Source of the DNA: Lytechinus variegatus
Lineage: Eukaryota; Echinodermata; Echinoidea; Temnopleuroida; Toxopneustidae
Length of the DNA: 64,000 nucleotides
NCBI RefSeq assembly: GCF_018143015.1
Contig: NC_054746.1
Span: 38,628,687-38,692,686 of the forward strand
Reading direction: 5' to 3'
This document shows, piece after piece, positions 1 to 64,000 of this stretch. Position 1 is the stretch's first letter. Every line of letters starts with the position of its first letter. The translations under genes were made by a program, and so were the position numbers. Below the pieces are notes generated by a model. The model worked only from the letters and a program-made list of their open reading frames with translations, made no database searches and was not told the origin of the DNA.

Positions 1-394
1 GTAGCTCTTCAAGGAGTCCGTTGACCCCCAATTTTTTTTCCTATTCGAATAGAGTATGAATTGGAGATATGATTTTATGCCACATTTGACCCTTAAAAAC
101 ATCGTGACGTCATCAACATGGCGTCGGAACTAAAAATTAGTGTTTTCTGTTTCATGATGTAACAACACCCATGTAAATTGATTCTAATTACGTAAATATT
201 GGTCTTTTCTCGCCAAATTTTCAATATGTTTTACCTTAGAATGTACCCTTTAGACAATATGTCCATTGTTTCATTTTAAAGCTTGTACTATTCTCAAAAC
301 TGGAATTTGTACTAGGTTTGTCATCATGACATTTTTCTACTTGCAACAATTTACATTGACAATATGTTTCCTGTTTTGCGTTCCTGTCTGTCCG

Positions 395-490
395 GAAGAT
401 CGTGGTCGACTGGATAACGCACCTGCCTGGTAACGCTAGGGTCGGTGGTTCAAACCTCGCTTGACTCTCTTTTTTTTTTTTTTTTTTTTC
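395..490 (+). repeat. tRNA-derived (SINE-like) Pol III module, unit 1
   Basis: TGGTCGACTGG (403-413) matches the tRNA A box, and GGTTCAAACC (447-456) matches the B box, 44 bp downstream. About 14 bp later comes a run of roughly 20 T, as in a Pol III terminator. The acceptor and T stems do not pair well, so this is a decayed tRNA-derived sequence and not a functional tRNA gene. The A box recurs in the other units at 1576, 2751, 3924, 5097 and 6270, and the B box at about 1620, 2795, 3968, 5141 and 6314. Unit 5 has one change between the boxes (CCTACCTGG in place of CCTGCCTGG). Transcription is an inference. Confidence 0.7.
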
Positions 491-500
491 CTTTATTATT

Positions 501-532
501 AGGTGGTCTGTCATGAATATGACAGATCACCT
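501..532. repeat. Hairpin within the array unit
   Basis: Arms 501-514 and 519-532 are inverted copies (AGGTGGTCTGTCAT against AGGTGATCTGTCAT) with a GAAT loop and one mismatch, which would be a G-U pair in RNA. It lies directly after the T tract of the Pol III module and recurs in every unit. A half-copy with the same sequence occurs outside the array near 8327. Confidence 0.85.
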
Positions 533-670
533 ATTATATTCGTCAGATTTTACTTTATTTATTTTTATTGCCAAATTTTGTCGCCAGGTTATCTCAAAAT
601 CGGGCCTGTCAAATTTCTTGATTTTCTTGTCATGTATGGATATTATTGTGGAATCGCGAAACGAAACTTT

Positions 671-698
671 TCAAGGTCATCAAATCGTGATGACGTCA
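671..698. promoter_or_regulatory. CRE palindrome and extended AGGTCA half-site in each unit
   Basis: A perfect CRE octamer TGACGTCA lies at 691-698, and a second at 105-112 in the same unit. TCAAGGTCA at 671-679 matches an ERR/SF1-type extended half-site. The same positions are conserved in the other units (for example CREs at 1277-1284 and 1866-1873 in unit 2). The motif matches are visible; regulatory use is inference. Confidence 0.45.
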
Positions 699-817
699 TC
701 TAGGCGCCATTTTGTAAAATTAAATTATTGATCATATCATCGCAACTAATCATCATAAATCATTCATATTTGCACCATATTAAGTTCAGATGACAGGTCA
801 TCAGGACATGTCAACAG

Positions 818-834
818 AGGTCATGCAAAGGTCA
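818..834 (+). promoter_or_regulatory. Perfect DR5 (retinoic-acid-response-type) repeat
   Basis: AGGTCA-TGCAA-AGGTCA is two perfect half-sites spaced by 5 bp, the class bound by RAR/RXR in animals. It repeats at 1993-2009, 3166-3182, 4341-4357, 5513-5529 and 6686-6702, so the array presents at least six identical sites about 1.17 kb apart. Binding is not shown by the sequence. Confidence 0.5.
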
Positions 835-3800
835 CGACGCGCACGTACGCGCGCGTCAAAATTTAAAAATTTTCCAAATCAACCGTGGTCAAGTTTGGGT
901 ACGTTTCAGGCCATTTTGAGCGTGTCAAAAATTTGCGCGCGCACAGGTATGCGTGCGCGTTTTGGCTCCTACCATCGGTATGCATCTTCGAGACGTCATT
1001 TATTTTATGTCTGTCCACTGTCCATTATCTTCTGATTAATTTGATACCTCATTCAGCCTCTTACGACCAATAATACGCAAATGCGCGTCAATTCAAATGT
1101 GCTTTACACGCGCATGCAAACTCGCAAAATAAGTCAAAAGTGGGCAAAAATATGCCTATATAAAATTCACTGTAGCTCTTCAAGGAGTCCGTTGACCCCC
1201 AATTTTTTTTTCCTATTCGAATAGAGTATGAATTGGAGATATGATTTTATGCCACATTTGACCCTTAAAAACATCGTGACGTCATCAACATGGCGTCGGA
1301 ACTAAAAATTAGTGTTTTCTGTTTCATGATGTAACAACACCCATGTAAATTGATTCTAATTACGTAAATATTGGTCTTTTCTCGCCAAATTTTCAATATG
1401 TTTTACCTTAGAATGTACCCTTTAGACAATATGTCCATTGTTTCATTTTAAAGCTTGTACTATTCTCAAAACTGGAATTTGTACTAGGTTTGTCATCATG
1501 ACATTTTTCTACTTGCAACAATTTACATTGACAATATGTTTCCTGTTTTGCGCTTCCTGTCTGTCCGAAAGATCGTGGTCGACTGGATAACGCACCTGCC
1601 TGGTAACGCTAGGGTCGGTGGTTCAAACCTCGCTTGACTCTCTTTTTTTTTTTTTTTTTTTTTTCCTTTATTATTAGGTGGTCTGTCATGAATATGACAG
1701 ATCACCTATTATATTCGTCAGATTTTACTTTATTTATTTTTATTGCCAAATTTTGTCGCCAGGTTATCTCAAAATCGGGCCTGTCAAATTTCTTGATTTT
1801 CATGTCATGTATGGATATTATTGTGGAATCGCGAAACGAAACTTTTCAAGGTCATCAAATCGTGATGACGTCATCTAGGCGCCATTTTGTAAAATTAAAT
1901 TATTGATCATATCATCGCAACTAATCATCATAAATCATTCATATTTGCACCATATTAAGTTCAGATGACAGGTCATCAGGACATGTCAACAGAGGTCATG
2001 CAAAGGTCACGACGCGCACGTACGCGCGCGTCAAAATTTAAAAATTTTCCAAATCAACCGTGGTCAAGTTTGGGTACGTTTCAGGCCATTTTGAGCGTGT
2101 CAAAAATTTGCGCGCGCACAGGTATGCGTGCGCGTTTTGGCTCCTACCATCGGTATGCATCTTCGAGACGTCATTTATTTTATGTCTGTCCACTGTCCAT
2201 TATCTTCTGATTAATTTGATACCTCATTCAGCCTCTTACGACCAATAATACGCAAATGCGCGTCAATTCAAATGTGCTTTACACGCGCATGCAAACTCGC
2301 AAAATAAGTCAAAAGTGGGCAAAAATATGCCTATATAAAATTCACTGTAGCTCTTCAAGGAGTCCGTTGACCCCCAATTTTTTTTTCCTATTCGAATAGA
2401 GTATGAATTGGAGATATGATTTTATGCCACATTTGACCCTTAAAAACATCGTGACGTCATCAACATGGCGTCGGAACTAAAAATTAGTGTTTTCTGTTTC
2501 ATGATGTCACAACACTCATGTAAATTGATTCTAATTACGTAAATATTGGTCTTTTCTCGCCAAATTTTAAATATGTTTTACCTTAGAATGTACCCTTTAG
2601 ACAATATGTCCATTGTTTCATTTTAAAGCTTGTACTATTCTCAAAACTGGAATTTGTACTAGGTTTGTCATCATGACATTTTTCTACTTGCAACAATTTA
2701 CATTGACAATATGTTTCCTGTTTTGCGCTTCCTGTCTGTCCGAAAGATCGTGGTCGACTGGATAACGCACCTGCCTGGTAACGCTAGGGTCGGTGGTTCA
2801 AACCTCGCTTGACTCTCTTTTTTTTTTTTTTTTTTTTCCTTTATTATTAGGTGGTCTGTCATGAATATGACAGATCACCTATTATATTCGTCAGATTTTA
2901 CTTTATTTATTTTTATTGCCAAATTTTGTCGCCAGGTTATCTCAAAATCGGGCCTGTCAAATTTCTTGATTTTCATGTCATGTATGGATATTATTGTGGA
3001 ATCGCGAAACGAAACTTTTCAAGGTCATCAAATCGTGATGACGTCATCTAGGCGCCATTTTGTAAAATTAAATTATTGATCATATCATCGCAACTAATCA
3101 TCATAAATCATTCATATTTGCACCATATTAAGTTCAGATGACAGGTCATCAGGACATGTCAACAGAGGTCATGCAAAGGTCACGACGCGCACGTACGCGC
3201 GCGTCAAAATTTAAAAATTTTCCAAATCAACCGTGGTCAAGTTTGGGTACGTTTCAGGCCATTTTGAGCGTGTCAAAAATTTGCGCGCGCACAGGTATGC
3301 GTGCGCGTTTTGGCTCCTACCATCGGTATGCATCTTCGAGACGTCATTTATTTTATGTCTGTCCACTGTCCATTATCTTCTGATTAATTTGATACCTCAT
3401 TCAGCCTCTTACGACCAATAATACGCAAATGCGCGTCAATTCAAATGTGCTTTACACGCGCATGCAAACTCGCAAAATAAGTCAAAAGTGGGCAAAAATA
3501 TGCCTATATAAAATTCACTGTAGCTCTTCAAGGAGTCCGTTGACCCCCAATTTTTTTTTCCTATTCGAATAGAGTATGAATTGGAGATATGATTTTATGC
3601 CACATTTGACCCTTAAAAACATCGTGACGTCATCAACATGGCGTCGGAACTAAAAATTAGTGTTTTCTGTTTCATGATGTAACAACACCCATGTAAATTG
3701 ATTCTAATTACGTAAATATTGGTCTTTTCTCGCCAAATTTTCAATATGTTTTACCTTAGAATGTACCCTTTAGACAATATGTCCATTGTTTCATTTTAAA

Positions 3801-6800
3801 GCTTGTACTATTCTCAAAACTGGAATTTGTACTAGGTTTGTCATCATGACATTTTTCTACTTGCAACAATTTACATTGACAATATGTTTCCTGTTTTGCG
3901 CTTCCTGTCTGTCCGGAAGATCGTGGTCGACTGGATAACGCACCTGCCTGGTAACGCTAGGGTCGGTGGTTCAAACCTCGCTTGACTCTCTTTTTTTTTT
4001 TTTTTTTTTTTTCCTTTATTATTAGGTGGTCTGTCATGAATATGACAGATCACCTATTATATTCGTCAGATTTTACTTTATTTATTTTTATTGCCAAATT
4101 TTGTCGCCAGGTTATCTCAAAATCGGGCCTGTCAAATTTCTTGATTTTCATGTCATGTATGGATATTATTGTGGAATCGCGAAACGAAACTTTTCAAGGT
4201 CATCAAATCGTGATGACGTCATCTAGGCGCCATTTTGTAAAATTAAATTATTGATCATATCATCGCAACTAATCATCATAAATCATTCATATTTGCACCA
4301 TATTAAGTTCAGATGACAGGTCATCAGGACATGTCAACAGAGGTCATGCAAAGGTCACGACGCGCACGTACGCGCGCGTCAAAATTTAAAAATTTTCCAA
4401 ATCAACCGTGGTCAAGTTTGGGTACGTTTCAGGCCATTTTGAGCATGTCAAAAATTTGCGCGCGCACAGGTATGCGTGCGCGTTTTGGCTCCTACCATCG
4501 GTATGCATCTTCGAGTCGTCATTTATTTTATGTCTGTCCACTGTCCATTATCTTCTGATTAATTTGATACCTCATTCAGCCTCTTACGACCAATAATACG
4601 CAAATGCGCGTCAATTCAAATGTGCTTTACACGCGCATGCAAACTCGCAAAATAAGTCAAAAGTGGGCAAAAATATGCCTATATAAAATTCACTGTAGCT
4701 CTTCAAGGAGTCCGTTGACCCCAATTTTTTTTTCCTATTCGAATAGAGTATGAATTGGAGATATGATTTTATGCCACATTTGACCCTTAAAAACATCGTG
4801 ACGTCATCAACATGGCGTCGGAACTAAAAATTAGTGTTTTCTGTTTCATGATGTCACAACACCCATGTAAATTGATTCTAATTACGTAAATATTGGTCTT
4901 TTCTCGCCAAATTTTCAATATGTTTTACCTTAGAATGTACCCTTTAGACAATATGTCCATTGTTTCATTTTAAAGCTTGTACTATTCTCAAAACTGGAAT
5001 TTGTACTAGGTTTGTCATCATGACATTTTTCTACTTGCAACAATTTACATTGACAATATGTTTCCTGTTTTGCGTTCCTGTCTGTCCGGAAGATCGTGGT
5101 CGACTGGATAACGCACCTACCTGGTAACGCTAGGGTCGGTGGTTCAAACCTCGCTTGACTCTCTTTTTTTTTTTTTTTTTTTTTCCTTTATTATTAGGTG
5201 GTCTGTCATGAATATGACAGATCACCTATTATATTCGTCAGATTTTACTTTATTTATTTTTATTGCCAAATTTTGTCGCCAGGTTATCTCAAAATCGGGC
5301 CTGTCAAATTTCTTGATTTTCTTGTCATGTATGGATATTATTGTGGAATCGCGAAACGAAACTTTTCAAGGTCATCAAATCGTGATGACGTCATCTAGGC
5401 GCCATTTTGTAAAATTAAATTATTGATCATATCATCGCAACTAATCATCATAAATCATTCATATTTGCACCATATTAAGTTCAGATGACAGGTCATCAGG
5501 ACATGTCAACAGAGGTCATGCAAAGGTCACGACGCGCACGTACGCGCGCGTCAAAATTTAAAAATTTTCCAAATCAACCGTGGTCAAGTTTGGGTACGTT
5601 TCAGGCCATTTTGAGCATGTCAAAAATTTGCGCGCGCACAGGTATGCGTGCGCGTTTTGGCTCCTACCATCGGTATGCATCTTCGAGACGTCATTTATTT
5701 TATGTCTGTCCACTGTCCATTATCTTCTGATTAATTTGATACCTCATTCAGCCTCTTACGACCAATAATACGCAAATGCGCGTCAATTCAAATGTGCTTT
5801 ACACGCGCATGCAAACTCGCAAAATAAGTCAAAAGTGGGCAAAAATATGCCTATATAAAATTCACTGTAGCTCTTCAAGGAGTCCGTTGACCCCCAATTT
5901 TTTTTTCCTATTCGAATAGAGTATGAATTGGAGATATGATTTTATGCCACATTTGACCCTTAAAAACATCGTGACGTCATCAACATGGCGTCGGAACTAA
6001 AAATTAGTGTTTTCTGTTTCATGATGTAACAACACCCATGTAAATTGATTCTAATTACGTAAATATTGGTCTTTTCTCGCCAAATTTTCAATATGTTTTA
6101 CCTTAGAATGTACCCTTTAGACAATATGTCCATTGTTTCATTTTAAAGCTTGTACTATTCTCAAAACTGGAATTTGTACTAGGTTTGTCATCATGACATT
6201 TTTCTACTTGCAACAATTTACATTGACAATATGTTTCCTGTTTTGCGTTCCTGTCTGTCCGGAAGATCGTGGTCGACTGGATAACGCACCTGCCTGGTAA
6301 CGCTAGGGTCGGTGGTTCAAACCTCGCTTGACTCTCTTTTTTTTTTTTTTTTTTTTTCCTTTATTATTAGGTGGTCTGTCATGAATATGACAGATCACCT
6401 ATTATATTCGTCAGATTTTACTTTATTTATTTTTATTGCCAAATTTTGTCGCCAGGTTATCTCAAAATCGGGCCTGTCAAATTTCTTGATTTTCATGTCA
6501 TGTATGGATATTATTGTGGAATCGCGAAACGAAACTTTTCAAGGTCATCAAATCGTGATGACGTCATCTAGGCGCCATTTTGTAAAATTAAATTATTGAT
6601 CATATCATCGCAACTAATCATCATAAATCATTCATATTTGCACCATATTAAGTTCAGATGACAGGTCATCAGGACATGTCAACAGAGGTCATGCAAAGGT
6701 CACGACGCGCACGTACGCGCGCGTCAAAATTTAAAAATTTTCCAAATCAACCGTGGTCAAGTTTGGGTACGTTTCAGGCCATTTTGAGCATGTCAAAAAT

Positions 6801-7075
6801 TTGCGCGCGCACAGGTATGCGTGCGCGTTTTGGCTCCTACCATCGGTATGCATCTTCGAGTCGTCATTTATTTTATGTCTGTCCACTGTCCATTATCTTC
6901 TGATTAATTTGATACCTCATTCAGCCTCTTACGACCAATAATACGCAAATGCGCGTCAATTCAAATGTGCTTTACACGCGCGTGCAAACTCGCAAAATAA
7001 GTCAAAAGTGGGCAAAAATATGCCTATATAAAATTCACTGTAGCTCTTCAAGGAGTCCGTTGACCCCAAATTTTT

Positions 7076-8325
7076 CCTCACTCTTGGATATAGTAAATAT
7101 AGAGATTGCTTAAATACCACAAAATTATGTTCGAAATAAAAATTATACATTTTCGCAATATACGTCAACGTATTTATGCATATTTGACCGTATCTTTTTT
7201 ATTAGTGGTCAGTTTTCTCTCAAATTTTGATATGATGTACTCGAAACGATTCTCTACAAATAACGTGTGAATAATTTTCACTTTTGATCACAGCATCAAT
7301 GTGTTGTGACCTGTTTAAATTTTTGCCAATTTTTTCTGGGCCTAATTTCTGAGAATTTTTTTATTAAAATGTTTTATTAATCAATTTTACGGTCTTCCTG
7401 TAAATTTCAAGCCCACTGGTTTTGCGGTTTTTCATGTAGGACATTTTTCGTAGTTTTTCCGGAACTTTTTAAGAGCTAATTTTAACATTGTAAAAGATCA
7501 TTTATGTATTTTCTTAGTAAACGCTACAATATTGAAACGCTATTGCGTTGAAAAATTTCATTCCGGACATTTTGTGGAATTTTCCGGATTTTTTTTTTAT
7601 TTGGTTATTTGGTTATGCAATTTACTTAAATATACATTTTACCGAAATTCTTCGGGAAAATTGCCTGGATTTGAATCTTTCACCTGACTTTTTTTCAGTA
7701 AAATCATCAAGAAAGAATTTTCAAGCAAATGTTAAAGTCATACACAATTGATAAATGGATATTGAAAATTCTTGACGGAAAATATAATGTGAAATGTATA
7801 GGAATTTGCAGAAATTTTGCAAACATTCCCCCCCCCAAAAAAAAAAAATCTACTTAATTCTTTTATCAAATACATCCTTAATGAGTTTTGAAGTGAATGT
7901 TGTGAAACTGTAGCATTGTCAAATTTCTCATTAAAAATAATTCAAATTTAGCAGAAGTTTTGAATAAAAATATTTAAGACATTTTAGTTTTCCAAAAGTA
8001 TCACCTATGAATTTTCAAGCATTCTGTGAAACTGATACCCACTGACACTGAAAATTCTTGCTTGAAATCTTAAAAGAAAAATTGCTGACACAATAGATAA
8101 TTTTAAAAAGTATTTTACATAAAAATATGAAACTGTCGATTAAAAATTAGGTGCTCTGAAAATGAAGGCTCCTTTCAGCCAATTTCGGTAAATCGCCCCA
8201 CCTCATATTCTTAAGGAGTTTTTAAGGCATTTTACGTTTTCAACACTTCATTTCGTATTTACCGTATTGAATTATCACCAACATATTTATAACCATTAAC
8301 CATTAGCCGACACATAATAAAATTT
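7076..8325. other. AT-rich right flank of the array, no gene seen
   Basis: The first ~170 bp keep a faint resemblance to the unit: a CCTCACTCTTGGATATAGTA stretch against the unit's CCTATTCGAATAGAGTATGA, and a GGTCAGTTTTCTC stretch against GGTCTTTTCTCGCC. This may be an old, diverged copy. The rest is AT-rich with poly-C/poly-A near 7828-7850. No credible exon was found. Confidence 0.5.
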
Positions 8326-8366
8326 CATGACAGACCACCTAATTCGTCCTCATGACGAATTAAAAT
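8326..8366. repeat. Fragment related to the array hairpin
   Basis: ATGACAGACCACCTAATTCG at 8327 onward matches one arm and the downstream flank of the array hairpin (ATGACAGATCACCTATTATATTCG). It is followed by a separate short inverted repeat AATTCGTC-CTCAT-GACGAATT. This suggests the array unit contains part of a dispersed element that also exists singly. Confidence 0.5.
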
Positions 8367-9065
8367 CTTATTTCAAATTATATTTTTTCTTTTATGAGGA
8401 CATTAAACAATATACCACATGGTTTATATTTAGATTACTGCCCCAGGGGAGTGGGTACTTAGGAGAAGACCACAAATCCCTGATAATAAAGTACATGGCC
8501 TATGGGAAAGTTGTCCTTGCCCCTTGTCATAATTTACTTAATCTACATACTATTAGTGATCTCAATTTTTAAGTAGCTATAACTTTCTTATTGCTTGTCC
8601 GATTTCTTTCAAATTTTCACCATTATGTTTAATTTATTTTTCTCCTTCCCAACACAACATTTTATGGCCAAGGCTGGCTTCCCCTTTAAGTCATAAATCA
8701 ATTACACAGGGCTATATCATATAGCACAAGAAAGGCTCACCAGTCATGCGTAAAGTCATTTGTATCTTATGAACGGCTTTATGAAATACCCACCCGAATT
8801 ATCATTATGATGTGTATATACATGTATATGTAATAACTGAATAATTACTGTAGTCAGGTGTTTGGACTAACCAACCTTTCAAAGGTGATAAAGCAATCTT
8901 TCTGAAGCAAATCTATATCAAAATGAGAGATAAAACAAATTGCCACATGATTAAATTTCCAACGATTCGGACAGCATGATTCATAGGCAAGTAAAATTTG
9001 TTATATATTTTCATGTTTCAGTATATTTGTGACTAACCTATCAAATGTTTGTTTTGGTCCACTAG

Positions 9066-9200
9066 GCTGCTATGGTTCAATCCGGTGAATCGTATGAGTG
9101 ACCTATCACTGGATGAATTACACTTCCCTAATGGACTCCAACTATCACCCAAGGAAGACTTTCTCCTCATTGCAGAAACATCAAGATACAGAATATTAAA
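9066..9200 (+). CDS. APMAP: APMAP exon (internal, first in window)
   Basis: The acceptor is TCCACTAG; the exon begins with one base completing the previous codon. It encodes LLWFNPVNRM...FPNGLQLSPKEDFLLIAETS and ends at donor GTAAGT with two bases of the next codon. Confidence 0.88.
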
Positions 9201-10308
9201 GTAAGTATGGTATTACTTGTGGAGGTACATTGTAAAGGGTGTTTTATCAAACTTATGTCATAAATGAGGGTTGTTGTTTTTTCAGATAAGTATTTTGAGA
9301 ATAATTGTGATCAACATCAGATTCCTTCATGTGGAGGCATTGTGGTCTCGTGAACAAGTCTTTAGACTATAAATCACCAGGTATATAGGGTTCAGACACC
9401 ACTGCTATAATTCATAAGGACATTGATTTACCTTACCCAGGTAGGTTAAATGGGTACCAGACACAGAAATTGATTCCTTGAAAGAGTTGTGGTAGCTGCC
9501 ATGTCATCAGCTAATGCAATAATATGGTTGTACTGGGAGTATTAAATCTGACACTGACATTTTCTATTATCTTTGATTATGTAGATATCACTTGACTGGA
9601 CCTATGACAGGATCAACAGAAGTCTTCATTGATAATCTTCCAGGAATGCCTGATAATATCAGACCTAGTCGTAATGGAGGCTACTGGGTGGGTTTCGCAT
9701 TTGCTAGCAGCAGAAGAGGGCTTCTAACGGCGGACCTTCTTGCCCCATATCCTTGGATTAGGCGTCTTATAGCAAAAGTAGGTGATTTTATAGTGATACC
9801 CATGGTTATATTGGTTCCCTTACTAATGAAATAATTTAACATCCTTTCTTTTTGTTTATTATTAATTTATATTTATAAGCCTTTCAAATCCTTGTCTAAT
9901 GAATTTAGTCCATTTATACCAGAAACCTTTACTAATACAAGATTGAATCCTGTAACTTTCTTCCCATTCCATGCTTACTAAGTTATTGTATATATGCATA
10001 ATCTTTGGTTTTATCTGATAATGAAAGTCAAGCTATTGAAATTTGCTTAGATTAAGCAAGCAAAAGATGGGCTTTGATAAACATTGTACAATTTTTTTTC
10101 TTTACAGGTCATTGATCCTACTCAAATAGTTAATCTGATGCCGCAGTATGGTCTGATCATAGAACTAAACCAGGAAGGTGAGATCGTCCAGAGTCTTCAT
10201 GATCCTACAGGAAAGATAGTACCTTCAGTCAGTGAGGTTCTTGATACAGGAAAAGCTCTCTATCTGGGTTCCTACCATGCACCTTACCTGCTTAAGTTAG
10301 ATATGTAA
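9066..10308 (+). CDS. APMAP: Adipocyte plasma membrane-associated protein-like, 3' part of gene
   Basis: Three coding exons (9066-9200, 9585-9777, 10108-10308) encode about 175 C-terminal residues of a strictosidine-synthase-like six-bladed propeller protein. Animal APMAP is a type II membrane glycoprotein reported to have arylesterase activity. Visible family hallmarks include FPNGLQLSPKEDFLLIAET, DNLPGMPDNIRPSRNGGYWV, PWIRRLIAK and a C-terminal SLHDPTGK...LYLGSYHAPYLLKLDM. Intron phases match across all joins, and all introns are GT-AG. The first exon starts mid-protein: the signal-anchor and early propeller blades are missing, so upstream exons must lie left of the window, beyond the tandem array. 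No frameshift or stop is seen. Hemomucin-like family members are the alternative; the SLHDP and PDNIRP segments favour APMAP. Confidence 0.9.
9585..9777 (+). CDS. APMAP: APMAP exon (penultimate)
   Basis: The acceptor is GATTATGTAG. The exon encodes the GPMTGSTEVFIDNLPGMPDN block and PWIRRLIAK, the most conserved part of the family, and ends in phase 0 at donor GTAGGT. Confidence 0.9.
10108..10308 (+). CDS. APMAP: APMAP last coding exon
   Basis: The acceptor is TTTCTTTACAG. The exon encodes VIDPTQIVNLMPQYGLIIEL through LLKLDM and stops at TAA 10306-10308. Confidence 0.92.
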   Translation, partial: VIDPTQIVNLMPQYGLIIELNQEGEIVQSLHDPTGKIVPSVSEVLDTGKALYLGSYHAPYLLKLDM

Positions 10309-11800
10309 TGGTGTATTGTATCGCTTAAACACTTCATGATTATGAAGTACAATATAGGCATATCTTTTTGATTTAAAATGTACTTTTTTATGTCTTTCCC
10401 CAGTCAGGATTCCATTTCCAGAAGTGTTATCAGTCATAACCACGTGATAACTATTTTGTTTTATTTTTAGTGCAATCCCTGGCATTTATAATTTTTATTT
10501 GAATTTCTAAGAATAGATGATAGAATTGATAAAATCTCAGGTTGATAAGCCTAAGGCTTCATGTGCATCCACTTTTATTAATAATGTACTGATAGAAAGA
10601 TTATGTTTTTGATTAGTAGACCCTAAATGGGATCAGTACTATTAAAACACATTGGATGATTGTTGTATTTTCATTGTTACGTGTTAGTCAAAAAATGAGA
10701 TGGGAGCCTTCTAAAGGCTCTGTTTTTATTTTTGTGTCAACCCATTTCTTGTGATTGATCTGAAATGAATTGCAGTTCTAACATTGTATTTTAGAAAATA
10801 TGGAATTATGAGTGTATATGTGTTGTGAAGTATGGATTGCTTTGCTTAAACAAAACAATCTTGAAGAAACACATATGTAATGTTGATTGTGGGAATGTAT
10901 TTTTGTGTAGAAAATGACTTAATGTAGTAATGAGCTATGTCTCATGTGTTTAGTTTGTATTAACAAGTTGGTGAGTTTCCAACATCACAATTCACCAATG
11001 TTTTCTTGACTTCAAGAGTAGCATGTGCATTTAATAGATTTCAATTAGTGTACATGCACAACATGATCTATCATTACAATGACAAGTGAATCCTGCAAAT
11101 TGCTTGAAGGAATACAAGGACATTTTATGGAAACCTCAGTGTGTTTAACTTACACGTATTGTTAAAAATAGTGAAGTGTTTCTATTTAAGAGAAAGAAAG
11201 AAACGATTCCATGTATGTGTGCTTTATGTTGTTTATGAAATGCAACAGGGGAAACTTGTACACTGATGTATATCCAAGAATATTAGTCTTAAGTTACCTT
11301 TTCAAACTTAAATCTGTGCAAGAAAAAAAAACACTTGTTGTTCTTTATGTACATTTAAGGCTTGTCTAGACAGGACATAGCAGAGCTTAAAAACATTGCT
11401 CAAGAACATTTTGTGTTTGAAGTCGACGAGATGTCAGTTATAAAATACAATTTTGCAGAGGCAAGAGACAGCTCTAGTTTTGCAAAATAACAATAGAGTC
11501 ACCAGTATGATCAGATTTTCAGATTAAGTTGGTGCAAAATGTACACCTAGACTTGACTGGATAAATACATTTATGATATCTATCAATATGATTTCACATC
11601 TAGTGATCTTATCAAAAGAAATCAATATTGAACAGCAAATTTTGTACTGGAGCCTTTGGGTTTATTTGTCAGATTTTGCTTGTTTTAGGAATATGCTCTC
11701 AATCCTCTCATATTGAATAGGCATTTGATGTGCATTTTTAACATACTCTATATAGATAATAATGGGCAATATCTTTATGTAGACTTGAACTGTTCAATAT
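10309..11800. other. APMAP 3' UTR and intergenic DNA
   Basis: AT-rich, non-coding. No AATAAA polyadenylation signal stood out close to the stop, so the 3' UTR end is undetermined. No other gene or repeat was recognised. Confidence 0.5.
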
Positions 11801-12557
11801 TTAACCCTAAAAAGACTGGGGGGACTGATTCAGCCCCCCCCTCGACATTTTCGCGATAAATGAGCTGCGCGAAATTTTTTGACCGCGTCGCTCGCTGACT
11901 TTTTACTGTCAAGTCTCGCGCAACTTTTGAGACCAAAATTGTGACCCCTGGGTACGCGGTTCTAAAATTACGCAACATTTCGTAAGTGCATGCAGACCCA
12001 AAATTACTCAAAAACGTGAATTTGTGTACAAATCCAATGCAAATAGTGTTCTTAGCCAAAATTCATAAATGTTTCATTATTTTTCCTTTTACTGATTAAA
12101 ATCAATTAATTTTATCTTGTTTATGGTCAAAATAAAGTCCCCGACAATTTCCATTAAAAAAAATAAAAAACAAAAAGTCGAAAAACAAAGAAATACATAA
12201 GAAATTTAGAAAACAATAGAATACATAAGAAAATAAATTGGATTTTGAAATTTTTTAAAAATCAATTTGATCAGATGCCTATCTAGAGTATGTGAAACAA
12301 AAATTAACATTTCAGGGGCATTATTTAATTAATTAGAGCAAACTTATGCTTTTACGCATAAATTAGCATAATTAATGAGACATGAGATTTTTTGCCGAAT
12401 TTGATGTTATAGTTTTGTAGATAATGCCATGGGTAACGCGTGTGCCAATTTTCGTCACGATCACGCGATCAACGGCTGAAATCATAAGGGGGGGCTGAAT
12501 CAGCCCCCCCCCCCAGTCATTTTAGGCGTCGAAATAGCCCAGTCTATTTAGGGTTAA
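11801..12557. mobile_element. Inverted-repeat element with TTAA target duplication
   Basis: TTAA (11801-11804) and TTAA (12554-12557) flank a 749-bp element. Its ends are CCCTAAAAAGACTGGG and the reverse complement CCCTAAATAGACTGGG. A second, subterminal inverted block (CTGATTCAGCCCCCCC) lies near both ends. TTAA targets are typical of piggyBac and Kolobok transposases. No transposase ORF is present, so it is non-autonomous. Confidence 0.85.
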
Positions 12558-13861
12558 GAGCATAAGTGTCATATCTCTCACCATACCTGAACTCTTATGA
12601 GAAATGTCAATGAGCTTTGTTGTGCAAAGGAGTTAACTACTTGGGTATTATTTTCCCCAAGTGAGACTTTAAAAACATCAGATAAAGTTTCATGGAAGAG
12701 GATGAAGACGTACATTTTGCAGTTTGGTTGAAGCAAGTTTTGGTACCATGGTACTTTAAAATATGAAGTACTTTTTAACATATAGGGCATGGAAAGAAAT
12801 CTATTTTCAGTTGCAAATCAATTGTAATTCCTTAAATCAGGCCTGATGGGGCGCCATTACATGAAAGTTTGAGTTGCAATTGCTTGTAAAGTCGACTGCA
12901 AATTTGCATTTAATCAAAGGACTTACACTTGATTTTGTGATAGGCTTTATTTGGAATTGAATGATAAATTTTTTGCAATGCCCCATTAGTAACATGTCGC
13001 CTTCCTTTCTGCACATTAGTCAAGCATTTCTTTGCAGAAGCACAGCTCGAGTTATTTTGTTACTGGTTGATTTGGTGTTGATTAGGCTGATTTTCTAATC
13101 GAGCTAGTGCTAGGACCAACCTCTCAAATTATATAACAAATATCATGTTTGTAAAATCATATTCAGTTAGGTAAGTCAGCCCAGATACTCTCAACACCAA
13201 TACCAACAATGAACTTGAAATAGTAACCATTGTCTTTCAGTTATTGCATGGTATGATGTTTTGTGTATTTGTGGATGACAAGTTAGAGTTAGATATTTCA
13301 GATTGTTCTTACATTCTGTGTTCCTGTTGTCTGGTCTTGTGATATACTATGTACTATCATGAAATGATTTAATGTAAGATTTTATATTGTCTCAGCATAA
13401 ATGTTTACCTTTCTCCTGCATTTAATGATGGATTGCAAATACCAGATAAAATGTAATGCATGATACGTAAATTGTTCAGATAACTTAGACTTGCTCAATG
13501 CTTGTTGGCTATAGAAAAATTATTAGAGTGTATGCAATGTATGCAAACTGGAACCAAAGTATTAAGCGAATTCCGGTCACTAGCACCTCATGAAATAAGA
13601 TTCACATGCATGACTGCAGTCAAATAAGATTATTGAAATTTCATACAAATGTCACAGTATACTAAAGGTGAGTTGTAAAGGGTACACGAACATTTTCCAA
13701 AGAACATAAACAAGTGTAATCACATTTTGACAACCAAATTATCAATGGAGAATTAGACTACTTGTAAAGAACCTTGCATCCATTTTGAAATGCTCATTTG
13801 ACTGAGATAACCCATCCATATATTTATGTTAAGTCTTGAGGTGACAGTATACTAATAATTA
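12558..13861. other. Intergenic, nothing recognised
   Basis: AT-rich sequence without convincing exons, RNA genes or clear terminal repeats. Confidence 0.5.
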
Positions 13862-14291
13862 TTGTTTAAGTGCAATGGACAGAATAATTCACGAGGTGAA
13901 AGATGAAATGATCCATTCAGTTAGGCATAGCCTTTTGAATAGATCATTCATTTCATCTTTCACTGAATGAAGTATTCTGTCCATCGCACAAATGAAAATA
14001 ACATTCATTATTTGATTTATATGACACCTAAAAATAAAGATCTTTTTCGTTTTAAATTTTAAATTCATGAATTTTGATGTAAAATATACTCATGCAGTAC
14101 AAGGTCGGTCTGTTGATTGTTGTGTACATACAACACACACCTGCAGATGGGAGTGATTTTACTTGTGCCAGTGGTCTTGGTGATAGCGTGCAGTGACAAA
14201 GTCGTATGGATCCAAAATTGCACGGATGACGTCATTGTAAAATGGGCTGAATGATCGATAACAAATGGCAAGGGTCTACATAGGCGTCATA
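13862..14291. repeat. Fold-back element, copy 1
   Basis: A long imperfect inverted repeat (about 13871-13990) has arms around GTGCAATGGACAGAATAATT...AGATGAAATGATCCATTCA. It is followed by a ~270-bp segment bounded by TATGACACC and GGCGTCATA. The whole arrangement recurs at 24853-25265, which shows it is one dispersed family. Confidence 0.75.
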
Positions 14292-16485
14292 CAACATGTA
14301 ATAGAGCATGTGAATAGTTGAAGTGAAGATATATTTCAAACTTTCAATGGGTGATTTTAAGTAGTGTTGCTGCTGAAATAAATGTATATCCGGCTACTGA
14401 GCTTAGCCCTTGGCAGAGCAAGCTATAGTAATAATTTGTTGAAAAAAAATCAAAGTATGTTGACTCTTCAAGTTAGGTATTATGCCTGGTGTTTGATTTG
14501 CCCCAACACCAGCATTGAACACAACTTGAAATCACCCAATATAGCTGCTCTGTTAATATGCATTGATTTTGACTGTAATAGTCACTACATTTATTTATAC
14601 ATGCTGTGTTGTTGTTTTTTCAGAACCTGTAAGTTTTTCAACAATTGTCATTTTTCAAGTTGTCAGATCTAAGAATTTGCCTTGCTTTTGATTGGATGAG
14701 TATTAGGATAATCACAAATTTTCAGTGCTTACAACTTAAATAAAAATAGTCCCCAGGAGTAAATAGGATATTATTGTAATTTGCCTTTCCTGTTTTCACT
14801 CTTTCCATTATTTCATTAAAGAAATAGAAACCTCGTCAAAGAGGAAACAATGTAAATAAATGACATGTGAGCAGCACTGCTAACAACCCCAGTCTTCCAA
14901 AACATATTTAAGATCAGCCAGTACTATTCACTTGTGTTTTTTCTTGTAGTTTTGGTTCATGAAATGAGGATAGCAAAACATTAGCTGTCATGTTGTAATG
15001 CTACCGTATCTGTTTTATTATAATACAAGGTACATGTAGAAATCTTGATATTTTTTTGTAAACCATGGATCATGACAGCAATAAATGGGCGAGATATGAA
15101 TTAATCTCAAAGTACATAGAATAGTTATTTGTTGCTATTTATTTCAAGATATACACCTACATGTAGATATTTATTACTTTGCACCAAATGTGATCAATTT
15201 GACTCTAAAACATGATATTCTTTGAATTAATATCATGCACATATTTTTTCTCTCCAGTTTATGTCAATTGCTAGGCTATATCAGCCACACTTGTCAATCA
15301 TATTTCACTAAACACAAGTTCTCTTCCTGTCAGACCCCAATGCTCTGAAATGAAACATGTACATTGTGTCCCAAAATAAAATGTGCTTGTAACAGAAAAA
15401 TAAACAGAATGTAGTTAAAAAACACAGTTTGTATTTTCAGTAAATATTTGAAGGTCTCACTTAATTTATTTCAAATAAACAGGCTCTCGTGTAACGGCAT
15501 TGCTTTTCAACCCAAGTCCAGTAGTTCTGAACTTGCTAATCTCACAGTACCTGTTCAGATTTCTTCTCGATTCACTCAAAAAAGGAAAAAAAATCACCCT
15601 TCTGTTTTATGACATTAATGATGAATAGCTTGAATCTTCACTGTTGATTTCAATTAGGCTTGAATATACAAGAGAACTGAATGCAAACCACTAACCATTG
15701 TTTTACTGTAAGACTTCCAAGGAAGTGCAAACTTTTGTTACATCAAATATGTGTAAAAAAAACCTAATGATACAAAATCAATGTAACTTTCACAGGGGTT
15801 AGTAAATTAACTAGGCTTTATAAATCCTAAAATTTTATTGAGTAAGGTATCTATCAAGGGACATTTTTACTGGGACTCGCTGTGCATGCCTTAAATGGAA
15901 ATTCAACCTAGAAGATAAATAATTTGTGTAAAAGGAATAACATATTCCAGATAGTAATTGAATTTTTGGGATTAAGAAAAAAGATTTTTTGTTTGATATC
16001 AAATTCATGAACGTGTTTATTTGAATGAGAAAAGACCATTACCATTATGCGTTTGAATTCATCCACATTTTCCTTGCAATCCTAAGTTTGGCAGGCAAAA
16101 TTTTTCACCTAATCCATAATTCAAATTTGACTGCCTAAAATGTAGGTATTTGTGCCAATTAAATTGAATTCATATTCACTCTTCAAAGACATGCATTGGA
16201 TTTAATTGCTTTATGAAAATGACCTATTTATCAAAAAATAGGTCCAATGGTCTTCATACAAATATTTCATCAACGATGAAACAATCTCTTGTTTGTCACA
16301 GGTAGACTGTTGTGCAGTGATGCTGTACAACTCCAGGATTTAAATCCAATGACATACAAGCTGGGATCACAGATAAACTTCTTCCCAGTCTTTCTAAGTT
16401 CAAGTCTCTCATAGCATCAGACAGGTTCTTGATACCTTTGGATACATTCAACAGTCCGCTGATGGTTGAAGTCTTTCAAAAGTTT
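14292..16485. other. Intergenic between APMAP and MRPL33
   Basis: Convergent interval downstream of both genes. AATAAA motifs near 14377, 15375 and 15399 (+), and TTTATT at 16017-16022 (AATAAA on -), are possible polyadenylation signals for APMAP and MRPL33 respectively; none is confirmed. No exon was recognised. Confidence 0.4.
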
Positions 16486-16535
16486 TCACATTGACCTGAT
16501 CTTTCTGTCCTCTATGAATAATACATGTCGATTCA
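16486..16535 (-). CDS. MRPL33: MRPL33 last coding exon
   Basis: Acceptor CCGCCTGCAG, then two bases completing V, and NRHVLFIEDRKIRSM with TGA at 16488-16486. VLFxE...KIRS is the signature C-terminus of mitochondrial L33. Confidence 0.92.
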
Positions 16536-19500
16536 CTGCAGGCGGAATATAAAAGTTACAAAAATAATTTTATTTCATATGCTAAATAATACAAGATAAT
16601 TTGCGGAAGTTTCAAAGAAAAAGGGAATAAATGAACTGGCAAACAATAAAAGTTGCAATATTTTGAATGAGCCAGATGAAAATTCAGTTTGAAGTATACA
16701 GTCAAGTCAAACTGGACAAACAATGTTGTATACAGCAGATCACTTCTAACACTAATGGACCTAGTTTTGATTTTCAGAAAGTGATTGAAAAAAATATTAT
16801 TTTGGCTTGAATGCTAGAAGAAATTCAATATTTACTGGAATGAACACTGATATATGATAAGAATTTTGTATATTTGTAGAGCCCACATACTGCCAAAAGA
16901 AGCTCATGGCACTAGCTCAGCAAGTTCTCTTAATATCTTGTATATGAACAAGTGAATAAATCATCAAAATACATACATAAAATGAACATTGAGCATCTTA
17001 ATGACCTGCAGGACATAATCAACTTGCCTTTCGGATCAAACTTGACCAACATCATTTTGGGTTTTAATCTGTTCCTGATCATCACTTTACAAGTTCCTGT
17101 TCCAGCTGCACTCTTCAACATCACCATTACCCGTCTAGAAATGGAATGAAAGTGGGAAGTGTATTACACATTGTAGTTTATGTCTTCAATTATTCTTAAA
17201 CAAAATTTTATTTACTGGTAGTTTATATTCAATTAGCAAATAAAATACATGCAGGATATATCACTACTTAATTTGACGAATATTAGAGAATACAGGTACT
17301 ATTGCATAAGTCCACATTCCATAAATCAAATATTGGCCCAAGTCGAACCATATTATACAAAAATGTCTTATAAAGTATATACAAACCTCTTCTAATTTAA
17401 TTTTTCCCAAGTAAACAAATTTTTGTGGTCCAAAATGACAGGCAAAAAATATATCATTATGAATGTTGATTCACTTGTGCTATACCGGTACTTTTTTTCA
17501 TATTTGTGCAATATAACTCTTCTTACAATTACCTGCTCCCCTGAGCTTTAAAAATATGCTTTGATTACACAATCTCACAAGTCTAATATGAAGTGCATCT
17601 TCAGTTCAATCATGCATTTCAAGACATTTTTAACTTCCTGTAGAAGGATCCTAAAATGAATTTTATTATTCTTAGTCATTTGACTCGCTGTCGTGTATTC
17701 TGAATTATATTAAGAAATATAACATCAAATCTTTCTATACCGGTAATTCAACTAGATTAGATGTAAAATGAAATAGTGATGTAAATGATTTAAAATGCAC
17801 CGGGCCAAATTCACTCTGCACAGTGCTCAAGATGTAATATTTGAATGAATAGTGATTGATTTAGCCAATACTTACTTGCTTTTTGCAACTGTAACAAAGA
17901 AGAAGAGAGAAATAACATCAAAATTAAACGATCATGTTTTAATACATGTAGTTTAATAGGCCTACAGATTGCACAATTTTCAATCAGAAAGGCATCAACC
18001 ATGCCCTTTCTCATTTACCCTAAATGTCTGGACTAATCAAATTTCATATATTTTCATGAAATGGAACTAGTCCACAATGATCCAAATATATACATTTCAT
18101 CAAATTCAATAGTCACTTAAAAAGTAATTCTTGTGAAGTTCCAAAAATGTTCAATGCTGATAATATCCCAAGGCTAAGTATATCATCATGTTATGATGAG
18201 AGGTAATAGTATTGACCTCAATTACATCATCTGAATATACAATCTTCCATCTCCATATGATACATGTTAACATAAAAAAATGCACACATGGAAGAGACAG
18301 TTTTGATAACTGAATATCAAAACTGTAATCAGTATAGGAACATACATGTACCTAAATAACTACCCCCACCCCCCCCCATGCACATGTCATTTCTGTAAAC
18401 AGCGTATGTGAGGAATGAGGATGTCAAACATAACTCCATATATTACAATATTATGTATGAATATAAATGAACAACCTATACTTACATAGAGAAAATGAAA
18501 GAAACATGATGACACTGATAATCTGCACAACGGATCTGCAAGTTGGGTTTTCAAATATACTCAGCTCAATTCACACTTCACTATAAGAAAAAATTGAAGG
18601 TGAAATACATGTAGTTCTGTCAACTTATTAAAAATCTTATTTCATATTCAGCACTCAAATAAGATCATCAATATCATCCACCTAACAGAAGGCAATAACC
18701 ATTCGAAAAAGGCTGCTTTAATGTTTAATAAGTACCATCACAGATACTTTATGAAAGAACAGAATTCCAGATACAGAATCATAGCCCACAAGCAATTGTA
18801 AAAGATCAAATCCATTATATCCATGTAAATTTATAAATAGCATTAACATTCTATATTGAAATTCAAACAACCAGGCTGCAAACAACTGAAAAGTGTGAAT
18901 GGGATCATTGTGAAACTTGTCTTGATAGGCCTATAATTTTTCAAGAAACATGTATTCAACTGTGCAATCAAACTTTGCATTTCATTGTGCAAGAAAATCA
19001 ACATCTTGCCTGGCAAAATGCAAAACATGGTGTACTAAAAAAAAAAAAAGCACACACATACCGGTACACCCTCATAAAATGAGTCATCTGCTCAGTCATA
19101 TTTTCACTGACTGATCGCAATAACGAAATTGTTAGTTCTGCTGAAAATGGATGCATAACGGCAAAGATCTAAAATCATTCCAATTAAGTCTTAAAGAGAA
19201 AGAATTTGGAGCTGAACACAGAGTCCCAAGTTTAAATTCAGAAGACAGTAGAGGCGCACGGCCAATATGGGAGACTCTCCAATGTGGGAGATAATCTCCC
19301 ATATTAGAGACTTGCTTTGCAAAAGAACAAAAGAAACAACACCAACAAAAGCATAATTTTTTCCACCCAAAATATTGTCTCACTGAGATCAGAAGCCCAT
19401 TTGTTTTGTGTGTGGATGACAACAAAAATCCTTATCAAAACAAAAGTAGATGGTGAATTTTTAAAGTAGACGGTGAAAAGGGGTAATTTTTCATGAGGAA

Positions 19501-19960
19501 TCTGCTTATCACATTTTTATCTGCCGCCAAGGTAATCCTTTTGAAGCAAATGTAAACAAAGGAAATTGGTCTCCCAAACTGGAGACTGTCTCTGAAATTG
19601 GATACCCAAATTCTTTACAAAAGTCTCTGATATTGGAGATAATCTCTCTCATGGGAGACAGTCTCCAATATTGGCCGTGCGCCTCTACTGGAAGATGCCA
19701 GACTCCATAATATAATGAATAAATAATGAATTTAGGGCATTTCATGTGATGGCCTCAAAATGCAGCCTTTCTCATCAAAATCCCTGAATCATATTCAAAG
19801 TGAAGTGTGCCGACATGGGGTACCATTTTTTTCAATCTGAAAATGACTGCCTAAGTTTTTTTCAAGAAAATCCTAACCTAGTTATATTTTCTTAATTTCT
19901 TTCATTTTTCATTGACAAATTTTGTACACTTGACTTACCGGTACTCAATATAAGGAACAT
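16486..19960 (-). CDS. MRPL33: Mitochondrial ribosomal protein L33 (bL33m), four coding exons
   Basis: Component of the large subunit of the mitochondrial ribosome. Exons on the minus strand are 19960-19939, 17888-17876, 17134-17028 and 16535-16486; together 192 nt, giving 63 residues plus TGA (human protein: 65). The product opens MFLILSTVAKSKRVMVMLKS, continues AAGTGTCKVMIRNRLKPKMM and LVKFDP, and ends VNRHVLFIEDRKIRSM. This tracks vertebrate L33 throughout: MFL start, AKSK, AGTG, RNRL, YDP, VLFVE and KIRS near the end. All phases join exactly. Exon 2 is only 13 nt. Intron 3 uses a GC donor (AAAG|GCAAGT) and a normal AG acceptor; reading straight through the donor gives a non-homologous tail. 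The start codon follows an AG acceptor-like TTTCAG by 6 bp, so an upstream non-coding exon is possible. The gene is head to head with TAF6L. Confidence 0.9.
17028..17134 (-). CDS. MRPL33: MRPL33 coding exon 3
   Basis: Acceptor CATTTCTAG, then a 107-nt exon encoding RVMVMLKSAAGTGTCKVMI, RNRLKPKMMLVKFDPK and the first base of V. It ends at a GC donor, AAAG|GCAAGT. Confidence 0.9.
17876..17888 (-). CDS. MRPL33: MRPL33 13-nt microexon
   Basis: TTGCAAAAAGCAA sits between acceptor CTTTGTTACAG and donor GTAAGT. Joined to its neighbours it completes V and encodes A, K, S and the first two bases of K, matching the AKSK segment of vertebrate L33. Confidence 0.85.
19246..19690. mobile_element. MITE with 5-bp target duplication in MRPL33 intron 1
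   Basis: Both ends read CAGTAGAGGCGCACGGCC inward (23 bp identical before the first mismatch). They are flanked by GAAGA at 19241-19245 and 19691-19695. The interior has further inverted GGGAGA/TCTCCC blocks. No transposase ORF is present. A 5-bp duplication is used by, for example, Transib-type elements, but the end sequence does not settle the superfamily. Confidence 0.85.
19939..19960 (-). CDS. MRPL33: MRPL33 coding exon 1
   Basis: A 22-nt coding part, MFLILST plus one base, followed by donor GTAAGT (from 19938 downward). On the minus strand CTTTCAG ends at 19967, so the full exon may be 19966-19939 with a 5' UTR exon upstream. Confidence 0.85.
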
Positions 19961-20491
19961 TATTAACTGAAAGATTTTGTGAAATAAGAAGAAATTCATG
20001 TATAATCTTAACTCAAATTATTAGGTGCGAAGACTTGGGGCCCATCATTATAGAAAATAAATAAATCATAGTTCATACATTCGCTTATTTATTTCTTCAT
20101 TCGATTCCCATTTCCACTTTCCAGCACTAAAATGCAATATGTGGGACCAGTATAATAAATACGGTACTACTTATTTTTTTGAAAAAAATGTCATGAGATC
20201 TAGCCTACTACATCTAAAAAGGTTATTCTGATGAAAACCACAGCTGACATGAATGCTTCTAATCATTGGCTTTTAATGACGAGTTTGATACATACCATAT
20301 GCATATCACGGCGCTAGGCCTAGAAGTATTTAGTATGTCAATACCGGTACCATACCTCCGAGCGAGCTTCTGATCCTCCTGCAGCTCGGCGGCCCCGATC
20401 GATCATCCCAATCAATCCGAGCGAGCGCGCGCGCGAGATCGAGAGATCGAGACAGACCAGACGACGACATTCGCACTTTCTTATTGCAGCA
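19961..20491. promoter_or_regulatory. Divergent promoter interval, MRPL33 / TAF6L
   Basis: 531 bp separate the two start codons. The half next to TAF6L (about 20355-20470) is GC- and CpG-rich (GAGCGAGCGCGCGCGCGAG) in an otherwise AT-rich window. No clear TATA box was seen. A TTCTTATTGCAG acceptor-like motif ends 2 bp before the TAF6L ATG, so the transcription start and any 5' UTR intron cannot be fixed by eye. Confidence 0.6.
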
Positions 20492-20701
20492 ATGGCGGAG
20501 ACCAGCTCAAACGCAACCAGCGCAAAACCTCAACAAATCAAAGAGGAAAAACCGAAAGCTACTGATGAGAAAAAGTATGCTATATTTTCTAAAGAATCAA
20601 TCAAAACCATGGCAGAGTCTGCAGGGCATGAGAGATTGTCTGAAGAAACAGCAGCAATTTTAGCAGAAGATGTTTGTTATCGTCTCCGAGAAGCAGTGCA
20701 G
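20492..20701 (+). CDS. TAF6L: TAF6L exon 1
   Basis: ATG in good context (GCAATGGCG). Encodes a 27-residue polar leader and the first half of the histone fold, ending ...CYRLREAVQ at donor GTTTGT, phase 0. Confidence 0.9.
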
Positions 20702-23700
20702 GTTTGTTAACTCAGCTCAGTCTTGCCGGCCTGGGGGTGGGCCAGGCCAGGGCAGCTGGCAGGGAGCTCTCAGGGGAGCCAGGCGAAGCCGCGGCGGCAG
20801 AGCTCATGTAATGGCCCTGGCCTGGCTAGCATGGAGGCGTCTGGGGAGTGAAAGTCATAATATACTGTACGTATTGTCACTCCCCACTGACGCCTGGGAC
20901 CCCTCCTCCGGGGGGGGGCCACTTCCATTCACGAGTGGATACCATGCGCGACGATGGGGTCTCGAAAAGCACCCTAAACAAGTATTGGCGTGTGAAACAT
21001 GGAAACCCTAACCTTAACAAGTATTGGAAACAAAACGATACTCTTGGCAAATATTCCCTGAAATGAACCCCTAAACAAGTACAGGAATTTTTATTGTTAC
21101 GGGTCCTTCGGACGTCGGCTTTACATTATTTGGTTTAGTATGACCCCACCTTCAACATCTCGCGCAAATCGGACTCTAAACACGAAGTGTCGAGGCAAAA
21201 AGGACATCCTTTATAAAAACATTTTAATTTTGTTTTATCATCCCGGCAAATTCGACCCTAAACACATAATTTTCCTAGCGAAATAGATACCCTTTTTTCA
21301 TTATTTTTGTGTTTTTGACACCCTTATCACGTTACGTACGTAACGTGCCCTATCGTGAAAAAGACATCCTTTTTACGTATTTTTTTGGTCGCGCATGGTA
21401 TCCACTCGTCAATGTAAGTGGCCCCCCCCCGGGGGACCCCTAAATAATAATAATAATAATGGGTATTTAGAGGCGCTAAAAACAAAAAGTACCATAGCGC
21501 GTACAAAAGTAGGAAACATTTAATATTTGCAATGATTACTATACAATATTCAAGATAAAAAGGAAAATATTAATTATTGAGGAAAAAGGTATGTCTTAAG
21601 GGATGATTTGAAGCCAAGAACATTGGAAACATTTCTTATTGAAAGAGGGATAGCATTCCAAGTCTTGTGTTTTTGACACCCTTATCACGTATTCCCCCAC
21701 GTACGGGTACAAAACCAGAAACTTTCACCCCCGAGAATTCTAGCCCTAAAACATGCACATGTCATGGGGTCCAACTTCATTTCCAACATTTCTGCGATAT
21801 CGATTTCATTTTTAAAGAAGAATTCATTAAAAAAAACGAGAGATTTGTTATGAAAAGATGGGAAGAGCTTACGGCCGTGTTTACATTGCCATCTTGATTT
21901 CTTTGTCTTCCGCTTGGCGACAGCACGCAAATCACGCGATTTGCGTGCTGTCGCCAAGCGGAAGACAAAGAAATCAAGGTTGAACACTAGTGCCAACGGA
22001 TTGAATACTAGTGCCAAAAACCATCGCCGTATAATTTGATCGCTCACACAGTCGACTGGTTGAAGAAAAAAAAATAGGGAAAAAGAATAACCAGCATTTG
22101 CTCTTGGAAATGAGATGGGTCTGAAATTCAAGTAAATTCTATATTTCTATTTATTTGAGGAAACTCTTCAAAGGGGTTGAATCCTAGTGCCCTTACGGTA
22201 CCTCTTGGCATTAATTGCCAAAAAAGGGGGAAAAATCAAGTTAAAAGGCACTCATTCAATGAACAAGGTTATGATATAACCTTGTTCTCAATCTCAGTTA
22301 CATCTCCATGTGTGGCAAAATAAGGGTGGCAATGTTTTGCTTATTTTCTCTTTTTTTTATGGGACAAATGCTTGATTTTCTTACACTGTCAGTTTTCATT
22401 ACAGCTATTCATTATATAACTTGGCTCTTATGTAAATTTGATTTCTTAAATTATTTTATTCATAATTAAGAATAGAGATTGAAAGATGAAAATTTTCTTG
22501 CCATATTACTTTTCCCCAATAGAGGGCGTACACAAAAATATGCCCAAAATTCAAGTTTTTGAGCGCTCTGGTGAATACAAAAATTGTTCTTAAGTTATCA
22601 AAGGACAAGTCCACCCCAACAAAAACTTGATTTGAATAAAAAGAGAAAAATTCAACAAGCATAACACTGAAAATTTCATCAAAATCTGATTAAAATAAGA
22701 AAGTTATGGTATTTTAAAGTTTCGCTTATTTTCAATAACATAGTTATATGAACGAGCCAGTTACATCAAAATGAGAGAGTTGATGATATCACTCACTATT
22801 TCTTTTGTATTTTATATGAAATATGAAATATTGTTATTTTCTCGTCATTGTCATGTGAAATTAAGTTTCATTCCTCCCTGAACACGTGGAATTCCATTAT
22901 TTTAACATTTTGTGCTTCAGGCAAGGAGGTCCTAATTGTCAAATTCGTAAAAATTGAAATATTGTATAATTCAAACAATAAAAAACAAAAGAAATAGTGA
23001 GTGAGTGACATCATCGACTCTCTCATTTGGATGTAACTGGCTCGTTCATATAACTATTTTGTTGAAAATAAGCGAAACTTTGAAATGTCATAACTTTCTT
23101 ATTTTACATCCAATTTTGATGAAATTTTCAGCATTGTGCTTGTCTGATTTTTGTCTATTGATTCAAATCAACATTTTTCTGAGGTGGACTTGACCTTTAA
23201 TGAAAAATTGCAACTGTATGGAAATTAATTTTGGTCACAAAAGTGATATTTTAATGATTTTCAAAAGTGTGTGCTAAATACAGCATTAGCATACCATAGA
23301 CCTACGTGTACCTGTAGATTCTCCACAAGCAGGATGGTACTTGGTAGCAGTGAACAAGTGTTAAAAGGAACAAAATAGTGACCTCAGCTGTCGCGCAACT
23401 TCACTTCCCCGTTTTATTCGATCTTATACATAAACATATGGCAATTGCAGAGATGCCAAGTTCAAAGACCAGCTATGCGTGAGATTTTCTTTGAATCTGA
23501 GTGAGATCACAGACATTGTGTACAATGTATATGGGGATAGGCTGTGATAGTTGCGTGAGACAAAAAACTGAAGACTTTCGCCCTGACTCCCAAGATTTCT
23601 ACTTTCCTTCTATTCTAACGTAGTAAGTTAGGGCATAAAAAAAATTGTCCGTAATTTTGGCCTCGGTTCTAAATGCTAGTGAATCATGTAAATGGGATAC

Positions 23701-26700
23701 AACTTCATTTCCGACATTTCTATGATATTGATTTCATTTTTAAACAAGAATTCATTTTAAAAAACGAGAAAAATATAAAAAGACCGGGAAAATGTGCGTG
23801 ATATTTATGTCGCCATCTTGTTTCTTTGTGTTCTTTGCCAACGTTACAGACGCTTATAGAGGATATGCGTCTGATATCTGTAATGTTGACAAAGCACCCC
23901 TTTGAGAATGAAGCAAACTTCTCATAGAAACTTGAGTATATCGTAGCCATTCAACTTGATGGTGAGGTATTCTGCACTGAACGACAAGCCCCAATTTTCA
24001 CGAACAAAAGTTTACAGTGATTTTTCAGTCAATTTAGATAACTCCATCCTAAAAAAAAGGGCATTGAGAAAACATTTTCTGTTTGTAATATATGAATATG
24101 CATGAAAATGCTTGTATTCTGCCCCCTCAACCCTAAGCATAGTCATGTATTGCCAAAGAAAAGCTTTTCATGTATGTCTATGCGTGCTCTCTCAACAACA
24201 ATCGGGCAATATTCAATCTAAGTACGTTATATTGCTTTTTGTGAATGACATACTAAACACAGTTTGTTTTACTTGTAATCATATCCATGATTGGATGGAT
24301 ACATGTAGCTGTGGAAACCTTTTGTTTGCTTGTATTTTTGAACAATTTTGCTACTTTTTACCCCCACAATTCTTGACCCTGTTCAGGCGTCTGAGCTCTG
24401 CTGCATTTTTATAGGGGGTGGGGGGATAACACATACTTGTTCCATGATTGGAGATTTTATTCAACTTTCTAAGTCAGATCAATATCATTATTAATGTTAG
24501 CACTTTTCAGCAAGGGGTACATATAGAAATCTTCTCTTAACCTCTCAAGTGGTGTATATTATCATCTGCTGAGGAAACCTCTTTATCCTCACTCCTCTCT
24601 TACTCTTTCTTTATTTCCCTTTATTCTTTCTTTATCTATCTCCCCTACCTTTTGTTTATTATTATTAGCCTGGAATGTTTTCTCTTTCCTCTTCCTGAAT
24701 AGGCGAGTTCTCAATTTATGAAGCATAGCAAACGGAAGCGGATGACGTCTGATGATTTCAACAAAGCTCTAAGATGGAGTGATGTAGAGGTAAATGCCTA
24801 GAGCACTTATCCAGTCTTTGATTGGTCCGTAAAGATTATACAAATAATGAATGTTTAAGTGCAATGGACAAAATACTTCATGAGGTGAAAGATGAAATGA
24901 TCCATTCAACAAGGCTACACCTTGTTGAATGGATCATACATTTCATCTTTCGCTGAATGAAGTATTATGTCCATTGCACAAGTGAAAAGCATTATTTTAT
25001 TTATAAATGTGACACCTAAGATTAGATGTAAAATATGCTCACGTGCACAGTGCGAGCTTGTCTGTTGATTGTCACGTACATACCCTACGCGCTGCAAACA
25101 CTAGTGTTTTTACTTGTGGTGCCAGGGGCTGGCATTGGGTCTTGGAACGTAATGGACAAAATCGTATGAATAAAAAATTGCACGGATGATGATGATGATG
25201 TCATGTAAAATGGTCGACATCAAACAACCAATCAAACAGCAGGGATCTATCAAGGTGTCATATAATGAATCTTAATGCATACATTTCCATTGCCAAGAAA
25301 ATATTCCTGATGAGCCAAATTAGCAATTCACCTTTAGTTTAGTGCATTACTGCCATTTTGATCACAATTCTTTGCACTAATAATTATTTTAAAAGTATAA
25401 AGTTAAAGGATACAGTGTTAAAGATGTAACAAGTTTAAAGAATTATGTGAAAGGTGTCGTATTAAGACACTGTCAATGAATTACAAAGTGGTTGGATTAT
25501 TAACAAGTAACTACTTGAATCATAAACTTGTAGGCTGTTTATCATAAAACTTAGTACATACATGTACATGTAGGCCTACTAATGAATTAACATTCACAGA
25601 GGCCTAAACAATTATGATAATTTGCTGTTTTGTTTTTCCAATCCAGCCCATTCATGGTTATGGGTCTAATGAACCTGCTGTTTTTAGACAGATTAAGGAT
25701 ACTAATCTTTATTTTGTGGAAGACCGAGATCTAAGTTTACCTGAGATCGCCATGGATACCAAGATACCCAACAGTGCAGGAAACACCTCTCTTAAAGGTT
25801 TGGTATTACATGTACATGTATTATTTTGTTTTGTCATACACATGCTTTTTATTGATTTTCTCATACCAAAGTTTTTTGAATGGATGGGTTTTGATATTAA
25901 AGCTTATTATGTTATTATACAGTATGAGATGTACACAGAAGCACACAATTACCAATTGCAGACAGAATGTTTCATAAAAGCTGTTCAGATTTCATGCATG
26001 ACTGATTAATTTTTTTTTGTTCTGTGATTATTTAGTTTCATTTCTTGTGATATTTAAAAAAAATTGAATAATATTGAATTTTCCAGTGATGAATGTTAGA
26101 AAATGATGATTTTAATCGACAAAGATTGAATTTTATGATTACCAAATATGAATCGAATTCACTAAAGGGTCGCCAGCTGATTTTCAAGTCATGCATAAGT
26201 TTTAACAGCTTAACACTATCCCATTCTGTTTTATGAAGTTGTGTAAACATTTTTTTTAAGGCTATTACTTTATGATGACCCGCCTCCCTTTCAGTTAACA
26301 AATTCATGAAATATTTTTTTTGATAATCACTCTCATGTTTTTCCTGATGTTTGCAGCTAATTGGCTAGCTTTAGAAGGTGTTCACAAGACTGTTGTTCAA
26401 TCAAGTGATCCAGGTATGTTGTTTTGAAACATTAACACAATGCACATTATTCAGACAATCACATTCTACTCTCCAGTCTCCTTTTGAATTTTGAAATATC
26501 AATCTGAATTTAAAACCACATGTCTATCTTGATATTTTGAAATCCATGAATATCGTATATAAAATGTATTTAGTGTTGTTTGACTCGATTTCTTGGCCAC
26601 AAAGTTCAGGTCCTGGGGCATTCTACATTAGTAAACTCAAGTATTGATAATCAATTGACATACAAAAAATCTTATCAAAATTTTAGAAGTTTATATCGCA

Positions 26701-29700
26701 CTGTGCTAAAAGTTATGTAATATTCAATATCATAAATCATGCTAGATTATCAGTAAAGTAAAGAATGAAATTAAGGCAATTTTTTTTATACAAATAAAAA
26801 TGCAGGCAAAACTACCAGGGGCATTCCACTTTCCATGGTGATTGAATTTTCTTTTTCCATTTATCTCTGTAGGTCAAGCTGCTGCTGAAGGTATTCAGAA
26901 AATCCTTGGAGTTCAAGGTCAAGGTAACAACATTGCCTTTACCTATGTGGGTTTGACACATTTCCCTTTTTGGGTGCAGGGCTCAAATAATTAATATCTG
27001 CATTGTGTATGGTGTATATGTTTGTCATTGTTTGATAAAGATAGGGGCAGGATGTATCACCGTCTTGTGGTGTTGAAGCTGGTGACTATCAAATAGCCAC
27101 ATACACAATATTAAAATGTATATAGTCCTTGAAATAATTAATTGTGAGATAAGATATTGTTTTTTCATGTGACAGTCTGTTCATTCAGTAAATAGACAAA
27201 TAGAGTTTGTAATGAACAATTTCCCAAATTGAACCAACATTCTGTGATGTGTGAATGAAACATTTTAACACTCTTCTGTATTCTGTATCTATATATGTTA
27301 GGCATGACCCACAGCATGGAGATGTTGTCGTCTGATCAAGTCACTTACTATCAGCATATCGTCAAGGCTATCCTTGGCACAGATGAGGAGGCTACAAAGG
27401 TAATCATGGGAGTGTTTCATTATCAGAAATTTTCAGTAACAGATTTTCTCCCAACCAGGCAGATTATAGTTGTCAGTAAAAAAAAATGTGAATTCAGCAC
27501 GCTTCCCACAGTTTAGGGTGCTTGGTTTGTGCCAGTTTTCTATAAACTATTTCCTTACCTTTTTTTTGTGTAATATTGAACGAGTCTGGATTTCTATGGA
27601 CAGCCAAATGGGATGCAAACCTCAGTCTTTAGATGTTAGGTTCAGCATTTATGATGTACAAATATACTGTGTGTGAATTGCAAGTACAATGCCATACTTG
27701 CTGTTTCTTTTTGTTTGGGAGGGGGTAATTTTCATCCATTGCCACTATTTTGGAAACAAATCTAGCCATAATATTCAAATGTAGCAATGTCCATATTTTA
27801 TTATTTTTTTTACTATTTCTCAGTCACTTTTCTCTCATAGACTGACAGAGTTGGCAAGTGTGCAATACGTTGTTGACCATAAAAACATAAGACTAGAAAT
27901 CCAATTTACAAGAAGAATTATTATTAGTTGTGATATCATGAAAAACTCTGGGTAAAGCTTAAAGTTCTGTTCAGATCATCACCCTCCTTTAATTAATGTG
28001 TTTTTACAGGTTGTGTTAGTAGATCTTCAGACAAACAGTAAGATAGCAGGTTTACTTCCTTACCTGGTCAACTTTGTATCAGTTGGTGTGAAGGTAGTCA
28101 GTTTAGAGCTGTATCAACTCACAGGTCTTCTATACATCATTGATGCTCTTGTCAGGAATCAGTTCATCTATCTTGGTCCTTATGTAAGCATATTATTTCA
28201 TCTTCGTTTATCATTTCATTTCTGATATACAAACAAATGCACCCTCTAGTCACTTTTCTATTTTATATTCAAGATGCACTAAGGTTTGTGAATTAATCAA
28301 TCCAAATTTGCCATCAGTGTTTTTTGTACAAAGCCAGAATGTCAGAGCCAATGAGGCCAGAATGTCCAAGGCCAAAGCACCAACCTTCAGACCTTTGAGT
28401 CTAAGGCCAAGGACTATATGTCAGAGTAGATGGCAATGTGATTGGCTCGTAGATCACACCACTAACACTTACGTCACATAGACAATAGTTAGGTTTATTA
28501 TCCCTTCTTATTTCTGAAGTATATCCTGGCCCTGTCTGGCCTCATCTTGGCATTGTCCGAGAACCTATCCTGAGGTCAAGGACTTCAGACATTATAGGCC
28601 AAGGACTAGATATCCATGGATTAGTACAAGACCATGCCTGCATAATCGTTGCAATGGCTGACTTTGAGGAGCACAACACTGGTTGTAGTGTAATAACTAT
28701 GCTAAAGAACACCATAATGAATGTATCAGTATTCTGGTTCATACACAATGTAAAACAACAAAAAAATGACTCTATAGAATTGCTTGTGAGGATTTGTAGA
28801 AATGAACTTATTTCTAAGAACCTGACCTTGGTATGTGTCAAGGGAACAACCTTTGTAAGGATTGTCAGACTTGTTCTCGCTATACATGGCAGACAGCGAT
28901 GAACATTAGTTACCGGTAACCTATTAAATTTCCAATGTATTTGTATAGAAGTAGTTTAAAACTCTTGAAAGGCAGCAACCAAATCTTCACATACGCAATA
29001 AAAACAATAAGGCATGTGTTGCTGTTCATATCGATTTTTTAGCAGTAGCTTACTAGCTAGATGATTGGCATGGGAGGTCATGGCATAAATACTAATATTT
29101 TCTAATACAGGATAATAATGTTCTTTTCTCTGTTGTATTCAGATGATCCAGCTAGTATCTACTGTGATGTACTGTATCTTAGAACCCTTGGCTGTCTCCA
29201 TTAATCCCATCAATGACCACTGGGGTCTCAGAGACTATGCTGCTAGGTTGCTTCTGCCAATCTTAAGGTCAGTCCTATGAACCTTCATACAAAGATTTGC
29301 CATCAGTTGCAACTTTTTGACAATTTTGATGTAGTACTGGTCATTCTTTTGACCGATTATTTATGCAGCAGTGGTTTTTATTGGGCGTTTCAAATTTTGC
29401 GATTAAACACTTCTTTCACGTTATGTAGACGTGGACTGTGTAACACATAGATAAGTGATCAATCACTAAATGAAATGGCCCAACAAGACCATCGTTGCAT
29501 GGACTTTTTTCTCAGTAGACTGAATAGGAACCATTAGAAGCTCTCTTTCAAATAAGTGATTAATCACTAACCTTTGTGTTACAGGGGCCTGGTTGTTAGT
29601 TCTCAGCTGTGTTTAAAACAAACTTCATATTTCAAGTTACCACTGAAATTTTAGATAAAAAGGCTTTGAAGATGACTCAATTATATATGAAGGAAATTAT

Positions 29701-31700
29701 TTAAACTATAGGAAGATGCTATCAATCAACAAAGCTTGTGAAGCAGGGCTCTTGTGCTGCCCCTAATCCATTTCAAGAATGTTTACACTAATCATCAGGT
29801 TTTAATATACAGGTATTAAAGTGGATAAGCATATATTTTGCCTGTGCATATGTACAATATGTGCTCCATAGATGATTGTTTTCTTGTCAATATTATGTAT
29901 AATCATCTTCCACTTCACTTTTACTCCAATCCTATCCCAACGTGATCTTGTGACAGTAATATCAGGTTTTGTTTTTAATTTCCTTTTCATTTACAGATGT
30001 TCTAAGGAATCTAAGAACAAGTTCTATCATCAGATGTTGACAGCATTTCAAGAAGTAATGAATGACCCTGCCAGACCTCTTTGTACCTATTATGGAGCTG
30101 TGATGGGACTCATTGCTCTAGGTCCACAGGTATGCAGGTTATCTCTAATTTGTACAGTGTAAATATTAGTATGGTTTGTGTTCATTGACCAAGGAACGAT
30201 CACTGAACATCATTCTAAGCCCCACAAATTAGTGTATTATGAAAATTTCAGAAATTTAGTAGTAGTAGTACTAGTAGGAAATAAAGTGTTCCGAGTGACA
30301 AATGATTTGTGTATCATGTTTTACTTTGATGTAATAGCGTTTATGTTGCATAAATCAGTAATGGTAAATTGAACTGCAGTCAGGTCAAATGATGCATTGC
30401 CTTGTCAAGAATGATAACAGGTCTGTTCTTTTAATTGCCTTCTGTTTTCTTGATCACTGGGATTTGTGTTTGTCGAAGTTATTTCATAAATTCATGTACA
30501 TTTGGCCTGTTTAAGGATGACTATACTTTAATGGATATTGTCTTGCAGGCTGTTGAGGATGTGTTATGTCCAAGACTATCCAGTTATTGGGTGACCCTAC
30601 AGCAGATCTTAGAAGATACATCTATTACAAGGGTGAAGGAAGATGGTCATAAGGTTCATGGAGCTCTCTTAGTAAGTCATCTTTAACATTTATGTAGTCT
30701 ATTAGTCCTGATGGTTTCTGTGAAAATTTGGCACATTTGTCAATATTTATGATTCCATATATGATTTAATACAGGTTCAGTGGAAACTGTTGGATTACTT
30801 GGTGTCAAGCAAACAAATCATGGACATCTTTTATCTTTAATCTCAGTAGAAGTTACTAATATTTTTTTTTCAGGAAGAGGAGGAGAATAGTGTAGGAAGC
30901 AGTCAAATTCTGATTTATTTGAAAATTTTTGTCTGTTTTACGTTTAGACTGCAGCTGAAACTCTTCTGAGGCACAAGTATCATAAAGGGGAGAAAGAGAC
31001 TGATCTACCAAGCCAGACAAGTTCACCATGTGATAGCCCCAGAAACATGCCAGAGTTTGCCTTTGGTACGGCAAGCTATGTAACTCAACTTAGTGCTTCC
31101 TCCGGAAACCTTACCCCACATCTCAAAGAGAAACCTCCAAGGAAACACAATAACTTCATGGAGCTGTATTCTGAATTGTATTCCTATTTTGGAGATAGTC
31201 TCAGTGTAAGACTTGGTATTGAAACCGATGCCCTTCAGGTTATGGAAAGGTTGGACAAGCATATGGAGCATACAGCGAGTTTACAAGACTTGGTGAATGA
31301 AAGAGTTACCTTTGATGGAACGATGTTTAGACAACGCCATGTTAAGAATGCTGGTAAAGTGCTTCCCATACCATCCAAACCAAGGACAGTTAATACGGAG
31401 CTTCCTAAGACAACGGGAAAGATTCCAAGCAAATCACCGGGTCAAAGGTTCCAAACCTCCAGGACAAGACATGGCAAAATGAGCAAGCGATCTAGATCAA
31501 GGTCTGGTGGGTTGAGAGATATCTTTCAGATTGTTAAGCCTGTCAAACCTTTATCAAAGAAGACTCATTCTATTCCATTGGAAAGTAAAGTCTGGCGGAT
31601 CAATTTAAAGATGCCACATGTTGGTAAAAGAAAGAAGTTATTCAAGAGAGTTGGAATGCCTCCCACAAAGAACTTACCAAGCATTCATGCAGTTTTGTGA
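20492..31700 (+). CDS. TAF6L: TAF6-like SAGA/PCAF-complex subunit, 11 coding exons
   Basis: Nuclear coactivator subunit: a histone-fold protein of the SAGA/PCAF acetyltransferase complex that normally pairs with TAF9. The joined CDS is 1962 nt, 653 residues plus stop (human TAF6L 622). Residues ~28-99 form the histone fold (FSKESIKTMAESAGHERLSE, AEDVCYRLREAVQ, then FMKHSKRKRMTSDDFNKALR). Residues ~100-150 match the TAF6 linker (YGSNEP, LYFVEDRDLSLPEIAM). The central TAF6C HEAT-repeat domain covers ~190-410: LQTNSKIAGLLPYLVNFVSV, MYCILEPLAVSINPINDHWG, DPARPLCTYYGAVMGLIALG and YWVTLQQILEDTSITRVKED. The last exon adds a ~250-residue low-complexity basic tail (KRSRSRSGG, KRKKLFKRVG). TAF6L is favoured over TAF6 by DVCYRLREA and the linker spacing. 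All introns are GT-AG and all phases agree. Intron 1 (~4 kb) is filled with repeats. Confidence 0.93.
20836..20894. repeat. Short hairpin in TAF6L intron 1
   Basis: GGCGTCTGGGGAGTGA (20836-20851) faces the inverted TCACTCCCCACTGACGCC (20877-20894) across a 25-nt AT-rich loop. Upstream (20702-20830) the intron is unusually GC-rich. Confidence 0.7.
20902..21437. mobile_element. G/C-run-ended inverted-repeat element
   Basis: The ends are inverted copies of about 45 bp: a G run, then GGCCACTT, then GAGTGGATACCATGCGCGA (left end about 20902-20955). The interior has repeated CCTAAACAAGTATTGG-type phrases and a TACGTACGTA palindrome. No transposase ORF is present. Confidence 0.75.
21441..21668. repeat. 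Retroelement-tail-like fragment
   Basis: A (TAA)n run at about 21442-21459 leads into an AT-rich stretch. The segment is bounded on the right by GTGTTTTTGACACCCTTATC, which is also found just upstream at 21309. The duplicated boundary suggests an insertion or unequal exchange; family unknown. Confidence 0.35.
21755..21978. repeat. Dispersed element ending in a perfect 41-bp-arm hairpin
   Basis: Arms 21893-21933 and 21938-21978 are exact reverse complements with a 4-nt loop (ACGC). The preceding ~140 bp recur, diverged, at 23690-23830, where the hairpin is partly decayed. Both copies lie in TAF6L intron 1. Confidence 0.85.
21979..22200. repeat. Triplicated TTGAA..CTAGTGCC phrase
   Basis: GTTGAACACTAGTGCCAA (about 21980), ATTGAATACTAGTGCCAA (about 22000) and GTTGAATCCTAGTGCCCT (about 22178) recur within 220 bp after the perfect hairpin. 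Role unknown. Confidence 0.4.
22601..23197. mobile_element. Long-TIR fold-back MITE, copy 1
   Basis: The two ends are inverted copies of about 165 bp, from AAGGACAAGTCCACC to the GAACGAGCC block, with a ~270-bp centre. The same family occurs at 52102-53785. No ORF of note. Confidence 0.85.
23455..23600. repeat. Dispersed repeat, copy 1
   Basis: AAGTTCAAAGACCAGC...GCGTGAGATTTT...GGGATAGGCTGTGATA is shared with 39330-39435. No terminal repeats were defined. Confidence 0.6.
23690..23905. repeat. Diverged copy of the 21755 element
   Basis: Shares ACAACTTCATTTCC, GATTTCATTTTTAAA and GCCATCTTG..TTTCTTTG phrases with 21755-21905. It ends in a weaker hairpin (TTTGCCAACGTTACAGACGC against its inverted, mutated partner). 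Confidence 0.7.
24703..24789 (+). CDS. TAF6L: TAF6L exon 2
   Basis: Acceptor CCTGAATAG; encodes ASSQFMKHSKRKRMTSDDFN and KALRWSDVE, the second half of the histone fold; donor GTAAAT. Confidence 0.93.
24853..25265. repeat. Fold-back element, copy 2, in TAF6L intron 2
   Basis: Same family as 13862-14291: an inverted repeat of about 55-bp arms (GTGCAATGGACAAAATACTT...), then a segment bounded by TGACACC and GGTGTCATA, including GTCTGTTGATTGT and AAAATTGCACGGATGA shared with copy 1. Confidence 0.8.
25647..25797 (+). CDS. TAF6L: TAF6L exon 3
   Basis: Acceptor TTCCAATCCAG; encodes PIHGYGSNEPAVFRQIKDTN and LYFVEDRDLSLPEIAM; ends in phase 1 at a GTTTGG donor. Confidence 0.9.
26357..26413 (+). CDS. 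TAF6L: TAF6L exon 4
   Basis: Acceptor GATGTTTGCAG; 57 nt encoding NWLALEGVHKTVVQSSDP; donor GTATGT, phase 1 at both ends. HWLAIEG-type sequence is typical of TAF6-family proteins. Confidence 0.88.
26873..26923 (+). CDS. TAF6L: TAF6L exon 5
   Basis: Acceptor TTATCTCTGTAG; 51 nt encoding GQAAAEGIQKILGVQGQ; donor GTAACA, phase 1 at both ends. This is a poorly conserved linker. Confidence 0.8.
27302..27399 (+). CDS. TAF6L: TAF6L exon 6
   Basis: Acceptor ATATATGTTAG; encodes GMTHSMEMLSSDQVTYYQHI and VKAILGTDEEATK, the entry to the HEAT domain (LS..QxxYYxxI motif); donor GTAATC, phase 0. Confidence 0.9.
28010..28183 (+). CDS. TAF6L: TAF6L exon 7
   Basis: Acceptor GTTTTTACAG; encodes VVLVDLQTNSKIAGLLPYLV through FIYLGPY; donor GTAAGC, phase 0. 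Confidence 0.93.
29143..29267 (+). CDS. TAF6L: TAF6L exon 8
   Basis: Acceptor TTGTATTCAG; encodes MIQLVSTVMYCILEPLAVSI and NPINDHWGLRDYAARLLLPI; donor GTCAGT, phase 2. Confidence 0.93.
29997..30129 (+). CDS. TAF6L: TAF6L exon 9
   Basis: Acceptor TTCATTTACAG; encodes CSKESKNKFYHQMLTAFQEV and DPARPLCTYYGAVMGLIALG; donor GTATGC, phase 0. Confidence 0.92.
30549..30671 (+). CDS. TAF6L: TAF6L exon 10
   Basis: Acceptor ATTGTCTTGCAG; encodes AVEDVLCPRLSSYWVTLQQI and EDGHKVHGALL; donor GTAAGT, phase 0. Confidence 0.92.
30948..31700 (+). CDS. TAF6L: TAF6L last coding exon
   Basis: Acceptor TTACGTTTAG; encodes TAAETLLRHK (end of the HEAT domain) and a long Ser/Lys/Arg-rich tail; TGA at 31698-31700. 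Confidence 0.9.
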   Translation, partial: TAAETLLRHKYHKGEKETDLPSQTSSPCDSPRNMPEFAFGTASYVTQLSASSGNLTPHLKEKPPRKHNNFMELYSELYSYFGDSLSVRLGIETDALQVMERLDKHMEHTASLQDLVNERVTFDGTMFRQRHVKNAGKVLPIPSKPRTVNTELPKTTGKIPSKSPGQRFQTSRTRHGKMSKRSRSRSGGLRDIFQIVKPVKPLSKKTHSIPLESKVWRINLKMPHVGKRKKLFKRVGMPPTKNLPSIHAVL

Positions 31701-32518
31701 TCAGTTAACTCAATGAAACAATTTTCATTCATTTAATGATATTAATGACAATAATGTAGTGCCAAGTAGTTGCAATACATTACTTTGTATTTTTGAAATG
31801 CCTTTTCCTATATCAGAGTTCAATTAATTATTTCAGGTCTTGCAACACAATGGTTGTAATTTTTTGCAAAATTTGAACAATTTTGATCATTTTATAATCA
31901 ATATTTTGAACAAAATATTCATGCAATAATGATCATGATGGACCAATGCGAATTTGAGAATCATCATAAATATCTTTGTTACAGGCACTGGATCATAATG
32001 ATACTCCTTTTAAAGGCCTCGCCCAGATACCCTTGCTAATTTTGAGCAGGCACCCGGTTACAACATTTATCAGTTTAGCATGGGTTTAACGAGACCTGTC
32101 AACTGCTGCAAACTTACATTGGACTTCAGGATGTGTTTCATTTCTGACTCTCCTCCAAAGTCTGTTACATTTTTTGTATTTATACTTGCTTTCATGTCCA
32201 AAATCATGATGTCTACAATTTCTTGTGCAAAGGTGGTTGACATAACATGCATTATTTGTCTCCACACAGGCTGCTTGCCAAAAAAAGGCCTGCATTACAT
32301 GTATGGTGACCACCATTTACAGAAGACACTAACCAACCTGGACAAGAAAATTAAGAAATTTTAACATGCCAATTCCACCTCATTAATTTCATTTTGTTGA
32401 TGTAAGGTCTAAACTTTTTTGTCAATATTGTGAAGGGGAATGCTGAATTTCACTCAATTATAAACTATGTAAAACTTTGTTTTCTGGTAACAAGTATTAA
32501 TTTTTTTCACCTGGGGAA
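31701..32518. other. TAF6L: TAF6L 3' UTR region
   Basis: AT-rich, non-coding. If the AATAAA at 32937 is the signal used, the 3' UTR would be ~1.25 kb and would include the MITE at 32519-32780. Confidence 0.4.
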
Positions 32519-32780
32519 TTAAGTGGTACTCCAGGCTGAAAATGAAATGATTTGAACACAAAGAAAAATCAAAAGAACGGAACATTGAAAATGTGACAAA
32601 AATCGGACAAGGATTAACATTGATTTTTTTTTAAAGATTTCCATTTTATCAGTGAAACTTTAAAATTCAGTAACTTTGTTATTTGTTATCTTATTTTGAT
32701 GCAACTTTCAGCATTTCGCTTGGTAGATTTTACTCACTTTGTTTAGATATAATTATATTCAGCCTGGAGTGCCCCTTTAA
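32519..32780. mobile_element. MITE family TTAAAGGG..CTCC, short copy
   Basis: Ends TTAAGTGGTACTCCAGGCTG and the inverted CAGCCTGGAGTGCCCCTTTAA. Same family as 44813-45311 and 54838-55355, but about half their length. Confidence 0.75.
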
Positions 32781-32936
32781 AGCTTTGGTCAGGACTAGTG
32801 TAACAATAACTTGACAACAGGCAGAGATGTTCCTTGCCACGTTATGATGGACTTGTAGAATGTATATGAATCCCTTCATTTGTATGAAATTAATTCAGAT
32901 CATGATTCACATGGATTTTCAATTATTTTTGTGTCA

Positions 32937-32942
32937 ATAAAA
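32937..32942 (+). terminator. TAF6L: Candidate TAF6L polyadenylation signal
   Basis: AATAAA followed about 50 bp later by a GT-rich stretch. Position is plausible for the TAF6L transcript, but unconfirmed. Confidence 0.3.
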
Positions 32943-33557
32943 GAAGGAATCAATCTAGTATGTTTATGAAAAAAATAGATCTGTGAAGTTGTGATATTGA
33001 TGTTTTGGTTAATGCTTTTTCTTGGGATGAGTTGTCTTCATGGAAAGATTTCTTGGCTGTGGTCTGGCTTCTGAATAGGGTCACTGAGAGGAGTCATCCC
33101 CTAATGAGTTTTTATGTTAATATTTATTGATATTTCAGTTATCTTTAGGGCATACATGTAAGTGGGTGACTATATTAGTATAAAGCTTATACTTGCACAT
33201 GTAAACTATGTTACATGTAGGCCTATATATATGTAGCCCATCAGAGTAGAATTCAGAAAATACCATATGGATGACACATTGATTGAAATATTGTCCCAGG
33301 GCAGTAAAAATTATCATTAGTTGACCTATTACCAGTTTTAAAACACTGTGCTTCTGTCAAGACCCCTCCCCCTGTAATCTCCTTATGATATTTTGAATGT
33401 TTTTGTCACAGAGAGAGAGGAGTCTTGTATATTACCCCCAATTTACTCTTTTATTCTGATAAAAATCCATTCTCAAAGTTAGTTGAAGTGTGAATTTTCA
33501 GCTGTTGTGATATCTTCTGAGATTCACACATCTTTGAAACCCTTTGGAACCATAATA

Positions 33558-34539
33558 CAGTGCGTATCAAAAAAAAGTTTACACTAAGAAAAAATCCTGT
33601 AAAATTATATATTTGTAATATCCTGAAGATTTTTCCACATTTTAACATTGGTACAGATCCATTTAAGCAAATGACGATATAACTGTCGCAAAATATTTCC
33701 GCTTGAGTGAGCACCACTTACTTTTGAAAAGTTAGTGAAAAATGATTTGCGCAGAACTTGGAAATAATTATGCGAATAAAAGTAGACCTTAATCATGAAG
33801 AACACGTGGAATTTAGCTAGTAAAATTGATTTGATGATATCTTTTACCTTTTTAAAACTTGTTTTCTTGCCCAAAACACTTTGAAGAGTGCATTGCGCCC
33901 ACCCCACTCCCCCGCACACAAAGACCATCGAGTCGATATTTGCTTTACACTGAACTGTGATTTGAAATGGCTTAGGCTTCATTTTCATTTTATTAATCAT
34001 TGTCGAGCTTGGGAAAAGTGTGGAGAAACAAGTGTCAAATGGAAAAAATGAAATGTAAACCCACTTTAAATGATACAAACTTAGTAAAAAATGCTGGAGA
34101 TGTCTGATATAAATTTTTGTTCAGATTCAGTTACGTCCTCAGATCCAGCTGGCACAAAAAAGGGTGAAGGTTGTGCTTACTGAGTGTTGAAATTTCAATT
34201 TGGGTGGCAAAATTGTTAAAAAATGCTTGAATGTATCCGTTTTATTTCAGTCGACTAAAATTGCAAGGGAAATGTATGAGAAATGTTTCGCAGGGTAAGT
34301 TTGATTTCGCCCATTACCATTTACACAGCATGAAAACGAGTATTTCTGCGCAAACAGATTTCTGCGAGCTCTACAAAAATGGACAGTGCTCACTTAAATG
34401 TAACATTCTGTCAAAACTTTTAATTTCATTAGATAGATGAGACCCAAACCCACAATTATATGTGAAAAAATTACCCACATGTATATTTTTCAATTCCCAG
34501 GGCTTTTTCAAAGTGTAAACTTTTTTTTGATACGCACTG
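33558..34539. mobile_element. Tc1/mariner-type inverted-repeat element
   Basis: Both ends are a perfect 28-bp inverted repeat starting CAGTGCGTATCAAAAAAAAG, flanked by TA on each side (33556-33557 and 34540-34541). CAGTG ends plus a TA target fit the Tc1/mariner superfamily. The 982-bp interior has a 157-residue minus-strand ORF with no recognisable DDE transposase motif, so the copy looks non-autonomous. A second, weaker internal inversion (GTGAGCACCACT against AGTGCTCAC) is present. Confidence 0.85.
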
Positions 34540-34541
34540 TA

Positions 34542-35930
34542 TAGTCAGTGCCTGAGAGCTTCTCAGGCAGTCAAACCAAGGAGTTCACTGAGATAATCAC
34601 AGCTGACAATTTAGTCAATGCTGACACTGCCATGAAATAACCCCAAATCATTTACAAAGTATTCTATTTTGTAAAAGTGATTGTAAGGTCGTGTAAAAGA
34701 TATTTTGATTACTAAGTTTATCGTGCAAAATTTTCTCCAACACATTCATTATTTGGATTGATTGCCACATTCAAATTCATAGTCCCTTTGATGAAATATT
34801 GAGATGGTTCATACATCACATTGTGTTTTTTTTTCAATAAGTTATGTACATTGGTTGAGATATATATATATGATTACTTCCACAAGCAGTCACACAAGCT
34901 GGTAATTTACAAAACTACTCTTTTTTTTCCATTTGTTGTAGGAATGGGAGGGTGCTATTATACATACATGTTTTTTTTTCCGTGGACTCCATTTTATGCA
35001 GAAGTGATCTAAAATATAAGTTTATATTGCCATGGTCTCTCAACTATGCACATAAGGGCATGTAAGAATGTGAAGATACCTTGTATCTGTAAAGCAGCAA
35101 TATTTTTCATAATTAAAAAAAGGCTAAAAACAAGGATACGTGCACTGAATGTGCCTTTGATATCCGCAATTGCTCTAACTCAGATCTTACAATATTAACA
35201 TGTCACAAGAGAATACATTTCTAACAAATATATATATATCCATATTTCTATAGATTCTATTTCCATGAAATTGCACTACATCGCTGCTTAAGATGGTTAT
35301 TAAAAAATATATTGGCTGGCTTAAACTTCCAAGCGATGAAACATCATGTTCCCTATTGTGATTGAAAAACCTGTATTGAACTCATTGTTCACTCAGAGAA
35401 ATATGGGTCAAGTTTGGGCATATTTCCATCAGTCAATATTAAATGTGTTTTAAAAACAACAATTGTAAAAAATAACACAGGCAGTAGGAAGAGAAGGGCA
35501 AATCCATATACGAATCACTTTTTGTATGTCCGATCTGACCCCATTTTCCTCCATTTTACTTGATGAACTGCCCAAGCCATCATTTTAGAGCATTGAAATT
35601 TTTTATTAAAATGAGCAAACAAATTCAGGAAGGGAGCAGGACATATATACTTAATGGAATTACTCAGGAGGTAAAGAAGGAGAAAGAGAAGACTGTGTGA
35701 GTATGAGGGCTGGATCCATCATTTCAAACAAACTTTTAAGCTGTTTAACTAGTTTATGATGACCACACAATGACCATCATATTTTACAGAGGAAACATGC
35801 AAGCGTTAACTCAAGACCATGGAGGAAATTTAGGGATAGGTAAAGGGGAGGAGTGCCTTCTAACCTGACCTTAGCTTGAGTGGCTTCTATGGTGGTGATC
35901 TTTGACCTCTTTTGGGGGGGCTGTCATTTT
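34542..35930. other. Intergenic, AT-rich
   Basis: Contains short (TA)n runs near 34860 and 35227. No exon, RNA gene or paired terminal repeat was recognised. Confidence 0.45.
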
Positions 35931-37150
35931 TACTAGTTGGGGGATTCAAAACTTTTATTAAGAAGTTTGAAACTCATTAAATATGCTAATTTAGGCGCAT
36001 TTTTCAAAATTCACCAAAAAATGCTTCTCTATTTGTTGACTGATTTTGATTTTTTTGCTTCCATCTGGTAATGCTTCATGAGGTTCACCAAACTTCTACA
36101 CATAATTTTGAAATTTTGACTGGAACAATTTTTAAGCTAATTTATGCAAAAATTAATTTATGCTTATTTTTTAAAATTCACATAAAATACTTCTTTATTT
36201 GTTGACCGATTCTGATTTTTTTCTTCCATCTGGTAGAGCTTTATGAGGTTCACCAAACTTCTACACAGAATTTCTAAATTTGGAGTAGAAAATTATTTAT
36301 GCTAATTTATGCAAAATTCATAAATCACAGAAAATGCTTCTTCTTTATTTGTTGACTGAATTTCAAAATGCTTCTTCTTCATCATACAAGTCTGATTTCA
36401 ATTCTGTTTGCTTTATATGATAGCATTAGGTGGGGGATTCAAAACTTCTACACAAAATTTTGAAACTCATTAAATATGCATATTTGTAAAAATTCACATG
36501 AAAATTAAAAAGGTTCTTTTTTAATTGTTGACCGAATTTTGATTTTTTTTTCTTCCATCTGGTAGAACTTTATGAGGTTCACCAAACTTTTACACAGAAT
36601 TTTGAAATTTTCAATAGAAAATTATTTATGCTAATTTATGCAAAATTTATTCATAAATCACAGAAATGCTTCTTCTGCATTTGTTGACCGAGTTTGATTT
36701 TTTCTTCCATCTGGTAGAGCTGCATGAGGTTCACCAAACTAGTACACAAAATTTTGAAATTTTGTCTAGAACATTATATATGCAAAATTTATTCATAAAT
36801 ATAAAAAAATGGTTTTTTTCTTCTTCATTTGTTGATCAATTTCAATTTTGCTTGCTTTTTATGATAGCTCGAGGTGGTGATACATAATTTCAACACAGAA
36901 TTTTGAAACTCATTAAACATGCTAATTTATTCATATATTTTCAAAACTCACAAAAAATACTTATTTATTTGTTGATTGATTTTGATTACTTTTGTTCCAT
37001 CTGAGAGCTACATGAGGTTCACCAAGGTTCTACACAGAGTTTAGAAATTTTGACTAGAAAATTATTTATTCTTAATCTATATGAAATTTATTCATAGATC
37101 ACAAAAAATTCTTCTTTGTCATTTCTTCATCAATTTCAATTCTATACCCT
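35931..37150. repeat. Degenerate tandem array, ~150-bp period, about 8 units
   Basis: The phrase TTTGTTGACnGATTTTGAT recurs at about 36037, 36200, 36348, 36528, 36682, 36830, 36970 and (weakly) 37120. Each is followed by CTTCCATCTGGTAGAGCTT and GAGGTTCACCAAACTTCTAC, then ATTTATGCTAATTTATGC. Units diverge substantially and vary from 140 to 180 bp, so this is an old array. No continuous reading frame crosses it. Confidence 0.85.
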
Positions 37151-38629
37151 CAATTTATGTTACCAATATAATTCACTACAGTGTCGACTGGGCTGAAATT
37201 AAAATTGCTTTAAATTTTGTTGCGAGATGCCGGATGAGCTCCACATCATTGATGTGCTAATTTATCAATTAATGGCAAAAGATGTCATATTATTTAGCAA
37301 ATCATGAAATGGTTTTATTGATAATCAAAATAATATAAGAAGGAATTGTATTGAACCAGGAAGATGTTAACAGATATTTGTAAAAATGTTTTTAAAAAAT
37401 AAGAAAATTGCAAAGTTTATGGAAAACACAAGTAATTGTACTCAGTGAAGATTCTGAAGGAAAATAGAAAGGGGATGGGTATATAAGAGCACACCGGGAG
37501 CAAACCAATGAGGACAGGGAGTCAGGGCCCCTAAGCAGCTGGCATCCAGGGGGTAGTGAAGTACCCGTAAAATTTGAAAATGTATGGTGCACTTCGCAGA
37601 CTGCCTTCACCGTGCAATGGGTAAATTGGTCATTTCATTTTTTCCTTGCTTGTCGATTTCTTAAATAAAAATTTGCACCCTGCCAGCCAGCTAGTGCTTC
37701 CACTTTTCAAAACGAAACTTCTTGGAAGTTACTCTGAAAGTTCCTTGAATTTTACAACATATCTTTGAATTTTACAAATGATTCCCAGTCTTCCATAAGA
37801 TGTTATAATTCTCTTCTATACACACAAAAAAGATGAAATATAGGGCCCATTACCCTAATGAGCCAAAATTTTGATGAATCGGGCAAAAGAATTGCGAGTG
37901 AGCGCAATGATATTTTTTCCCAAAATTTCTCACTTCCCGAAATGTTCTTGGAAAATAGCAAATCTACCAGGAATTTCCTGGATTTCGAGAAGAGTGGAAG
38001 CACTGCCGCCAGCCAAGCTTATCTCTAGCTAGGGCCAGGGACAGGAGTAAGGTATGTCGCTCTTGTTGAAAGCTCACTATTCTAGCTAGCTAGCTAGATC
38101 TCTCTTGTTTTCCGAAAACTATGCACGCCCTCTACGTTTACAAGAGGTAAGACAAGATGACTCCTACATGAAGCAGACGTGGAACACGAATGGAGTGTTT
38201 GTTTTATGATTATCTGTCCTCTCTTATGTTCCTAGCGGAGACTGATTGTTTTAAAGAATCGTAACCATGTAAGCATTCACTAATAATTTATTTTGTAATT
38301 ATTTGCTTGAAGGATGTTTGAGAAAACGTGAGAAACATGACCAGCTGGCGGGCGTATCCCAGTCGCCGGTGACTTGCCACTGCACTGCAGTGCCAGTGTG
38401 TAGTGTAATTAACGTGTGGGGGGGGGGGGGGCTGTGTGGTACTGGTAGTTGGAGGATGATTTTTATGACGTGTTGTGACTGTGACTTTGTTTGTGAGTGA
38501 ATGAATGCAATATGAAATTCTTTCTTGCACTAGCAATAATTTTGTGTGATTTAATTGAGTTTTTTTGACATATCGTGGTTTTGGGAACCACTCATAAATT
38601 AGATTTGTGTACGCGCACTTGTGTACAAA
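37151..38629. other. Upstream of AFTPH; possible promoter or first-exon region
   Basis: Base composition becomes more balanced near 37990-38480, with CTAGCTAGCTAG repeats at 38085, a GTAAGA donor-like site at 38146 and a 13-G run at about 38418. The first coding AFTPH exon needs an upstream non-coding exon; this region is one candidate but nothing proves it. Confidence 0.25.
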
Positions 38630-38918
38630 TAACCCAGGGAACTCCCGCCCGCATAGCGGGCGGGAGCCCAGGACCTTACCGTGTAATTGACCATACTCAC
38701 GGGACTAGCTTGATTTATGGTCTAAATATTTCTGCAAATGAATTGTGAAAAGAGAAATTATGCACTTACCATGATTGTATGGATGAAGGTCTAACGAGTG
38801 GCAGTTTTCCTGACATCTGGGCACAGACTGAGACTGGAACCTCAAAAACGAAAAGTTCTCTCCTACCCCTGTCTCGATCAGCCATTTTTGTTAAGAATTG
38901 CAATTGCTCCCTGGGTTA
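38630..38918. mobile_element. Inverted-repeat element with 9-bp target duplication
   Basis: Ends TAACCCAGGGA and the inverted TCCCTGGGTTA, flanked by GTGTACAAA at 38621-38629 and 38919-38927. Just inside the left end is a perfect GC hairpin (CTCCCGCCCGC, ATA loop, GCGGGCGGGAG). 8-9-bp duplications suggest hAT- or Merlin-like mobilisation; no transposase ORF. Confidence 0.85.
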
Positions 38919-38927
38919 GTGTACAAA

Positions 38928-40647
38928 GTGAATGGAGGTGGAAATGGGGAACCGTGCGTGTGACTGAATAAAGCGCTGCTGTATGAAGTGAACGTGGTTC
39001 CCAATATCACGATAATGCCAGTTTTTTAACAGACACAATAAAAAAATCATTTATGATTATTGCTCATTTTACTGAGATCCTACTTGTTAACTATCTAGAG
39101 TAGATAGACTAACATGATTTGATTGATGACATGTCAAAGGTGAAACTTCTAAAAAACTTTACTTAACTAAAAGATCGCCATGCCAGTACCTTGCTGAGCC
39201 TCTCTGCCTCTGCATCAATTTGAAATATAAATTTGCAATGTTGCTGCAGTGTAGGTTGCAGTGTAAGTGCATGCCATATTTAATTCAAAGTTTAGTCTTG
39301 CCTAGAAACAGAGATACGGTACCAAGTTCAAAGACCAGCGAGGTGTGCGTGAGATTTTTAGGCAGGGAAATTCGACTCAGCGTGAGATAACCAGGCATTT
39401 AATGTAAAATGTGTGAGGATAGGCTGTGATACAGGCATGAGAGAGCAAGAGTTTGGGAAAGCAGGATTTTCACTCTGTAGATTGGGTGCAGTAAAAGGTG
39501 CTACCGTCCAAATATGTGAATGTTATCGATGGCAAAAGTGCTTTGGTGAAGGGAAAGAAACTGAAGTTATTGAAGCAGTCTTTCTACTAGTCCCATCGCT
39601 CAATAGACCATTTTATGCTTCGCTTTCAAACACTATAACATGGAAGTGAATCCATGTAATGTGGATTGTACTTGGGTTTTCATCAAATATTTTAATCTTT
39701 CATTTAATTTTTAAGTGTTTTTTCAACAGCCAATTCTTTGTGAAAATTGAAATTGGATTATTCGTCTATCTAGTGCCCTCTCTTTGTAATGTTTTTAGTT
39801 TTCTTTAAAAATAACACTTTGAACATTTGGCTTATTCACTTAGTGATTGGATATCGGGAAGCTATATACAAGCTTCACTGAAAGTCAGTTTTCTGAACAA
39901 AAATAACATGAACAACATACTGCATATAAAAAGTACATCGATGTTACGACTTGGTAAATATTGAGACAAATCAAAACTTCAATAATGATAGAAATGATAA
40001 AAAAATAAACTTGTTAAAATTGTTAAAATGTATATAACATCAACAATTTTTTTTGTATGTTTATGATGCAAAATGGCATAACAACAATGGTTTTGATATT
40101 TTTCAAGATAGCATCTCCATGGTGACCCCTCCACTTACTAATCTTGTTCTAAATCTCTGCTGTTTTTTTTAAAAGGAACCCATAGGGGTTTGATCAGGCA
40201 CCCATTCAAAATATTTTTTTCATTCAGTCAACAAATTTCCCTAGATAAAAAAAAATTTCATTGCATATCTTTAGCATTATATTATACTGACATTCACTTT
40301 TGGGGGATTTACCAAAACTACGAAAATAGGCTTTTATAAAAATGTTTAGCCTACTGTCTTTCGATATCTAAGAACATGTACTGTAATTTTTTTTAAAGCC
40401 TTGACTTAGACCCCTGTTACATATGCAACAACTTTACATCAGTTGGAGAAATTTTGAGATGGAGGTGTTCTCCGGAAATTTGATAACCCAATTATGTTGA
40501 GCCTTAGTCAATTTTCATAACAGGGTCTTTGAACTTTAAAATAATGAATATTGTACCTATAATACAGTGTGAATCAGAAAAAAAATATTTTCATTGTGTA
40601 TGTTTTAAAACTATGGAGTAGATCTATGATATGAATAGATACTTCCT
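38928..40647. other. Intergenic or AFTPH 5' intron; one dispersed repeat
   Basis: 39330-39435 is a second copy of the repeat at 23455-23600 (AAGTTCAAAGACCAGC, GCGTGAGAT, GGATAGGCTGTGATA). Otherwise AT-rich with no recognised exon. Confidence 0.45.
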
Positions 40648-40768
40648 TATACCTCAGTCACATTTGCTCTACGGCTAGCTACATATAGGTGGTTTGAATA
40701 AAAATTGATAAAACAAATGTTTTTGGCTCGCCATACAGCTGCTGTATAGCAAATGTGACTGCGGTATA
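40648..40768. mobile_element. Small MITE
   Basis: Inverted ends TATACCTCAGTCACATTTGC and (inverted) GCAAATGTGACTGCGGTATA, 121 bp in all, AT-rich centre. Confidence 0.7.
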
Positions 40769-41531
40769 CTTACAGGTATATGGTACCATTGTTGTTTGAT
40801 ATAAGTTCATGGCAGAATGCGCAGTGTGCATTTCTGCAGAGAGTCAAAACAGATTTGTGCCAACTGATGAGGATGGAGTCAGGACAAATCAGTTTATTTA
40901 AATGAACTCTGATAGGCCCAGTCCATGCTGACGCGATGTCAATCTTTCATTGCTCTCTTCTGGTGGTTGCTGGAGTGTCTCCCGAGCAGCGTCATTGTAT
41001 TATCGTGTGCGCCTACAATGACCAGATTGTCCCTTTTTATGACAGCATGCTAGCAAATCAAGCAGAGTTTTCAAATACTTTAGCTTCAATAACATCTTGC
41101 CTGATTTGGAATGAATAAGCAATATCAAACAGCTCGAAATCAGACAAGGCATTGTTTTGAGTTAGCGCAAATGGGTTTTCAACAAGTCAACTTAACTTTG
41201 TCTTCTTTATAGTCGGCCGTGAGTAGGATTCCAACAAATGTGGTAAAATGCTCAAAAATAATTATAAAATCCTTCTCCCCTTTCAAACAAAGGATAATTA
41301 TAAAAGTGTAAAAAAAATCTGACTGGCTTTTTATGTACAAAGTACCTGTAATCACTGTGCTTGTACATTCATATATTAAAGCAGAATTGTTCGCAAACAA
41401 ATTACATAGACATTGGACTCTAGCAACATAGTACAAAGATCCCTGTAGTTGGATGCTAGGGCTGATACTCAAGAAATCACTAATCTTGAAGGTGTTACAT
41501 TTAATTGTTTTATTTTTGTTCCCCTTTGTAG
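40769..41531. other. Intronic or intergenic DNA before AFTPH
   Basis: No recognised gene. Ends in a strong polypyrimidine tract and acceptor (TTCCCCTTTGTAG) feeding the first AFTPH coding exon. Confidence 0.4.
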
Positions 41532-41540
41532 CATTTCAAG

Positions 41541-43298
41541 ATGGCAACATCAGGCAATGGGACCTTTATACCAATGGTATCATCTTCACCACCTCCCATG
41601 GATGATGTTGCATTTGATGATGATGATGACGAATTCAGCAATTTCTCCAGTGCACCTGTAGGTCTAGACTCTCCTCCAGGCAAGTGGGTTAGCTCAACTA
41701 AGGGATCGTTTGAGCCCATCAAACCTGATCTATCTGACCCCTTCCATCCTACAGATGATTCCCATCCTTCTAACAATCAGGAGGACTTTGGAACATTTGC
41801 AGCATTTGGGTCACCCAACCCAAGTCAAGATAAGCAGAACACTAGTGACAAATTTCTAACTAATAATAACATAAAAGCACACTCTATTAATGGCAATGAA
41901 AGTGATGAGGAAGATGAGTTTGCAGATTTTGCATCTTTTCAGAATCATCCCATTGGAGGATCCAGTAAGAGTGACCAATCATTTTTGGACAATGGCAAGT
42001 TAAGCGAAGTGTCATCCTATGTACTCAATAAGAACAACTCTCATGAAAATTATGAATCACACAATGCTCATTTTCCTCAGAGCTTAGACAGAGATGGCAA
42101 GGGCTTAAATAAAAGTTCTGATGACCTCCACTCAGATGACAGTACTTCAATAGGTGGAATATCTCCTCTTGGTGAAATACCACACACAGGGATTAAAGCA
42201 GGAGGTGTGCTGTCAGATTCTCAATCTAGGATTCCTTCACAGTCTTCTACAGATTACCAAGTAGCAACTGGTGAACATAAAGACATGGTTGAAAATGATG
42301 ATGAGAGTGAGGTAACAAGAAGAAAAAGTGACTCTTTGACTGCTCATTTAGAGAAACCATCAACAGGATCTCTCAGCTTCTTTAGAGACAGTGACAGACA
42401 AACCTTTGATTCTGGAATTGACAGCATCATGACACCCTCTGATTCTAGTCCTGAAGGTAAGGATGATTGTTCTGGAAATGTTATATGTGAAGAAGATACA
42501 AGCAATCATTCATCAAATATTGGACCAAATACTGTAAATGATGACGAATGGGGTGATTTTGATAACTTTTCATCTGCTGATAGTCATGCCAAGCAGTCAA
42601 TTAACGCAGAAGTCCCAGAACTGTCAAAAAATTATAATACAGGTAAAGAAAACACACAAGAAAGTGATGACTTTGGAGAGTTTGGATCAGCGGAAAGAAC
42701 TCAGCAACCTCAAGCAATTTCAGACAATACAGGGAAAGGTGTGCTTTCAAATTCAGAGAGCTGGCCCAAACCCGACTGTGGCAATACTAAAATTAATTTG
42801 TCAACACCTCAAAGTAAAACAACAGTGCAATGTGAAGATGATGATGATGATTTTGGAAACTTTGACAATGCTGAAAAAGAAAAGTCTGACAATGTAATTT
42901 CATTCAGAAAGCAAGATGATGATTTTGATGATTTTGGAGACTTTTCATCAACCAAAAGTATGTGTGTAAATGAAATCAGCAAGCAAATTCAACAAAAAAA
43001 TGGTGATGATTGGGGAAGGTTTGGTGATGAGAAAACACCAAATCATTCAGTAGCAACAGCAGGAGATGATGATGATGATGATTTTGGAGACTTTGGATCA
43101 AATCCTGGTCCATCGTCTAGTTCTGTTATGGACTCCAGAAATGATGATGAATTTGGAACGTTCAGCTCAAATGATGGATCGACACTGGGTGATTCAAGTG
43201 TTAAAAGCACAAAAAGCGATGATTTTGGATCGTTTGGTAGTAGCAGGACTGTATCAGGTTCAACAATCCCTCCAGGAACAGGCAGTGTCTCTTCAAAG
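41541..43298 (+). CDS. AFTPH: AFTPH first coding exon
   Basis: The exon starts at 41532 after acceptor CCCTTTGTAG; ATG 41541 follows 9 bp later. It encodes 586 residues and ends GSVSSK at donor GTGAGT, phase 0. The open frame continues 70 codons into the intron, but the sequence there changes character. Confidence 0.92.
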
Positions 43299-46200
43299 GT
43301 GAGTCATTATAAAACCATTGCTTGGTACTTGTCAAACTTTAACAGTCATAATTCATATTGGCATGTAGAGATGATAGACTTCCATGGGGTCAAATTGAAA
43401 ATGCTTCATAAATTTGTGCATGTTATGACACAATTTAAGTGTGCAGTATACTGCACGTGTGTACATTACATGTACATATACACATCAGTCACTCAATATC
43501 ATCCCTGTTGATGCTTTGAAATTAAGTTTCATGGAAGTGTGGAATATTAGTATAGCAAGCTTTTACTGAGAGTGCCACCCCACCTAGTAAATTCTGGCTT
43601 ACAGCTATTGATAGTTAAAGGATGAGATAAAGAAAAACAAATAACTGCTGATATTTATATCAATATTTATGACCGATACTGATTTTAGATATTGGTGTGT
43701 GCCACCAATCATTGGATAGATAGGTTCAAAGCTTTAACTTTACATGATTATCCTTTAATGAAAGTACATGTAGATAACATTCATTCATAGTTTTCCATCT
43801 TTGTTGATAGGTTTAGTACACATGGATACACTCATGTGCCACAGTACATGAAGACGGTAACATTGCAAAAATGTATTAAAAAAAAACAACATGCAATTAA
43901 CCTTCCATTCTCATAAGTTTGTGTCTTTTGAGTGTGGTTGAGGATCTTTTGTGAAAAATAAATATTGAAAAATCAATAATTTCTGGTAAATGAAATATGT
44001 ACAGTGTCTACTTGTGTTTGTACATAGGTAATAACAGCTGCGTTATACATTTTATAAATTGAATCTATTGTGCAATTGCCTTTTGCAAGCCTTCATGTAC
44101 ATGTAAATGCGTGTGTGTTTAATTAAATGCCTGACAGGGTGTTGTGAGAAAATATTTCCAATCAATTGCAAATATCTGGTTTGTTATAATTGATATTTTT
44201 TATATCATTTTTAGCTAAAAGATGTAATTATTGTTTCAGGAAGCAGATCAGTCTTATGAAGACTTACGACTGATCCGATCAACCCCAAATAAATGGAAAT
44301 CCATCGATATCATAATTTTTTTCTATTTGCACAATGTCTTTTGTTTTATAACAAAAGAAGGCACACTGAATTTTTAAGAAAACAATGAATGTATGAATAT
44401 CCATCAATATTTTGAACAAGCATTTTAGATGTGTATGTTGCTGGCTTTCCATACATGTAGTTATGGTTGATTGAATCAGTTGCAAATCTCTGTAAGATGG
44501 GGCCTTGCAATCCATTGCATATTTGCAAATGATTTCTTACAATGGGCCATTAGACTCAAAGCACTTATTAAATGGGATTTACAGTAAGGAACACATTCTG
44601 GTGCAGACAAAATTTGATAATCAAAGTAGTTTGACTTTTTTAAACAAGAAATCAGGACAGTTTTCTTTATTTTTATATTGTTGCAAAGCCATTCTGGTAA
44701 ATACATACTTTTGGATCTTTGCAAGTTTCAAAACTGAAAAGCATGTTTAAAAAATGTTGCAAATTAATTTTTAGGGCGTGAAGTAATTTTTATTCAATTC
44801 ATTACTCATATTTTAAAGGGATGCTCCGAGCTGAAACTAATATGATTTAAACCGATAAAAAAAACGACAAATAAAACACTGAATCATTAATCAAAATTGG
44901 ACAAGGAATAACAAAGTTATCAGACTCCATTTGTTCTTTTGTATTTTGTTATACAAACTTTTACTACCAAGAACTGAAAAATTGGATTGGCAACCGATAG
45001 TGCATTAGATATTCATTGCTGCAACATTTTTCATTCTAAAGGAGATTCATTCACACGTGTATGAAAAAAATGAAACAATTATGATTTCATGTAATAAAAT
45101 AAGAAAAAGGAAAGTGGGGACTGGGGATGTGACTTCATCAGCCCACCTAATGACTATTCATGATGACATGCATATTTTCACAAAATATCTAAGTTCAATA
45201 ACTTCCTCATTTGTTATCCAATTTTGTTGAAATTTTCAGCTTCTTGGTCATTGAATTTAATTCTTTTTATTTAGATATTTATAAATATTTTCAGCTGGGA
45301 GCATCCCTTAATGTGTGTCACCAAATGAACTTGCAATACTTCACATCAGCTAATTTTTTTTTAACTACTGCACTTAGCATACTATCTGCACCCAGAATAC
45401 ATGCTTAACTAGAATGATACTGTACACACTATTCCCATTACAACAGTGCAATATTCTGCAATGGAACAGAAATGTACAGTCTTTTACATTCCCATTTTAA
45501 TTCATGAAGATATTAACAATAATAATTAAAAAAAAGAGCCATCCTAATTAAACCAAACTTGCTTCCAAAATTCATTTTATGAAAGTTTAACTTTTATTTT
45601 TCTTTTTATAAGACTATCACTAAAGCACATGAGTCTATGGTGAGAGTGAGACACCCAGGCTCGAATTCGCAAAAGTGGTTTTGAAAACCCATGGTTGAAT
45701 CCATGGTTATGCAGATTTCCTGTATAAATTACGCTTAACTTCCCGCGTATCGGGCGCGTGTATAAAAATTGTCCATTGCTGATGCACGTTTTTGTCACAG
45801 TGCGCCAAATTGACGCCTGTTACCATGGTTAGACCTAGATGCTATTTTGTTCTTGAGTCCACTGTTTGAAGAGTGGACTCATGAATAAAATAGCGTACTA
45901 AACCATGGCAACAGGCATCAATTTGGGCACTGTGACAAAATGTATCAGCATTGGACATTTTGTTAATGTACGGTACGTGGTAAATAAGTGTAATTTATAC
46001 AGGAAATCTGCATAAACCATGGGTTCAACTGATGGTTTTAAAAACCACCATTGTGAATTCGGGACCCACTGATCATAAACATACGTACAAACCTCTATTT
46101 TTATATTAAAGAAAAAAAATTTGAAAGAGGTCTGGTTTGTTACTTAGAAACTTATGAATTTTACACTGTACAAACTGTACATAATTGTCTCATCTGTACA

Positions 46201-49200
46201 CACATTTTTTATTTTCATATTATTGTGTTTTTTTCGAGTAAAAGCAATTTAAAAATCATGTCCTCCGCAGCTAACCTGGTATGTGTCATTATGTCCTAAA
46301 GATCTGTATCTCTTTGAAATCCTTGTGGACAAGTGATTAATTTTTCTCAAGACAATTTCAGTTTCAGTCCTAGATGGAAATGATGATTATTGGTTATTAA
46401 AATGAGAAGCAACCTCCATCATAAGTAACGAGATATGTCTCCACATGACTTCTCGTGTTGATTGCATATTCATGGAAGAAGGGGGATCATTGCCATCAAA
46501 TCTTCTAGCTTTACATTGTAGTTGATTACGATGAGTTATTTGGTGTGATTGCAGTCTACATGTACATGTACCCACTCCTGTTTATCATTCATACTCCTAA
46601 GATGGATTTCTAGGGCTCATTTTGAAGGAAAAATAAAGCCTGTGTCTGTCGTTTTGAGCTGTAGGGGCTTTTCCATAGAGAATAGGAGACCTGCTCCACA
46701 GATTGCAGCTGCAGATGAAAGTGCCTTGTTATTCAGCCAGATCTGTAGATAGTAGTCATCTTTAATGCTACCTCCATTTATCATTTGCTCTAAGCAGTGT
46801 GTTACACACAATCACAGTTCTCTTCTGCAGGATTTGGATCGTAATTTTCTTTCTTCTTTCTCCTGCATACATACATGTATATCATTAAAATTATCCTGTT
46901 TAGGAAGTTTGCATTTTATTCAAATAATTTTAAGATTCTACAGCTTACTTTATATTAAACTCACCAATCTTGACCATGAATGTTTTTGTAGACTAAATGG
47001 TATTCAAATTTTCATAGTTTTAGATTTTATAGTGTTTGTTTTCTTAAATGCATACAACCTGTTATTGTTATCTAGAGACTGTCCTTGTATCAAAGATGGC
47101 ACTGTGCTTAAACTTGTGATCTCTGAAAGTTATAAGAATCATGGTAAAGTTTACTGATGATAGAACCATCTGTTTTGTTTCAGGTACCCATTGGTGGAAG
47201 GGTGGAAAGGCTCTTCAAATCCTGTTTCCCTAGGTCTCTTCAAGGAACATCAACCAATCAACCAGTACACACCCTCCAGAAAATTATAACAGTTAAAGAA
47301 CCAGTACCAGCTAAGACCAAGACGGGCAAAAGGTATCATTTTTAAGATTATAACCAAATTCTAAGTGTGTGTCATGGGTGGACTGTTTAAACCTTTTTGT
47401 ACTGGTACATGTATATCCAAATTAAGAAAAATTTAGGACAGCTCTGATAAAGCTCTATTTTAGAGTTATGACAACTTCAAGTGGTAACCTTCTGTTGCCC
47501 AGAAAGAGTTCTCTACAGGAATTAGGATAATTCCAACTATATGACGTTGCCACCCTTCATCACTTTCTCTGAACTGACCTGATTAAAAAAAAATATATAT
47601 ATACATGTACATGTATATGGTTTTAACCATTCACTTGTGATATGTCTTTCAGCACATTTTGATAAAATGTTGCATTCATGCTATGATAGTTTTACCATCT
47701 TTCTTGTAATAGGAATCTAGGATTTTGTTAAACAGCATCTATTGAGTCTCGAGAGATACAGCAAAGGAAGGAAGAAAGAAGAAATACACTTTCCCCACAT
47801 TTCTCACTTTCTTCTCAGATTATGGATAAAGTATGATTTTTTTACACTATTTCTTGAGAGTATGCATGTACATACTGCATCATCATACCTGAAGACCCAT
47901 GGGGTACAAAGTCCAATTCTGATATTGGAAAATGGCTTGTTAGAACAATTTCAAAGTTTGTTGGTCAACAACAGGACAAATGCAAGCATTCTCTGATTCC
48001 CCTTCCTCAGGTATTATTAGAGCTTATATAAGATAGGTATCAGTTTTATACCTAACTTGTCTTGCTCCAAAAGTGGAATATTTAGATCAGAATGCTGTTG
48101 AATCAATGTTTAAAGAGAAATTCCAGTTGTTGCAGTAAACACTGATTTCATGAGAAAGTCTGTAAAACAAGGCTTAATTGTCAGTATATCATTGAGGATC
48201 TAGATCTGGTACAGTTACATTAACTGAACTTTGTGAAATCTTGAAATCTACGCTGAAAAATGTTCACACCGAAGATCCCCAACACAGATAAGCGCACGTG
48301 GGACAATGTATAATTATTGCTTAGGGCGTCGGGCCCGACGCCCTACCCGATTCCTGTGCTTATTTGCTGATTTCTCAGCAATTACACAATTTCTTCCAGA
48401 ATTCTTTGGAACATGCGTTTTATTTATACAAACAGACACTTTGGTGGTCATTTCATTGGATTCTGTACGAACTCATTTTGATATCGTTACCAAAACTAGC
48501 ATTTACCTTTAACATGATGTTAAACATTTGACTGCTATCATTTCAAGTCCTATGATATGCCAGAGTAGATCTTGATTTGGGAACCAAAATTAAGTAAAAC
48601 ATTTAGCAAAACGTAAGCAAAAAAGGCAAAATTGCATTATGCGTCACTTTTCTTGGAAACATTGATCCCTGCAAGCTATGCAGGCTTCTTGCATTCATGG
48701 ATTTACCATCTTGGAACAATATTTCTGTGGGTAGACAAGGATTTTGGCGAATTTTGCTTGCATCTTAATTGCTGGATTTGCGCTACATGTACTTCCATTC
48801 TACTTAATACAACTTTACATGTATGTGTTTATTACATTACGTGTGTTAGGTACATGGATGGTGGGTGAAAGTTTTGTTATAGACTTATAGTAACAGGTGG
48901 CATATGGGTAGTCTGCTGGGCAAACCCTTCACTCGAGGAAAGGGTCTGAATTGCAGCCTACTCATGCTTTGTGTACTGAAGGCCCTCTCGCTCAGGTTTG
49001 TATGTGCTAGTCTTTACGTGGAGACACACTTGTTGATCAAAGTTTCAATCAGGGTCTGTGCCTGCAGACTAGCATATGGGTGCTTGTGGGACAACTGCCT
49101 CTGAGGTGCAAGACTGGATGATATGGCAGAGGTCTTCAAAGAACATTATCTTGGTTGCAGCCAACCTTCAGAAAGACAGTAACTCGACCACACCATGTAT

Positions 49201-52200
49201 GCACCAGCTACATGTAGCAGCATTAACACCACTCTTCACCAAGAAAACAGCTATATTATGTTCGTAGAATGCGTTCTGGTTATACTTGTTAGTGTAGTAC
49301 AGAAGGTTTCACGGTACACCATGTATCTTTCTTGGGGCAAGTATTGGTCCTGAAAAGGACCACCCAATCTCGACGTGTCGACAAGTGTCTTCTTGTTGTC
49401 TTTAGGAGAATGAGCAAATTTTTTAAAAGCAGGCCTTATATACTCTATCAAAGTGCCGTATGCACGGTATCTGGCAGGGTACATGTCTCTGATTGGCTAG
49501 ATAAGTCACATGACATCCACATATGCGGACGTGGGTGACATCACACCATACTTGTTTCTGGCAAGTAACCGTAGAGGCCGTTCTCATTACGCTTTCAAAA
49601 ACTAGTTTACGTTTAGGAAGCCGATTCAGGAAGCCAGTTTGGAAGATCGCTTTGCTAGCATTTCCACTTGATAACACGAAAGTGGTTTTCTAAATCACTT
49701 CACGCAAAGCGCTCTGGTTGCTATGGAAACGCTCTCAGTAGGATGATACGTTTCGCGCAAAATCTGAAACAGCATAGGCATTCTACACCTGTCGTGTGGA
49801 GTAGTGCGCAAAATGTGCGAAGATCGCTTCCCGAAGAACGGTTGTGTACTCACTTATGTTAAAACCTGGGTAGCGTTTCATGAAAGGACTTGTCGGACGT
49901 TTTATCTGACAAGTCCCATTTTATCCGACAGTTACTATAGTAACAGTGACTCTCGGCCAATCATAATCAAGGAAAGATGTCAGATCTGACAACTTGTTGG
50001 ACAAAAATATTGATGAAACGCCCCCCAGTTTAACGAGGCAAAGAGATCTTGAAAACTACATCGCGAGGTGGTTTTCCAAACTGGTTTGGAAGATCGCTTC
50101 CAAGACCGCTTCCACCGTTCTCACTACGTGTTGAACTAGTTTCCAGTAAACTAGTTTTAGGAACGTAGTGAGAATAGCCTCCTAGATCCACGGGTAAGTT
50201 ATATGTACCTCAATTCATGGAGCTATCAATGCTCAATTTGTTAACTGCCTGTGACTTGTCGCTTCAACCTGTATGGGCCTCCTCCTGATGTTATGGGTGG
50301 ACCTCTGCAGGTAATCACCTGCAAATACCCTTAACCAGTTACTTGGTTGTTGGCTATGTGGGAGATGCGAGTTACTGTCAATTGCATGTCATCTGCAGTG
50401 ACCCATGTATTACAAACATTATTCTCCTCAAGACATATGCAATGCTTGAACAGATAGGTGTGACAGGGCCCTCACATTGGCAGAAAAGAAGATTTTAAAA
50501 CCTTTGCTCATTGTACATGTACATGTAATGTCAAAATATTTCTGGCATGCACCCAATAAAGTAAGATGACAGGCTTATCTGTGAAATATGTTTGAAGATA
50601 TTCCTGAAAGGTTACAAAAAAAACAACATTCAAACGTGGAAAACCAATGATATTGCAAACAATGTACATGTACCAGGACTAAATAATGTTTTACATGTCA
50701 TGGAAACCAGTTACAGTTTGTTGTCTCTCCATATTGCTTTAGATCCCCTTAAAGGAGAAGTTCACCCTGACAAAAAGTTTATTGTAAAATTAGCAGAAAA
50801 AATATTACCAAAGCCTAGGTTTGAGAAAAATCCATCATAGAATTACAAAGTTATTACAATTGTAATTATTTGATTTGTGACGTCATGCAAGCAGCATTCC
50901 TAAATAGTGGTTGGTAAAATTCAATGAAATGTCATTTTCCCAGAATTTTGATGTTTTTTACTGCACCATCAGTATATCAATAGACAAATCATTTCACACC
51001 TGATCATGAATAGAAAACAAAAATAAGTCATCAGGAACCATTAAAAAAAAGAGAAATATACATGTATGCATGCATTTTATATTATATACCATATGGGGCA
51101 GCTGCTCGTTTATGACATCACAAATACAAAACTTGAAATTTTAATAACTTTCTAATCTTTAACAGATTTTCCTCAAATCTTCAACGATATTTTTTATCAT
51201 TCTTTCTGCTAGTTTTACAACAAACTGCACCTGAGGATGAATGTCAATATTGGAACATTAATGTAACCTAGTTTGGCAGTGAAAGATACAGTGCAAATTT
51301 AGCAAGTACAGCTGCAATTGTTGGGATTCAAAACTGAGTTTGCATATAAAGCATCTATCTTTTTAAAGTTTATTTTGGAGGGAATTATTGAATTGCAAAG
51401 TGAAGCACTGTACCATAATACAAGATACTGAAGGATATCTTGTCTTGTGGATCTCTTTCTCCCCTCTCTTTCACAATCTCATTCTTGTTATTTTTCCTTT
51501 TAATTAAAACAGTCTATAATTTACACCTCAATTCAACAGATTTTTTACAAGCCAAGCTTAAGTAGAAAGGAGGAAAACAGGGGAGAAAAGCTTAAAGCTA
51601 TGGTGATAATTGTGGTGGTTTGTCTTTAGTGAGGAGAAATAATAAGTAATAGACTGTGTTACTGCAGGGAATTTCATTTGCAGAAATGTGTTTTTGTAAG
51701 GTGCTCTCAATCGAGTTGATCAGCACCACTGTCATAGTTTATTGAGGGAGAAGGATGGTTGTATTTCCTCAGGGATTTGTATACCGCATGTAAATGTCAT
51801 CCGTGTTAGATGTCGCAGAAAAAAGAAATTTGCATGGACATGTAATGTATCCATGTATTTTTTTCTAGAACATCGAAGCAATCTTCTATTTCTTGCTACA
51901 TGTACAAAACTTAAAATTTGGCATTTGCGACAAACATTTGAGGTCACCCAACAACTAGGGTGGTGCTGTTGCATACATTGTAGTTTATTCATGTTGATAT
52001 TTTTACCTTAACAATTTTCTTGTCAATTTAAAGCTGAAAATTCTTAAGATAATGATATAGAAATTTGCATCAATTGCTGTGGGTGAAAACTTGAGTTCTT
52101 AAAGGTCAAGTCCACCTCAGAAAATTGTTGATTGAATCAATAGAGAAAAATCAGACAAGTATAATGCTTAATAAAAATTTCATCAAAATCAGATGTAAAG

Positions 52201-55200
52201 TAAGAAAGTTATGACATTTTAGAATTTTGTTTATTTTTCAACAAATAGTTAATATATGCACAATTTAATCACAAATGCAAATGAGGGAATTGCTGATGTC
52301 TTTCACTCGTTTTTGTCTCACCTGCGAAGCAGAGTGAGACTATAGGCGCCGCTTTTCCGGCGGCGGCGGCGGCGGCGTCAACATCAAATCTTAACCTGAG
52401 GTTAAGTTTTTGAAATGACGTCATAACTTAGAAAGTATATGGACCTAGTTAATAAAACTTGGCCATAAGGTTAATCAAGTATTACTGAACATCTTATTAG
52501 AGTTTCATGTCACATGACCAAGGTCAAAGGTCATTTAGGGTCAATGAACTTAGACCATGTTGGAGGGATCAACATCGAAATCTTAACCTGAGGTTAAGTT
52601 TTTGAAATGTCATCATAACTTAGAAAATATATGGACCTAGTTCATGAAACTTGGACATAAGGTTAATCAAGTATCGCTGAACATCCTGCACGAGTTTCAC
52701 GTCACATGACCAAGGTCATTTAGGGTCAATGAACTTTGGCCGAATTGCAGATATCTGTTGAATTCCCATCATAACTTTGGATGTTTATGGATCTGATTCA
52801 TGAAACTTGGACATAATAGTAATCAAGCATCACTGAACATTTTGTGCAAGTTTCAGGTCTCATGATTAAGGTCAAAGGTCATTTAGGGTCAATGAACTTT
52901 GGCCGAATTGGGGGTATCTGTTGAATTACCATCATAACTTTGAAAGTTTATTGGTCTAGTTCATTAAACTTGGACATTATAGTAATCAAGTATCTCTGAA
53001 CATCCTGTGCGCGTTTCAGGTCACATGACCAAGGTCAAAGGTCAATGAACTTTGGCCGAACTGGGTGTATCTGTTGAATTACCATCATAACTTTGAAAGT
53101 TTATGGATCTGATTCATGAAACTTGTACATAAGAGTAATCAAGTATCACTGAACATCCTGTGCAAGTTTCAGGTCACATGATCAAGGTCACAGGTCATGT
53201 AAGGGGTTTTTTGTTGAATAACCATCATATCTCTGTAAGTTTATTGGTCTAGTTCATAAAAAGTGGACATAAGAGTAACCATGTATCGCTGAACATCTTG
53301 TGCGAGTTAGAGTAGTATTCAAAGTCAGCACTGCTGCTATATTGAACCGCGTGATGCAGGTGAGACGGCCAGAGGCATTCCACTTGTTTTTTTTTACTTT
53401 TGTTTTTTATTGTTAGAATTATACATTATTTTAATTTGTACATATTTGGCAATAAGGACCAACTTAACTGAGCCATAAAATGAACAATTTCAGATGTTTA
53501 GAGAGAAGTAAAACTTTGTTTCAATGAGGGCAATGATGAGAAAATTATAATAATTCATATAACAAAATACAAAGGAAATAGTGAGTAATGTCATCAGTTC
53601 CCTCATTGCATACCAACTGGGATGTGCATGACTATTTTGTAAAATTAAGTGAAACTTTAAAATGTCATAACTTTCTTTAATACTTAACCTTTACATCCAA
53701 TTTTAATGAAATTTTCAGTGTTACGCTTGTTGGATTTTTCTCTTTTTGTTCAAATCAACTTTTTATTGGGGTGGACTTGTCCTCTGATAATAAATACATG
53801 TACATGTATGTGGCACAAGCTGGAAGTGGTGCCACCTGTAATTTTGGGAATCTGGATTTGTATACCCCTACTACATGTACATGTAAATAATGGCATGAAA
53901 TAGTGGAAAAACCTGTGGTTTGAAATATTTCATCAGCTTTCAACCAATTCTCATGAAATTTGGCTCACACATTGGTCTTGGTGTAAAGGTGGGTAAGACA
54001 TATTTTTCCATGTGTTGGAAACTGTGTCGCCATGGTAACAGCATATTACAACAACTAATGTGTAGACATCATGCAGATTGAACTACTTTGTCATTTTCTG
54101 TGGTTTCGAAGCGATTTCGCCCCATACATGTATGCGTGGTGCACGGAATCTCCCCCATGCGGAAATGAATGCAGTTACACGTGAGATAGGCAATACCGCA
54201 CTTCCGGTGCGGAATAACTCCATTTGTAATCCGCTTCTTGAAGTGGGTTGGGTACTCTGCTTTGAATCTGAATCAAAATAATCCTAACATTTTCATATTG
54301 CCCTCCTAAGTGGAGTAACTCCTTCCATAGGCGGCGGAAGCGGGGGGGACGTGTCCCCCCCTCTTTTTTTTTTTTTTGGGGGGGGGTTGAGAACTTTTTT
54401 TTTTTTTGCTTGTCAAAAAAATTTTGGTTGTCCCCTCCTAAAATTTTGGGCTTCCGCTGCCAATGACTCCTTCTGGACTCCGGAGTATTCTCCACTCCGG
54501 CTGTCAGTATGAAAGTGGTGCTACATGTACATGTACATGTATGATGAAATTGGCACACACAGACACATAGGTCTTGAGCAAAAAGATGTGCAAGACACAT
54601 GTTTGCATTTTGTCAGATATTGTGTTGTCTAATGGTACAGTACATGCAATTACATGTATATATTTTGGCCAAATATCCAGGAAAACTCATTTTGGATTAA
54701 ACTACTTCCCCAGTTTTTAGGGAGTGATCAGGAAAGTTGGCACATATATTTATCTTTTGGTAAAAAGACATGCAATATTCACTTTGTAAATGTGTTGGAA
54801 ACTGTGTTACCATGGTAACTGCTTAGGGCAGGGGTAATAAAGGGATACTTGGAGCTGAAGATATTTATATGTAAAAAAAATGAAATAGAACAAAATTCAC
54901 AGAATAAAACACAGAAAATTCCTATCAAAATCTGATAACAAATAACGAAATTATAAAGTTTAGCAATGAATATTCATTAGATGGGCTGATGATGTCACAT
55001 CCCCACTTTCTTTTTTTTATGTTATTACATGGAACCATAATTGTTTGAACTTTTTACATGTGCAAATGTTATGTCTCCCTTCTTATGAAATAAGTTGGAG
55101 CAGGGCATATCTAATGCACTGAATCAGTTGTGTATCCTATATTTTTAATTCTTAGAGGAAAAAATTGTATAAACTTCATGTCATATAATAAAATACAAAA

Positions 55201-57770
55201 GAACAAGTGGGGATATGACATCATTGTTTGCTTATTGAATATTAATGAAGATGTGCCTAGAACTGTTATTCCTTATCAGATTTTGATCAAATTGTCAGTG
55301 TTTTATTTTATCTGATTTCTATTCAAATCTTTTTCAGCCTGGAGCATCCCTTTAATCCATCTTCAGTGATATTTCTGGTTTATTCAGTTTTTCTCTAAAA
55401 CATTGATGTTTTTGTCAAATGACTCTCAATATACTGTATAAAAACAACCATGGAACATGCAAAGGATGTATATTTTCAGATCTTGTCAAATTAGGATGTG
55501 TTTCATGTGCAAGGAGAAGACAATGATGATGAAAGTAGGCACACATGAGTTTTGGTCCATTTGAAGAACATTTCTCATCTTTCAAATGCTGACTTTATAT
55601 TCTAAAGATTAGATGAGTTTACCTGCCATGTTCATGTAAAGCAGATTCTATATTCAAGATTTATCAGAATTTTTTCCCTGCATCCCACATACTCAAAATT
55701 CAAAATATGGTTTGTTTGTTTGTTATCTGTTTTGTATGGTAAAAAAAATATGATTCTGGGCCTAAAAAGGGATGTCCACACTTACACTGAGTTGAAAGCA
55801 TAGAAAGTTTGGCAGAAATCCACAAGTGAATAACAAAATTATGTTTTATGGTTGTTTATTTTGATTTCATGAGTTCATATGTGAACAGAACCCCTATATT
55901 TCTTAAATTTGAATTTCTTATAGGGGAAGTTCCCCCTTAATTTCAATGTCGAACGGAAATGTGATGTAGAGAAGGGGGTATATCCACCACACAAATAAAA
56001 TCGCTTCAATTATTTTTTTTTTAGAAAACATATTTTTTACAATTTATATCCCCAAAACATAATAAAATATTGAAATATTAATATTCATTTTATGTCTGCT
56101 TCCATGTTTCATTAGACTGATTTAATTTCATTTCATTTTTAGTGTGTCCCAGAAAAAAATGAGGCCGAAAATCATCAATGATCTACACGTATCATAAATC
56201 AATCATAAATACAATATAGACAAATGACCTTATTCTAAAGCTTACAATCTGCTCTTTTCACCTGGTAGATGATTTCTCACTGAGGCATGGGTAATTAAAA
56301 CAGATTGAAGAAAGGATACCAAAAAACAATCAAAATGTTTGAAAGAAGGAATGTGTAATAGGAGGATTAAAGTCAGATCGTCTTTCAGCAAGTAAAAGGG
56401 CAATATGACACTATCAAATGAAAAAACTCCATTGGTAAATGTAAAAAAATATAATATTTTTTATCTGCCATATTGCCTTTCACTTGGTGTACAAGATATG
56501 GTATGAAATATCACATTTACCCAATCCTTTAAATTGTACTTGGTTTCAAGCACAAAAATTAGAACTATAATTTAAAATCATACTAATTTTATTGAATGTT
56601 TGTAACATTGAATTTCTAGTTTTATCTTGTCTTGTGTGTTAAAAGACAAATCAATAAACATGATATTTGAATTAATTGTTAGTCATCAGTATGTTCTCTG
56701 AACCTATGACAAAAATGCAAGCACTTTTTTTTGCTTTCTTCTTCTTTTTCTTTTCTTAACATGTCTCCATGCCATCCTCCTTTTTATATTTTTTAAAGAT
56801 TAATGTTCCATTAAAGTGAAATGGCCTGAAAGGAAGGAATCCATTATATTTGTCGTAAGCTGTATTTCAATTGTTTCATTCCCTACTATATAGTTTCATT
56901 TTCTGTCCTTCCATGAAAATGGGTTCTTGAGTTGAGTGCTGTTTAGTCCATGACAAACATAATTTTTGACATTGAGAATTGGCGAGTTCTTGGAGGGTGG
57001 AGAGATGAAGCCATATTCCAGGGGAAATTGCATGAAAAAGATACATTAAGTGTATTGATCTCCATTTAGGGATTGGGCGTACATCATGCATGCACTGAAT
57101 GCTGGCCTTTTTATTCTTGTGACCTGATGCTTGGAGAAAAGACTCAAAGGAGTAATATTATACTCTGCAAGATGAAAGTAAAAAAATTGGAAAAATCCTT
57201 CAGTGTGCCATACTGCTTCATTTGAACCCATCCACAGCTTCAGGGAGGTTGAAAATCATTTTGTGATCTGACATTGAAAGGTGACTGTTTTTAGTTTACA
57301 GTCATCATGTATTTTCATCTTGAAGAATACTTTACAGACCTCATGTTATGTTATAAATATTGAATATTAAGTGTGTACTACATGGTAAGTGTTATACACG
57401 TATATGTGGTGTGTTTCTTCCTATTACAAGTGCAAAATTGATGGTTGATGGATTCAAATTTTATTTTTTCCTCAATTAAATTATGCAAATGGAATATCTT
57501 TGAAGGAGATCAAGGAGAAAAACTTCAAGTCTTGATTTTACCTAAATTCATGACTTATTCATATAAATTCTGCACCTGCATGGATTTTATTATACATCTA
57601 TTGTATAAACTGGTTTGGATTTTTATCTTTTCATTAGCTCTGCTACAAATGGTATGGTTTGGCTTTCACTCAGTGATATGGAGAATACAATGGCTCAGAA
57701 ATACCACTGGAATGACTCCAAGAATAGTGGAAAGCTTCTCTTGTCTCTTGGAATTGACTCAAGAAATATT
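41541..57770 (+). CDS. AFTPH: Aftiphilin, 5' three coding exons (3' end outside window)
   Basis: Clathrin/AP-1 accessory protein acting at the trans-Golgi network and endosomes. Exons 41541-43298, 47184-47332 and 57638-57770 join in phase to give 680 residues (human protein ~936). The N-terminus IPMVSSSPPPMDDVAFDDDD matches the aftiphilin opening. The first exon is acidic and disordered and holds about eleven D/E-rich aromatic motifs (DDEWGDFDNF, ESDDFGEFG, DDFGDFG and similar), of the kind that bind adaptor ear domains, plus one DPF (about residue 65). Exon 2 (VERLFKSCFP) and exon 3 (LSLSDMENTMAQKYHWNDSK, then LLLSLGIDSRNI) correspond to the conserved clathrin-binding region; human has LQDIHDAYGLRYQWGGSHSN and SLGIDTRNI there. 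Exon 3 ends in phase 0 at donor GTAAGT. The C-terminal ~200-250 residues were not found before 64000. Confidence 0.9.
44813..45311. mobile_element. MITE family TTAAAGGG..CTCC, copy 2
   Basis: Ends TTAAAGGGATGCTCCGAGCT and inverted AGCTGGGAGCATCCCTTAA. The centre includes TGACTTCATCAGCCCACC and a block also present at 54838-55355. Confidence 0.8.
45655..46068. mobile_element. Long fold-back element in AFTPH intron
   Basis: Two imperfect arms of ~170 bp face each other: GAATTCGCAAAAGTGGTTTT, ATGCAGATTTCCTGTATAAA and ACCATGGTT on the left, and inverted copies of these on the right. A central hairpin (GAGTCCACT..AGTGGACTC) lies near 45860-45890. No ORF. Confidence 0.8.
47184..47332 (+). CDS. AFTPH: AFTPH second coding exon
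   Basis: Acceptor TTTTGTTTCAG; encodes VPIGGRVERLFKSCFPRSLQ through VPAKTKTGK plus two bases; donor GTATCA. Phase 0 in, phase 2 out. Confidence 0.8.
48322..48345. repeat. Perfect 24-bp GC palindrome
   Basis: TAGGGCGTCGGG and its exact inverted copy, with no loop, in AT-rich intron DNA. Confidence 0.85.
49574..50182. mobile_element. Inverted-repeat element hosting a nested MITE
   Basis: Left end GAGGCCGTTCTCATTACG..AAAACTAGTTT and right end (inverted) GAGGCTATTCTCACTACG..AAAACTAGTTT, about 80% alike over ~38 bp. Several GGAAGATCGCTTCC-type palindromes are inside. Interrupted by the element at 49863-50029. Confidence 0.75.
49863..50029. mobile_element. TTAA-flanked MITE nested in 49574-50182
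   Basis: TTAA at 49859-49862 and 50030-50033 flank ends AACCTGGGTAGCGTTTCATG and (inverted) ACTGGGGGGCGTTTCATC. Internal inverted GACTTGTCGGAC / GTCAGATCTGAC blocks. 167 bp. Confidence 0.8.
50750..51245. mobile_element. Inverted-repeat element, degenerate right end
   Basis: Left end CTTAAAGGAGAAGTTCACCC; right end ...CACCTGAGGATGAATGTC is a decayed inverse. Internal ATTACAAAGTTATTAC / AATAACTTTCTAAT blocks are inverted, as in the other families here. Confidence 0.5.
52102..53785. mobile_element. Long-TIR MITE, copy 2, split by a nested insertion
   Basis: Ends AAAGGTCAAGTCCACCTCAG and (inverted) GGACAAGTCCACCCC match the 22601-23197 family, as do the AAGAAAGTTATGACATTTTA blocks. The centre is occupied by the element at about 52317-53390. 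Confidence 0.8.
52317..53390. repeat. Nested element with ~6 tandem subunits and DR1-like AGGTCA pairs
   Basis: Both ends carry GTCTCACCTGC in inverted orientation (left near 52317, right near 53366). A (CGG)n run lies near 52358. Then come about six units of 140-190 bp, each with CATAACTT..GAAAGT..TATGGA, AAACTTGGACATAA, ACTGAACATC and TCACATGACCAAGGTCA. Perfect AGGTCA-A-AGGTCA pairs lie at 52521-52533 and 53032-53044. No coding potential. Confidence 0.85.
54325..54470. mobile_element. MITE with GGCGGCGGAAGC ends
   Basis: GGCGGCGGAAGCGGGGGGGA on the left faces GCTTCCGCTGCC on the right. Long C, T and G homopolymers lie inside. About 145 bp. Confidence 0.6.
54838..55355. mobile_element. MITE family TTAAAGGG..CTCC, copy 3
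   Basis: Ends TAAAGGGATACTTGGAGCTG and inverted CAGCCTGGAGCATCCCTTTA. The interior shares GATGTCACATCCCCACTTTC and flanking blocks with copy 2. Confidence 0.8.
56390..56485. mobile_element. Small inverted-repeat element
   Basis: AAGTAAAAGGGCAATATGAC faces the inverted GCCATATTGCCTTTCACTT; 96 bp, AT-rich loop. Confidence 0.6.
57638..57770 (+). CDS. AFTPH: AFTPH third coding exon
   Basis: Acceptor CTTTTCATTAG; one base completes Ser, then SATNGMVWLSLSDMENTMAQ and KYHWNDSKNSGKLLLSLGID, SRNI; donor GTAAGT, phase 0. This is the best-conserved aftiphilin segment. Confidence 0.9.
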
Positions 57771-60700
57771 GTAAGTATTATTTCAACGTTTGAGTTGAAC
57801 CAAGCAGCCAACCACTAGTGCACGCCTGATGGTGGCGGTGCATATTTATCCACATTGGTGCACTGCTAAAATAAAGAAATACGTGAGAAATTCATTGTCC
57901 ATTAGTGTTGCCAAAGACTATGAATTACCAACAGTATATTTCGTTATCTAGAACAATATATAATATTTTTTATATGATGCTAATATTACAAACCTTAGTC
58001 AACCAAGTATAGTTATAGTACGAAGTAGGATTTTTCAATTTTCTTAGTTGGATTTTAATATCGTTCTGATTTTCTAATATATATTCTGTTTGTGACCTAT
58101 GAGCAGAGAGAGTGTCAACACTTAACTGTGAAATTGTGATCGCGATCAATCCAAACAAACAGATCAAAATGGCTGTGCACATAAACCAAGTACGATGTTC
58201 GGGCCGATAAATTCAAGCAAGAAAATTGCGAAATCATGCTTCTTGCCATTATTTCATAACTAATTGATTGAGCAAGGTTTGGAAATAATGATATCATGTG
58301 AAAAATTCTACATGTAGATCTAGATAAGGAAACATAAGCACAAACTTGGTTGATAATCTTTGGTGACACTGAATTTCTTATGTATTTCTTTATTTTAGCA
58401 GTCCACAGTGCTCCGTCGAAAAAAAAATCCCTGGCCGTTACCACTCACAAAAAAAATCCAGGGTGACTCGGGCCTAATTATTTATCATCAAACTTTTTTA
58501 TCAAATTGAATACCATATCATATGCATATTATGTGTCTTTGCTGTGATTAAACATATATTCAACCCATCCTGAATTCCAATATAATTTACACATACATTC
58601 TAATCTATTCCATTCTTATTTGTATCTTTACTTCCGTATCATTTTATCTAAAATTCTGCTTATATTACATCGTGAAATATTCAAAGACAGAGCCGAGTGA
58701 GATGATATTGTGAGATGGAGAGAGCTTGGTTGTCACTCTTTTTAACCTTATGGATTGTTCGCATGATTGTTTCAATTTTTTTGTAAAAATTTGGGGGTTT
58801 TAGGATATCTGCAAATTAAAATGTATATTATATTATTAGTTTTGAAAAAAAAATTAGACATAGGTTGTTTGGCTTTCAATTTAAGTTAAAATTGGGGAAA
58901 GGGGTATGGATTTATTTTCTGGTCTTATTTCACAATTTCTTGTTTTTGTTTTTTTTACATTTTTTGTATTTAGAAAAAAATGGTGTATTCTAATTACAGG
59001 GATAGACTTGGAATGTGAAAATAGGGTGTATTTGTAAGGCCAAATTGTACATGTTTTGAACTCTGTCGGGGCGGGGATGACTGAAAATGTACTTGAAATA
59101 CTATGAACAAAATAGGGGTCATATTCTGACTTGAAGAATGATGAACAATGATGGTTGCATATTTTAATATAAATTGACTGGGAAAGAGAGAGGAGAGAGA
59201 GGGGAAGATAGATAAGAGTGTATATTATTTTTATGATGGATCATTGAAAAAAAAGTAACCAAAAGTTAATTGTGAAATGCACTATTGAGAAATGAAATTA
59301 TGGTTTGAAATTTCTTCAGCAGTGAATGCATTTTCATTCCATCTCATAAATGTTCTGGGTTCTTTATTTGGACAAAGACTTTGACGCAAAAAGAATAAGG
59401 GGCACCAAACATTGTTGTCATTTGAAAAGTAGCATTAATGTCTTCAGTATGGATGGAAGAGAGAGAGGGGGGGGCATTATGTAATGTACCTGGAATAGAT
59501 AATTTCATGAATTACAATTTAATCAATAGATAAATATTTCATGACTATTTTTTTTCTTTGAATATAGAGCTTTAATATGCATATTAACAAAACACTATAT
59601 GTGGGGGGAAAAATCCCACTCAATTTTGCATTAACTACCTTTTATATCCTGTTTGGGCATAATCTGTAATCTATATTCAAGTACTTGACCTGCAGCTAGT
59701 AAAATAGATGTCTTCTCCTCATATAGCACATACAGTAGGATTCTTAGTTTATTACTTATGAATCCTTTTCATGTTAAGCTTACTTCCTGACTACCTTAGC
59801 TGCTTTACTACACAGGCTTTTTGACAGAGTTCCTCTACCCACCTTCTTCTCCACCTCCCACTTCTTTGTATCCAGTGAAAGCATTACTGTTTTAACAAAG
59901 TTTTGTTTTGAAGAAATGGAAATCAATTTATTTCTATACATGCGTTATCAGTGCTTATGTTGGTGCCCTATTGGTGTTGGTGTTGAGACAGTTATCAGAC
60001 TGCCTATACTAGCTCGAACCAACATAATCAAACATTGGTTCATTATCATCAGCTCCAAACCTACATGTAGTAACATCATTCCCAGACCAGCTTCATTTTA
60101 AGTGCTGTGTTTGCCAGCACCAACACTAGATAACACTGAGCTTGACATCTGTAGTGTGATCAAGTTCAGTGTTGGTGTTGAAAGCGCAAATCGTTTTACC
60201 TTCCCTTCCTAGATCCATTGTCTGATGTGAGTTTATATTAACAACTACATATACTGGGATTTATCCAAGCAGCTGTCTAATTTTAAGTTAGTGGTGTATT
60301 TAACTTTAAAGTTGACCCAACACTACATGTAACACTGAAAATCAACACCAAACTGGGAATCACCTTGTCTTCTCTAAAGTTTACCTGTACCATATTCATA
60401 TCTAAATAAGATTTTATCAGTAATAGTATTTACAGTAGTGATGGATGCACCATTCAGTGTTAAAATAGTGAAAATATTTGAAGGGACATGTGTTAATTTG
60501 CCTCGTTTCAATAATTGGCTGCTTGGTTCAAGTCATTACTCACATTTATCCATCTCAGCTATTTGATATACATGTATAGTCTCTTTGGCTTTTTATATTA
60601 AATGCGGCATACTGGCATAGCCATATGTTTATCTATCAAGACAGCACCACACGGTACTCACTGCTTATTAAAATTTATGTCACCCAGAAGTCCAGACCAC

Positions 60701-63700
60701 AAGCTCATAGTAATTGCAGAAAATTGTTGTTCAATGGAGCATTATCACCATGGTATCACATTTAATTCCAGCATTGCATTAGATGGACACAAGAAGAGTG
60801 ATCCACGTGACTGATTAAAATAATGAAGTTGCAAAATCGAAAAAAACCCATATCATTATCATCGGAAAATATTTTGATAGATTATTCACTACATTCATGC
60901 TATACAGAAGATATGGGACAATGCTTTTTTTCCTATAATCTGAGGGTCGTTTACTTTTTATCAAATTTTCTGTATTGCACTTAATATTTACTAGTGAAAG
61001 ACTCAAAATTCTCTGAATGCTCTGCCATGTTTTAAAGTTTTATCAGAGGCCTTAATTGTCATGTTGATGTTTATTAAAATTATCGCAAAAAAAAAATTAA
61101 ATATAAAAAATATGTTTGTGGTTGTTGTGTTGGGGGGGTCTAATTGTGGATTTTTTAGGGGGAGGCTTCCATGTCTATGACACAACACAACATTTGCTTC
61201 AACCTTGATATCTCTCTTAAAGATAAAAAACATGTTTGTGGTTGTTGTGTGGAGGGAGGGGGTCTGATTGTGGATTTTTTAGGGGGAGGCTTCCATGTCT
61301 ATGACACAACACAACATTTGCTTCAACCTTGATCTCAAGGCATAGAGTTAGAGTTAGGATTTTAATAGAGTTTTTATTTCAGAATAATGTAAAGACAAGG
61401 ATTAGGGTTTATTCAGTTTCGGAGGTTAGGTTTTATGTTTGACTTTAAACATAGATTTTCCATCTGAGCAATTGTCGAAACAGCAAATGTCATAGAACCT
61501 CCATGTTATATGGATTATTGATGTGTACATTTACATACTATGTGAATTGAGTGATTTCAAGTCTGGTGTTGGTGTTGGAAGCACAATTTGAATTGCTTCC
61601 CCTAGCTCCATAACCTATTCTGAGTTGGTATAACTGATCCAGATTACATTATGACACCTCAACAGATTACATTATTGACACCTCGACATTTTAGGATCAG
61701 CTTCATTTGATGTTTGGTGTTATACTCGTGTAAAAAAAATTACCTTACACCAAAACCAAAAGGTCAACACTGAACTTGAAATCACCCATTGTGTATCCTT
61801 GGTAAAGACACAAGAAAACAATCTGGGTTCCTTCCAATCAAGTAAATTTGAAAGAGTAATATTGAACTCAATCTCAGAGTCAGATAATAAACAAGAAACA
61901 AGGAATCACTGTGACCTTGCTTTACCCGGTTTTGTGCATGTAAAAGTATTTGTATTGATACCTATATGCAGGCAGTATCCTGCTCTTGAAAGTCAAAATG
62001 AAATATCAATTTCAGATTTGATGAATTATTCTTGTTGATCAAATGTCAACATGCTTTATCAACACTGCCAGGGGTGGGAAACGCTTACATGTGTAAACTT
62101 TGTTTCTCTGGATGATATGCAGCTCTCTACCAGCCTTTTTATAATGAAACTTTCTTTTTTTAAATATTGAACATGAATACAGAGGCAACCTTGTGAACAT
62201 TCTACCTTCCAGCTCACTGACTTGGTTTCTCTTTCAACATCATGAAATTTTGGTCAAAAACTGAATACTGAATATGCTTTGTGTTTCAAAGTGATTTTCC
62301 TCAATTATTACAATATTTTCTATTTCAAGTTGAAATTTCAATGATTTTTAATGATTTTCAGCAGCTTAAAATTACTCATGTATTGTATTGAACTGAATAG
62401 ATAACTTTTATGAGAAGAAAAGGAAAGAGAGAAAAAGAGAGGAAGGAGAGAAAGAAGGAGAGTAAATCAGACAAAAAGTTAAAGACAGATAAAAACAAGT
62501 GCATGAGGGGATCATTAGAGAGTCCAAGATACATGTATGCACTAAAAGAGGTTCAGATCCAGTGGGAAAAGAAAACATGCATACATGAACAGGTATGATT
62601 TATTTTTTTTTTGCTTCCAGTGATAATTGCTCTGGGCCTTGTTTTTTTTTTGAGATATCGGGTTATGGTTTTATGTTTGGTTTAATAGGGTTAGGTTTAG
62701 ATTAAATTCCAGACTGACGGTGGTCATTCCATTAGTGTGTGGAATTTACAGCAGAGCAATTGTTGGTGGAGCAAATGTTATGGAACCATATTGAATGGTA
62801 AAATATTTCTTCACTGATTTGACATTTAGTAAACTGGAAATCAAAGACACAGTACTCAGTATGTCTGCTTCAGTCCTGATGGAATTCAGACAATCTTGAG
62901 TTCAGGGTGAAGTTCAATCCATTATCTGATAGCTTTATGCCGAGTATACATTCGAATATGATTGTGAGCAGAGCAGAGAAGGGCAATTTTCATGCTTGGC
63001 ATACAATTAAATGCAAATTGTCCCTGAGAGTTGTATAATAAGTGTACATTGGACCACTGCCTTGGTCTCCAGTGAGATGTAACCCAGTTTGTGGATAGAT
63101 TGTGGTGGAATGGATGATTGGGTAGAATAGACATTCAATTTCCATTTTCCTATTGGATTGACATTTGAAGATTGTGTGATGTTGATTGTTGAGCTGTTAT
63201 ATACAGACACATACATGTACTATGGATGATTTGATTTTGTTTCTAATGATAATATATTCAGTTAAATGATACAATTTACATAAAGAGAGGGAAAATAATT
63301 AATTACAAGAAACAAAGTGCTAACACAATTTATGAAATAGAAGCTGTTTAAAACTAAATTCTTTTGAAAGATACACTGATTCATTGGTCTTTCATTGTTA
63401 CTGTTGCTATTTCATTTTTCATTTCATTTCATTTATTTCAAATTCTCATTAAAAAACATACAACATACAAATCAAAGAATACACTACATGTATATACAGA
63501 TAAGGATACAAAAATAGAATAACAACAGAATAAATGAGAATATGAGGGAGCTATGATACCAACTGTAGGGTTATTTTGTTTTTTATAAGAGTTTGTTGTT
63601 TTATGATTTTATGATTTATTTGAGAATTAGTAGATGAATAGGTTTTTTCATTATTTTATTCACTGGTTTATTCACTTTCACTTTTCCGTTCTTTCACTTT

Positions 63701-64000
63701 TAGTAATTGAGTTCTGTACTTTGCTGTTTTTCCTGCACAAACGTGATATAATTTTATAATCCTACCACTCTCAATATAAAATTCAGTAGTGTCTTTCTCT
63801 ATTCACTCTGTTTTGTTGAGTTAACCATAATATTTCTTGAAAATAATATTTATGAGATTTGCATACTTGGGGCAACTTGAAATATAATTCCGCCTTGATG
63901 AGTAAATGTCAAACTAATGTTAATTATCTATAGATATAAGTACACATTAGTAAGAAAAATGTAATCCCCAAACCCCTCACCCAGAAAAATAACATCAATA
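57771..64000 (+). other. AFTPH intron 3 or downstream DNA; no further exon recognised
   Basis: About 6.2 kb after the phase-0 donor. Several AG acceptor-like sites were read in phase 0; each ran quickly into stops or lacked aftiphilin similarity. Contains GTGTTGGTGTTG-type repeats (about 59970, 60115-60185, 61566), the tandem duplication at 61101-61340, and a (TTTCA)n tract at about 63412-63440. Confidence 0.5.
61101..61340. repeat. Tandem duplication, 120-bp period, two copies
   Basis: ATGTTTGTGGTTGTTGTG begins each copy (61112 and 61232), followed by the same GGATTTTTTAGGGGGAGGCT and CACAACACAACATTTGCTTC. Few differences, so recent. Confidence 0.85.

Follow-up and report, generated by a model that had tools for sequence, protein, structure and literature searches.

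A probable MRPL33 gene of Lytechinus variegatus with a 13-nt microexon and a GC-AG last intron

Can four very small open segments on the minus strand of Lytechinus variegatus DNA be read together as a complete mitochondrial ribosomal protein gene, and if so, where does its coding sequence begin? The window analysed here is a stretch of 64,000 nucleotides (GC content 34.9%), in which the original prediction had joined exons of 22, 13, 107 and 50 nt into a product of 63 residues. Our analysis leads to a nuclear gene for MRPL33 (bL33m, a protein of the mitochondrial large ribosomal subunit) with four coding exons at 18507-18486, 17888-17876, 17134-17028 and 16535-16486, a reading to which we assign a probability of roughly 0.82. 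The coordinates, lengths and phase of the predicted exons were reproduced and exons 2 to 4 are retained, while the choice of 19960-19939 as exon 1 is probably mistaken.

The sequence, phase, similarity and splice-site scores can all be read directly at the locus. The probable coding exon 1 (18486-18507, minus strand, 22 nt) encodes MFLSFSL and the first base of codon 8, and ends at the donor TAT^gtaagt. The microexon (17876-17888, minus strand, 13 nt) finishes this codon as F, then encodes AKS and supplies two bases of K. Exon 3 (17028-17134, minus strand, 107 nt) carries the L33 core and is followed by the donor AAG^gcaagt, and exon 4 (16486-16535, minus strand) has 50 nt including the stop codon TGA. 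The three introns would have phases 1, 2 and 1, respectively, the last one being of the GC-AG type. The joined frame of 192 nt is intact, giving 63 residues that end in KIRSM and a stop, with no early stop codon. AATAAA words resembling polyadenylation signals occur 3' of the stop codon, including those at 16021 and 15839.

Translated with the 18507 exon 1, the product scores 26.6 bits against the Pfam family PF00471 over residues 29-57, a narrow pass of the gathering cut-off of 25. In a phmmer search, its top match of solved structure is the bL33m chain 3j7y_1 (E 1.2e-13), aligned over residues 1-63 with 33 of 63 residues identical by a hand count on the phmmer alignment. The product thus shows both the family domain and full-length similarity to animal mitochondrial L33. 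We take the chains 3j7y_1, 4ce4_6 and 9e9c_1 to be those of human, pig and another mammal, respectively. The Lytechinus product resembles these mammalian proteins from MFLS to KIRS and is two residues shorter, the difference falling after AKSK. The locus looks like an ordinary animal MRPL33 gene with four small exons, one of them of 13 nt. We infer that it is transcribed and spliced, and that its product has a role in the mitoribosome.

The support for exons 2 to 4 was assessed with a purpose-written splice-aware protein-to-DNA aligner, with general splice-site weights that were not trained on the Lytechinus variegatus genome. With human bL33m as the query and introns charged at 20 bits each, the spliced alignment scored 55.8 bits and recovered exons 2 to 4 with two query residues deleted. 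The three exons were placed at the borders of the original prediction, and the alignment stopped at the last sense codon, at 16489. All of the 30 shuffled queries stayed at or below 11.0 bits under the same setting (mean 1.4), and the score on the other strand of the 5.5-kb region was -1.6 bits. When the window was cut into 32 overlapping chunks (at most 8 kb, both strands), the two containing the locus both scored 55.8 bits, and the top score among the remaining 30 was 4.0. On the strength of the shuffled queries, the reverse strand and the other chunks, a chance assembly of the exons was rejected. All 32 runs, which combined two queries (human and pig), four intron costs (16, 18, 20 and 22 bits) and four settings of the allowed start, contained the introns 17875-17135 and 17027-16536; among them are the eight runs that allowed neither candidate ATG. 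An intron cost of 12 led to spurious tiny introns that filled the two-residue gap, and at this cost the scores of 12 shuffled queries rose to 33.7-43.9, the real query reaching 85.2.

A tblastn search of the window with human bL33m detected exon 3 with an E-value of 2.8e-07 and exon 4 with one of 0.003, but neither exon 1 nor exon 2. These values apply to 64 kb; scaled to a genome of roughly 1 Gb they would be about 15,000 times larger, and exon 4 would then be insufficient by itself. The original statement that annotation would miss the gene was partly overstated. An annotation pipeline that uses homology would probably pick up the locus by way of exon 3, and the first two exons are likely the parts prone to wrong or missing annotation. 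One could also imagine that this is a silent or decaying L33 copy with the working gene elsewhere. This we consider barely credible, given introns that are present, exons that are in frame without an early stop, and a 64-kb window in which no second L33 locus was found.

The 13-nt internal coding exon, as originally proposed for the MRPL33 gene, is upheld both by the spliced alignment, with its 55.8 bits against the shuffled maximum of 11.0, and by comparison with other candidates. Internal exons shorter than 100 nt, with both splice sites scoring above 0, were collected between the 18507 exon 1 and exon 3. Of the 13 candidates in phase, 17888-17876 came out on top, with 91.6 against 79.5 for the next. 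Its acceptor (8.0 bits) is in the top 1.5% of AG sites and its donor (9.1 bits) in the top 0.5% of GT/GC sites of the minus strand, so that a very short internal coding exon here has usable sites at both ends. In much animal work, microexons are exons of 27 nt or less. With the 18507 exon 1, skipping of exon 2 shifts the frame and leads to MFLSFSLYG followed by a stop, and therefore the microexon is presumably included constitutively; skipping of exon 3 likewise alters the frame of exon 4. The spliceosome could define such a short exon through its strong flanking sites and a long pyrimidine tract.

PMC8831610 sets the microexon limit at 51 nt or less, and describes stronger splice sites for the constitutively spliced microexons of human brain. 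It also gives about 80% as the share of human microexons whose length is a multiple of 3, and states that small microexons (15 nt or less) are often misannotated or missed. The Lytechinus exon has its length and its strong flanking sites in common with these small microexons. The microexons of PMC8831610 are from plants. At 13 nt the Lytechinus exon is not a multiple of 3, and so it would be frame-keeping and constitutive. For human MRPL33, two reviews (PMC7700125, PMC8324868) describe an alternatively included exon named 'exon 3', a name which would fit two preceding exons, as in Lytechinus. Our literature search found no paper on MRPL33 microexons or on MRPL33 in echinoderms, nor one on constitutive micro-exons in mitochondrial ribosomal proteins.

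The last intron begins with GC, a feature absent from the original prediction. Its donor, AAG^gcaagt, scores 6.48 bits and departs from GT within an otherwise strong consensus, and the acceptor of exon 4 ends in AG and scores 7.23 bits. GC-AG introns are a known minor class. The outcome is a gene model, probably corrected, of a conserved protein of the mitochondrial ribosome. On a small scale it also illustrates that the full form of a gene can be hidden by a very short exon and a GC donor; general understanding is unchanged by it.

Where, then, does the coding sequence start? Candidates were scanned from any ATG between 20400 and 17949 that opened an exon of the right phase, stop-free over 7-88 nt and ending at a GT/GC donor above -20 bits. 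Among the 116 candidates, 18507-18486 (MFLSFSLF) ranks first with 16.57 bits (protein fit 10.5, donor 6.07), followed by 19960-19939 (MFLILSTV) with 15.2 bits (protein fit 3.5, donor 11.7), and the third reaches 7.29. The two leading candidates are both 22 nt long, have the identical phase, start with MFL and possess usable donors. The residues encoded by the 18507 exon are MFLSFSLFAKSK, compared to MFLSAVFFAKSK in human, and the 19960 exon gives MFLILSTVAKSK. In 1500 regions simulated with a second-order model, the score of 15.2 was reached by two and that of 16.57 by one, the 90% point being 8.4. Since so few simulated regions reached either score, neither candidate looks like chance under this null. 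Elsewhere in the window, all exon 1 candidates whose donor scored above 0 stayed below 12 bits.

We conclude that coding exon 1 is probably at 18507-18486 rather than at 19960-19939 (minus strand, 22 nt, MFLILST). The latter segment is probably not coding exon 1 and is possibly an alternative first exon. That the same gene starts at 19960, as originally modelled, seems improbable to us, and the evidence on it is divided. In its favour are the phase, the MFL start, the better donor and the spliced alignment with pig L33, which prefers it by 2.6 bits at each of the four intron costs. The human query puts 18507 ahead by only 0.4 bits, again at each cost, and at the lower cost of 12 the division recurs: the human query starts at 18507, that of pig at 19960. 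The poor protein fit of the 19960 exon beyond MFL speaks against it, as does phmmer, where the 18507 version scores higher for all three full-length 65-residue bL33m chains among the 45 chains listed (53.3 vs 49.8 for 3j7y_1, 46.8 vs 45.5 for 9e9c_1, 46.5 vs 44.4 for 4ce4_6). These three chains and the 18507 version have F before AK, where the 19960 version has V. The 18507 version is also higher for 9i05_Aw and 1nkw_1, by 1.0 and 0.7 bits. For several partial or distant L33 chains among the 45, the 19960 version ties or leads by at most 0.4 bits, for example 33.4 vs 33.2 with 7pkt_z and 27.4 vs 27.0 with 6ywe_X, and its Pfam PF00471 score is higher by 0.2 bits. The donor of the 19960 exon, CCG^gtaagt, lies inside the octamer TACCGGTA, which was observed six times against 0.15 expected, five of the six copies starting between 17483 and 20342. 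Because the donor sits in an over-represented word, its base-by-base score at 19939 is inflated. Restricted to the three bases that follow the octamer, it would drop by our hand calculation from 11.7 to about 3.9 bits and the total to about 7.4, an ordinary value; this correction was made post hoc, with the data already seen.

The sequence upstream bears on the same choice. The ATG at 19960 is 532 bases from that of a TAF6L-like gene, so that a shared promoter is conceivable. A transcript running unspliced from about 20400 would meet 16 ATGs (between 20400 and 19961) before this start, and the acceptor just upstream of it is weak, at 2.96 bits. By comparison, there is no ATG between 18579 and 18508, and candidate 3' splice sites of 5.6-6.3 bits lie at most 75 nt upstream of ATG 18507 (18522-18580, minus strand; exon starts 18580, 18535 and 18522). 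These acceptors would allow a 5' UTR intron, with a 5' UTR exon that may lie nearer the TAF6L-like gene. It is also imaginable that both 22-nt first exons are joined to the common 13-nt microexon, as alternative starts that would produce two N-termini; if true, these could differ in mitochondrial targeting, for instance. The equal length and phase, the shared MFL start, the usable donors and the rarity of each score in the simulations are what this idea can draw on. Past the first codons, the two exons show little nucleotide similarity by eye, and the enrichment of the octamer makes 19960 less convincing, so we regard joint use as quite improbable, and the single coding start at 18507 is the one we prefer.

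The TAF6L-like gene begins head to head with MRPL33, with a histone-fold stretch at 20492-20710 on the plus strand (ATG 20492; PF02969, E 1.3e-12). Three of the ten open frames scanned at this gene match Pfam, one being this PF02969 frame and two matching TAF6_C, and one downstream frame has TAF6L as its best solved match (E 2.8e-11). The gene would extend on the plus strand from 20492 to about 31700, the far end being guessed from the list of open reading frames. A foldback element sits between the two exon 1 candidates, at 19246-19690, with 53-nt arms that are 79% complementary and GAAGA on both sides; it resembles a MITE (non-autonomous DNA transposon) whose target duplication is 5 bases long. 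Two palindromic octamers are strongly over-represented in the window: TACATGTA, with 48 copies where a second-order model predicts 2.67, and TACCGGTA, the octamer of the 19960 donor. The word TGACGTCA is also over-represented window-wide (15 against 0.68 expected). A 659-residue open frame at 41532-43511 is rich in acidic DDDDDFGDFG-like motifs and had no Pfam match at 0.1; we would presume it to be reminiscent of aftiphin. Positions 1-7000 hold a tandem array with a period of about 1173 bases and repeated open reading frames.
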